Shown in pieces: positions 1-43,936 of a DNA stretch of 43,936 nucleotides; within the stretch, counting starts at the first letter, position 1, and every line of letters starts with the position of its first letter. The notes beneath the pieces were generated by a model. The model worked only from the letters and a program-made list of their open reading frames with translations. It did not search any database and was not told the origin of the DNA. The stretch is from Anaerolineales bacterium (GTDB taxonomy: Bacteria > Chloroflexota > Anaerolineae > Anaerolineales > Villigracilaceae). The DNA lies in the NCBI GenBank assembly GCA_020060625.1, contig JAGUZU010000154.1, positions 1 through 43,936 of the forward strand, in the 5' to 3' direction. Both the position numbers and the translations under genes were made by a program.

Positions 1-33
1 CAAAATCCGAAAAGTGCCGCATCTTCGCTCCTA

Positions 34-1671
34 TTACCACTTTTCTCGCTCTACTCGTACCTTTTTACATAGATCTTTTGGATAAAGTCCAGCTGAGAGC
101 GCGTACGATTTTCCCTGGCGCTTGATGGCTGCGGCAAGCCAACCTAGCAAGGCTGCGACGAAAGTGACCAGAGAGAAACCGAGTAAGCCCATTTGCACCG
201 GGAAAGTCTCGATCCACGGCACCCGCAGGAGCGCGGTCCGTTGGACGAACATATAATCTACATTCCCATTTTTGTCCTCACCAAAAGCCACGTAGTCGCC
301 GCCATCGCTCCACTGGAATAGGTTCCTGTCCATGCGCAGCAACGTACCACCAGCGTATTTCAGCCTATCCTGTTCATTGAGTGTGACCTGTTCCTGTTCC
401 ATCAACGCCTGTACTTTTTCGATGCTATGTGCCGAGTAATCGTTCAGGCTGATGTAATACCCTGTATAACGCGCCATCTCATTCGGATCCGTGGCGAGAA
501 CTTCCTCCCCAACTGGTAGATTGTTCCCAGGGTAGAAACGCTCGAGGAAGGCCTGTTCCAACTTCCCTGCCAGTCGGACGCTTGAATCCCGGTTGTAAAC
601 GAAGTAGATACCCACACCTTCATCTGGCAACAGCAACATACGATTTTGAAAACCAGGCGCGCCACCACTTTTAGCCAGTATGCGCCGTCCACCCCAGAAG
701 GTTTCGTCGAAGGCATAGGCAATGCCCGGCAATTTGGGATGATGCGTGAAACGCGTGGTGTGCAATTCTTCGATCAGGCTCTCGCTGAACACCTGCTCGC
801 CATCCAGTTTGCCATTTTCGAGGTGCATGATCATGTAGCGGGCAAGGTCAGCTGGGGTGGTGTTGAACCCGGCTCCAGCGGCATCGTTGAGGTTGTAGTA
901 GTTGAGTGGATAAAGGCCATTCGAGCTATAGCCCACAGCCACATGTCCGGAATCCTGCTCCGGCAAGTAGATGGAGGTACTGTCCATACCCAGGGGCTTG
1001 AAGATTTGTTCCTGCACATACTGGTTGTAGGGCATACCCGAAACTTCTTCCACCAGCAACCCGGCCAGGGCGATTTCGTGATCGTTGTAAGCGCGGAATT
1101 CTCCCGGCGGGCGGGTGCGAACTGGCAGACGCCGCGCCAGGTACTCGGACAGAGGCAGGATCTCGTCAGCGCTTTCGACGCGGATGCCAATGAAACGGTT
1201 ATCCAATCCGGCTGTGTAGTGCAATAGTTGACGGGCGGTGATCGGGGCGTCGAACGTGTCCGCTAGTTGAAAATGGGTCAGGTACTGGTTGACGTCCGCA
1301 TCCAGATCGATCTTGCCCTGCCCGGCAAGCTGCACCAGCGCCAGCGCCGTCACGGTTTTGACGATCGAGCCGCCGCGCACGATGGTTTGCTGCGGGTTGA
1401 AGGGAACCCGGTTTTCTATGTCAGCATAGCCGTAGCCCTTGCTGAAAAAGACTTCACCATCCTTGACCATCACGAAAGCCAGACCGGGGACATCCAGCTC
1501 CGGCAAATAAACGGAAGCGAAGCCGTCCACGAAGGCTTCAACCGCTTCGGGCGTGACCGCACTGGCAGCCTGCGGCGGCACTTGCGGAGCCAGCGCAATA
1601 GCCGAGCGAACCGGAGCCAGTAGCGACGCTGCCAATATCAACAAACTGATGAACCATCTTATGCTTTTCAT
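34..1671 (-). CDS. Secreted/membrane-anchored serine hydrolase, beta-lactamase (class C-like) family
   Basis: The 545-aa product has an N-terminal hydrophobic signal segment (residues about 5-28), then a class C beta-lactamase/esterase fold. S102-I-V-K105 is the SxxK nucleophile motif, Y195-N-D lies where the family has its YxN catalytic tyrosine, and a late K-S-G-G motif replaces the usual H/K-T-G. A C-terminal hydrophobic helix followed by positive residues (about 505-530) suggests membrane anchoring with the catalytic domain outside the cytoplasm. The ATG at 1671 is chosen because GGAGG lies six bases upstream; the longer frame to 1683 would start on a TTG overlapping that ribosome site. 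Such proteins hydrolyse esters, D-amino-acid peptides or beta-lactams, and the substrate cannot be told here. It is divergent from the two-component pair at 1844-3683. Confidence 0.85.
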   Translation of the reverse strand: MKSIRWFISLLILAASLLAPVRSAIALAPQVPPQAASAVTPEAVEAFVDGFASVYLPELDVPGLAFVMVKDGEVFFSKGYGYADIENRVPFNPQQTIVRGGSIVKTVTALALVQLAGQGKIDLDADVNQYLTHFQLADTFDAPITARQLLHYTAGLDNRFIGIRVESADEILPLSEYLARRLPVRTRPPGEFRAYNDHEIALAGLLVEEVSGMPYNQYVQEQIFKPLGMDSTSIYLPEQDSGHVAVGYSSNGLYPLNYYNLNDAAGAGFNTTPADLARYMIMHLENGKLDGEQVFSESLIEELHTTRFTHHPKLPGIAYAFDETFWGGRRILAKSGGAPGFQNRMLLLPDEGVGIYFVYNRDSSVRLAGKLEQAFLERFYPGNNLPVGEEVLATDPNEMARYTGYYISLNDYSAHSIEKVQALMEQEQVTLNEQDRLKYAGGTLLRMDRNLFQWSDGGDYVAFGEDKNGNVDYMFVQRTALLRVPWIETFPVQMGLLGFSLVTFVAALLGWLAAAIKRQGKSYALSAGLYPKDLCKKVRVEREKW

Positions 1672-1807
1672 TTGGACCTCCAAAACTGAACTCGAGTTGA
1701 TGCCATCAGTATGCCTGCCGCCCGCGCAAAAGTCATCCCGAGAACCATTGAACCGGGCCTACATAAAAACATCCACTTTTCTGCCAAAATATCAATAATT
1801 TTCTGTA

Positions 1808-1836
1808 TTGATGGGGGCCACCCCGTCCACTATAAT
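1808..1836 (+). promoter_or_regulatory. Sigma-70-type promoter giving a probable leaderless mRNA
   Basis: TTGATG (1808-1813) and TATAAT (1831-1836) are separated by exactly 17 bp. Only seven bases lie between the -10 box and the ATG at 1844, so transcription should begin at or next to the start codon. There is no Shine-Dalgarno sequence. The open frame that extends upstream to 1808 would use the -35 box as its start codon, which argues against that start. Confidence 0.7.
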
Positions 1837-1843
1837 GATTTTG

Positions 1844-3022
1844 ATGAAAAAACTCCGCTTTTCCTCCACATCATCCTTCATCGTGGTCAGCTTCGCCATC
1901 TGGATCGCCGTCTCCCTTCGTTGGATTCTCGAATTCATCGAGCAATCGCACCCTTACCTGTGGCTGCTCAGCACTATCCTGGCTGCTTACGGCTTCTTGC
2001 TTGGGCTCCAGATACTTCTAACCAAAAGTTCCCCACTCAAGGCGCACATCTATTTCGTCGTGCAAACCGCACTTATCCTCGGCGCTATGCTGCTTTACTA
2101 TGAATTGGACTTCTTCGCCTTGCTCTTTCTCCCCATCGGCGGACAGGCCATGCTTCTGCTTCATCGCAAACCTGCCCTTGGTTGGATTGCCATTTTTGGA
2201 ATTTCAATTGTTGTGGGACAGACGATACAATTCGGTTGGCCGGGCGGATTGTCATTTACGTTTCTATATCTCGCCGGGTTAGCCTTCGTCGCTTCTTTCT
2301 CGACCCTGATGCTGCGTGCCGACGATGCGCGTCGTCAAAGCGACAGGCTTTTGGACGAACTCCAGCAAGCCAACCGCCAGTTGCAAGAATATGCCGGGCA
2401 GGCGGAGGAACTCGCCACCGCCAAAGAACGCAATCGCCTGGCGCGTGAACTGCACGATTCGGTCGCCCAGACGCTCTACGGTTTAACCCTGCAAGCCGAG
2501 GCCGCATCCCGCAAACTGGCAATGGGACAAACCAACGAAGTCGCCGGTTACCTCGCTGAGATCCGTGACAGCGCCCAACAAACCCTGAAGGAAACCCGCC
2601 TGCTGATCTTCGAACTGCGTCCGCCGATCCTCGATCAAGAGGGGCTGGCTGCGGCACTGCGCGCCAGGCTCGAGTCCGTGGAGAGCCGCAGCGGGCTGAA
2701 GACCCAGATCAAGCTCAAGGATGTGGGCCGGCTTCCAAGCGGGATCGAGTTCGGGCTGTACGGCATCTCGAACGAGGTGCTGAACAATGTCCTGAAACAT
2801 TCCCACGCCAGTGAGATAACAGTCTCGCTTGAAAAGCAGTCGGGTAAGATCATCCTGCAAATCAGCGACAACGGCATTGGCTTCGGTCTTGAGCCCGAAG
2901 AAAATCGCGGCGGGCTGGGGCTGAAAGGCATGCGGGAACGCGCTGAGCAGATTGGCGGCAATTTACAGGTGACAAGCGGCGAAAACGGCACGCAGGTCAG
3001 CGTGGAGGTGCCTTATGAGTGA
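1844..3022 (+). CDS. NarL-family sensor histidine kinase (HisKA_3/HATPase)
   Basis: The 392-aa membrane kinase has about six hydrophobic segments in its first 165 residues, a short coiled coil, then a HisKA_3 dimerisation domain with the phospho-acceptor in ARELHDSVAQ (His204). The C-terminal ATPase domain shows an N-box (NEVLNNVLKHS) and G-boxes (DNGIGFG and GGLGLKGMRERA). No extracellular sensor domain is obvious, so the stimulus is probably sensed in or at the membrane. The stop overlaps the start of the response regulator at 3015, so the two are almost certainly a co-translated pair. The start at 1844 was chosen from the promoter geometry (leaderless). The target genes are unknown; the hydrolase gene at 34-1671 is a divergent neighbour. 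Confidence 0.9.
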   Translation: MKKLRFSSTSSFIVVSFAIWIAVSLRWILEFIEQSHPYLWLLSTILAAYGFLLGLQILLTKSSPLKAHIYFVVQTALILGAMLLYYELDFFALLFLPIGGQAMLLLHRKPALGWIAIFGISIVVGQTIQFGWPGGLSFTFLYLAGLAFVASFSTLMLRADDARRQSDRLLDELQQANRQLQEYAGQAEELATAKERNRLARELHDSVAQTLYGLTLQAEAASRKLAMGQTNEVAGYLAEIRDSAQQTLKETRLLIFELRPPILDQEGLAAALRARLESVESRSGLKTQIKLKDVGRLPSGIEFGLYGISNEVLNNVLKHSHASEITVSLEKQSGKIILQISDNGIGFGLEPEENRGGLGLKGMRERAEQIGGNLQVTSGENGTQVSVEVPYE

Positions 3023-3683
3023 GACCATCCGGGTCTATATCACGGACGACCATCCCATCGTGCGGCGCGGTATCAAGCAGCTTTTGAGCACCGAACCCGG
3101 AATCGACGTGATTGGTGAGGCCACCAACGGACTCCAGGCTATCACTGACATGGACAATCTCAAGCCCGATCTCGTGCTCATGGACCTAGTCATGCCTGTC
3201 ATGGACGGTATCGAAACCATCCGCCAGATCAAGGCCGGGCATCCGGAAATCCAGATTTTGGTGCTGACCAGCTTCGCCACTGACGACAAGGTCTTCCCGG
3301 CCATCAAGGCCGGTGCGCTCGGCTACCTGATCAAAGACACCGGCCCGGACGAGTTGGTGCGTGCTATCTGGCAGGTACACCAAGGGCAGTTGACCCTGCA
3401 CCCCAGCATCGCCCAGAAACTGCTCAAGGAACTCACGCTGACATCCGAGCAGCCGCCCTCGCCCGATCTGCTTACCGAGCGCGAAGTAGATGTGTTGAAA
3501 CTGATCGCCCGCGGCCTGTCCAACCAAGAAATCGCCGATACGCTCGTGGTCAGCATCGCCACGGTATACACCCACGTCTCCAAAATACTGGAAAAGCTGC
3601 ATCTTGCCAGCCGCACCCAGGCCGCGCTCTACGCCCTGCGCGAGGGGCTGGCATCATTATACGATGATGAAAACCAAGAATAA
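3015..3683 (+). CDS. NarL/FixJ-family response regulator (LuxR HTH)
   Basis: The 222-aa protein has an N-terminal receiver domain with acidic pocket D11-D12, phospho-acceptor D57 in LVLMDLVMP, and the conserved lysine in GYLIKD. A C-terminal LuxR-type helix-turn-helix follows (LTEREVDVLKLIARGLSNQE, then the recognition helix in IATVYTHVSKILEKL). Its start codon lies inside the last codons of the kinase gene (ATGAGTGA overlap), which indicates translational coupling and a cognate pair. A hairpin with a T-tract follows at 3719-3747, so the transcript is probably just these two genes. Confidence 0.93.
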   Translation: MSETIRVYITDDHPIVRRGIKQLLSTEPGIDVIGEATNGLQAITDMDNLKPDLVLMDLVMPVMDGIETIRQIKAGHPEIQILVLTSFATDDKVFPAIKAGALGYLIKDTGPDELVRAIWQVHQGQLTLHPSIAQKLLKELTLTSEQPPSPDLLTEREVDVLKLIARGLSNQEIADTLVVSIATVYTHVSKILEKLHLASRTQAALYALREGLASLYDDENQE

Positions 3684-3718
3684 CTTGCAACTGCGCACAA
3701 GCGCTTTCATATTAATAT

Positions 3719-3747
3719 AAAAATGACACCTTCGAGGTGCCATTTTT
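3719..3747. terminator. Bidirectional hairpin terminator after the two-component genes
   Basis: AAAAATG pairs with CATTTTT, and CACCT with AGGTG around a TCG loop; one A/C mismatch separates the two stem parts. The flanking A and T runs allow intrinsic termination on either strand. Confidence 0.7.
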
Positions 3748-3795
3748 AGTAGTAGATATGTGGTGCAATTGACACGGTGCGGGTAAACTTTAGGC

Positions 3796-3957
3796 ATGAT
3801 CACATATGCGAAACTTCTTAAAAAGCCGCAGGTTGCGAAAAGCTTGGTCGGAATGAGCCTGGTTGAGTTCGAACAATTCTATGCTGAATTTGAGAGCGCG
3901 CACACGGAGCGGCTTCAATCTTTCAGGAAAACGCGCGGAATTCCACCACTCGTTTGA
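3796..3957 (+). pseudogene. N-terminal remnant of a DDE transposase (HTH_Tnp_4-like)
   Basis: A 53-codon frame begins MITYAKLLKKPQVAKSLVGM and continues with SLVEFEQFYAEFE, resembling the N-terminal helix-turn-helix region of IS5-group DDE transposases (pattern MITYEKL...LTGLTVEEFDEL). It ends at a TGA with no catalytic domain; the downstream gene at 3969 is on the other strand. TTGACA at 3769-3774 may be part of the old insertion-sequence promoter. This is a truncated insertion-sequence scar. The family call rests on recalled sequence pattern and is moderate. Confidence 0.55.
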
Positions 3958-3968
3958 GGGATTCATTC

Positions 3969-6278
3969 CTATGGGCAATGCGGACTTAACTTGTTCGCCT
4001 CATGCACCGCGTTATACCAGTTGAATTCGTCGTTGTCGCTGAAGTAGTAATAGGTCACGCCGTTGGGCATCATCACCACGGTAATGCCGCCGTAACCGGA
4101 CATGAACGGAGTCCAGAAGGTGCAGGAATACCCGTCGGCGGGCTTGAAATCCTTTGCCCAAAAGCCGTTGTTGTACTTGAAGGCTGTGGTTCCGGACGTG
4201 GTCATGCCGCGGTCATTGGCATTCTTTTGCATCGAATCCTGCAACATACCGGCATGGAGGATTTGCGACCCGTTCGCATAGCCGCCGTCGTTGTTGAGGA
4301 ACTTGACGACTTTGGCGATGTCGTCCTGCGTCCAGAATAAACCGTATCCGCCGAACGGCGCGCCGTAGGACGCATTGTCCGTGCGGATGGTGCTGACGCC
4401 TGCGCTCAGGTTGATGGGGGCGAACACTTCATTGTTGACCATATTGAAGATGTCCGCGCCGGAGCCTTCCTGTGTTTGCAGGTAGTTGTTCATCGCGCGT
4501 GTGACGATGAACGTATCCGAAGAGTGGTACACCCAGGTTGTGCCGGGCGCTTTCTTGTTGGGGAAGTTGAACGCCGCATTGATCTTGTCGGTGTACGGTT
4601 CGGCGAGGAAAAAGGCCTCCATGTACGAGCCGCCCTCATCGGACATATATCCCGCGAGGCGGTAGTTGCCCGTTGCCATGTCAATGGTGTGATTGAACGT
4701 CACACTGTTCCAGTTGCCGACGCTGTATTCAGGAACGTAGTCCTTGATGAGCAGGTTGTACACGCCCGTGCCGTATTTCTGTCCGAGGCGCATCAGGGCA
4801 ACACTCGCGAACGCGGACTTGGCGGTGGAATAGGACGGCGCGCGCAAGTTCTCACAGAAAGCGTAATTCCCGTAGCGTGTCGTACAGCCTGATATGTAGT
4901 TCGTACCATTTATGATGATTCCGTAGAACGTCATGTGTTCGGGTGTAATCCCGCTGCCGAAGACGTTAACGTCCACGCCGGAACCCGGATAATCGGAAGC
5001 AAGATCAGCAATGGGCTTGGTCGGGAGGCGGTTCGCCACTTCCGCAGCATGGTTGGATTTCAGAGCCGCGGCGTTGGAAACGGCATACGACGAATACGCC
5101 GCATCCAACTGCCCCCACATATTGATCTTGTAATAGAAACAGGTCTCCTGCGTGATCTGGTAACGCACCTTTGAGACGCCGCTGTTGTTGAACAGGAAGG
5201 TCATCACGCCGTTGTGTGTGCAATTGGCATTGCGCTGGACAAGCGCAAATGGGAACGCAGCGCGAGAGTAGCCGTTATCGCTGTTCTCTTTCCATACCCG
5301 TCCGGGACCGATGTTGTAGTTCCAGAAGGGATGCCCGGTGTAGATCAAGCCCTGTGTGACGGGAATCAAATGACTGCCGTTCTGCACGAACTCGAAATCG
5401 AACTCCGGCAGGTGCTTGCGCGGCGAATCCGCGCCGCCGGTGTAGTTGTAGGTATCCTTGATCTCGGAGAAACCGCCGCTGGCGGCTTCGTTGAACAATT
5501 CAAGCCTGCCTTCAAAGATGTGGTCGGGCATGGCGGCATTGGCAGGCAGGGCAAAGGCGCTGTCATCCACGGGCGCTGTGCTGGAGCCGCTCATCAGGTC
5601 GTTGTAGGTGAGAAGCGAACGGGAGACGTTTCCATCCCCCGTCAGCGGGTCGCCGGGCATGGATCCGCCCGGAGGAGGTGTGGGGGTCGGTCCGGGAGGA
5701 GTATTCGTCGGGGTTGGGCCCGGTTGGGTTGCAGTGGCAGTCGGGGTGTTTGTCGGCGAAGCGCCCGAGGTCCCAGTGACGGTGATATCTTCGGCGTAAC
5801 AGTAGTCGCCGCCTGAGTTCGCGGTTTGGATGCGGTATCGAACCTGGAAGTTGGCGTTGTTATCCGCTCCTGAAATATTACTGGTCGTTCCATTGTAGAA
5901 CGTGGAGTTGTCCTGCCCGTTGGCGACCGTTCCAATGACCACCCAGCCTGAACCGGTGTTGTACTCCACGTAGCAGTATTCATTATTTTCGAGCGAACTT
6001 GCCGCCATGTTCCACGTCACACTGATGTTGGTGTAATCGACCGTGGAAATGGTTCTCGTGATGGAAGCGCCTGCGCCGACCATCCTGACCGAGTTAGGCT
6101 GTATGGACGGTGAGGCAACGCTGGAGACATTGCCGGCTGCGGTCCAGCTCGAATATCCGCTATTGAAATCGGTGGTATAGATCGTGGCGGATTGCGCAAG
6201 AACCGCAGGTTGAGACGGTAAAAGCAGGGACACGACAAGGAGCATGGCAAGACATGCCCACAATACGGACTTCTTCAT
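3969..6278 (-). CDS. Large secreted serine hydrolase with N-terminal beta-sandwich and P/T-rich linker
   Basis: The 769-aa protein starts with a clear signal peptide (MKKSVLWACLAMLL..., likely cleaved near residue 29). Residues about 30-170 look like an all-beta binding domain, followed by a linker of repeated T-N-T-P and P-T-P units (about 174-208) typical of Chloroflexota exported proteins. The rest carries a beta-lactamase-type hydrolase, with S484-T-A-K487 as the SxxK nucleophile motif and late glycine-rich segments (SGYGGITVVMMPNG). The N-terminal domain probably binds substrate or the cell surface. AAGGAG lies eight bases before the ATG. It is apparently monocistronic; the substrate is unknown. 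Confidence 0.8.
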   Translation of the reverse strand: MKKSVLWACLAMLLVVSLLLPSQPAVLAQSATIYTTDFNSGYSSWTAAGNVSSVASPSIQPNSVRMVGAGASITRTISTVDYTNISVTWNMAASSLENNEYCYVEYNTGSGWVVIGTVANGQDNSTFYNGTTSNISGADNNANFQVRYRIQTANSGGDYCYAEDITVTGTSGASPTNTPTATATQPGPTPTNTPPGPTPTPPPGGSMPGDPLTGDGNVSRSLLTYNDLMSGSSTAPVDDSAFALPANAAMPDHIFEGRLELFNEAASGGFSEIKDTYNYTGGADSPRKHLPEFDFEFVQNGSHLIPVTQGLIYTGHPFWNYNIGPGRVWKENSDNGYSRAAFPFALVQRNANCTHNGVMTFLFNNSGVSKVRYQITQETCFYYKINMWGQLDAAYSSYAVSNAAALKSNHAAEVANRLPTKPIADLASDYPGSGVDVNVFGSGITPEHMTFYGIIINGTNYISGCTTRYGNYAFCENLRAPSYSTAKSAFASVALMRLGQKYGTGVYNLLIKDYVPEYSVGNWNSVTFNHTIDMATGNYRLAGYMSDEGGSYMEAFFLAEPYTDKINAAFNFPNKKAPGTTWVYHSSDTFIVTRAMNNYLQTQEGSGADIFNMVNNEVFAPINLSAGVSTIRTDNASYGAPFGGYGLFWTQDDIAKVVKFLNNDGGYANGSQILHAGMLQDSMQKNANDRGMTTSGTTAFKYNNGFWAKDFKPADGYSCTFWTPFMSGYGGITVVMMPNGVTYYYFSDNDEFNWYNAVHEANKLSPHCP

Positions 6279-6357
6279 TTCTTATTCTCCTTTGGCAAAG
6301 TGTGGGATGGACGGGAGAAATGAAAATGCGGTCCCCTGGGAACCTCCTTTCGGTCGT

Positions 6358-7272
6358 CTATTCAACGGCTTTGACCCCTTCGATGTGCTGGAAGGCGAGT
6401 TTCCCCAAATTCTCGAACCCTCCTTTTGCCACGCCATTGTTCCCATAGATCGGGAACTTCTTCCCCGAATCGCGCAATTGCTTCAACGTCTGCGCGAGAC
6501 CCAGTGTGCCAAATTCGCGTGTGCGCGTGGTGTGATCGAGATCGAGAATCTCGGTCATAAAGGTTTGATTTGTGCCTGCCTGCTGCAAGATGCGCCCGTC
6601 GGGATCAATGATTGTCGAGCGTCCGCCGCCCCATGCGCCGATGCCGTTGATGCTGACAAAGTAGCATTGATTGAACAACGCGTTCGCGCGCGCCATCACC
6701 AGTTCCAACTCTCTATCAGACGTTGGAGTCAGCGTTGGTTGAATGATGACTTCCGCACCCATCCATGCCAGCGTGCGCGAGACTTCAGGGAACCACATAT
6801 CGTAGCAAATGCACAAACCAAACCGCCCCACATTCGGAATATCAAACACACAAAACTGGTCGCCTGCCGCCGTCCCCGCTTCGTATGGCAGCCACGGAAA
6901 CATCTTGCGATACTTCGCCACAAGTTCGCCATCGGGCGAGATCACAACCGACGTGTTATACATTTTGTCGTCTTCGATTTCCCACATCGAGCCAGGGATC
7001 AACCATTGTCGAGTCTTGCGCGCCAGTTCACACAAACGATCCGTCATCGGTCCAGGGATCGGTCCGCTATTTTTCTTATACCAATTTGCATCCACAGGTG
7101 TTTTGAATTGCACCAGCCCAGGCACCACCAACTCGTGATACACCACCATATTGACCCACGGCATTTGCTTGCGGATGTTCATCGCCACGTCGGACATCTT
7201 TTCGATTGTCCCGTTCATGTCCCACGCTTCGACGGACATTTGCACACCGGCAATTCCAAATAAGCGACTCAT
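6358..7272 (-). CDS. Carbon-nitrogen hydrolase (nitrilase superfamily amidohydrolase)
   Basis: The 304-aa cytoplasmic protein has the Glu-Lys-Cys triad of the nitrilase superfamily: E47 in VVYHEL, K123 in KYRKMFPW and C156 in CICYD followed by FPE. The family hydrolyses C-N bonds in aliphatic amides, carbamoyl amino acids or ring-opened ureides. GGAG lies six bases before the ATG. It is the last gene after a complete peptide-type ABC importer on the same strand (108 bp gap holding a palindromic repeat), which suggests that the importer brings in an amide or peptide-like compound this enzyme deaminates. Aliphatic amidase or formamidase is possible; the exact substrate cannot be assigned. Confidence 0.85.
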   Translation of the reverse strand: MSRLFGIAGVQMSVEAWDMNGTIEKMSDVAMNIRKQMPWVNMVVYHELVVPGLVQFKTPVDANWYKKNSGPIPGPMTDRLCELARKTRQWLIPGSMWEIEDDKMYNTSVVISPDGELVAKYRKMFPWLPYEAGTAAGDQFCVFDIPNVGRFGLCICYDMWFPEVSRTLAWMGAEVIIQPTLTPTSDRELELVMARANALFNQCYFVSINGIGAWGGGRSTIIDPDGRILQQAGTNQTFMTEILDLDHTTRTREFGTLGLAQTLKQLRDSGKKFPIYGNNGVAKGGFENLGKLAFQHIEGVKAVE

Positions 7273-7294
7273 AGTTTCTCCAATAATTAAGGGA

Positions 7295-7380
7295 TGTCAT
7301 TCTGAGCGAAGCGAAGAATCTCTGATGGATTTGAGAGACTCTTCGGTCGTGGCGCAAGGCGCCACTCCCTCAGAGTGACA
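7295..7380. repeat. Intergenic inverted repeat, TGTCATTCTGAG family
   Basis: TGTCATTCTGAG at 7295-7306 is mirrored by CTCAGAGTGACA at 7369-7380 (one G/A difference). The inner sequence contains GCGAAGCGAAGAATCTC. Related elements with a TGTCATTGCGAG end occur at 29108-29193 and, in part, at 9310-9360, so this is a dispersed family. Confidence 0.75.
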
Positions 7381-8355
7381 TTAAACAAAATGACAGGCAA
7401 CCTGACGGAAATCCCCGCCTCTTACCTGACGTAAATCTGGTTCTGTTTCCTGACACATTTTCTGCGCGATGGGGCAGCGTGTATGGAAGCGGCACCCCGA
7501 AGGCGGGTTGACAGGACTCGGCACATTGCCTTCCAATATCTTCAGCTCGCGTTTTTCTTCAACAACAGGCATCGGGATCGCGCCGAACAGCGCCTGCGTA
7601 TACGGGTGCAGAGGCTCGTTATATACCTCTTCTGCCGAGCCGACTTCCACCAACTTACCCAGATACATCACACCAATGCGGTCGCTGATGTGTTGAACCA
7701 CGTTCAAGTCATGAGAGATAAAGAGATATGTCAATCCAAACGATTGCTTAAGATCATCCAGCAGGTTGATGATCTGCGCCTGCACCGACACATCCAATGC
7801 GGACGTGGGCTCGTCCAGCACGATCAATTTTGGATTCAACGCCAGCGCCCGCGCCACCGCCACCCGCTGACACTGTCCGCCAGACATTTCGTGCGGGAAG
7901 CGGTCAAGGTGCTGTGCGCCCAACCCGACCTGTTCCAGCAGTTCGATCACGCGCGGACGAATTTCATCCTTTGTCAGAACATTGTGCGTGACCAACGGTT
8001 CGGCAATGATCTGCACCACTTTCAAACGCGGGCTCAACGACGAGAGCGGGTTTTGAAACACGATCTGCATCTCGCGGCGGACGGGTTTCATATTGCGTTT
8101 GTCTATCGCCGTAATGTCTTTTCCATCGAACAACACACTACCTGATGTCGGCTCGATCAGCCGCAGGATCATCCGCCCCAGCGTAGTCTTCCCGCATCCA
8201 GATTCACCGACCAAGCCGAACGTCTCGCCAGAGGCGATGGATAGATCCACCCCATCCACGGCGTAGACGTGTTTGATGTCACCCGAAAGCCAGGCGAAGC
8301 CGCCTGGCAATCGAAAATGTTTTTTGAGGGAGTGGACTTCGATAAGATTGGTCAT
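7381..8355 (-). CDS. Peptide/nickel-type ABC transporter ATPase (OppF/DppF-like)
   Basis: The 324-aa ATPase shows Walker A (GESGCGKTTLGR), the signature MSGGQCQRVAVARAL, Walker B LIVLDEPTSALD and the switch His in FISHDL. The C-terminal oligopeptide-transporter extension holds the cysteines of SGCRFHTRCPIAQKMC. The ATG at 8355 overlaps the stop of the partner ATPase by ATGA. An alternative upstream frame (to 8373) lies inside that partner gene and is not favoured. It energises uptake through the permeases at 9362-11271. Confidence 0.92.
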   Translation of the reverse strand: MTNLIEVHSLKKHFRLPGGFAWLSGDIKHVYAVDGVDLSIASGETFGLVGESGCGKTTLGRMILRLIEPTSGSVLFDGKDITAIDKRNMKPVRREMQIVFQNPLSSLSPRLKVVQIIAEPLVTHNVLTKDEIRPRVIELLEQVGLGAQHLDRFPHEMSGGQCQRVAVARALALNPKLIVLDEPTSALDVSVQAQIINLLDDLKQSFGLTYLFISHDLNVVQHISDRIGVMYLGKLVEVGSAEEVYNEPLHPYTQALFGAIPMPVVEEKRELKILEGNVPSPVNPPSGCRFHTRCPIAQKMCQETEPDLRQVRGGDFRQVACHFV

Positions 8356-9365
8356 TGATTGGCAAGAAAACAAGCAGAGTGATGTCCTTCGCTCACAGTG
8401 AAGAGGGAAGGCGTTTCGGTTTGACAGCGGTCAAACGCAAACTCACAGCGCGGCGCAAAGGGACAGCCTTGCATCGCGCCAGGGTTCGATGGGACGGTGC
8501 CAGAAATTGCCGCCATCTTTTTTCCACGCGAGCCAGGCTTGGGGATGGCGTTCATCAATCCGCGCGTGTAGGGATGCTGCGGATTGTTGAAGATATCTTT
8601 CGTGGAGCCGATCTCCGCCACACGACCCGCGTAAAGAACGGCGAGGCGGTCGCAAGTCTGTGCGACGACGCCGAGGTTGTGCGTAATGAGAATGACGGAA
8701 ATATCGAACTGTTTCTGCAAGTCACGCAGTAATTTGAGGATTTGCGCTTGAATAGTGACATCCAGCGCGGTGGTCGGTTCGTCAGCGATCAGCAATTGCG
8801 GGCGGCACGAGAGCGCCATCGCGATCATCACACGCTGCTGCTGTCCGCCCGAAAGTTGATGCGGATACGAATTCATCACACGGGTCACATCGGGCAGCCC
8901 AACTGCATCGAGCGTTTCGCCCGCCCGTTCGCTGGCTTGCTTCGCGTTCAAATTCGTATGCTGACGAATGACGCGCATCATCTGCGAGCCGATGGTGAAG
9001 ACAGGGTTGAGCGAGGATGACGGGTCTTGAAAGATCATCGCGACCTTTCCGCCACGCACTTGTTCCATGTCAGAGGCGGGCAGGTCAAGCAGGTTGGTTG
9101 AATCGAAATGGATCATTCCGTTCGTAATGCGTGCCGAACGCGGAAGCAAACGTAAAACGGAAAGTCCCGTAATCGTTTTCCCACAGCCTGTCTCACCGAC
9201 CAAACCAAACACTTCGCCGCGTTTTACGTCGAAGGAAATTCCGTTCAACGCTTTGAGAATTCCGCGCGACGTTTTGAATTCCAAGTTCAGGTTGGAAACA
9301 GTCAGGAGATTGCTTTCCCCACGCTTCGCTCGGGACAGGCGCTCCGCTCGCAATGACATGCTCAT
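8352..9365 (-). CDS. Peptide/nickel-type ABC transporter ATPase (OppD/DppD-like) with repeat-encoded N-terminus
   Basis: The 337-aa ATPase has Walker A GETGCGKT, signature LSGGQQQRVMIAMAL, Walker B LLIADEPTTALD and ITHNLG, plus the C-terminal cysteine motif GCPFAPRCEFAFDRC. It pairs with the OppF-like ATPase. The ATG at 9365 overlaps the permease stop (ATGA). The first about 20 residues (MSMSLRAERLSRAKRGESN) are encoded by a dispersed repeat beginning TGTCATTGCGAG; the conserved domain only starts at LLTVSNLNLEF. The N-terminus therefore looks like repeat DNA captured by the gene. A later start within the repeat is possible, but no better ribosome site is visible. Confidence 0.9.
   Translation of the reverse strand: MSMSLRAERLSRAKRGESNLLTVSNLNLEFKTSRGILKALNGISFDVKRGEVFGLVGETGCGKTITGLSVLRLLPRSARITNGMIHFDSTNLLDLPASDMEQVRGGKVAMIFQDPSSSLNPVFTIGSQMMRVIRQHTNLNAKQASERAGETLDAVGLPDVTRVMNSYPHQLSGGQQQRVMIAMALSCRPQLLIADEPTTALDVTIQAQILKLLRDLQKQFDISVILITHNLGVVAQTCDRLAVLYAGRVAEIGSTKDIFNNPQHPYTRGLMNAIPKPGSRGKKMAAISGTVPSNPGAMQGCPFAPRCEFAFDRCQTETPSLFTVSEGHHSACFLANQ
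9310..9360 (-). repeat. Half copy of the TGTCATTGCGAG repeat at the 5' end of the ABC ATPase gene
   Basis: Read on the minus strand, this begins ATGTCATTGCGAGCGGAGCG and runs to GAAAGCAATCTCC, matching the pattern of the element at 29108-29193 (TGTCATTGCGAG ... GAAGCAATC). It is translated as part of the ATPase N-terminus. Confidence 0.65.
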
Positions 9366-10252
9366 TTGTACTGCCTCGGGTCGAAGATGTCGCGCAATGT
9401 ATCGCCCAATAAATTGAACGCCAGCACAACGACGAAGATTGCAATGCCAGGATACGTCGCAACCCACCATTGGTTTAAAATCAACTCGCGCCCTTCGCTG
9501 ACCATCAAACCCCAATCAGGTGAAGGCGGCTGCGTGCCAAGCCCCAAAAACGCCAGTCCGCCCATTGCAAGGATGACGGTACCGAGATCGACAGTTGCCT
9601 GCACGAGGATTGGGGAAATCGTATTCGGCAGGATATGCCTGAAGATGATGACCGCATCTTTCACACCGACAGCCTGAGCAGCCTCTACGAAATATCTCTC
9701 CCTCAAACTGATCGCCACTCCGCGCGCGATGCGCGTGTACCAGGGCCACCACGAAATGACCAGCGCGATGGCGGCTTTATCCAACCCGCGCCCCAACGCG
9801 GAGGTGATCGCCATTGCCAGTAGTAATGAAGGGAAGGCAAGGAACAGGTCTGTGATGCGCATGATGACTTCGTCGATCCAGCCGCCTTTGTAGCCTGCCA
9901 ATGCGCCGAGTGGCGTACCGATTAACACGGCAAAGAAGACCACACCCATCGGCACCATCAATGCTGCGCGCGCGCCGACGATGATGCGGCTGAGCATGTC
10001 GCGCCCTAGTTTGTCCGTGCCGAGCGGATGTTCAGCGGAGGGCGCCAGCAGGGAGTTGGAAGCATTCGTCTTGCCTGCACCTTCGAGTGGATTTGGCGCG
10101 ATCTGGTTTGCAAAAATTGCCATCAAAATGAAAAGAATAATAATGACTGTGCTTATCAATGCCAGCGGATCACGCACGATGACAGACAACACGTGACGGA
10201 ATGTCCGTGTGCGTTCGTTTTCAGGGGCGGGGATGAGAGGAATAGTGGTCAA
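9362..10252 (-). CDS. Peptide/nickel-type ABC transporter permease (OppC/DppC-like)
   Basis: The 296-aa membrane protein has about six TM helices and the OppC hallmarks: an N-terminal cytoplasmic stretch before the first helix, APSAEHPLGTDKLGRDMLSR, and the EAA loop (FVEAAQAVGVKDAVIIFRHILPN). It forms the channel with the permease at 10249-11271. The frame begins on a TTG whose TTGA overlaps the stop of that gene; GTGAG a few bases upstream can serve as ribosome site. It is part of the five-gene importer operon. Confidence 0.9.
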   Translation of the reverse strand: MTTIPLIPAPENERTRTFRHVLSVIVRDPLALISTVIIILFILMAIFANQIAPNPLEGAGKTNASNSLLAPSAEHPLGTDKLGRDMLSRIIVGARAALMVPMGVVFFAVLIGTPLGALAGYKGGWIDEVIMRITDLFLAFPSLLLAMAITSALGRGLDKAAIALVISWWPWYTRIARGVAISLRERYFVEAAQAVGVKDAVIIFRHILPNTISPILVQATVDLGTVILAMGGLAFLGLGTQPPSPDWGLMVSEGRELILNQWWVATYPGIAIFVVVLAFNLLGDTLRDIFDPRQYK

Positions 10253-11271
10253 TTCAAACTCACACGCGGGTCAACCCAGGATTGGACAACATCCACGATC
10301 AAATTGATGAGAACGTATCCAGATGCGCCGAGCAGGGTCATGCCCATGATGGCGGGATAGTCAAGATTTAATAAGGAACGGGTGGTGAAAAGCCCCAGCC
10401 CGGGCCAGGTGAAAATGATTTCAACGAAGAATGTGCCAGTTAAGGCAAAGGCAAAGGTCAAGCCGATGACGGTCAGCGTGGGGGAGATGGCGTTTTTCAA
10501 CGCGTAGAGATAGGTGATGACACTGTCCCGAATCCCGTAGGCGCGGGCGGTGCGGATGTAATCCTGCTCCAGCACTTCGAGCATGGTGGCGCGCGTCATG
10601 CGGGCAATCAGCCCGATGGGATAGGCGGCAAGCGTAAAGGCGGGAAGGATCAGGTGTAGAAGAGCATTCTTAAGGGCAACCCAGTTTCGGGTTAAGAGTG
10701 AATCGAGCACGATGAAGCGAGTGATCTCCGTCACAGGGCTGACGAAGCGCATATCCGCATCCAGTCTTCCTATCAATGGTAGCCATTCCAGATTGCGGAA
10801 GAAGATAATTTGCAGAATAAGTCCAAGGAAAAAAGCGGGCATTGAAACACCCACGATGGAGATGAAGCGGACGAATAGATCGGGGGGGCGTCCCTGCCAG
10901 CGCGCGCTGAGCACGCCCAACGGAACGCCGATGAGCATCGCAATGAACATGCCCGCAAAAAGCAATTCGAGCGTGGCGGGCAGGCGGTCTGAAATTTCCT
11001 GCGTGATCGGGCGCTTGGTGGAAATGGAATTGCCGAGGTCGCCCTGCAAGAGTTCGCCCATGTAGATCGCATATTGAGTGGGGAGCGGTTTGTCCAACCC
11101 TAATTTTTCACGGATGCGCGCCAGCTCCTCTGGGCGCGCTTTGGGACCTGCATACAACGATGCGGCATCAGTCGGCACCACCCTTGCGATGAAGAAGGTG
11201 ATGATGGAGACACCCAGTAAAACGAACAGGGATGTCAGCAGGCGGCGGAGGATGAATTCGAGTTGGCGCAT
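10249..11271 (-). CDS. Peptide/nickel-type ABC transporter permease (OppB/DppB-like)
   Basis: The 340-aa protein has an N-terminal TM helix (MRQLEFILRRLLTSLFVLLG), the periplasmic loop LGLDKPLPTQYAIYMGELLQ typical of this permease family, and an EAA-type loop (DYIRTARAYGIRDSVITYLY ALKNA). It overlaps the second permease by four bases. A GC-rich palindromic repeat (11281-11376) separates it from the binding-protein gene, which could modulate expression between the abundant binding protein and the membrane parts. Confidence 0.92.
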   Translation of the reverse strand: MRQLEFILRRLLTSLFVLLGVSIITFFIARVVPTDAASLYAGPKARPEELARIREKLGLDKPLPTQYAIYMGELLQGDLGNSISTKRPITQEISDRLPATLELLFAGMFIAMLIGVPLGVLSARWQGRPPDLFVRFISIVGVSMPAFFLGLILQIIFFRNLEWLPLIGRLDADMRFVSPVTEITRFIVLDSLLTRNWVALKNALLHLILPAFTLAAYPIGLIARMTRATMLEVLEQDYIRTARAYGIRDSVITYLYALKNAISPTLTVIGLTFAFALTGTFFVEIIFTWPGLGLFTTRSLLNLDYPAIMGMTLLGASGYVLINLIVDVVQSWVDPRVSLN

Positions 11272-11280
11272 GATGGATTG

Positions 11281-11376
11281 CCCTCACCCCTAACCCCTCT
11301 ACCACTTCGTGGCACGCGTCCCGAAGGGAGAGGGGGACTCCCTTCCCCCATTGGGGGAAGGGCTGGGGATGAGGGA
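11281..11376. repeat. GC-rich palindromic repeat (CCCTCACCCC family), intergenic
   Basis: It starts CCCTCACCCCTAACCCCTCT and ends with GGCTGGGGATGAGGGA; inside it are paired GGGAGAGGGGGA and TCCCTTCCCCC/GGGGGAAGGG segments. Related copies lie at 22685-22759, 29451-29488, 32396-32429 and 36944-37033. It can fold into strong hairpins and lies between the binding-protein and permease genes. Confidence 0.8.
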
Positions 11377-11381
11377 AAGTC

Positions 11382-13025
11382 TTATTTCGCAGGGCGCAAA
11401 TCGTAGAAGAAGTACTGCACGAACGGGTAGTTCAGATTGTACTGGAAGCCTTCGATGCTGTTCGGGATGATGAAGACGGCTTTGGTATCGAAGAAGAACA
11501 GACCAGCGGCTTCTTCCACGAGCAGGTTCATGGCTTCGACGTACTTCGCCTGTGACGTGGCGGGGTCACTCACGGTCAACTCGATGGCTTCGTCAACCAG
11601 CGCGTTGAATTCGGGGTTGTTCCAGTAGGACAGGTTGAAGAAGGGCTTTTCGGTGTAGTAGAACATGGACCACAGGTTGTCGGAGCCGGCGTCGGAGTAG
11701 GTGGGCCAGTAGAGCAGGAGGAACATGTCCTGCGCGTTGGCGGGATCGTTCTTGGCTTCCGCCCATTGCGTTCCAAAGGCAATGGCTTCGATGGTCACGT
11801 CCACGCCGAGTTCGGCATAGGCATCCTTGATGAGCGGGGCGTAGGCTTCGTGGGTGGCATTCTCCGCGGCATAGGTCAGGCGCAGGCTGAATCCGCCGCC
11901 TTCGTAGCCCGCTTCGGCGAGCAGTTCCTTGGCTTTGTCGAGGTCGTAGGTGTATTGATTTACATCAGGCGACCAGGGCCACACGCCGGCAGGGACGGGT
12001 CCGCGGCTTTGCGTGCCGAGTCCTTTGACGCCGATTTGGATGATGTCTTCGTAGGGGATGGCATAGGAAAGCGCCTGACGAACTTTTGCATTGTCCAATG
12101 GTGCGCGGGTTGTATTGAAGAAACCGACGTAGTTGAAGAAGGAGGGTTCTTCGAAATAGGTGTAATCGGGGTTGTCTTTGAAACTTCCGTAGTTCTCACG
12201 CGGGATGCTGGTGACGAGGTCAACGCTGCCCGACTCGATCAACTGTTGCTGGGTCAATGCTTCGGGGATGATCTGCACAAGGACGGTGTCGAACTGGTCA
12301 TCTTCCCAGCCGCCCCAGTAGTTTTCGTATTTCTGGAAGACGATTTCCTGATCGGGCACGTAGGATTCGATCACATACGGACCGGTTCCCGCTTCCACGC
12401 CGTTCGCCCAGTAGTTTTCATCTGCCGCAGCGGTGTCTAAAGCCTTGGGGCTGACGATCCAGGCTCCGTAGAGGGAAGAGGCGATCAGGTCAATCGGAGC
12501 GGAAGCGTTCAGATTAAATTGAACGGTCAGGTCATCCACGGCTTCGATGCTTTCCACCATCCACCAAATGAAGGAGGCGCCGCCGGAGGTGCGGGCGGCA
12601 TCCAGAGATTTGATCACGGCATCGGCGTTCATCGGCTCGCCGTCGTGGAAGGTGACGCCTTCGCGCAGGTTGAACGTCCACACGGTGCCGTCTTCATTGG
12701 ATTCCCAACTCTCGGCAAGCAGGGGAGTGAATTGCTCGGCAGAACCGGGCGGATTGATGCGGAGCAATTGCTCATACACATTCGCCATATATGCCGCTTC
12801 GGTCGAGAACGAAGCGATGGGATCCCAAGTGGTGATGTTGGCGGTGTTGGCGATCTTCAAGACCGAAGGCGCGGCAGGCGCTTCTTCGACGGGCGCATCT
12901 GTGGCAGGCGCTTCTGTCACTTCAGCAGGCTCGACGGGCGCTTCGGGTACGGCTCCTCCGCCACAGGCGCTCAAAACCAGCGAAAGCGCAACCAGCAAGG
13001 ACACGAACAGGGTAAAGCGTTTCAT
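11382..13025 (-). CDS. Family 5 extracellular solute-binding lipoprotein (peptide/nickel ABC importer)
   Basis: The 547-aa protein starts MKRFTLFVSLLVALSLVLSAC, with the lipobox cysteine at residue 21, followed by a low-complexity A/P/E/V spacer (about 25-55) and the SBP_bac_5 fold (NITTWDPIASFSTEAAYMANVYEQLLR near its start, RPAK at the end). It binds peptides or similar solutes outside the membrane and delivers them to the permeases. AGGAG lies a few bases before the ATG at 13025; the longer frame runs into the divergent promoter region. It is the first gene of the importer operon and shares its upstream region, including a perfect inverted repeat at 13073-13097, with the divergent MalT/SARP-like regulator, its likely controller. 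Confidence 0.92.
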   Translation of the reverse strand: MKRFTLFVSLLVALSLVLSACGGGAVPEAPVEPAEVTEAPATDAPVEEAPAAPSVLKIANTANITTWDPIASFSTEAAYMANVYEQLLRINPPGSAEQFTPLLAESWESNEDGTVWTFNLREGVTFHDGEPMNADAVIKSLDAARTSGGASFIWWMVESIEAVDDLTVQFNLNASAPIDLIASSLYGAWIVSPKALDTAAADENYWANGVEAGTGPYVIESYVPDQEIVFQKYENYWGGWEDDQFDTVLVQIIPEALTQQQLIESGSVDLVTSIPRENYGSFKDNPDYTYFEEPSFFNYVGFFNTTRAPLDNAKVRQALSYAIPYEDIIQIGVKGLGTQSRGPVPAGVWPWSPDVNQYTYDLDKAKELLAEAGYEGGGFSLRLTYAAENATHEAYAPLIKDAYAELGVDVTIEAIAFGTQWAEAKNDPANAQDMFLLLYWPTYSDAGSDNLWSMFYYTEKPFFNLSYWNNPEFNALVDEAIELTVSDPATSQAKYVEAMNLLVEEAAGLFFFDTKAVFIIPNSIEGFQYNLNYPFVQYFFYDLRPAK

Positions 13026-13072
13026 AGTATCTCCTCTTTTAGGCATGGGTGATTTTGTAATCTTAACATGGG

Positions 13073-13097
13073 CAATTTGCAAAAAGTTTGCAAATTG
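13073..13097. promoter_or_regulatory. Perfect inverted repeat between importer operon and regulator (operator candidate)
   Basis: CAATTTGCAAA (13073-13083) and TTTGCAAATTG (13087-13097) are exact reverse complements around a 3-base centre. The site lies 48 bp from the importer's first start codon and just upstream of the regulator's -10 box, so it is well placed to control both divergent transcripts. Confidence 0.6.
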
Positions 13098-13124
13098 GGG
13101 GCGTTTCTGACTTACGGCTATAAT
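13095..13124 (+). promoter_or_regulatory. Promoter of the MalT/SARP-like regulator
   Basis: TATAAT at 13119-13124 is a consensus -10 box; TTGGGG at 13095-13100 is a weak -35 at 18 bp and overlaps the right arm of the inverted repeat. This fits a promoter that needs an activator or is autoregulated. The ATG at 13153 has no clear Shine-Dalgarno sequence. Confidence 0.5.
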
Positions 13125-13152
13125 TATCGAACCTGATCGCCCGTCGCCAAAT

Positions 13153-16100
13153 ATGAAGCCTTCCATCCTTCTCCGTACAAAATTTCTCGTCCCACGCCCG
13201 CGCCCGGAATTACTGCCCCGTCCGCGCCTGCTCGAATGGCTCGATTCAAATGCGGATAAACGCCTGACACTGCTTTCCGCCCCGGCTGGATACGGCAAAA
13301 CGACCCTGCTTGCCGACTTTATCAACGCCTCTTCCAGCCCCTTCGGCACGCCTCCCTCTTCGAGGACTTCGCAGGGCAAGCCTTTTGCCTGGTACACCCT
13401 AGACGCCCAGGATTCCGACCCGACCGTTTTCCTCACCTATTTAATCGAATCCCTGCGGAGCATGAAGCGCGCGCCTGAGTCATTGACCCGCGCCATCGGG
13501 CAGACTGCGCAGTCCCTTCTGGATAGCGCGGAAGCCTCCATCTCGTCCCAACGCGTGCTGACCGTGCTGGTCAACGAACTGGCGGAGGTGATCGAAACGC
13601 CCTGGCTGATCGTGCTGGAGGATTATCATTTCGTCACCAGTCCTGTCGTCCATCAACTTGTGGATTTTCTGCTGGAAAACGCTCCCAATGATCTGAGGCT
13701 GGTCATCTCTACTCGTGTAGACCCGCCGCTGGCGTTGGCGCGTCTGCGGGCGCGTGGTCAACTGGCGGAGTTGCGGGCTTCGTCCCTGCGCTTCCGTGAT
13801 GACGAGGTGGCGCATTGGATCCAATCCAACCTGCCCGATATTTCCACCGAAAGCCTAAGCCTGCTCAGCGAAAAGACCGAAGGCTGGGTGGCGGCATTGC
13901 AGATCATTCGCTCATCCCTCAGCGGACGCGACGCGCAGGACGTGGATGCCATGCTCTCAGGCTTGAGCGGTTCCCAGCAATTCGTCTTCGATTATCTGGC
14001 GGAAGAGGTTTTCAAACGCCTGCCTGAAGATACGCAGGAATTTTTGCTGCGCACGTCCATCCTGCAACAAATGGACGCGTCCGCGTGCAATGCGGTGGCG
14101 AGCGTGCAAAATGCCCAGTCCATTTTGGAGGAATTGGAGAAGCAGAATCTATTTGTCTCAAGTTTGGATTCGCAGAGACGCTGGTATCGCTATCATTATC
14201 TGTTCCGCGAATTCCTTCTCAGCCGACTCCAACGTGTCGAAACGGAATCAATTGTCGGGCTTGCCCTGAGCCGTGTCGAAGGGTTGGAAAGAAGCGCGGG
14301 CAGACATTACGAGTCGCAGGGTGAATTGGAAGCGGCGCTGTCGCATTATCTCAACGCGCAGGATTTTGAATCCGCTGCGCGGGTCGTTTCCATCTTCGCC
14401 GCCGATTACGTCGAGCGCGGACGTGTGGAAGTGTTGCATCGTTCTCTCAGCGCCTTGCCCACCGAGGTGATGAAAGCCAATCCCGAATTGCTGTTACAGC
14501 ATGGCAACGCCCACTGGCGGCTCGGGCAGACGGGCGCGGCGATTGCAGCGTTTGAAGATGCGCGTTCGTCGTTTGCGGCGCAGGATAATACGGGCGGAGT
14601 CTGCCGCGCGCTCACACGTCTTGCCGAAGTCAACCGCGCGCAGGGGAATTACCGCCAGGCAGAGACATTGTCCACTGAGGCATTATCTTTCGCAAATGAA
14701 GATCATGCCGCCCGCGCTGAAGCCTTGATGGCGCTGGCAAAAAGCGTCGGTTTTCTCACAGGCATGGACAAGGGACGTCAATTAGCCGAAGAAGCCGTGG
14801 AGGAAGCGCGGCTCGCGGAGGAAAAAATCAGCGCATTGGCGCGCGCGAATTTCTTGCAATCGCTCGGTCAGATCTGCTGGTGGCACGGCGACCCACAGGC
14901 GACGGTGCGCTACTGTCAGGAAGCCTTGCAGATCGCGCCGGAAGAATTTTCCCCCATTGGGGCGCAGGCGTATATTTCATTGGTCACGCCATATTTGTAT
15001 TGGCGCGAATTGGATAAGTCCCTGCAATACGCCGAGCGCGGATTGCAAATCGCGCAGACGCTGCATTTGAAGGAATTGCTTCCCAGCGCATACACTGCTT
15101 TGGGCAACGTGCTGACTCGCTTGGGCGAAACTGCGCGAGCCGAGGCAAGTCTGCGTCAGGGTATGGAGATCGGTCAGCAGTTGGGATTGGCGTCGTATGA
15201 GCAGTTGATGGCGACGGGTTATCTCGCCTACAACCTGTGCGGACAGGGGCGCGTGGAGGAAGCCCGTCAACTGGCGGAAGGCGCGTTGTGGTCGTACACA
15301 GGCAATCCCGATACCTATGAGGCGTATGTCTGTCGCAGCGTGCTGGCGGATGTTGCGCTGGAAAACCGTCAACTCGATAAGGCGGAACGGTTATATGCCG
15401 AGTTAGTCGAAACGGGCGAACGTCGTCAGTTCCGCATTCCGTTGGCGATGGTCTATTTCGGATTGGCATTTATCCATTTGGAAACGAAGCGCCCTGAAAT
15501 TGGCATGGATTATGCGCGTAAGGCATTGCAATTGATCGAAGCCTCGCGCACGTTTCAACTCTTTCTCGATCAGGGCATCCGCTCGCAGGTGGTGAGCGAG
15601 GCGTTGATCCGCGCGGGTGAGAAGAGTCCCTTCCTTGAACGCGTTTTGGAAAATTTGCCAGAGCAGCCCATCGAGGTTTCGATCCAGGATCGTTATTCGA
15701 TTCAAGTGCAGTGTTTTGGAAATTTCCGTGTTTTGTTAAATGGGGAGGAGGTTGCACAAGATCGCTGGGTCTCTGTCAAAGCGCGCGACCTGCTGGCGTA
15801 TTTCGTCACGATGCGCGGCGAAAAGATGCCAGCCGACAAAGTCTTCGATGCGATCTGGGGCGAAAGGGAACGCACCAGCCGCACGGCATTTCACACCGCC
15901 CTGTCCCGCCTCCGCAACGCGCTCAAAGCTGGAGCGAACAGCCCAAGATTGATCCTCGTCGAAGCCGGCGAATACTGGTTGGATTCCGCCCGCTTCAGCA
16001 TTGACGTGGACGAGTTCAACGCGGCGATGGCAAAAGCGCGTTCCGCGACCAATGACGAGGTCGCGGCGGAATGGTACGAGCGCGCAGCCGCGATATCCAA

Positions 16101-16434
16101 AGGTGAATATCTACAAAACTTGTATTACGAATGGGTTTTCCCTGAACGACGCAGGTTGGCGCAATCATATCTGAACGCTTTGCAGGAACTTTCCGTACAT
16201 CATCTCGTTTCATCGCCGCGCAAAGCTATCGAATATATTGAAAAAGCCATTCCGTTGGATATACTCAATGAAGACCTGTACCGCCTGTCCATGCGGGGAT
16301 ATGCGGAGTTGGGAGACCGTTCCCGCGTGGTTCGTGTCTATTCCGAATTGCAGAAACTTTTGCAGGACGAACTGAACGCAAAACCGATGCAAACCACAAT
16401 CAACTTGTATCGGGAATTGATGGGCGGAGAATGA
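13153..16434 (+). CDS. MalT-type ATP-dependent regulator with C-terminal SARP/BTAD DNA-binding domain
   Basis: The 1093-aa protein starts like MalT-family regulators (ILLRTKFLVPRPRPELLPRP), with Walker A at 44-51 (APAGYGKT) in a STAND ATPase domain, then a long helical TPR region (about 385-840). From about residue 845 it has a winged-helix output domain (VQCFGNFRVLLNGEEV ... WVSVKARDLLAYFV) and a bacterial transcriptional activator domain (DVDEFNAAM ... EYLQNLYYEW) as in SARP proteins, instead of MalT's LuxR helix-turn-helix. It probably senses a ligand and activates transcription. Being divergent from a peptide-type importer makes that operon the likely target. Two stretches look repeat-derived: residues about 61-77 (SSSPFGTPPSSRTSQGK) and 371-378. 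Confidence 0.88.
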   Translation: MKPSILLRTKFLVPRPRPELLPRPRLLEWLDSNADKRLTLLSAPAGYGKTTLLADFINASSSPFGTPPSSRTSQGKPFAWYTLDAQDSDPTVFLTYLIESLRSMKRAPESLTRAIGQTAQSLLDSAEASISSQRVLTVLVNELAEVIETPWLIVLEDYHFVTSPVVHQLVDFLLENAPNDLRLVISTRVDPPLALARLRARGQLAELRASSLRFRDDEVAHWIQSNLPDISTESLSLLSEKTEGWVAALQIIRSSLSGRDAQDVDAMLSGLSGSQQFVFDYLAEEVFKRLPEDTQEFLLRTSILQQMDASACNAVASVQNAQSILEELEKQNLFVSSLDSQRRWYRYHYLFREFLLSRLQRVETESIVGLALSRVEGLERSAGRHYESQGELEAALSHYLNAQDFESAARVVSIFAADYVERGRVEVLHRSLSALPTEVMKANPELLLQHGNAHWRLGQTGAAIAAFEDARSSFAAQDNTGGVCRALTRLAEVNRAQGNYRQAETLSTEALSFANEDHAARAEALMALAKSVGFLTGMDKGRQLAEEAVEEARLAEEKISALARANFLQSLGQICWWHGDPQATVRYCQEALQIAPEEFSPIGAQAYISLVTPYLYWRELDKSLQYAERGLQIAQTLHLKELLPSAYTALGNVLTRLGETARAEASLRQGMEIGQQLGLASYEQLMATGYLAYNLCGQGRVEEARQLAEGALWSYTGNPDTYEAYVCRSVLADVALENRQLDKAERLYAELVETGERRQFRIPLAMVYFGLAFIHLETKRPEIGMDYARKALQLIEASRTFQLFLDQGIRSQVVSEALIRAGEKSPFLERVLENLPEQPIEVSIQDRYSIQVQCFGNFRVLLNGEEVAQDRWVSVKARDLLAYFVTMRGEKMPADKVFDAIWGERERTSRTAFHTALSRLRNALKAGANSPRLILVEAGEYWLDSARFSIDVDEFNAAMAKARSATNDEVAAEWYERAAAISKGEYLQNLYYEWVFPERRRLAQSYLNALQELSVHHLVSSPRKAIEYIEKAIPLDILNEDLYRLSMRGYAELGDRSRVVRVYSELQKLLQDELNAKPMQTTINLYRELMGGE
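14264..14283 (+). repeat. CCCTGAGC/GTCGAAGGG palindromic element inside the regulator gene
   Basis: CCCTGAG and GTCGAAGGG form an imperfect inverted element translated in frame (ALSRVEGL) within the TPR region. The pattern is a familiar dispersed intergenic element in bacteria with many repeats. No second exact copy was seen in this window. Confidence 0.45.
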
Positions 16435-16457
16435 TGGATCACATCTGAAAATAACAC

Positions 16458-17141
16458 CTATACTTTCAACCGATACCCCACCCCCGGCTCGGTGTGGATA
16501 TACGTCGGTCGTGAAGGATCAGGCTCCAGTTTTCCCCGCAGGTTGCTGATATTGACTCGAAGAATATGCATATCGTCGTAGCCCTCGCCCCAGACTTGTT
16601 TCAGCAATTGACGATGGGTGATCACTTTCCCCGCATGGGTGACCAATATTTTCAACAGGTCATATTCGGTGGGAGTAAGTTGAACTTCCTTTTCGTTGAC
16701 CACTACCAAACGACGCGAGAAGTCCACGGTCAAGCCGCCCGATTGAAAGATCGGCTCATTCGTCGCCGATGGTTGTTTTCGTAGCGCGACTCTCATCCGC
16801 GCCAGAAGTTCGCCCGTGCCGAACGGCTTGGTGAGGTAATCGTCCGCGCCGGCGTCGAGGGCGGCTATTTTATCCTGCTCGGCTTCGCGGACGGAGAGGA
16901 TGATGATGGGCGTCTGCGACCATTCGCGCAGGCGGCGTGTGACTTCGATACCGTCAATGTCAGGTAAACCGAGATCAAGGATGATGACATCCGGGCGATG
17001 GCTCAAGACTGCGTTGATCGCTTCCAGCCCTGTAGCGGATTCGTACACCATCAGTCCCTGCGCACCGAGCGCCGCACGCAGGTAACGTCGAATGGGCGCT
17101 TCATCATCCACGACCAGAACGCGCTGGTTGCCAAGTGTCAT
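16458..17141 (-). CDS. kdpE: KdpE response regulator (OmpR family)
   Basis: The 227-aa protein has a receiver domain with acidic pair D12-D13, phospho-acceptor D56 (IILDLGLPDIDG) and the conserved lysine in DYLTKPFG. The OmpR-type winged helix follows (VQLTPTEYDLLKILVTHAGK ... THRQLLKQVWG ... HILRVNISNLRGKLE). KdpE activates the kdp operon when KdpD signals low K+ or osmotic stress. It overlaps kdpD by ATGA and is the last gene of the operon, converging with the regulator gene that ends at 16434. Confidence 0.95.
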   Translation of the reverse strand: MTLGNQRVLVVDDEAPIRRYLRAALGAQGLMVYESATGLEAINAVLSHRPDVIILDLGLPDIDGIEVTRRLREWSQTPIIILSVREAEQDKIAALDAGADDYLTKPFGTGELLARMRVALRKQPSATNEPIFQSGGLTVDFSRRLVVVNEKEVQLTPTEYDLLKILVTHAGKVITHRQLLKQVWGEGYDDMHILRVNISNLRGKLEPDPSRPTYIHTEPGVGYRLKV

Positions 17142-19795
17142 ATCTTCAATGGTAATTCAACTTCGATAATCGTGCCGCCGCCTTCACGGTTCATTGCATG
17201 GATCTGCCCGCCGTGCGCTTCGACAATGCCCTTGCTGATGGAGAGTCCCAGCCCCGTGCCGCTGACGCTTTCTGGATGTTCAGTTCGGTAGAACTTGTCG
17301 AAGATGCGGGAAAGGTCGTCGTGTGGAATCCCAGCCCCACGGTCCAGAATTTGGAGGCGGGCTTTTGAGTCCCGTAATGAAGCGGCGACTTCGATTATGG
17401 AATCTTCTGGCGAATACTTGACGGCGTTCTCCAATAAATTGACAATCACCTGGACCATCAAGGTAAAATCCATTGAAATCAGCGGGAAGTTTGCGGTCAC
17501 ATCCACTTTGATTTGATGATGTTCGATGCGTTTGCCAAGCTGTTCAATGGCGGTGCCGACCAAATCCTGCACGTCGCCGGGTTCGAGATGCAGTTTGATC
17601 GCGCCGCTCTCGATGCGCGTCATATTGAGCAGGTTGCCCACGAGACGATTGAGGCGCTCCGCTTCGCCGCGGGCGTTTTCGATGAGCGCATTGCGGGCGG
17701 GTTCATCCATTTCATAATTTTCATCCAGCGCGGAGAGCGCGCCTGTGATGGCGACCAGCGGCGTTCGCAAATCATGTGAAATGGAGTTGAGCAGCGCATT
17801 CTGCAATTTTTCCGCCGATTGCAGCAACACCATCTGTCGGTTCTGTTCCTCCAGCAGGGCGCGTTCGATGGCTTGCGCTCCCTGGTTGGCAAACGATTCC
17901 ATCAGGCGGCGTTCGGCTGGCGTAAGGTCTGCATCGGAGGTATTCGGTTTGCCAACGCCAAGCACGCCCACAACGCCCTTCGATGTTTTGAGCGGCAGGT
18001 ATCTCAACTGCGCCGCAGGCAGTGTGTTGGTATGCCGCCCCGCAGGTTCGGCGTGACGATACACCCAATCGGCGACCGCCATTTCTTCATCGTTCAATTT
18101 CAAATTCTCGCTGACGACATACGCGACCATTCGGTTTTCTTCGGGCAGCAGCACCACGATGGTGCGGTTGAAGGTTTGCTCCAAATGTTTTTTGAGGACA
18201 TGCAAAATGGATTCGAGATTCGCCGACGATGCCAGGTCGCGGCTGAGGTCGTACAACTCCGCTGTCTCCGCCTCACGCTGACGCGCCGCCTGCGCCTGTT
18301 CGCTCGCCCGAGCCGTCAACTGGCTGATGACCATGCCCACCAAAAACAGGGCTATGAAAACAATAATGTACTGCGTGTCCGAAACGGCGAAGGTGTAATA
18401 CGGCGTGACGAACAGCACATCGAAGGTCAGCACCCCCGCCAGCGACGCAAGGATGGCAGGTCCGCGCCCAAGATAGATGGCGGAGACGACCACGGTCAGC
18501 AGGTAGAGCATGACGAGATTGGTCTGCTCGACGCGTCCGCCGATCAAAAAGCCAATGACAGTGGCAAGCGCCACCAACAACAGGCTCAGGACATAGCGAT
18601 GAATGGGACTGTGGAGTTTGAGCGGACTTTCATCCGCAGGCAGGGATGGCTTATCCGAACTGGTGACGACGTAAACGTCAATATCCCCGCTTTTGTGAAT
18701 TAACTTATCCACGAGCGAGCCGCGCAGAAACTCCTGCCAGCGCGGGCGCAGCGGTTTGCCCGTCACAATTTTGGTGATATTGTTCTTGTGAGCAAACTCG
18801 ATGATGGTTTGCGCCACCGAATCCATTGCGCTGCCCGCAGACAGGATGTATGAACGCGCGCCCAAGTCTTCCGCCAGTTGCAGGATGTTTGCCACACGGT
18901 CGCGCTTATCTGGCGACATCGAAGCGAACTGCGGCGTTTCGACATATAGCGCGATCCATTCGGCGTTGAGTTCATCTGCCAAACGCCTTGTCGTGCGGAC
19001 GAGTCTCTCACTCAGCGGGCTGGGGCTGATGCACACCAGCAGGCATTCGCCCGCCGCCCAAATCCCTTGAATGGCGCGAGTCTGCATGTAGGCGCGCATC
19101 TGGTCATCCACCCGTTCCGCCGCCCGCCGCAGGGACATTTCGCGCAAGGCGGTCAGATTCCCCTTGCGAAAGAATTTTTGAATCGCGCGCGCCGCCTGAT
19201 CGGGCACATACACCTTCCCCTCCTGCAGGCGCACCAGCAGTTCATCGGGCGGCAGGTCAATGACTTCGATCTCGGAGGCTTCATCAATGACGCGGTCGGG
19301 AATCGTCTCGCGGACAGTCACCCCTGTCACCTGCGCCACCACATCGTTCAAACTTTCGAGATGCTGGATGTTGAGCGTGGTGTACACGTCAATGCCCGCC
19401 GCCAAAATCTCCTGCACATCCTGATAGCGTTTTGGGTGGCGCGAACCAGGCGCATTGGTATGCGCGAACTCGTCCACCAATACCAATTGCGGGCGGCGAT
19501 TGATCACGCCGTCCACGTCCATTTCGGGCAGGGTTACATTGTGATATTCCACCAGTTTGCGCGGCAGGACTTCCAATTCCTCCACCAGTTCTTCGGTCTC
19601 GGCGCGTTTGTGTGTTTCGATGTAGCCCACCACCACATCCACGCCTTGCGCCTTACGCTGGTGCGCGGCTTCGAGCATGGCGTAGGTCTTCCCCACGCCC
19701 GCCACATAGCCGAGAAAAATCTTCAGCCGCCCGCGTTTGGTCTCTTCGGCTTGGATATTTTTCAGAAGTTCATCGGGGTCTGGGCGATTTTCCAT
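17138..19795 (-). CDS. kdpD: KdpD osmosensitive K+ channel sensor histidine kinase
   Basis: The 885-aa sensor has the full KdpD architecture. The N-terminal KdpD domain holds a Walker A-like GYVAGVGKTYAMLE and VDEFAHTNAPGSRHPKRY. It is followed by a universal-stress-protein-like segment (about 245-365), four close TM helices of DUF4118 (about 400-495), a GAF-like domain, a HisKA domain (H674 in NSISHDLRTPL), and an HATPase domain with NLLENAVKYS, DRGAGI and GTGLGLSISKGIVEAHGG. It phosphorylates KdpE. It starts five bases after the kdpC stop and overlaps kdpE by four. Confidence 0.95.
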   Translation of the reverse strand: MENRPDPDELLKNIQAEETKRGRLKIFLGYVAGVGKTYAMLEAAHQRKAQGVDVVVGYIETHKRAETEELVEELEVLPRKLVEYHNVTLPEMDVDGVINRRPQLVLVDEFAHTNAPGSRHPKRYQDVQEILAAGIDVYTTLNIQHLESLNDVVAQVTGVTVRETIPDRVIDEASEIEVIDLPPDELLVRLQEGKVYVPDQAARAIQKFFRKGNLTALREMSLRRAAERVDDQMRAYMQTRAIQGIWAAGECLLVCISPSPLSERLVRTTRRLADELNAEWIALYVETPQFASMSPDKRDRVANILQLAEDLGARSYILSAGSAMDSVAQTIIEFAHKNNITKIVTGKPLRPRWQEFLRGSLVDKLIHKSGDIDVYVVTSSDKPSLPADESPLKLHSPIHRYVLSLLLVALATVIGFLIGGRVEQTNLVMLYLLTVVVSAIYLGRGPAILASLAGVLTFDVLFVTPYYTFAVSDTQYIIVFIALFLVGMVISQLTARASEQAQAARQREAETAELYDLSRDLASSANLESILHVLKKHLEQTFNRTIVVLLPEENRMVAYVVSENLKLNDEEMAVADWVYRHAEPAGRHTNTLPAAQLRYLPLKTSKGVVGVLGVGKPNTSDADLTPAERRLMESFANQGAQAIERALLEEQNRQMVLLQSAEKLQNALLNSISHDLRTPLVAITGALSALDENYEMDEPARNALIENARGEAERLNRLVGNLLNMTRIESGAIKLHLEPGDVQDLVGTAIEQLGKRIEHHQIKVDVTANFPLISMDFTLMVQVIVNLLENAVKYSPEDSIIEVAASLRDSKARLQILDRGAGIPHDDLSRIFDKFYRTEHPESVSGTGLGLSISKGIVEAHGGQIHAMNREGGGTIIEVELPLKI

Positions 19796-19800
19796 CGAAT

Positions 19801-20364
19801 CTATTGTAGTCCATCCAATGCGAGATTTAACAACAGGACATTGACGCGCGGTTCGCCGAAGATTCCGAACTGACGCCCTTCGGTATATTTTTCCACAAGG
19901 GATGTGACTTCCGCTTCACTCAACCCGCGGGCTGATGCCACCCTTCCAACTTGATACAACGCCGACGCCACGCTGATGTGCGGGTCGAGTCCGCTTGCAG
20001 AAGCAGTGACCAGGTCAACGGGAATCGGAAGCGGGTTGTTCGGGTCAGCGGCTTGGAGCGCATCAATCCGCGCTTGCGCGACTTCTTCAAGAGACGGATT
20101 CATCGGTCCGAAGTTAGAGCCTGATGAAGCGGAGGCATCGTACCCCGCGGCAGAAGGACGTCCCCAAAAATACTTCGGGTCGTCGAACTGCTGACCGATG
20201 AATTCCGAGCCGTAGGTCTTTCCGTCAATGACGATGAGACTGCCGTTGACTCGATGTGGGAAAAGAACTTGGGCGAGTCCCGTCGCGGTCAACGGATAGA
20301 TGACGCCTGTGATAATAGTGAGTAATGCCAGCAAAGTAATGGCTGGGCGAAGATGTTCTTTCAT
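19801..20364 (-). CDS. kdpC: KdpC, K+-transporting ATPase subunit C
   Basis: The 187-aa protein has one N-terminal TM helix (ITLLALLTIITGVIYPLTATGLAQVLFP) and the KdpC motifs YFWGRPSA, GSNFGPMNP, PVDLVTASASGLDPHISVASALYQVGRVA and FGEPRVNVLLLNLALD. KdpC stabilises the KdpFABC complex and raises nucleotide affinity of KdpB. The ATG at 20364 overlaps the stop of the preceding 57-aa gene (ATGA). A longer frame reaching 20589 would cover that small gene and is not favoured. Confidence 0.95.
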   Translation of the reverse strand: MKEHLRPAITLLALLTIITGVIYPLTATGLAQVLFPHRVNGSLIVIDGKTYGSEFIGQQFDDPKYFWGRPSAAGYDASASSGSNFGPMNPSLEEVAQARIDALQAADPNNPLPIPVDLVTASASGLDPHISVASALYQVGRVASARGLSEAEVTSLVEKYTEGRQFGIFGEPRVNVLLLNLALDGLQ

Positions 20365-20534
20365 GACGAAAATACTCCAGAGACGATGAGAAGTGTCCAT
20401 GCGATGGTGAAGATGAATATCCATGGGCGCATGGGCGCGGGGATGTGTAAAATATTCGGCGCAACGCTGGCAGTGATGAGCGCGGCGGTGGAAAGCACGC
20501 CAGCCAATTTTGATAGAGAGAGTTTTGTTTTCAT
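20361..20534 (-). CDS. 57-aa two-helix membrane protein between kdpB and kdpC
   Basis: The product MKTKLSLSKLAGVLSTAALI continues to PWIFIFTIAWTLLIVSGVF and has two hydrophobic stretches (about 7-25 and 37-55) joined by PNILHIPAPMRP. GGAG lies seven bases before the ATG, and the stop overlaps kdpC by ATGA, so it is probably translated and coupled to kdpC. It is not KdpF, which is present at 24479. No known Kdp subunit fits. It may be an accessory subunit or assembly factor of the pump; this is inference from position only. Confidence 0.65.
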   Translation of the reverse strand: MKTKLSLSKLAGVLSTAALITASVAPNILHIPAPMRPWIFIFTIAWTLLIVSGVFSS

Positions 20535-20551
20535 AATAATCTCCATCTGCT

Positions 20552-20599
20552 GTACCGCAAGATTTATCTTGCATCTCCGCAACATTCATGTTGCGGTAC
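20552..20599. repeat. Nested palindrome after kdpB
   Basis: GTACCGCAA (20552-20560) and TTGCGGTAC (20591-20599) are outer arms. Inside are two smaller palindromes, GCAAGATTTATCTTGC and GCAACATTCATGTTGC. It overlaps the kdpB stop codon and precedes the ribosome site of the 57-aa gene, so it may affect mRNA stability or coupling. Confidence 0.6.
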
Positions 20600-22674
20600 T
20601 AAACCAATCCGAGCGCAACCAGCAACATATCAATTGCCTTGATGCCAATGAACGGCACGAGCAGACCGCCAAGTCCATAGATCAACAGGTTATCCCGTAA
20701 CAATTGCGCCGCGCCGACGGCTCGATACGGCACGCCGCGCAATGCCAGCGGGATCAGCGCAACGATGATGAGCGCGTTGAAAATGACCGCCGACATGATC
20801 GCGCTCTCAGGTGTGGCGAGGCGCATGATGTTGAGCGCGTTCAATTGCGGATACGTGCTGGCAAACGCGGCGGGGATGATGGCGAAGTATTTGCTTACAT
20901 CGTTGGCAAGGCTGAAGGTGGTCAATGCGCCGCGGGTCATCAGCAATTGCTTGCCGATCTCCACGATCTCGATGAGTTTCGTGGGGTTGCTGTCCAGGTC
21001 CACCATGTTGGCGGCTTCGCGGGCAGGTTGTGTGCCTGTGTTCATGGCAACAGCCACGTCGGCTTGAGCAAGGGCGGGCGCGTCGTTGGTGCCATCGCCT
21101 GTCATGGCAACCAACCGTCCGCCCGTTTGATATTCACGGATAAGTTTGAGTTTGGCTTCGGGCGTGGCTTGCGCCAGGAAATCGTCCACGCCGGCTTCGG
21201 CGGCGATGGCGGCGGCGGTGAGGGGATTATCACCCGTGATCATCACGGTCTTGATGCCCATCTTGCGGAGTTGCGCGAAGCGTTCCTTCATACCGCCTTT
21301 GACGATGTCCTTCAAGTGGATGACGCCCAGCGCCTTGTTGTTGCGAGTCACTACCAGCGGAGTCCCCCCGGCTCGGGCAATGGAATCAACTGTCGGCTTG
21401 AGGTCTGAGGCGACGCCGTTTCCGTTGGATTGAATCAATCCAGTCATCGTGTCTGGAGCGCCTTTGCGAATTTGCGTCCCGTTGAAATCCACGCCGCTCA
21501 TACGCGTTTGCGCGGTGAATGGGATGAAGTGCATACCATCTACGGTGTGACCGCGTAGATCAAATTTTTCTTTGGCAAGCACCACAATGGAACGACCTTC
21601 GGGTGTTTCATCCGCAAGCGACGCGAGTTGCGCGGCTTCGGCGAGTTCGTTCGCATTGACGCCGTTGACGGGGATGAACTCGACTGCCTGACGATTGCCG
21701 AGCGTGATGGTTCCTGTTTTGTCGAGCAGCAGCACATCCACATCCCCCGCCGCTTCCACCGCGCGACCCGACATGGCGATGACGTTGCGTTGAATCATCC
21801 TGTCCATGCCCGCGATGCCGATGGCAGAAAGCAAACCGCCAATGGTGGTGGGAATGAGACAGACGAGCAGCGCAATCAGCACAGTAATGGTGATGGGAGT
21901 GCCGCTTCCGCTGGCTTCGACACTGTAAATGGAATAGGGCAGCAGCGTGGTGACTACAACGAGAAAGATGATGGTGAAGCCTGCGAGCAAAATATTGAGC
22001 GCGATTTCGTTCGGCGTCTTCTGACGCTTCGCGCCTTCGACCATGCTGATCATGCGGTCGAGAAATCCCTGCCCAGGGTCGGCGCTGACGTGAATGATGA
22101 GCCAGTCGGAAAGAAGCCGCGTCCCGCCCGTGACCGCGGAACGGTCACCGCCCGCCTCGCGCACGACTGGGGCTGATTCACCCGTCACGGCGCTTTCATC
22201 CACCGAAGCGATTCCAACCACGATCTCGCCGTCAGCGGGGAGAATGTCGCCTGCTTCGACGAGATACAAATCATCTTTGCGGAGGGACGTTGAAGAAACT
22301 ATTTCGGTTTCAACGTTTTCACGTTCAAACGTTTTAACGTTCGAACTGACCTTCTTCGCGGGCGTATCTTGTCTCGCTTTCCGCAGCGACTCGGCTTGCG
22401 CCTTGCCGCGTCCTTCCGCTATGGCTTCGGAGAAGTTTGCGAATAAGACAGTGAACCACAGCCATAAAGCAATTGCGCCGATGAAACCCGCTGGCGCTTC
22501 GCCTTTGCCAAGCAGGGATTGAATCCACAACAGGGTGGCGAGCACGCTGCCCACTTCCACCACGAACATGACAGGATTGCGCACCATCCAGCGCGGGTTG
22601 AGTTTGATAAAGGATTCCAGCACGGCGCGTTGGTACATTTCACGGCGGGCTTGGGTTTTGTTTTTGGTAGTCAT
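20599..22674 (-). CDS. kdpB: KdpB, K+-transporting P-type ATPase catalytic subunit
   Basis: The 691-aa P-type ATPase has the phosphorylation motif [13 protein letters not shown], the TGES actuator motif ([10 protein letters not shown]) and the hinge [20 protein letters not shown]. Its TM helices are typical of KdpB ([37 protein letters not shown]). It hydrolyses ATP to drive K+ through KdpA. The ATG at 22674 follows AGAGGA; the frame extends to 22692, but into repeat DNA. A stretch in the actuator domain ([13 protein letters not shown]) is encoded by a tandem ACGTT-rich repeat and looks several residues longer than usual. It is flanked on both sides by palindromic repeats. Confidence 0.95.
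22311..22348 (-). repeat. AACGTT-type tandem repeat translated inside kdpB
   Basis: The pentamer ACGTT recurs four times at about 8-11 bp spacing within 38 bp, a style seen otherwise between genes in this window. It encodes FERENVETE and neighbours in a variable loop of the KdpB actuator domain. Confidence 0.5.
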
Positions 22675-22684
22675 AATTCCTCTC

Positions 22685-22759
22685 GCCCTCATCCCCAGCC
22701 CTTCCCCCGAAAGGGGAAGGGAGTCCCCTCTCCCTGCGGGAGAGGGTTAGGGTGAGGGA
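22685..22759. repeat. GC-rich palindromic repeat (CCCTCA/TCCCC family) between kdpA and kdpB
   Basis: It begins CCCTCATCCCCAGCCCTTCC and ends GAGAGGGTTAGGGTGAGGGA. Internal CCCCGAAAGGGG and CCCTCTCCCTGCGGGAGAGGG form strong hairpins. It is closely related to the element at 11281-11376. Confidence 0.8.
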
Positions 22760-22763
22760 TTTT

Positions 22764-24482
22764 TTATCCAAAGATCATTAAATGTTCCACAATCGGTCCG
22801 AGCGCCAATGCGGGCAGGAAACTTAGCGCGCCGACGATGATGATGACGCCGATGACCCATACAATGAAGAGCGGAGTATGCGTGGGCAATGTCCCTGCAC
22901 TGGCTGGGACCTTCTTCTTGTTCGCCAGTGAGCCCGCAATTGCCAGAACGGGAATTGCCAGCCAGTAACGCGCAATGAGCATGGCAATGCCGAGCGCGAT
23001 ATTGTAGAAAGGCGTGTTTGCGCCCAGCCCTGCAAACGCGGAGCCGTTGTTATTTCCAGCGGACGAGAACGCATACAACACTTCACTGAACCCATGCGCC
23101 GACGGGTTGTGAATCGTCGCCCGCCCCGCTTCGGTGGTCAACGCCACAGCCGTGCCGATCAGCACCAGCATCACAGGGATGAGAATGACGATGGACGCCA
23201 TCTTCATCTCATAGGCTTCGATCTTCTTGCCGAGATATTCGGGCGTGCGTCCCACCATCAAACCAGAGACGAAGACCGCGATGATGACGAACGCCAACAT
23301 GCCGTATAAGCCCGACCCAACGCCGCCGTAGATGATCTCGCCGAGTTGCATCAGCCACATCGGGACGAGTCCGCCCAGCGGCATGAAGGAGTCATGCATG
23401 GAGTTGACCGAGCCATTGGAAGCGGCAGTCGTCGCCGTCGCCCACAGCGCGGAGTTGACAATGCCGAAGCGGACTTCCTTGCCTTCCATATTCCCGCCTG
23501 GGTTCATCGCGGATTGCATTTGGTCAACGCCGAGTTTCGCAAACATCGGGTTGCCGCCCTGCTCCGACCACACCGCCACGCTCAGCAACGCCGCGAAGAT
23601 GATCGTCATCACCGTCAGTAACGCCCATCCCTGACGCGTATCGCCAACCATTTTCCCAAACGTGTAACATAGCGCGGCGGGAATCAATAAGATGGACAGC
23701 ATCTCCAAAAAGTTCGAAAACGGAGTTGGGTTTTCCAACGGATGCGACGAGTTGACATTGAAGAATCCGCCGCCGTTGGTGCCAAGTTGCTTGATGGCGA
23801 CTTGCGAAGCGGCAGGTCCCACCGCGATGAGTTGTGTCTCGCCTGATTGAAGTGAAGTGACTGATTTATATTCGCTGAGAGTTTGCACGACGCCCTGCGA
23901 AACCAGCACTAATGCCAACACAAGCGAAAGCGGAAACAGAATATAGAGAACCGAACGAGTCATGTCCACCCAGAAATTACCGATCTCTTTGGTGGTGTGA
24001 CGTGTAATGCCACGAATCAACGCAGCCAACACCGCCATCCCCGTCGCCGCAGAGACAAAGTTCTGCACGGCCATGCCGAGCATCTGCGTGAGATAACTCA
24101 TCGTCGTCTCGCCGCCGTAGCCCTGCCAGTTGGTGTTGCTGGCAAAACTCACCGCCGTATTCCACGCGGAATCGGGCGGGACTGCGCCAAGTCCCTGCGG
24201 GTTGAGGAGCAGGAATCCTTGCAGGCGCTGTAAGGCATAAACGAAGATCAAGCCGATGATGTTGAATACCAGCATGGCAACGGCGTATGTTTTCCACGTC
24301 ATTTCGGTGCGCGAGTCAATGCCGGAGAGACGATAAATGAATCTCTCAACGGGACCAAGTATCGGGTCAAGAGCGAGGCGTTCGTTCTGGTACACCTTCG
24401 CCATGTACGCGCCGAGCGGCTTCACCAAGAGGAGTAAAATCCCGAAATAGATAATCAGTTGAAGCCAGGTGTAAAGATTCAT
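22764..24482 (-). CDS. kdpA: KdpA, K+-transporting ATPase K+-binding subunit
   Basis: The 572-aa protein has about ten TM helices and the KdpA selectivity-filter segments (TNWQGYGGETTMSYLTQM; GTNGGGFFNVNSSHPLENPT; SSAGNNNGSAFAGL). It belongs to the superfamily of K+ transporters with four pore loops and forms the K+ entry channel of the pump. The ATG at 24482 overlaps the kdpF stop (ATGA) and has GGAG eight bases upstream; a GTG three codons earlier is possible but less likely. Confidence 0.96.
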   Translation of the reverse strand: MNLYTWLQLIIYFGILLLLVKPLGAYMAKVYQNERLALDPILGPVERFIYRLSGIDSRTEMTWKTYAVAMLVFNIIGLIFVYALQRLQGFLLLNPQGLGAVPPDSAWNTAVSFASNTNWQGYGGETTMSYLTQMLGMAVQNFVSAATGMAVLAALIRGITRHTTKEIGNFWVDMTRSVLYILFPLSLVLALVLVSQGVVQTLSEYKSVTSLQSGETQLIAVGPAASQVAIKQLGTNGGGFFNVNSSHPLENPTPFSNFLEMLSILLIPAALCYTFGKMVGDTRQGWALLTVMTIIFAALLSVAVWSEQGGNPMFAKLGVDQMQSAMNPGGNMEGKEVRFGIVNSALWATATTAASNGSVNSMHDSFMPLGGLVPMWLMQLGEIIYGGVGSGLYGMLAFVIIAVFVSGLMVGRTPEYLGKKIEAYEMKMASIVILIPVMLVLIGTAVALTTEAGRATIHNPSAHGFSEVLYAFSSAGNNNGSAFAGLGANTPFYNIALGIAMLIARYWLAIPVLAIAGSLANKKKVPASAGTLPTHTPLFIVWVIGVIIIVGALSFLPALALGPIVEHLMIFG

Positions 24483-24571
24483 CCGAACCACTCCGGTTTA
24501 ACGAGCGCCAGCACGAGATAGAGCAACAACCCTAAAGCCGCAATTGCAGTAACGAGATAAAGCGGATTCAT
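24479..24571 (-). CDS. kdpF: KdpF, small stabilising subunit of the Kdp ATPase
   Basis: The 30-aa single-helix protein (MNPLYLVTAIAALGLLLYLV then LALVKPEWFG) has the KdpF pattern of one TM helix ending in a short K/R-P-E-x-F tail. GGAGG lies eight bases before its ATG. It overlaps the preceding 32-aa gene and kdpA by ATGA at both ends. KdpF stabilises the KdpABC complex in the membrane. Confidence 0.9.
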   Translation of the reverse strand: MNPLYLVTAIAALGLLLYLVLALVKPEWFG

Positions 24572-24666
24572 GGCTTATCCTCCCGTAATCCATCCAGGGC
24601 GCTGATCAGCCCAATGGAAAGTGAAAAGAACAGAACCGTAATGCCGATAAATAGCAGATCGTTCAT
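24568..24666 (-). CDS. 32-aa membrane leader protein of the kdp operon
   Basis: MNDLLFIGITVLFFSLSIGL followed by ISALDGLREDKP is a single TM helix with a short charged tail. It has a good ribosome site (GGAGG, six bases before the ATG), and its stop overlaps the kdpF start. Similar tiny proteins precede kdpF in other bacteria and usually go unannotated. It is the first gene of the operon; its role in the pump is unknown. Confidence 0.75.
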   Translation of the reverse strand: MNDLLFIGITVLFFSLSIGLISALDGLREDKP

Positions 24667-24734
24667 GTAAGCCTCCAATGGAGGCAGTGTATTCAGTTGT
24701 GCGTCAAATTGGGGTTAAGGGGAATGGCAAAGAT

Positions 24735-24753
24735 GTCAAGAAAAGGTTAAGAA
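24735..24753 (-). promoter_or_regulatory. Direct repeat upstream of the kdp operon (KdpE-site candidate)
   Basis: On the minus strand TTCTTAAC (24746-24753) and TTCTTGAC (24735-24742) recur with an 11-bp period, about one helical turn, as expected for a dimer of an OmpR-family regulator. The pair lies 69-87 bp before the first start codon of the operon. No strong -10 box was recognised downstream. Confidence 0.4.
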
Positions 24754-24816
24754 ACTTACATCATCAACTTGGGGCAATATTGCAGCGCCTCCGCCAGATG
24801 CGCGGATTGGATATCT

Positions 24817-24922
24817 TCACTTAATGTCTGGCAAGCCGAGGTCAAGGCTGATGATGTCGGGACGATGACTCAGCGTGGCTTGCAACGCTTCTTCATCCAC
24901 GACCAGAACGCGTTGATTGCCG
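24817..24922 (-). pseudogene. Internally deleted kdpE fragment
   Basis: The minus strand reads [22 protein letters not shown] and then IISLDLGLPDIK before a stop. It matches the kdpE of this window ([12 protein letters not shown] at its start, AVLSHRPDVIILDLGLPDI later) but lacks the about 30 residues between those parts and everything after the phosphorylation site. It is a decayed partial duplicate placed just upstream of the kdp operon. Confidence 0.75.
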
Positions 24923-24977
24923 TCCCGGTCATCCGGTGTAAAATCGAGGTAGTTGCAGCGCGGGATTCATCCCGCAT

Positions 24978-25352
24978 CACGGCAGGATACAAGCCTTCGC
25001 TGGCGCGTTTGCGCGAAAGCACAATGGACGTGGAGAGATACGCAAAGACATGCACCGCCGCGGGGTCGGTAAAATCATCCGCAGGGACGTAGACCGCCTG
25101 CACAGATGTGATCGCGCCCAAACGGGTGTTGGCGATGCGTTCCTGCAATTCCGCTAGTTCGGTTGCGAGGGTGGGTTGATAGCCGACGCGGGAGGGGATG
25201 TTCCCGAGCAATCCCGAAACTTCCATGCCCGCCTGAATGAAGCGGAAGATGTTGTCAATCAAAAGCAGGACGTCCTGCCGTGCTTCGTCGCGGAAATATT
25301 CCGCCATCGTCAACGCGGCATGTCCCACGCGGAAGCGCGCGCCGGGCGGCTC
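24978..25352 (-). pseudogene. Fragment of a sodium-type (N-ATPase) ATP synthase beta subunit gene
   Basis: The minus strand encodes [70 protein letters not shown] and [15 protein letters not shown]. This is the central nucleotide-binding part of a rotary ATPase beta subunit, including Walker B LLLIDN. The wording ([19 protein letters not shown]) is closer to the alternate N-ATPase type than to the ordinary F-type. Both ends are cut abruptly, with no Walker A and no C-terminal domain, so it is not functional. One edge abuts the regulator fragment at about 25350. Confidence 0.8.
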
Positions 25353-26850
25353 TTTCGACCATTCTTGGCGGCTAATCTCCGACGTGGAGCGCGATACGTT
25401 GAGCCGCCTCTCGATTTTTCACGGCGGATTTGACCGAAGCGCAGCGGAAAAAGTCGCAGGGGCGAATCTGCCGCGGTTGTCGTCGCTCGTTTCAAAGTCA
25501 CTGGTGAGGCGGGACGAGTCGGGACACTACAGTCTGCACGAAGTGATACGTCAATACGCCTATTCCCATCTCGAAGAGAACGAAGCCTGTTGCCGTCAAG
25601 CCTGTGACCGTCATAGCGCTTACTATCTCAACTTTGCCGCCGAGTATGAATCGAAATTGAAGAGCGCGCCGCAACAGATTGCCATGCACGAAATGACCGC
25701 CGAGTTGGATAACCTCCGCGCCGCGTGGGATTGGGGAATCAAAAATAAAAAATTCGATTTGCTCGCCGGATCTGTCCGCGCCTTTGGCTGGTATTACGAA
25801 GTCTCAGGCATGATTCGCGACGGCATCGAACAACTCGGGCTGCTTGTGAGCGCTTTGAACAAACAAGTGCGCGATAAGCAATCCAACAAGACTCTTGGCA
25901 CATGCCTTGTGCAACAGGGCTTATTATTTTTCCGCAGCGGACAATTCGCCCGCGCGCAGGAGTTATACGACCAGAGCATTTTTATTCTTCGTTCGGTAGA
26001 TGCGCAATCCCTTCTCGCCGACGCGCTTATTTTTAGCGGCACGCTCAAACACCTGAGCGGCGATTATCTCGAAGCCAAGGCGCTCATCGAAGAAGGACTC
26101 ACATACGCCCGCGCAATGAAGGATGATTGGTTCATCGCCTACGGAATTTACAACCTCGGTCACGTGGATAGCCTGATGGGCGACTATCAAAAAGGCTACG
26201 AGCAAATGCGCGAAGGTCTCGCGCTCTGGCGCAAGGTCGGCGATCCGCATTCCATTTCACTCGGCTTGAATTTCCTCGTGGACACACAGATCGCGCTCAA
26301 ACGATATGAAGAAGCCAAAGCCTCCATGCGCGAGAGTATTGCCTTGTGCGAGTAGACTCAAAACCGCTGGGGCATGGGCACGGCTCAGCGGTATCTCGGT
26401 CTTGCCATGCTTGCAGACGGTCAATACGACGACGCCCGCGACTGCTTCCAAAAGAGTCTCGAAGTCTTCGGCGAATATTTCGAAGGCTGGGACATTTCCA
26501 TCACTCTCGCCTACCTCGCCAACGCGACTCTACTTTCAGGTGATGGCGTCGAAGCGAAAGCGATTTATTTGGATTCAATGCGGCACGCGCGACAAATCAA
26601 CTCCGCCCCGCTGATGTTGATGAACCTTGCAGGACTTGCCCAACTCGAATCCCGCCTCTCTCCCGACCTCGCAGCTGGCTGGCTGACCCTCGTCCTTTCC
26701 CACCCTGCCGCGACACGAGAGACAAAAGATCGCGCCCGTCAGTTACTTTCGGAGGTGGAAAAGCGCTCTGGTGTTGAACAGATTGGCGTTTCTCGTAAGA
26801 AAATGTCCATTCAAACGTTGGAAGAGTTGGTGGAGACAATATTGGAATAA
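25345..26850 (+). pseudogene. 5'-truncated, stop-interrupted TPR regulator (LuxR/AfsR-like ATPase family)
   Basis: The frame picks up mid-protein at [20 protein letters not shown], then [19 protein letters not shown] and LVSKSLVRRDESGHYSLHEV, the segment after the NB-ARC ATPase in large AfsR/LuxR-type regulators. A long TPR region follows. The ATPase and the N-terminus are absent. An in-frame TAG at 26353 interrupts the protein, and the same frame continues past it (TQNRWGMGTAQRYLGLAML) to the natural end at 26850. Without the 5' part and with the stop it is a pseudogene. It joins the beta-subunit fragment at about 25350. Confidence 0.8.
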
Positions 26851-26916
26851 GCCTTCAAGAACTAACCTGCGAGGTGTTCCTGAGAGCGAACAATCTGTCC
26901 GATTGTATACCCCTGA

Positions 26917-26992
26917 CGGATTACACGGACAAGCACGGATTTTTAAAAAGATTTTTTCCGTGAGAATCCGTGAAATCAGCGTGATCCGTGTA
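26917..26992. repeat. ATCCGTG-type repeat cluster
   Basis: CACGGAT/ATCCGTG motifs recur at least five times in 76 bp in both orientations, with a central run of T and A residues, giving a potential extended hairpin. This is typical of intergenic repeat DNA and is not coding. Confidence 0.6.
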
Positions 26993-27377
26993 CCAAAAAG
27001 CACTTAAGAAACGCTCTCTTAAGACTATGCACAATTGAACATATTTTTGTTTGATGAATAGCAAGAGAGGAATTGGCAACTCTTGGAAAGACCATAAACA
27101 TAAAAGCATTGAATGATTGGGAGAAAAATTTGGCTGAATCCCTAGCCGACCTGAGAGCCGGCGTTTAGGAGCTAAAAATTGTTGCTCCCCAGACACCTGA
27201 GGAGTAACATGAGGTTTTTATACAAATTCGGCTGAACCTTCTCGATATTCTAGGGAAAGATGTCGAAAGCGGAGGTACTACTGCTGGGGCACTAAATTTT
27301 GAGGACGGAACTTATACCCATATACCAGATATGTACTCCACCAGAACTATCAATGTAAGGCTGTAATAAATGAAATA
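26993..27377. other. Gene-poor stretch with possible decayed small reading frames
   Basis: There is no intact gene. On the plus strand, AGAGAGG is followed by a TTG-started frame (LATLGKTINIKALNDWEKNL, then AESLADLRAGV) that stops at TAG. A second open stretch follows near 27210-27366 (VFIQIRLNLLDILGKDVESG and onward) without a usable start. These could be one decayed short gene. Base composition is more AT-rich than the surroundings. Confidence 0.35.
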
Positions 27378-27818
27378 CTATCTTGAGTTTTCTATACCAT
27401 CATCCTGCTTTTTGGATAAATACGAATTAACCGCCAAAATCCCAACCCCGCCAAATACACCGACCAAATGAAGCGGTAGATAATCCATCACATCCACAGG
27501 CTGACCAAGGACTACCTTCAAATAATAATATGGTGCCCAGACCAAGATTCCTGCCCAGATCACCCCATGCCCAAGCAACTGTAGGCGGGTCTTTTTGGGA
27601 GCGGGCATCCCCAATTCCTTTCGGGCAAAAGTGCGCAGGCGCGAACCGCCCATCACGCCTAAAAGGTGAAGCAGCAGGTATAAGCTCATTGAAGGTTGTT
27701 CACCCGTAATGCGCAAAATGATGAATGGCACCCACACCAACACGCCCAGCCAGATAAACACACTTCCCAAACGATAACGCATCCATGCGGCGTTGTAAAT
27801 TTTCTCATCAGTTACCAT
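27378..27818 (-). CDS. Four-helix membrane protein with internal duplication, end of haem operon
   Basis: The 146-aa protein has four hydrophobic helices arranged as two similar halves: [20 protein letters not shown] ... [11 protein letters not shown] and [20 protein letters not shown] ... [11 protein letters not shown]. It begins inside the last codons of hemL (7-bp overlap), so it belongs to the haem operon. A histidine after a leucine in each half (LLHL, PLHL) could be a haem or metal ligand, but this is only a guess. I do not recognise a named family. Confidence 0.75.
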
Positions 27819-29095
27819 GTGCGAAACGACTCCGTTACTGCTTCAATTGTCTTATCAATGATCTCATCTGTATGCAGGGTCGAAATAAACCCTGCCTCAA
27901 ATTGCGACGGCGCAAGATAAACACCATTCTCCAACATCTTTTGGAAGAACTTCCCGAACTGAACCTTATCCGCCACCTTGACCGTATTCCAGCCAACGGG
28001 CTTGGTCTCGCTAAAGAAGGTTGTGAACATCGTGCCGACCCGCGTTTGCTGGATGGGAATCCCTGCCTGCTTTGACGCCGATGCAACTCCCGCTTCCAAC
28101 TTAACCACAGCCTGTTCCAGTTTTCTCCAAACTTCCTCTCCCCGAATCAGACTCAACGCCGCAATGCCCGCGCTCATCGCCAACGGATTTCCCGAAAGCG
28201 TCCCCGCCTGGTACATCGGTCCAAGCGGCGCGACCATTTGCATGATCTCCTTCTTGCCGCCATACGCGCCGACGGGCAGACCGCCGCCGATGACCTTGCC
28301 CAGTGTGGTGAGGTCAGGCTTGATATTGTAGAGAGTCTGCGCCCCGCCTTTATGAACGCGGAACCCCGTCATCACTTCATCGAAGATCAGGAGTGTTGCG
28401 TGTTCCGTTGCCAACTTTCTCAAGCCTTCCAAAAACCCAGGCAACGGCGGGACGACTCCCATGTTCCCTGCCACAGGTTCGACGATCAGCCCCGCAATTT
28501 GGTCAGGATACTTTTTGAATAAGGCTTCGACAGATTCAAGATCATTGAACTGCGCCACCAATGTATCCGAAGCGACCGCGCTCGGCACGCCAGGCGAATC
28601 GGGCAAGCCTAACGTCGCCACGCCCGAACCCGCCTGCACCAACAACATATCCGCGTGACCGTGATAACAGCCGTCGAACTTGATGATCTTTTCACGTTTG
28701 GTATAGGCACGGGCAAGCCTCAGCGCCGACATGGTCGCTTCCGTGCCCGAATTGACAAAACGGATCATCTCGATGTTCGGCATGAACTCCATGATGCTCT
28801 TTGCCAGTTCAATTTCCAACGGACTCGGCGCACCATAGGATGTTCCCATCAACGCGGCTTCCTGAATTGCTTTCACCACATCGGGGTGTGCATGACCTGT
28901 GATAAGGGGTCCCCACGAAAGGACATAGTCAATGTAGCGGTTGCCGTCCACATCGAAGAGATAGGGACCTTCGCCGCGTTCGATGAAGAGTGGCTGTTCG
29001 CCCACGGCGCGAAAGGCGCGCACAGGCGAGTTCACCCCACCAGGAAATAAGGTTTGTGCTTCTTGAAAGAGAGAAATGGATTTGGTGATGTTCAT
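27812..29095 (-). CDS. hemL: Glutamate-1-semialdehyde 2,1-aminomutase
   Basis: The 427-aa PLP enzyme of aminotransferase class III converts glutamate-1-semialdehyde to 5-aminolevulinate. The N-terminus ([20 protein letters not shown]), [29 protein letters not shown] and the PLP-binding lysine K267 in [17 protein letters not shown] are all standard. The ATG at 29095 follows AAGGA by four bases; the frame runs further upstream to 29113 but into repeat DNA. It works directly after HemA (39616) in the same cluster and overlaps the four-helix protein downstream. Confidence 0.97.
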
Positions 29096-29107
29096 AAGTT
29101 CCTTTAT

Positions 29108-29193
29108 TGTCATTGCGAGGAGCGCTCTTTGCGACGAAGCAATCCCCAGTTATCAGGAGATTGCTTCGCTCCTTGCAGTCGCTCGCAATGACA
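29108..29193. repeat. TGTCATTGCGAG inverted repeat spanning the hemY 3' end
   Basis: TGTCATTGCGAG (29108-29119) is mirrored by CTCGCAATGACA (29182-29193), an exact 12-bp inverted pair, with GAAGCAATC/GATTGCTTC as inner arms. About half of it is translated as the last 13-14 codons of hemY (MSLRATARSEAIS); the rest fills the gap before hemL. Confidence 0.8.
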
Positions 29194-30631
29194 TTGAGTT
29201 TAGAATCTTTTCAATCGCCAATTCCCCCGAATGAATGCAGTCAGGGATGCCAATGCCGCGATAACCGTTGCCAGCCAGCGCAAGGGTTGGATATTTTTCT
29301 AAACCCGCGTCGATTTGTTCGAGAATTTCGGGATGACCGAGGTTGTATTGCGGCATGGCTTTGTCCCACAGGAAGACACGTGAGACGAGCGGCTCGGCGG
29401 TGATGCCAAGAGTCAACTCCAATTCTTTCTTTGCAACTTCAAGCAATTCGCCCTCACCCCCAGCCCCTCTCCCATTGGGCGAGGGGAGTTCCTGCCCAGC
29501 TCGCCCAACGAACACACGAATCAACGCATAGCCTTCGGGTGCGCGGTGCGGAAATTTGGTGGAAGTCCACGTGCAAGCGAGGGCTTTGCGTCCTTCGCGG
29601 CGCGGGATGACGTAACCGTAGCCGTCCAACTCGTGGGGGATGTCGCTCAGGCGGTAGGCGAGGGAGACGGTGGCGGTTGAGGCGTAGGGAATGCTCTGAA
29701 GGGTGGAACCAAGCTCGGGGGCGAAAGAGGCGAGCAGAGTCCCGCTCACATAGGCAGGCGTGGCGAGAATCAGTGAATCGGTTTCAAGTGTTTCAGTGTC
29801 AAGTGTCACGTTCCAGGCTCCACGTTTCAAGTTTCGGGTTATGGAAGTGACGCGGGTGTTAAGTCGCAAACTTGCACCCTTCAACCTTAAACTTTCAACC
29901 AATGCTTCAACAATTTCGGCAAGCCCCGTAGTGGGTGTGAGAAACGCGGAGCGCGAACCTTGAACTTTGCCATTGGATTGTTTGCGCATTTTTAGCGCGC
30001 TGCGCGCGAGACTTCCATGCTTTAGTTCGAGGTCGCGCAGATAGGGGAATGTGGATGCGAGACTGAGTTGATCGCCATCGCCCGCGTAGATGCCAGACAT
30101 GAGCGGCTCGATGAGATTTTCATACGCCTCACGCCCAAGCCGACGACTGACAAACGAGCCGAGAGATTCATCACCGCCTGCCCCAGTTTTTTCGGGGTTG
30201 ATGCGATGCGGTGGAAGGAGGAAGTCGAGCCCCATGCGTGTTTTGCCAAACCATGAAATGAGACGCGAACGCAGAATGGACGGAACATCCGAGGGAATCA
30301 TCATGGCGAGACCATCGGGCAATGGAAGCAATCGCCCTTTGTTGAGAACGTAGGTGTTCTTCTTGTTTTGGTTCGTGCCGTGCAAGCGCTTGTCAAGACC
30401 GAGTTCCTTGCACAACGCCACACCCCAGGGTTTGGATGCAAGAAAGGTGTCGGGTCCGCCTTCGATAATGAAGTGACCGCCGTCGAAGGGGACGCGGTGT
30501 GTGGTGATCTTGCCGCCCCAGCGAGATTCGGATTCGAGGAGGGTGATTTGATCGTATTTCGTGTTGCGTATTGCGTAATAGGCGGCTGATAATCCCGCGA
30601 TGCCGCCGCCGATGATGACAAGACGATTCAT
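29153..30631 (-). CDS. hemY: HemY-type protoporphyrinogen/coproporphyrinogen III oxidase (CgoX)
   Basis: The 492-aa flavoenzyme has an N-terminal FAD-binding motif (LVIIGGGIAGLSAAYYA), ESRWGGKITTHR, FIIEGGPDTFLASKPWG, and a C-terminal FAD motif (LALAGNGYRGIGIPDCIHSG). In the coproporphyrin-dependent route set by chdC and hemH nearby, it would oxidise coproporphyrinogen III to coproporphyrin III using oxygen. The ATG at 30631 overlaps the hemH stop (ATGA). Three parts are repeat-derived: about residues 382-394 (ELPSPNGRGAGGEGE, a CCCTCACCCC element), a tandem-repeat stretch near WNVTLDTETLETD, and the C-terminal 13 residues. Confidence 0.93.
   Translation of the reverse strand: MNRLVIIGGGIAGLSAAYYAIRNTKYDQITLLESESRWGGKITTHRVPFDGGHFIIEGGPDTFLASKPWGVALCKELGLDKRLHGTNQNKKNTYVLNKGRLLPLPDGLAMMIPSDVPSILRSRLISWFGKTRMGLDFLLPPHRINPEKTGAGGDESLGSFVSRRLGREAYENLIEPLMSGIYAGDGDQLSLASTFPYLRDLELKHGSLARSALKMRKQSNGKVQGSRSAFLTPTTGLAEIVEALVESLRLKGASLRLNTRVTSITRNLKRGAWNVTLDTETLETDSLILATPAYVSGTLLASFAPELGSTLQSIPYASTATVSLAYRLSDIPHELDGYGYVIPRREGRKALACTWTSTKFPHRAPEGYALIRVFVGRAGQELPSPNGRGAGGEGELLEVAKKELELTLGITAEPLVSRVFLWDKAMPQYNLGHPEILEQIDAGLEKYPTLALAGNGYRGIGIPDCIHSGELAIEKILNSMSLRATARSEAIS
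29451..29488 (-). repeat. CCCTCACCCC palindromic element inside hemY
   Basis: CCCTCACCCCCAGCCCCTCT followed by CCCATTGGGCGAGGGGAG is a short member of the family seen between genes at 11281 and 22685. It is translated in frame as ELPSPNGRGAGGEG, between the conserved VFVGRAG and LLEVAKKELE segments. Confidence 0.8.
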
Positions 30632-31542
30632 AACCAGCCTGCCTCCTTTGCCTTTTCGCGGATCAAGTTTGCCAGCCCTGCGATCATCCATGGCGCGGTG
30701 TTGAGCATTTCGATGCGTTCGAGATGAATGCCGAGTGACTTGGCAAGCTTTTGATAAACGATGTCAATGTCATACAGAATTTCAACATGCTCGAAGACGA
30801 ACCCGATCGGGCAGAGCAGGATATGTTTTTTGCCTTCCGCCACAAGGCGTTCGATCACTTCGCCCGCGTCGGGTCCGAGCCAGGGGATGGTGGAAATGGC
30901 GGCAGATTGATAGGCAAATTCATGTGGTTGGGAGCCGAGTTTTTCCATCACCGCCGAAACGGTTTCACGCAACTGCGCGGGATATGGATCATCCCATTCC
31001 AGAATCTTCTCAGGCAGGCTGTGCGCGGTGAAGATGACGGGAACGTCCGCGCGGATTTCTTCAGGGAAGCGTTGAAGCGCATCATGTACGCGACTAGCAA
31101 GCGCGTTGACATACCCTGTTTCCAAATGCCAATTCTCAATACATGAAAACGCAATTGGCGAATTGGCTTCTTCGATTTTCTTGATGTATGCCTCAATGCT
31201 CATGCGTGAATAATGCGGCGCCATCACCACGCCCACCATCTTCTCAATTCCTTCCGCCTGCATCTCTGCCAGCGCATCCTTGATGAAGGGATGCCAGTGA
31301 CGCATCCCCACGAAGGCTTTGAATTGATTGCCGTTGACGTTCAAGGCGGATTCGAGCGCATCCGCCTGCGCCTGAGTTTGTTCCAAAATGGGGGAACGCC
31401 CACCGATCTCGCGGTAGCGTTCACGCACTTCACGGATGATTTCCTGCGAAGTGGGACGATAGCCGCGCACATCCAAGAGGTATGGCTCGACCTCATCCAA
31501 ATTGTTCGGTCCGCCGTATGCCATTACCAATAATCCGATCAT
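30628..31542 (-). CDS. hemH: Ferrochelatase (coproporphyrin-type, CpfC/HemH)
   Basis: The 304-aa soluble ferrochelatase inserts Fe2+ into the porphyrin ring. It has MAYGGP at the start, GMRHWHPFIKDAL, catalytic H174 in IFTAHSLPEK, and the acidic partner in GFVFEHVEILYDID. No [2Fe-2S] cysteine tail is present, which fits Gram-positive-type enzymes that use coproporphyrin III and hand coproheme to ChdC. The ATG at 31542 overlaps the DUF4491 stop by ATGA, and the gene overlaps hemY in the same way. Confidence 0.95.
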   Translation of the reverse strand: MIGLLVMAYGGPNNLDEVEPYLLDVRGYRPTSQEIIREVRERYREIGGRSPILEQTQAQADALESALNVNGNQFKAFVGMRHWHPFIKDALAEMQAEGIEKMVGVVMAPHYSRMSIEAYIKKIEEANSPIAFSCIENWHLETGYVNALASRVHDALQRFPEEIRADVPVIFTAHSLPEKILEWDDPYPAQLRETVSAVMEKLGSQPHEFAYQSAAISTIPWLGPDAGEVIERLVAEGKKHILLCPIGFVFEHVEILYDIDIVYQKLAKSLGIHLERIEMLNTAPWMIAGLANLIREKAKEAGWL

Positions 31543-31877
31543 AGATGGGGAGCCTTCCATTTCCTGATGATTTCTTCAAAGGGCGGTTTGATCTTGCGCG
31601 AAGCGGGGTTGAATGGAAACCAGCCCAACTCCGCACGGACAGCCTGCTCCTTAAGTTCAGTCGAGCCCCAGACGAAGGTTGCACCCAGTACGCCAACGAC
31701 AACAGACAACCAATCCGATGAAATGAAGAGGGAGGCAAACACGATGAGGAAACCCAGACCCATCATGTAGGGCCACCACAGGTAGCCCAAGTATCTTTCG
31801 CCGCGGATGACGAGCGGGAAGCCAAGTCCGATGATGAGCAGGGTGACGAGTCCGATGAGGATGCCGAAAAGATTCAT
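31539..31877 (-). CDS. DUF4491-family membrane protein (copy 1) in haem operon
   Basis: The 112-aa protein has an N-terminal helix (ILIGLVTLLIIGLGFPLVI), two further hydrophobic stretches, and the DUF4491 tail pattern FVWGSTELKEQAVRAELGWF followed by PFNP. The family's function is unknown. It overlaps hemH by ATGA, so it is translated with it. No Shine-Dalgarno sequence precedes its ATG. The upstream gap holds a tandem octamer repeat. A related protein lies immediately upstream (32014-32388). A role in haem or porphyrin handling at the membrane is inferred from context. Confidence 0.8.
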   Translation of the reverse strand: MNLFGILIGLVTLLIIGLGFPLVIRGERYLGYLWWPYMMGLGFLIVFASLFISSDWLSVVVGVLGATFVWGSTELKEQAVRAELGWFPFNPASRKIKPPFEEIIRKWKAPHL

Positions 31878-31926
31878 GGTAATCAGTGTTCAGTGATACG
31901 TGGTGTGTGTTGCGTGTTCCGTTGTT

Positions 31927-32019
31927 TACCTGTCTACATATGTACTTGTGTACTTGTGTACCTGTGTACCTGTGTACTTGTGTACCTGTGTACTTGTCTA
32001 CTTATGTACCTGCCTACGT
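31927..32019. repeat. Tandem octamer repeat TGTACYTG between the DUF4491 genes
   Basis: The unit TGTACTTG or TGTACCTG is repeated about seven times without interruption (31941 on), followed by degenerate copies. It sits in the middle of the haem operon, between two small membrane-protein genes; plus-strand open frames over it (VLVYLCTC peptides) are artefacts of the repeat. Copy number could vary between strains. Confidence 0.85.
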
Positions 32020-32388
32020 TTCGAGAGGCTCACGTTTCAGCAAGTCCTGGGTTGTGGCGTGCAGGCTGGGGTCTGCCAGAAAACGCGCATGACGCGGGTT
32101 GTTTGGATTGGCGGGAGCATGTCCATGCCTGACGCGGTTTTGCTGCCGCGTGAATTCAAGCGCGTCCCAGAGGAAGGTGATTCCGAGGATGCCGAAGAAA
32201 GTGGAAAGTGGAAAGTGGAAAGTGATCAGTGAGCAGTATTCGGCAATCAGTCCAAGAATGGCAAAGATGATCGTTGGGAGCCATATTGTTGGCGAGATGG
32301 ATTCGATCTTGCGGACGGCGGCATGACCAAACCAGATGCTGAGGAATGCAGTGACGGCGGCGATGAGACCGAGAGGATTGATGGTCAT
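32014..32388 (-). CDS. DUF4491-like membrane protein (copy 2) in haem operon
   Basis: The 124-aa protein resembles its neighbour: an N-terminal TM helix (INPLGLIAAVTAFLSIWFGH), then ILGITFLWDALEFTRQQNRV with RHGHAPANPNNPRH in place of GWFPFNP. It overlaps hemE by ATGA. The segment EYCSLITFHFPLSTFFG is encoded by a GGAAAGT tandem repeat plus CAGTGAGCAG-type sequence (about 32196-32245), so part of the middle helix region is repeat-derived. The last residues (KREPLET) also run into repeat-like DNA. Function unknown. Confidence 0.7.
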   Translation of the reverse strand: MTINPLGLIAAVTAFLSIWFGHAAVRKIESISPTIWLPTIIFAILGLIAEYCSLITFHFPLSTFFGILGITFLWDALEFTRQQNRVRHGHAPANPNNPRHARFLADPSLHATTQDLLKREPLET

Positions 32389-33443
32389 GTTTGCGCCCTC
32401 ACCCCAACCCTCTCCCGAGGGGAGAGGGAGAATTCATGCACCATATCCACGACGGCTTTTACGTTGTCCACGGGCGTGTGTTGCAGGATGCCGTGTCCGA
32501 GATTAAAGATGTGACCAGGTCTGCCATTGGCGCGGCGCAACACATCGTGGACGCGCGCTTTGAGTTCAGGGAGAGGCGCGAAGAGCGTGATGGGGTCAAG
32601 ATTCCCTTGCGCAGCGACATCGTCCCCGAGCAGCGACCATCCGTCGTCAAGCGGGATGCGCCAGTCGAGCCCGATCACATCGCCGCCCGCGCGTTTCATC
32701 AACGGCAGGAGCGTCGTCGTGTTCGTTCCAAAATGGATGACAGGCACGTTCATCGCCTGCGCGGCTTTGAGCAACTTTTGCGAGTATGGCAGTACAAAGG
32801 TTTCGTAATCCGATGGACTGAGCGCGCCGACCCATGAATCAAAAACCTGCACTGCCTGCGCGCCTGCGCGGATCTGCGCGGTCAGGTAATCGCTGAACAC
32901 ATCGGCGAGTTTATCCATCAGAGCATGAAAAACGTCGGGCGCGGAATACATCATCGTTTTGGTTTTTAGAAACTCACGCGACGACCCGCCTTCGATGATG
33001 TAGGATGCGACGGTGAACGGCGCGCCGCAAAAGCCGATAAGCGGAGTCTCGCTCAATTCCTTGCGCAGGATGCGGATCGCCTCCATGACATAGCCCAAAT
33101 CTGATTCTGCTTCGACGGGTTTCAACGCCCTGACGTCTTCCATCGTGCGGACGGGATTCTGCAAGACGGGACCTTCACCTTTCGCAAACTCCAAGCCCAC
33201 GCCAAGCGGAATGGCGGGGAGCAGAATATCGGCGAAGAGAATCGCCGCATCCACACCAAACGCGCGGACAGGTTGAAGCGTCACTTCGGCGGCGAGCTCG
33301 GGCTGGTAACAGATTTCGAGCAGCGAATACTTCTCGCGAATGGCGCGGTATTCGGGCATGTAACGTCCCGCCTGGCGCATGAACCAGACGGGAGTTGTGT
33401 CAACAGGTTTGCGCTGGCAGGCTTGTAAAAAACGGCTGTTCAT
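32385..33443 (-). CDS. hemE: Uroporphyrinogen decarboxylase
   Basis: The 352-aa enzyme decarboxylates uroporphyrinogen III to coproporphyrinogen III. It shows the signature PVWFMRQAGRYMPEY near residue 20, ILFADILLPAIPLG, GFCGAPFTVASYIIEGG and GHGILQHTPVDNV. The ATG at 33443 overlaps the hemQ stop (ATGA); two codons further upstream is also possible. The natural C-terminus probably ended near VVDMVHEF, and the last about 13 residues (SLSPRERVGVRAQT) are encoded by a CCCTCACCCC repeat. The stop overlaps the next gene. Confidence 0.97.
   Translation of the reverse strand: MNSRFLQACQRKPVDTTPVWFMRQAGRYMPEYRAIREKYSLLEICYQPELAAEVTLQPVRAFGVDAAILFADILLPAIPLGVGLEFAKGEGPVLQNPVRTMEDVRALKPVEAESDLGYVMEAIRILRKELSETPLIGFCGAPFTVASYIIEGGSSREFLKTKTMMYSAPDVFHALMDKLADVFSDYLTAQIRAGAQAVQVFDSWVGALSPSDYETFVLPYSQKLLKAAQAMNVPVIHFGTNTTTLLPLMKRAGGDVIGLDWRIPLDDGWSLLGDDVAAQGNLDPITLFAPLPELKARVHDVLRRANGRPGHIFNLGHGILQHTPVDNVKAVVDMVHEFSLSPRERVGVRAQT
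32396..32429 (-). repeat. CCCTCACCCC palindromic element at the hemE 3' end
   Basis: CCCTCACCCCAACCCTCTCC is followed by CGAGGGGAGAGGGA, a short family member forming a hairpin. It provides the last codons of hemE and stops a few bases before the DUF4491-like start. Confidence 0.8.
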
Positions 33444-34135
33444 TTCCATAGGGCAAGTGTCTCTTCGGCGGGGTGATAGATGGCGGTGTGCAAGGGAGTG
33501 TCGCGCAGGGTGTAACGGCGCGCTTCGGTGTCGCGTAGTTCATTGACCAAATCAGAAAAGCGGGTCAGGTCATCGGTTTCGTACACTACGACAAATTCCT
33601 GATTCTGCAAACCAAAAGAATAAAGAAGCAATTGGCTGATGTCTTCGTATTGCTTTCCAATGCGGATGTGTTCGTTCATCATGCCCTGACGCGCATCACG
33701 GCTCATCAAATACCATTCGGTCGTTTTGGAGAAGGGATAGATGACGAGATAGGTTCTATGTTCATCGGAGAACGGATCAATCTCCTGCTTCGAGCGCGCC
33801 TTCGAATATTGCGACGGACGCGTGAAGCCCCAGAGCGAATCCTTTTGTTCGATCAAGTGACGATAGGGAGTCAATGCCTTCGTGAATTTCTCAAAGAAGA
33901 CAGCGGTGTCTCGATTGTCGTTGACGGTCAAGGCAGACCAGACGATCAAGTCCACGTCATGTTCAGTTCCCTGGAACAAATCCACTTTCTGAGTGGCGGC
34001 GCGTAATGCAGTCAGCCAATTCTCATGAAAATCCGCACGTTCGTCCGCGCCCAGGGACCAATAAGCATCCTTGAAGGAAAACAAAGCGTAATGGTTGAAC
34101 GTGCGCAGGGATTGTTCGGTTGTGTCTGTGGTCAT
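33440..34135 (-). CDS. hemQ: Coproheme decarboxylase (HemQ/ChdC, chlorite dismutase family)
   Basis: The 231-aa protein matches HemQ: SLWGFTRPSQYS, the putative catalytic tyrosine Y133 in VIYPFSK, WYLMSRDARQGMMNEHIRIG with the proximal haem ligand H156, and LYSFGLQNQEFVVVYETDD. It decarboxylates two propionates of coproheme III to vinyls, using peroxide, giving haem b. GGAG lies five bases before the ATG, and the stop overlaps hemE by ATGA. Its presence, with no hemF or hemN in the cluster, defines the coproporphyrin-dependent route. Confidence 0.95.
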   Translation of the reverse strand: MTTDTTEQSLRTFNHYALFSFKDAYWSLGADERADFHENWLTALRAATQKVDLFQGTEHDVDLIVWSALTVNDNRDTAVFFEKFTKALTPYRHLIEQKDSLWGFTRPSQYSKARSKQEIDPFSDEHRTYLVIYPFSKTTEWYLMSRDARQGMMNEHIRIGKQYEDISQLLLYSFGLQNQEFVVVYETDDLTRFSDLVNELRDTEARRYTLRDTPLHTAIYHPAEETLALWK

Positions 34136-34148
34136 TTATTCTCCATAC

Positions 34149-34181
34149 AGACCCTAAAGGTTTTGAAAACCTTTAGGGTCT
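34149..34181. repeat. Perfect 33-bp palindrome at the 3' end of the radical SAM gene
   Basis: AGACCCTAAAGGTTTT (34149-34164) and AAAACCTTTAGGGTCT (34166-34181) are exact reverse complements around one base. It encodes the last nine residues of the radical SAM protein (RDPKGFQNL) and its stop codon. It could act as a processing or attenuation hairpin before hemQ; there is no T-tract. Confidence 0.85.
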
Positions 34182-35323
34182 CTCCCCTGTGGAACATATA
34201 AACAAGCGGAGTCTGTTTCGAGATAATCACCCGTCACACCATAGGCGCGCCCGCGCTGACCGCCGCACACGTCGCGGTATTCACAGACGTGACAGCGTCC
34301 TTTGAGTTTGTCGGGGTCGCGCAGATCGGTGAATAGTTGCGAGTGACGATACACCTCCACCACATCGTCCGTGCGGACATCCCCCGCCGTGATCGGCAAA
34401 AATCCAGACGGCTGAATCTCGCCGATGTGCGAGATGAACAGAAAGCCGTTGCCGTCATTGACACCGCGCGTTGGGCGGTTCAGACCGTCAGCGTATTGAA
34501 AGCCAGCCCCTTGAAACGTGACAGGCGTCCCTGAGCCTTGCTCCGCGCGTTTGCGTTCAATGGCGACGCGGCGGTACATCGGCGCGGCGGTGGCTTTGAT
34601 GTCGAACGGCGCGGTCTTCGAGAGGTCATACAGCCAGTGGAAAATGCGTTCGTGCTCTTCCGCCGAGATCATCTTCTCCGCTAACGCGCGTCCCGTAGGG
34701 ACGAGGAAAAACACCGACCACTGCACCGCGCCCACTTCCTGAATGAACGGTACCATTTCATGCAGTCGTTCATGGTTGTGCTTGGAGACAGTAGTGTTGA
34801 CCTGCACGCTCAAGCCCGCGGCGTGGGCGTTGCGCAGAATATCCATCGTGCGCTGCCATGAGCCTTCCACCTGCCTGAACGCATCGTGCGCCGCGGTGTC
34901 AGGCGCATCGAGACTCAAGGCAATGCGGCGAATGCCCGCCTTATGCGCTTTTTTGAGCCGTTCGATGGTTGGCAATGCCGTCGCGGTGGGAGTCAACGAA
35001 CAGCGCAATCCCTTTTGCGTGGCGTGAGCGATCAACTCGAACAGGTCACGGCGCATCATCGGGTCGCCGCCTGTGAACACGAGAATCGGCGAGCCAAAAT
35101 CTGCGAGGCGGTCAATCAATTTCTTCGCTTCATCTGTGTTGAGTTCACGCGGGTCGCGCGCGTGCTGGGCATCTGCGCGGCAATGGACGCAGGCAAAGGC
35201 GCAGGCGCGCGTCACCTCCCAGGCGATGGTGAAGGGCGCGAGATTGAAATCGGCGTGGGTCATGCGTTCATTGTGCAGTGACCGCTCGGCGGCGGCGCGC
35301 TCGCTAAGGTTTTGTAATGTCAT
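34154..35323 (-). CDS. Radical SAM/SPASM protein, AhbD/NirJ-like, haem-cluster associated
   Basis: The 389-aa enzyme has the radical SAM cluster motif C41-x3-C45-x2-C48 (TRACAFACVHCRAD), the SAM-binding GGDP motif (LVFTGGDPMMRRDL), and a C-terminal SPASM-type cysteine set (GRCHVCEYRDVCGGQRGRAY ... SAC) for auxiliary iron-sulphur clusters. AhbD and NirJ act on haem precursors; AhbD oxidatively decarboxylates coproheme to haem b without oxygen. Lying directly before hemQ (18-bp gap), this protein may be an anaerobic alternative for the same step, or act in haem d1-like or peptide modification. AAGGAG lies six bases before the ATG. Its C-terminus comes from a palindrome. Confidence 0.85.
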   Translation of the reverse strand: MTLQNLSERAAAERSLHNERMTHADFNLAPFTIAWEVTRACAFACVHCRADAQHARDPRELNTDEAKKLIDRLADFGSPILVFTGGDPMMRRDLFELIAHATQKGLRCSLTPTATALPTIERLKKAHKAGIRRIALSLDAPDTAAHDAFRQVEGSWQRTMDILRNAHAAGLSVQVNTTVSKHNHERLHEMVPFIQEVGAVQWSVFFLVPTGRALAEKMISAEEHERIFHWLYDLSKTAPFDIKATAAPMYRRVAIERKRAEQGSGTPVTFQGAGFQYADGLNRPTRGVNDGNGFLFISHIGEIQPSGFLPITAGDVRTDDVVEVYRHSQLFTDLRDPDKLKGRCHVCEYRDVCGGQRGRAYGVTGDYLETDSACLYVPQGRDPKGFQNL

Positions 35324-35338
35324 TGGATCTCCTTCGAT

Positions 35339-35402
35339 TCGTGTTACGTGTTGCGTGGTGCGTCTTGCGTTCGATAAAACGGAACACGCTCTACGCTACA
35401 CG
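35339..35402. repeat. Degenerate tandem repeat (CGTGTTGCGT type) between hemB and radical SAM gene
   Basis: GTGTTACGTG, TTGCGTGGTG and CGTCTTGCGT occur as near-tandem variants, followed by ACGCTCTACGCTACACG in the opposite sense. It fills most of the 72-bp gap and supplies the last codons of hemB. Confidence 0.55.
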
Positions 35403-36442
35403 GTTTTCATCCAATTTGCCGCGTCCACGGCGTGATAGGTAATGATGACATCCGCGCCCGCGCGTTTGATGGACGTGAGCGTTTCGAGCGTGACCTTTGC
35501 TTCATCCACCCAGCCGTTCGCGGCGGCGGCTTTGATCATCGAATACTCGCCGCTGACGTTGTATGCCGCCATCGGCAGTTCGGGGAAGGCGTCCTTCACG
35601 ACGCGGATCACATCGAGATATGCCAGCGCGGGCTTGACCATCAACATGTCCGCGCCTTCATCCACATCCAGCGCGGCTTCACGCAAGGCTTCGCGCACAT
35701 TAGCAGGGTCCATCTGATGAGATTTTCTATCGCCGAACTTTGGCGCACCCTCCGCCGCATCGCGGAACGGTCCGTAGAATGATGATGCATATTTCACCGC
35801 ATACGACAGGATCGGCAGGTTCTCATACCCCGCTCCATCCAACCCTGTGCGGATCGCCGCGACCATGCCATCCATCATGCCGCTCGGCGCAACAATATCT
35901 GCACCGCATTCGGCGTGCGAGATTGCCACCTTCGCCAACACATCCAGCGTCGGGTCGTTCAGCACATACCCCTCAGGCAAGCCCGCATGAAAATGTTCAC
36001 CCGTATTCAAAATTCCGCAGTGTCCATGATCGGTGTACTCGCACAAACACACATCAGTAACAACAACCATCTCAGGGATTTCCTTCTTGATGGCGCGAAT
36101 CGCCTGCTGGACAATTCCATCTTCCGCGAAATTCTCCAGCCCAATCGGATCCTTCTCTTTTGGAATTCCAAACAGGATGACAGCGCTCACCCCTGACTTT
36201 GCGGCTGATTCTGTTTCCCGAACCGCTTCCGCCACTGACAGTTGATACACGCCAGGCATCGAGCCGATGGCAGTTCGCCCCGTCCCATGCCGCACGAAGA
36301 GCGGATAAATGAAATCGCGCGCGTTGAGTTCGGTCTCGCGAATCATCGCACGGATGGCGGGGTTGGCACGTAATCTGCGCGGACGGACCAATTTACGATT
36401 TAAGATTAACGATTGACGATTTTCAAGTTCAATCAGAGTCAT
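35396..36442 (-). CDS. hemB: Delta-aminolevulinic acid dehydratase (porphobilinogen synthase)
   Basis: The 348-aa enzyme condenses two 5-aminolevulinates to porphobilinogen. The metal site cysteines are C132, C134 and C142 ([13 protein letters not shown]), indicating a zinc enzyme. K217 ([18 protein letters not shown]) and K270 ([13 protein letters not shown]) are the Schiff-base lysines. The start overlaps the hemD stop by ATGA. The first about 18 residues ([15 protein letters not shown]) are encoded by an AATCGT-type tandem repeat and precede the normal family start ([12 protein letters not shown]). Confidence 0.97.
36388..36428 (-). repeat. AATCGT-type tandem repeat encoding the HemB N-terminus
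   Basis: On the minus strand AATCGTCAATCGTTAATCTT is followed by AAATCGTAAATTGG: a hexamer/heptamer motif repeated four times. It is translated as [12 protein letters not shown] at the start of hemB. Confidence 0.6.
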
Positions 36443-37242
36443 AATTTCTCCGTATGCGTGATGGCTTCGATCAAGCCTTCGGTTGTGTATTCTTTTGCAA
36501 CAACAAGTTTGACCAACCCTTCCTCTTTTGCAGCTTGTTCGGTAATGGGACCAATGCAGGCGAATAAAGGATTGTTTGGAAGGTTCAAAGGATCGAGTCC
36601 GTTTTGTTTGCAGATGGCAACGAAATTTTGGACAGTGGATGGGCTGGTCAGGGTCACAACATCCACAACTGATTTCAACGTGGCGATTCCTTCGGGGTCA
36701 GGTTTTGTGGGCAAGGTTTTATAAACAGCAATTTCATGTGCGATTCCGCCAGCATCCGCAATCGCTTCAGGCAATGCTTTGCGTGCGATCTCAGCGCGTG
36801 GGAGCAAAACCCACTTTCCCTGCAAATTTCCCAGCCCAGGCAGGATGGCTTCGGCAACATATTCTTCAGGGACAAAATCAGGTTCGATGCTGTATTTGCG
36901 TAATGCCTCGGCGGTTTTTGGTCCAATGGCGGCAACGCGAATACCCTCACCCTGCCCTCTCCCAAAGGGAGAGGGGAAGCGCTCGCGCGAAGAGTCCACC
37001 TCTCCCCGCGGGAGAGGGATTAGGGGTGAGGGAGAACACACAACGTCCACGGCATTGACCGATGTGAATACCACCCACTCATAACAATTCAATTTCTCAA
37101 GCGCACGTTCTAATGCGATGTTTTTCTCAATCGGCTGGATTTCGATGACAGGGAAGAAGATCGGCTTGAAGCCTGCGGAACGCAGTTTCGTTGCAAAGTC
37201 ATCGGCTTGGGCGCGGGGGCGGGTGATTAAGATACGTGTCAT
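36439..37242 (-). CDS. hemD: Uroporphyrinogen-III synthase with repeat-encoded insertion
   Basis: The 267-aa enzyme closes hydroxymethylbilane to uroporphyrinogen III. The family pattern is visible as [44 protein letters not shown] and [15 protein letters not shown]. Residues about 69-101 (starting [15 protein letters not shown]) are not part of the family; they are the translation of two back-to-back CCCTCACCCC elements, lying in the loop between the FTSVNAV helix and VAAIG. The frame is kept, so the enzyme may still fold with this loop extended. It overlaps hemB by ATGA and follows hemC by 30 bp. Confidence 0.93.
36944..37033 (-). repeat. Double CCCTCACCCC palindromic element inside hemD
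   Basis: CCCTCACCCTGCCCTCTCCC with AAAGGGAGAGGGGA is followed by CACCTCTCCCCGCGGGAGAG and GGATTAGGGGTGAGGGA. The whole 90-bp unit has the layout of the intergenic copies at 11281-11376 and 22685-22759, and its length is a multiple of three. It is translated in frame. Confidence 0.9.
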
Positions 37243-37272
37243 GTGTTTAGGTATCAGGTGTCAGGTTGCAAG

Positions 37273-38193
37273 TTACACGTTACAAGTTGCGAGAATTTCG
37301 TCCGCGCCTTGTGCAATGGCTTGTTGAGAAAGTTTCATCCCAAGTTCAAGCGCTTCCGTTCCTTCATCTGTGACTTTCACAACCTTCTTTCCATCTTCCG
37401 AGATCACCAAGCCCGTCAGACTGATTACTGCTGGCTGATGACTGTTCAATTCGGCAAACGCCGCCACAGGCACCGCACACCCTCCACCCAGTCCTTGCAG
37501 AAACGCCCGTTCGGCAGTGACTGCTTTGCGGGTGGCTTGATCTTCGAGTTTGGAAAGCAATGTGAGCGTGACTTCATCGTCTGCGCGGCATTGGATCGCG
37601 AGCGCGCCCTGCCCAGGCGCGGGAAGCATCACGTCCAACGAAAGCCATTCGGTGACGTGTGAGTCCAAGCCGAGGCGGGTCAACCCTGCGCCTGCGAGGA
37701 TGATGGCATCATATTGACCATTCAGCGCTTTTCGTAAACGTGTATCCACATTGCCGCGCAGGGACTGGATTCGAAGGTCTGGGCGGAGGGAAAGGATTTG
37801 GGCAGCGCGGCGCAGGCTCGAGGTCCCGACTGAGGCGTTGGGCGGCAGTAGAGCAAGTCTCAGACTTGCTCTACTAATCAGCGCATCCCGCACTTCGGCG
37901 CGGGCGGGGATGCATCCAACGGTCAATCCAGCAGGGTTTTCAACAGGCAAATCTTTGAGGGAATGAACCGCGCAGTGGACATCACCGTTGAGCAGTTCGG
38001 ATTCGAGTTCTTGGGTGAAGAGTCCCTTACCGCCAATTTCAGGCAAAGGTTTATCGAGAATTTTGTCACCTTGCGTAGTGATGATTTTTTCTTCACACTC
38101 GAGATTTGGATGAACCGTTTGCAAAGCATTGATAACCCATTGGGTTTGCCAGCGGGCGAGTTTTGAAGGACGGGTGGCAAAAGTTAGTCTCAT
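37273..38193 (-). CDS. hemC: Hydroxymethylbilane synthase (porphobilinogen deaminase)
   Basis: The 306-aa enzyme polymerises four porphobilinogens. It has TRPSKLARWQTQWV, GGKGLFTQELE, the catalytic aspartate in HSLKDLP (D81), VGTSSLRRAAQ, LRGNVDTRLRKL-like LRGNVDTRLRK, and the dipyrromethane cofactor cysteine C239 (GGGCAVPVAAF). Residues about 107-116 (SRASLRLALL) are encoded by a perfect palindrome that replaces, without changing length, the usual variable segment before LPP. The last residues come from an ACGTTACAAGTT-type tandem repeat. It follows hemA by 22 bp. Confidence 0.97.
   Translation of the reverse strand: MRLTFATRPSKLARWQTQWVINALQTVHPNLECEEKIITTQGDKILDKPLPEIGGKGLFTQELESELLNGDVHCAVHSLKDLPVENPAGLTVGCIPARAEVRDALISRASLRLALLPPNASVGTSSLRRAAQILSLRPDLRIQSLRGNVDTRLRKALNGQYDAIILAGAGLTRLGLDSHVTEWLSLDVMLPAPGQGALAIQCRADDEVTLTLLSKLEDQATRKAVTAERAFLQGLGGGCAVPVAAFAELNSHQPAVISLTGLVISEDGKKVVKVTDEGTEALELGMKLSQQAIAQGADEILATCNV
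37847..37875. repeat. Perfect 29-bp palindrome inside hemC
   Basis: AGTAGAGCAAGTCT (37847-37860) and AGACTTGCTCTACT (37862-37875) are exact reverse complements around a single C. It is translated as SRASLRLALL in the middle of hemC. Perfect symmetry inside a coding region suggests recent arrival or selection on the DNA/RNA itself. Confidence 0.9.
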
Positions 38194-38307
38194 GGTCGGG
38201 TAGTCGGATGGTCTGCTAGTCGGCGGATGAAGCGGTCAAAGATCGAAGGTCAAAAGTCGGATTGGGGGGACGTTTGACTTTCGACTTTCGACTTTCGACG
38301 TTTAACT
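38194..38307. repeat. Tandem repeat block at the hemA 3' end (GTCGAAA and TAGTCGG units)
   Basis: Three copies of GTCGAAA lie near 38280-38300, with GGTCAAA/GATCGAAGG variants to 38234, and GGTAGTCGGATGGTCTGCTAG in the gap to hemC. The block encodes the last about 25 residues of HemA (NVESRKSKVKRPPNPTFDLR and onward). Confidence 0.7.
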
Positions 38308-39616
38308 CAATTCCACATGGCTTTCCTGAAAAACTGCATAAGCCTCCGCCTTGTTCGAGTCCAAAGAGCGTGCGGGCGACGGCGGCATATTCGGGTGCAT
38401 GAGGACAAGACGCTTCGGCACGCAGACGGTTGGTGGGCGCGTGCAAAATTTGCTTGACCAGCGCCTGGGTCATGGCTTCGATGCGGACACGTTCGGCTTC
38501 GGTCAGGTCAGGCAGGCGGTGTAATGTTTTTTCGAGCATTTCCTTGCGGATGCTTTCCGCCTGCTGACGGATATCGGAGATGATCGGAATCATCTCAAGT
38601 GACTTCATGTATTCTTCAAATTCTTTGATCTCTTCATCGAGAATGGATTTAACTTGCGGTACTTCCGCCATACGTTCGGCAAGCGCGCCTTCGAGTTTTT
38701 CATTCAGGTGATCGATGTCGTATAGTTTGACGTGGGGAATTTTTGACGCATCGGGGTCAATGTCGCGCGGCACGGCAATATCGATCAACACCAACGGACG
38801 CTGCATACGCGCTTGCATGGCATGTTTAACCATTTCGGCAGACAGGATCGTATGCGGCGCGCCCGTGGAGGAGATCAAGATGTCGGCAGACACCAGTGCA
38901 GAATCAAGATTTTCAAAGGTCGTGATTTGCGCATCCCAGCGGTCTGCAATCGTATGAGCGCGTTCCAAGGTGCGGTTGACAACGATGATTTTCTGCGCCC
39001 CGCGTTTTCGCAACGCTTCCACTGCCAGTTCCGCCATTTCGCCCGCGCCGAGGATGACCACTTGTGCCTCGGCAATCGGATGAACAACTCGTTCTGCCAG
39101 TGACGCCGCAAGCGAAGAAACGGATGCGGGGTTGCGGCTGATACCCGTCTCAGTGCGGGCGCGCTTCCCTGCGTGAATGGCGGATTGAAAGAGACGATTG
39201 AGCACAGGTCCCGCCATATTTTGTCCGCGGGAAAGTTCCAATGAACGAACGATCTGCCCTAAAATCTGCGGTTCGCCAATGACGAGGGAGTCCAGTCCTG
39301 CCGCGACTTCAAAGAGATGGCGGGCGACATCGAGATCTTCATATCGGTAGGAATGAGCGCGAAACTGCTTCGCGGGCACACCGCACGCGTCCGACAAAAA
39401 AGCCTCCAGTTCGGCAATTGCCATGTGACTGGAGGCGGCGTAGAGTTCGGTACGATTACAGGTAGAGATGATGACCAGTTCCGCAATGGATGCGGAGAGA
39501 TGCCCACATGCCAGGCGGGCTAGCGCGGAACGAATCGCATCTTCGCTGAGCGAGAATTGCTCACGAAGTTCAATGGGTGTGGTGTTGTGATTGAGACCGA
39601 GGCAGTAAATGTGCAT
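38216..39616 (-). CDS. hemA: Glutamyl-tRNA reductase, first gene of the haem operon
   Basis: The 466-aa enzyme reduces glutamyl-tRNA to glutamate-1-semialdehyde with NADPH. The catalytic cysteine is C53 (ISTCNRTELYAA); LVIGEPQILGQI, SVSSLAASLAERV, the NADPH site (VVILGAGEMAELAVEAL), STGAPHTIL and DIAVPRDIDPD all follow, then the helical dimerisation domain (ILDEEIKEFEEYMKS). The C-terminal tail after about residue 435 is encoded by GTCGAAA tandem repeats. It is the first gene of the 13-gene cluster; the upstream inverted repeat at 39627-39663 is a likely control site. The Shine-Dalgarno sequence is weak. Confidence 0.97.
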   Translation of the reverse strand: MHIYCLGLNHNTTPIELREQFSLSEDAIRSALARLACGHLSASIAELVIISTCNRTELYAASSHMAIAELEAFLSDACGVPAKQFRAHSYRYEDLDVARHLFEVAAGLDSLVIGEPQILGQIVRSLELSRGQNMAGPVLNRLFQSAIHAGKRARTETGISRNPASVSSLAASLAERVVHPIAEAQVVILGAGEMAELAVEALRKRGAQKIIVVNRTLERAHTIADRWDAQITTFENLDSALVSADILISSTGAPHTILSAEMVKHAMQARMQRPLVLIDIAVPRDIDPDASKIPHVKLYDIDHLNEKLEGALAERMAEVPQVKSILDEEIKEFEEYMKSLEMIPIISDIRQQAESIRKEMLEKTLHRLPDLTEAERVRIEAMTQALVKQILHAPTNRLRAEASCPHAPEYAAVARTLFGLEQGGGLCSFSGKPCGIELNVESRKSKVKRPPNPTFDLRSLTASSAD

Positions 39617-39626
39617 TGACCAACCG

Positions 39627-39663
39627 CTTTTGATAATGAATATCCCAACTTTATTATCAAAAG
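39627..39663 (-). promoter_or_regulatory. Inverted repeat upstream of hemA (operator candidate)
   Basis: CTTTTGATAAT (39627-39637) and ATTATCAAAAG (39653-39663) are exact 11-bp inverted arms 15 bases apart, ending 11 bases before the hemA start. On the minus strand TTGATA and TATCAA inside the arms could serve as -35 and weak -10 elements (19 bp apart), so a regulator bound here would cover the promoter. The regulator is unknown. Confidence 0.55.
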
Positions 39664-39904
39664 GCGGATGGGGCTAGAGAGTTTTGTGATGGTTTTCTTT
39701 AGCAGTTCGTAAGATTATTCAGATTTATCGGGGAAGATTTGCAGGATTTGTAGAATTATGGCATTCGTTTTGTAAAAGCAGATGAATGTCATTGTCCATT
39801 GAATACGCCAGGGTTTCATTGCAGCAATGATCTGAAATATCTTAACGACACCCGGTTTCCACCTTATCCATATTTTCGTTTCACTACCGTACAAATGCTG
39901 AAAG
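39664..39904. other. Intergenic stretch upstream of hemA without recognisable gene
   Basis: The minus-strand open frame over this part (WTMTFICFYKTNAIILQILQ and similar) has no homologue I recognise, no ribosome site and runs into repeat DNA. Nothing else was seen. Confidence 0.5.
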
Positions 39905-40008
39905 GCAACCGCCAAGCCGCCAAGAACGCCAAGAAAAACAACCAAAAGATTTGAATCTTGGCGACCTTGGCGTTTGTCGCATGGCGCCATGGCGACGCTT
40001 GGCGGTTA
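39905..40008. repeat. CGCCAAG inverted repeat cluster
   Basis: CGCCAAG occurs three times on one side (39910-39933) and its reverse complement CTTGGCG three times on the other (39957-40005), with a short palindrome CATGGCGCCATGG between. The outer ends are AACCGCCAAG and CTTGGCGGTT. It can form a large hairpin between the divergent hemA and ruvB genes. Confidence 0.75.
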
Positions 40009-40150
40009 AAAAAAATGAAAAATGTACGGTAGAGAAATTTTCTTTATATTTGAAGATGACGCACCTGGGTCCGGTTGGTTACCGCTTGTTTGCTCCCCTC
40101 CATATCTGGCTGAATCACAGCAATTTACAGAGAACCACCGCAGGGTGAGG

Positions 40151-40169
40151 TACCCTTAAAGGGTATAAT
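40151..40169 (+). promoter_or_regulatory. ruvB -10 box with overlapping palindrome; probable leaderless start
   Basis: TATAAT (40164-40169) is followed after only six bases by the ruvB ATG at 40176, so the mRNA likely starts at the start codon. TACCCTT (40151-40157) and AAGGGTA (40159-40165) are exact inverted arms around one base and overlap the -10 box, suggesting repressor control. No good -35 is visible. Confidence 0.55.
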
Positions 40170-40175
40170 CCCGCC

Positions 40176-41195
40176 ATGGCAAAAACCCGTCCACTCGACC
40201 CCGAATCCAAAGCCGATGACCGCGTGGATAACGCCCTGCGTCCGCAAAGGCTGGCGGACATCATCGGACAGGATCAAGTCAGGGAAAACCTGTCCATTTT
40301 GATCGATGCGGCGAAGCACCGTAGTGAAGCGTTGGATCACGTGCTGTTTTACGGTCCGCCCGGTTTGGGAAAGACCACGCTCGCGCATGTGGTCGCCAAC
40401 GAAATGGGTGTCAACGTCAAGGTGACGGCGGGTCCCGCCATCGAGCGGGCGGGCGATCTTGCCGCCATCCTTACCAACCTCCGCGCGGGCGATGTGCTTT
40501 TTATTGACGAAATTCATCGCCTCGGACGCGCCGTCGAAGAAGTGCTGTATCCCGCGATGGAGGATTTTTCGCTGGATATCGTCATTGGCAAGGGACCTTC
40601 GGCTCGTTCCATCCGCCTGAAACTGCCTCATTTTACGGTAGTTGGCGCCACGACCAGACTCGCTCTCGTCACGGCGCCCTTGCGGGCGCGATTTGGCGCA
40701 GTCTATCGCCTGGATTATTACGACATTGAAGCGATGAAGCAGATCGTCACAAGAGCGTCGGGGTTGCTAAAGGTTCCGGCGGACGAATCAGGCATCGGCG
40801 AGGTGGCGAGGCGCGCGCGGGGAACTCCTCGCATCGCATTGCGTTTACTGCGCCGCGTCCGCGATTTTGCCCAAGTCCGCGCGGATGGCGTCATCACACA
40901 GAAAGTCGCAAAAGAAGCATTGGATTTGCTGCAAGTCGACCCGCTTGGTTTGGATGACGTAGACCGCCGCGTGCTCAAGACCATCATCGAAAAATACAGC
41001 GGCGGACCGGTGGGCTTGAACACCATCGCCGCATCCATCAGCGAGGAACAGGATACGATCATGGATGTGGTCGAGCCGTATCTGCTTCAACTTGGTTTTC
41101 TGGATAGAACTCCGCAGGGGCGCGTGGCGACCAAATCCGCGTATGAGCATTTGGGGTTTGAATACACGGAGGAAGGTCAGCAGAGATTGTTGTGA
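40176..41195 (+). CDS. ruvB: Holliday junction branch migration DNA helicase RuvB
   Basis: The 339-aa AAA+ motor has an N-terminal [19 protein letters not shown], Walker [10 protein letters not shown] (60-68), Walker [16 protein letters not shown], sensor [18 protein letters not shown] and arginine finger region, and the C-terminal winged helix ([16 protein letters not shown] ... [17 protein letters not shown]). RuvB hexamers pull DNA through RuvA-bound Holliday junctions; ruvA and ruvC are not in the window. The gene ends two bases into the next frame, with the lipoprotein gene starting 11 bases later. Confidence 0.97.
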
Positions 41196-41206
41196 TGGGA
41201 GTAAAG

Positions 41207-42931
41207 ATGAAGCGCGGTAATCTCCTTGCACAGTTGGTTGTTCTTACAGCATTTGTGTTTTCTTCCTGCAATCTGCCATTGACAGAAGACTCATCTGCTT
41301 TGCCTGATTCAAGCACGCAGCCTCCAACGGAATCGTCCATTGATCCATCACAGCCGCAGGCGGAACATCGCATCGGCGTTCGTCAGGCGCAGGGCGTTGG
41401 AGAATTTTACGATAAACAGACGGGCGAGAAATTTATTCCCCGCGGCGCGAATTATGGGTTTGTGCCGCTGGGAGACGGTTATACCAATCTGGTATTGAAG
41501 GTGGGAATCTACGACCCGGCGCGGACGCGAGTTGATTTTGCTGAACTTGCCGGGTTGGGATACAACACCGTCCGTGTGTTTCTCGATCACTGCAATCAAG
41601 GAATGGGCTGCATCGGCGATGCGGATAATGTCGGATTGAATCCCGAATATCTGGATAACATCGCAGACATGATGTCCGCTGGACGCGAGACGGAAATGTA
41701 CATCCTGTTCACGTCCAATGACCTGCCGGATCAAGGCGGGTATTCGGAGGAAGCCAATTTCGGTTCGGGCGGGAATTTTTCAGGCTATCGCAATTCATAT
41801 TACCTGCGACCGAATGCGGTGACCGCCACGCGCCGTTATTGGCGCGATCTGTTGACCGGACTCGCGGAACGCAATGCGGCGTTCGATGCGGTCTTGGGCT
41901 GGCAGCTTCTCAACGAGCAATGGATGTTCATTGACCAGCCGCCTCTTTCGCTGACGAGCGGCGTGGTCGAGACGACAACCGGCTCCTACGATATGAGCAA
42001 CCCGGACCAAAAGACTCAAATGGTCAGTGATGGGCTGGTCTATTACATCGCGCAGATGAAAGAAGAGATTTTGATCCATGACCCGACGGCGCTGGTGACG
42101 ATGGGATTTTTCGTTCCTGAAATTGCCGCGCCAGGCTGGTATGTGGAGACCGCCTCACTCCTCCAGAAATCTGATTTGGATTTCTTCGACTTTCATGCCT
42201 ACCCGGGCGGACCCAGTTTTCGAGACCATGCCGAACACTTCGGCATGATTGGCTATGACGCCAAGCCCATTGTATTGGGCGAGTACGGCGCGTTCCGCCA
42301 CATCTACCCGGAGATTGATTCCGCCGCGCGCGTCATCAGCAAATGGGCGGCAGAGTCCTGTGACTATGGCTTCGACGGCTGGCTTTACTGGACGTATTAT
42401 CCCTCCGATGCCCGCGCGGGTGATCGTACCTGGGGGCTGACGGATGAAGATGGTTACATGTTGCATCTATTCGCGCCTGTGAATCAGCCAGACCCTTGCA
42501 TGGAAATTGAAATTCCCAACGATAATCTGGCATACGAGAAGCCGGTCACTGCGTCGAAGAGTCTGCCGGGCGAACCTCCCGCAAATGCTGTGGACGATAA
42601 TGCTGGCACGCAGTGGGGCGCGGGCGATGGACCTGTCCAATGGATTCAGGTGGATTTGCAGGGAATCTATCGCATCACGGAGATTCGTTTGTTGGTAGCG
42701 CAATATCCGGCGGGAAATACCGTTCATCGCGTGCAAGTCCGCGTTTCAGGCAGTGACGCCTTTGAGACCATCCATGAGTTCAACGGCTCGACGAACGATA
42801 ACAACTGGCTGGTTTTTGAGCCCGATGCGCCTCTCGAAAACGTGAGCCAGATCCGCGTGCAGACGATTGCCAGTCCTTCCTGGGTGGCGTGGAAGGAAAT
42901 TCAAGTATATGGAGAGGCACAAACTCCATAA
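41207..42931 (+). CDS. Lipoprotein glycoside hydrolase (clan GH-A, GH5-like) with C-terminal F5/8-type carbohydrate-binding domain
   Basis: The 574-aa protein has a lipoprotein signal (FVFSSC, acylated C21), an S/P/Q-rich spacer (22-60), and a TIM-barrel glycosidase starting FIPRGANYGFVPLG. E237 in LGWQLLNEQW is the expected acid/base (N-E pair), and E359 in IVLGEYG the nucleophile. From about residue 445 a discoidin/F5-8C domain follows (ASKSLPGEPPANAVDDN ... TQWGAGDGPVQWIQVDL). It probably cleaves beta-linked polysaccharide (mannan or glucan) at the cell surface. The start at 41207 follows GGGAG by five bases. It is an unusual guest between ruvB and queA. Confidence 0.87.
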   Translation: MKRGNLLAQLVVLTAFVFSSCNLPLTEDSSALPDSSTQPPTESSIDPSQPQAEHRIGVRQAQGVGEFYDKQTGEKFIPRGANYGFVPLGDGYTNLVLKVGIYDPARTRVDFAELAGLGYNTVRVFLDHCNQGMGCIGDADNVGLNPEYLDNIADMMSAGRETEMYILFTSNDLPDQGGYSEEANFGSGGNFSGYRNSYYLRPNAVTATRRYWRDLLTGLAERNAAFDAVLGWQLLNEQWMFIDQPPLSLTSGVVETTTGSYDMSNPDQKTQMVSDGLVYYIAQMKEEILIHDPTALVTMGFFVPEIAAPGWYVETASLLQKSDLDFFDFHAYPGGPSFRDHAEHFGMIGYDAKPIVLGEYGAFRHIYPEIDSAARVISKWAAESCDYGFDGWLYWTYYPSDARAGDRTWGLTDEDGYMLHLFAPVNQPDPCMEIEIPNDNLAYEKPVTASKSLPGEPPANAVDDNAGTQWGAGDGPVQWIQVDLQGIYRITEIRLLVAQYPAGNTVHRVQVRVSGSDAFETIHEFNGSTNDNNWLVFEPDAPLENVSQIRVQTIASPSWVAWKEIQVYGEAQTP

Positions 42932-42945
42932 CTTGGAATGCAGTC

Positions 42946-43173
42946 ATGGAAAATATTGCCCGCTACCTCATGCTCGGCGGAATCGCCCTCTTTCTGATTG
43001 GCGGCGGAGTATATCTTGCGTCCAAATTTGGCATTCCGCTGGGGCGCCTGCCCGGTGATATCCGCATTGAAGGAGAGAATGGAAGTTTCTATTTCCCCGT
43101 CACGAGTTCGATATTGATTTCTGTTCTTCTCACAATTATCTTTAATATCATTTCCCGATTCCTGCAAAAGTGA
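42946..43173 (+). CDS. DUF2905-family small membrane protein
   Basis: The 75-aa protein has two TM helices (YLMLGGIALFLIGGGVYLAS and SSILISVLLTIIFNIISRFL) joined by the family motif IPLGRLPGDIRIEGENGSFY-F-P. Its function is unknown, but it commonly sits next to ruvB/queA. The ATG at 42946 begins the recognisable domain; the open frame upstream overlaps the hydrolase gene. The stop overlaps the queA start (GTGA). Confidence 0.9.
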   Translation: MENIARYLMLGGIALFLIGGGVYLASKFGIPLGRLPGDIRIEGENGSFYFPVTSSILISVLLTIIFNIISRFLQK

Positions 43174-43936
43174 AATTGAAAACCTCCGACTTCGACTACC
43201 ATCTCCCTGAATCTTCCATTGCTCAAACGCCCGTCGAGCCGCGCGATTCTTCGCGTTTGCTTGTGCTTCATCGTCTCACAGGCGAATTGGAACATAAAAC
43301 CTTTCGCGATATCAAATCCTACCTCAAGGCGGGGGATTTGCTTGTTTTGAACCAGACGCGCGTCATCCCCGCTCGCATCTTTGCCCAAAAAGAGACGGGC
43401 GGCAAGGTGGAACTTCTCCTTCTGCGCCGCCGCGACGAATTGACGTGGGAAGCCCTCGTTGGCGGGAAAGGGCTGCGCGTAGGCAAGCGGGTGTTTATCG
43501 GGATGAACGAGGATACGTCATCGAAAGTCGAAGCCGAGGTCGTGGAAATTCTGAACGGCTCGGAGCGGGTAATCAAATTCTCCGAACCCATCGAGCCATA
43601 TTTCCCGAAAATCGGACACGTCCCACTCCCGCCGTACATTCATGAAACATTGAGCGACGCCGAACGCTATCAGACTGTCTTTGCAAGGGAATCCGGCTCC
43701 GCCGCCGCTCCCACAGCTGGACTGCACTTCACGCCTCAATTGCTGGATGAGATTCAAGTGATGGGCGTAAAAATCGCTTATGTCACCTTGCATGTTGGGC
43801 TGGATACGTTTGCGCCTGTCACTGAAGACAGCCCCGAAGAACACAAAATCCATTCCGAGTGGTGTCAGCTCCCGCAAGAGACAGCGGACGCCATCAACGA
43901 GACAAAGCGCAATGGCGGGCGGATTATCGCGGTTGG
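43170..43936 (+). CDS. queA: S-adenosylmethionine:tRNA ribosyltransferase-isomerase QueA (cut by window end)
   Basis: The first about 255 residues are present: KLKTSDFDYHLPESSIAQTP, EPRDSSRLLVLHR, LLVLNQTRVIPARI, and the family signature region ESGSAAAPTAGLHFTPQLLD and HVGLDTFAPV. QueA transfers the ribosyl part of SAM to preQ1 at the tRNA wobble base in queuosine synthesis. Translation starts on GTG at 43170, overlapping the DUF2905 stop by four bases. The frame is open to the end of the window, so only the 3' end is missing. Confidence 0.95.
   Translation, partial: MKLKTSDFDYHLPESSIAQTPVEPRDSSRLLVLHRLTGELEHKTFRDIKSYLKAGDLLVLNQTRVIPARIFAQKETGGKVELLLLRRRDELTWEALVGGKGLRVGKRVFIGMNEDTSSKVEAEVVEILNGSERVIKFSEPIEPYFPKIGHVPLPPYIHETLSDAERYQTVFARESGSAAAPTAGLHFTPQLLDEIQVMGVKIAYVTLHVGLDTFAPVTEDSPEEHKIHSEWCQLPQETADAINETKRNGGRIIAV

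Follow-up and report, generated by a model that had tools for sequence, protein, structure and literature searches.

A TIGR04053-family radical SAM protein next to HemQ in an Anaerolineales haem operon, a predicted oxygen-independent coproheme decarboxylase

Past uroporphyrinogen III, the coproporphyrin and siroheme routes to haem are described as sharing only their last step, the one that starts from coproheme (PMC8305020, PMC7242693). For the coproporphyrin route a 2020 review gives AhbD or HemQ as the final enzyme (PMC7242693), and a 2023 review, citing Bali 2011 and Dailey 2015, mentions ahbD beside hemY/hemH/hemQ or beside ahbA/B/C (PMC10548856). AhbD of Methanosarcina barkeri is reported to abstract beta hydrogens and to remove two CO2 stepwise via a monovinyl intermediate; electron transfer via the porphyrin iron and a ligand near the metal have been proposed for it (PMC11306076). 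In Haloferax volcanii, where ahbD lies near nirK, norB and blue copper genes, deletion of ahbD impairs anaerobic growth only, deletion of pitA, the HemQ homologue, impairs aerobic growth only, and haem restores both (PMC5746218). AhbD as an end of the coproporphyrin route, ahbD genes near hemY, hemH and hemQ, and the presence of two routes in one Haloferax cell are already known. TIGR04053, on which the present analysis bears, is an NCBIfam family without a named function; our literature search found no assignment of it to the coproheme step, an earlier mention in the 2015 and 2017 Dailey papers being possible. With the same possible exception, the search found neither TIGR04053 genes without HemQ in coproporphyrin-type operons nor their Crp-type neighbourhood in Bacilli.

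The window, i.e. the whole stretch of DNA analysed, has 43,936 nucleotides and comes from an Anaerolineales genome of 3.67 Mb that is 98% complete. It contains an intact open reading frame of 389 amino acids at 34154-35323 on the minus strand, encoding a radical SAM protein (hereafter rSAM), in a haem operon read entirely from this strand in the order hemA-hemC-hemD-hemB-rSAM-hemQ-hemE-two DUF4491 genes-hemH-hemY-hemL:

34154..35323, minus strand: TIGR04053-family radical SAM/SPASM protein, predicted oxygen-independent coproheme decarboxylase (AhbD-type); from NCBIfam, relatives' contexts and tree
35180..35203, minus strand: codons of the radical SAM cluster motif CX3CX2C (C41-C48); from sequence and residue positions
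34202..34294, minus strand: codons of the C-terminal auxiliary-cluster motif CX2CX5CX20C (C344-C374); from sequence and residue positions
33440..34135, minus strand: HemQ/ChdC-family gene, predicted peroxide-dependent coproheme decarboxylase; Chlor_dismutase 145.9 bits, best solved match a coproheme decarboxylase
32385..33449, minus strand: hemE, uroporphyrinogen decarboxylase; TIGR01464 444.1 bits, cut-off 302.95
30628..31560, minus strand: hemH, ferrochelatase nearest to coproporphyrin ferrochelatases; TIGR00109 249.5 bits, best solved match Listeria-type CpfC
29153..30691, minus strand: hemY, porphyrinogen oxidase (CgoX/PgoX type); TIGR00562 291.4 bits, cut-off 97.85
35396..36442, minus strand: hemB, porphobilinogen synthase; NF006762 490.3 bits, cut-off 297
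36439..37242, minus strand: hemD, uroporphyrinogen-III synthase; PF02602 195.4 bits
37273..38193, minus strand: hemC, hydroxymethylbilane synthase; TIGR00212 345.2 bits
38216..39616, minus strand: hemA, glutamyl-tRNA reductase; TIGR01035 412.3 bits
27812..29113, minus strand: hemL, glutamate-1-semialdehyde aminomutase; TIGR00713 631.3 bits
31539-31877 and 32014-32388, minus strand: two DUF4491 genes; DUF4491 94.8 and 68.1 bits

NCBIfam thus recognises eight haem genes around rSAM (hemA, hemB, hemC, hemD, hemE, hemH, hemL and hemY), in agreement with the haem operon announced in a preliminary description of this DNA. That description also placed an AhbD/NirJ-like SPASM protein directly upstream of hemQ: the position stands, rSAM preceding hemQ by 18 nt, whereas NCBIfam puts the protein in TIGR04053 and not in AhbD. 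Further on, hemQ and hemE overlap by 10 nt.

The rSAM protein scores 451.4 bits on TIGR04053 (cut-off 395) and 374.6 bits on the AhbD equivalog TIGR04545, under its cut-off of 500; it is a member of TIGR04053, a sister family of AhbD, and not an AhbD by curated model. The next NCBIfam scores are those of NirJ2 (261 bits), NirJ1 (169) and AhbC (167), and Pfam Radical_SAM gives 90.5 bits (cut-off 29.5). The peptide-maturase models all remain below their cut-offs: PqqE 116 against 381, MftC 121 against 265, GDL maturase 130 against 592 bits. The preliminary description had held a grouping with peptide-maturation SPASM enzymes, together with a lack of the AhbD substrate residues, to be the outcome speaking against an AhbD-like role; with 375 bits for AhbD and 130, 121 and 116 for these maturases, this is not the grouping that we observe, and the context also favours the AhbD side, relatives occupying the AhbD slot of Ahb clusters.

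Both cysteine motifs that are described as present in all 39 compared AhbDs, CX3CX2C and the C-terminal CX2CX5CX20-38C (PMC10452713), are found in rSAM, the former as C41, C45 and C48, the latter as CX2CX5CX20C at C344, C347, C353 and C374; NirJ carries the same class of C-terminal auxiliary motif (PMC10548856). The full AuxI-type SPASM motif is reported as limited to a subset of AhbDs, and the non-methanogenic archaeal AhbDs, with one exception, as devoid of AuxI cysteines, with conserved Glu and Ser at three sites (PMC10452713). The AuxI cysteines are absent from rSAM too: A246, V288, S306 and Q356 stand at the four columns and the full SPASM motif is missing, so that a single auxiliary cluster is expected for the protein. 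At the AuxI columns (reference L058), the other 18 TIGR04053 rows of the class have E in 17, S/A in 17 and S in 17; the window clade has A, S and Q in 8/8, with V at the fourth site. A histidine at the TxAPHY position, present in 50 of the 60 other TIGR04053 and AhbD-like rows (AhbC left out), is replaced by Met249 in rSAM and by Met in 8/8 members of the window clade; that this histidine could be the ligand proposed near the metal of AhbD is a guess. The predicted structure of rSAM (pLDDT 88.9) retrieved only the SPASM fold, the closest solved folds being SkfB, SuiB, PqqE and a sactipeptide maturase (Z 24-27); no AhbD stands among the matches listed in the sequence and fold searches of solved structures, which is not evidence against AhbD.

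As for the partners, the HemQ gene reaches 145.9 bits on Chlor_dismutase (PF06778, cut-off 25), and three of its four best solved matches bear the name coproheme decarboxylase. It stays under the NCBIfam equivalog HemQ_actino (98.5 bits, cut-off 235) and, judged by these scores, is a divergent member of the family. In alignments with solved coproheme decarboxylases, its Tyr133 and His156 face the same residues, at positions that would be those of the catalytic Tyr and the proximal His. The window HemH is closer to the Listeria coproporphyrin ferrochelatase (227.6 bits) than to the human ferrochelatase (about 162 bits). Genes for supplying coproheme are present on both sides of the comparison: hemE, hemY and hemH in the operon, AhbA/B and AhbC-type genes beside relatives. 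HemY had been said to need oxygen or another acceptor; it need not bar an anaerobic route, as CgoX (HemY) of Staphylococcus aureus functions in anaerobic haem synthesis, with an acceptor given there as unidentified (PMC6620371).

The operon contains other features. The DUF4491 genes recur inside the haem runs of loci L048, L049, L054, L056 and L080, and they may be part of haem synthesis or of its membrane coupling. Between the two copies of the window, at 31915-32026, octamers close to TGTGTACC are repeated in tandem. At 34149-34181 there is a perfect inverted repeat, with arms of 16 nt and a loop of 1 nt, which runs from the end of the rSAM gene into the gap before hemQ. A stretch of 83 nt around it has a folding energy of -27.4 kcal/mol (z -3.77). 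The repeat lacks a T run, and among the fetched loci its core turned up only in two copies of the same place. It may adjust the expression of hemQ, or it may be a palindrome of mobile origin. Copies of a palindrome of the CCTCTCCC...GGGAGAGG type are found at 29449-29487 in hemY, at 32394-32430 at the 3' end of hemE and, twice, at 36955-37036 in hemD; compared with three relatives, HemY has 7 additional residues at its palindrome.

The relatives of rSAM in the class lie in three contexts. In L042, L043, L045-L048, L050, L053, L054 and L057, and also in L078, hemQ is beside the rSAM gene or a few genes off. Haem runs without hemQ are seen in L044, L049 (from the window's own family) and L063, and in L064 with an AhbD-like rSAM. 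Finally, L058 and L059 are Ahb clusters. The L058 cluster holds siroheme-synthase parts, hemA, hemC, a methylase-HemD fusion, an AhbC-type gene, hemB, the rSAM gene (490 bits on TIGR04545, 406 on TIGR04053), a fused AhbA/B-type gene and hemL; hemE, hemY and hemH were not seen in its 18 kb. L059, a contig of 4.3 kb, holds AhbA/B, rSAM, an AhbC-type protein and hemB; its rSAM, which lies between AhbA/B and AhbC, is 61% identical to that of the window by alignment (62% by tblastn). Three AhbC-type neighbours score 539-640 bits (539 in L059, 640 in L058), under the AhbC cut-off of 650. In genomes G048, G060 and G144, neither ferrochelatase nor HemQ nor a HemY over cut-off is present. Among the named loci (the best 80 of 588 relatives), the nearest to the window is that of an Anaerolineales MAG, L078, with the same rSAM-hemQ order and an rSAM 81% identical; nine of these 80 loci have an AhbC match, eight of which are counted, L108 fitting MoaA better. 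AhbC was not seen in the window genome, whose second-best TIGR04053 match has 98.6 bits, against about 200-235 bits for AhbC-type neighbours elsewhere in the same search.

In a quick tree of 72 sequences with AhbC as outgroup, some rows of which are long-branched, the four AhbC rows group apart from all others (SH-aLRT 100). Along this tree the Ahb label changes 7 times (at least 5 by starred branches), the HemQ label 12 times (at least 6) and the HemQ-less label 9 times (at least 7). The smallest starred set around the window, of 8 rows, mixes HemQ and HemQ-less members, and the sets of 10 and 12 rows add Ahb members. Since relatives are found in both types of route, which past uroporphyrinogen III share only coproheme, the decarboxylation of coproheme is the best reading of what rSAM would do; this is our main argument for the function.

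We also looked at co-occurrence in 150 genomes of the class, counting as rSAM any TIGR04053 or AhbD-like match and as HemQ all PF06778 matches, among which chlorite dismutases are not told apart. TIGR04053 is over cut-off in 31 genomes, and a further 12 show an AhbD-like match (338-356 bits); three of the 12 AhbD-like proteins, when scanned, gave 446-468 bits on AhbD, below its cut-off. PF06778 matches occur in 26 genomes, ferrochelatase over cut-off in 50, HemY in 44 and HemN in a single one; no HemN over cut-off was found in the window genome. The rSAM gene accompanies HemQ in 24/26 genomes against 19/124 of the others, and HemY in 38/44 against 5/106; two HemQ genomes show no full-length rSAM match, namely G037 and G085, the latter with fragments next to its hemQ gene. 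HemY and ferrochelatase are present in all 26 HemQ genomes. Conversely, rSAM and HemY are found without HemQ in 14 genomes (9 TIGR04053, 5 AhbD-like), 13 of which are at least 92% complete. These counts suggest that rSAM, more often than HemQ, is the enzyme kept when the other is lost. Among these 14 genomes a ferrochelatase is found in 5/5 AhbD-like but in 4/9 TIGR04053 ones: G015, G050, G080, G111 and G118 (loci L041, L056, L039, L049 and L055) have HemY and TIGR04053 and are without both HemQ and a ferrochelatase match (PF00762) over cut-off. That these five are all TIGR04053 genomes counts against our reading, and is unexplained if the coproheme made by HemH is the substrate.

The link with oxygen was sought through PF00115: a best E of at most 1e-85, a cut set after seeing the table, was taken as a strong haem-copper oxidase match (83/150 genomes), 20 genomes with weaker matches being counted as without. 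HemQ occurs in 26/83 genomes with such an oxidase and in 0/67 without. Among rSAM genomes, the oxidase is present in 24/24 with HemQ and 9/19 without it, and for TIGR04053 alone in 18/18 and 7/13. As HemQ is thus found only with a haem-copper oxidase (26/26), and 10 of the 19 HemQ-less rSAM genomes have none, HemQ and not rSAM looks to be the optional enzyme. On the other hand, the 9/19 HemQ-less rSAM genomes that have the oxidase make a strict aerobic/anaerobic split fail, and 8 of the 10 rSAM genomes with neither HemQ nor haem-copper oxidase have a bd oxidase match, so that most of them are not plainly oxygen-free. HemY, ferrochelatase and rSAM come together without HemQ or haem-copper match in G016 (TIGR04053) and in G014, G058 and G110 (AhbD-like); G014 has no bd oxidase match either. 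Corrected by the tree, the association of HemQ with the oxidase leaves 6 pairs on starred branches, 3.4 on average going the same way and 0 the opposite way (median p 0.25), which is not significant. The preliminary description had seen in rSAM an oxygen-independent backup suiting a facultative or microaerophilic organism. The oxygen-independent route is supported; the word backup looks inverted, since rSAM is found in 14 HemY genomes without HemQ and 2/26 HemQ genomes lack a full-length rSAM. The facultative lifestyle is consistent with the two strong haem-copper matches and the bd oxidase of the window genome, but HemQ-less rSAM genomes with a haem-copper oxidase blur this picture.

Outside the class, our scan of named species covered the best 80 of 588 confirmed relatives, many of which are Bacillus-group species, Acidobacteria, Planctomycetota and Gemmatimonadales. 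PF06778 is present in 44 of the 49 TIGR04053 genomes searched among these best 80, and absent for L111, L116, L119, L151 and L157. The sample from the order of Neobacillus niacini has TIGR04053 over cut-off in 40/120 genomes, the nitrate reductase gene narG in 20 and both in 13; TIGR04053 is found in 13/20 narG genomes against 27/100 without narG (Fisher p 0.0017, relatedness not corrected). Two copies over cut-off occur in 9 of the 40, which makes a second function possible: TIGR04053 may hold more than one. Some copies of this order lie near molybdopterin oxidoreductase-like matches. The neighbours in L085 include Crp-type regulators, MoaA, ScdA and MoeA. With the closest relatives of the window set aside, 30 of 77 named loci (from the best 80 of 588) have a Crp-type regulator, 16 have ScdA and 11 a HemY at a distance of at most 3 kb; these are raw counts with no null, the queries being drawn from the same loci.

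In the family of Halolamina rubra (Haloferacaceae, according to NCBI also that of H. volcanii) TIGR04053 is over cut-off in 34/60 genomes. We fetched 20 haloarchaeal regions, with Pfam run on the neighbours in six; their TIGR04053 proteins are 42-48% identical to the window rSAM. In L178 and L193 the gene is accompanied by norB and a copper-oxidase-type protein, read as nirK; norB is seen in L186 and L192 and a copper oxidase in L191, whereas the gene of L180 has a HemY-type protein next to it. A TIGR04347-type pseudo-SAM protein (708 bits) adjoins the gene in L183 and a few other regions. The denitrification setting is thus seen in only part of the Haloferacaceae regions. Where TIGR04053 stands with nirK/norB-type genes, as ahbD of H. 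volcanii does, family and synteny link the two, through other haloarchaeal sequences.

From these data we consider it probable that rSAM is an oxygen-independent coproheme decarboxylase working like AhbD, HemQ doing the same step with peroxide. Its chemistry is carried over by analogy from M. barkeri AhbD and would proceed as follows. Fe-coproporphyrin III, delivered by HemE, HemY and HemH, would be bound by rSAM; SAM would be reduced and cleaved at the [4Fe-4S] cluster held by CX3CX2C, and the 5'-deoxyadenosyl radical would abstract a beta hydrogen from the propionate of ring A, then from that of ring B. The release of two CO2 would yield haem b, the leftover electrons passing presumably to the porphyrin iron and the single C-terminal auxiliary cluster. 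Under oxygen, HemQ from the same operon would take over the step with peroxide. We have counted against an AhbD-type function the score below the AhbD cut-off, the three AhbC neighbours under theirs and Met249 in place of the histidine.

Other functions were considered. The enzyme might act at a stage when iron is not yet inserted and stand in for HemN as an oxygen-independent coproporphyrinogen III dehydrogenase, in which case HemY would produce protoporphyrin and a ferrochelatase would finish the pathway. The absence of HemN over cut-off from 149/150 genomes of the class would be accounted for in this way, and so would the five TIGR04053 genomes with HemY but without HemQ and Pfam ferrochelatase. 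However, relatives are found in Ahb clusters, for which no coproporphyrinogen step is known, none of HemQ, ferrochelatase and HemY (over cut-off) is found in G048, G060 and G144, the window HemH is nearest to a coproporphyrin ferrochelatase, and rSAM matches AhbD-type models, with no HemN model among the best 25 of its 56 matches. The Ahb clusters and the type of ferrochelatase lead us to regard this function as unlikely. That rSAM makes or trims another tetrapyrrole like NirJ or AhbC, for example a special haem and not haem b, appears very unlikely: the closest models after AhbD are indeed NirJ2, NirJ1, AhbC and others of this group, and the auxiliary motif is common to NirJ (PMC10548856), but their scores (261, 169 and 167 bits) are to be compared with 375 for AhbD, the AhbC rows form a clade of their own (SH-aLRT 100), and relatives coexist with a distinct AhbC.

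HemQ might also perform the whole step, with rSAM as an accessory, e.g. for finishing stalled monovinyl intermediates or for haem handling. Such a tandem would agree with the joint presence of rSAM and HemQ in 24 genomes of the class and in 44/49 searched elsewhere (among the best 80 of 588); but in the 14 genomes with HemY and rSAM and without HemQ, rSAM must carry the step unless another enzyme does, and we give the accessory role a slim chance. As to a SPASM peptide maturase brought into the operon by chance, it would be in line with the predicted fold, closest to solved SPASM enzymes (Z 24-27) in a list of structures that includes no AhbD; the family scores and the recurrent haem contexts leave it next to no probability, and we rejected it.

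Beyond the window, the decarboxylase function of rSAM might be generalized. TIGR04053 could be the oxygen-independent coproheme decarboxylase of the coproporphyrin pathway across phyla (Chloroflexota, Bacilli, Acidobacteria, Gemmatimonadota and others), an anaerobic HemE-HemY-HemH-rSAM route standing alone without HemQ, and HemQ being gained or retained only by organisms that respire oxygen; we put this forward tentatively, at somewhat less than an even chance. TIGR04053 is a concrete candidate, with a prediction that can be tested in culturable organisms. If true, a widespread family without a named function would gain one, and genome-based claims that the HemQ-type pathway is necessarily aerobic would need care.

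Compared with known systems, NirJ and AhbC belong to the same superfamily branch as the window rSAM, and NirJ shares its auxiliary motif; they differ by the lower scores that rSAM obtains on their models and, for AhbC, by the separate clade. HemQ/ChdC (EC 1.3.98.5) has the same predicted substrate and product as rSAM, but needs peroxide and is structurally unlike AhbD (PMC10965808). With AhbD (TIGR04545, heme b synthase, EC 1.3.98.6; e.g. that of M. barkeri) rSAM shares both cysteine motifs, the SPASM region and the predicted reaction, and its relatives fill the AhbD slot beside AhbC and AhbA/B; it differs by its score (375 bits for a cut-off of 500), by the lack of AuxI cysteines, and by a coproheme predicted to come from the HemY-HemH route and not from siroheme. 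In H. volcanii, AhbD (HVO_2144) and PitA (ChdC) are likewise described as two enzymes for one step, the radical SAM enzyme in anoxic and the HemQ-type one in oxic conditions (PMC5746218), and 2 of the 20 fetched haloarchaeal regions show the matching copper-oxidase/norB setting. There, however, coproheme is thought to derive from siroheme, and HVO_1871 and HVO_2144 are reported to lie apart in the genome (PMC8305020), whereas the window gathers both genes in one coproporphyrin-type operon.
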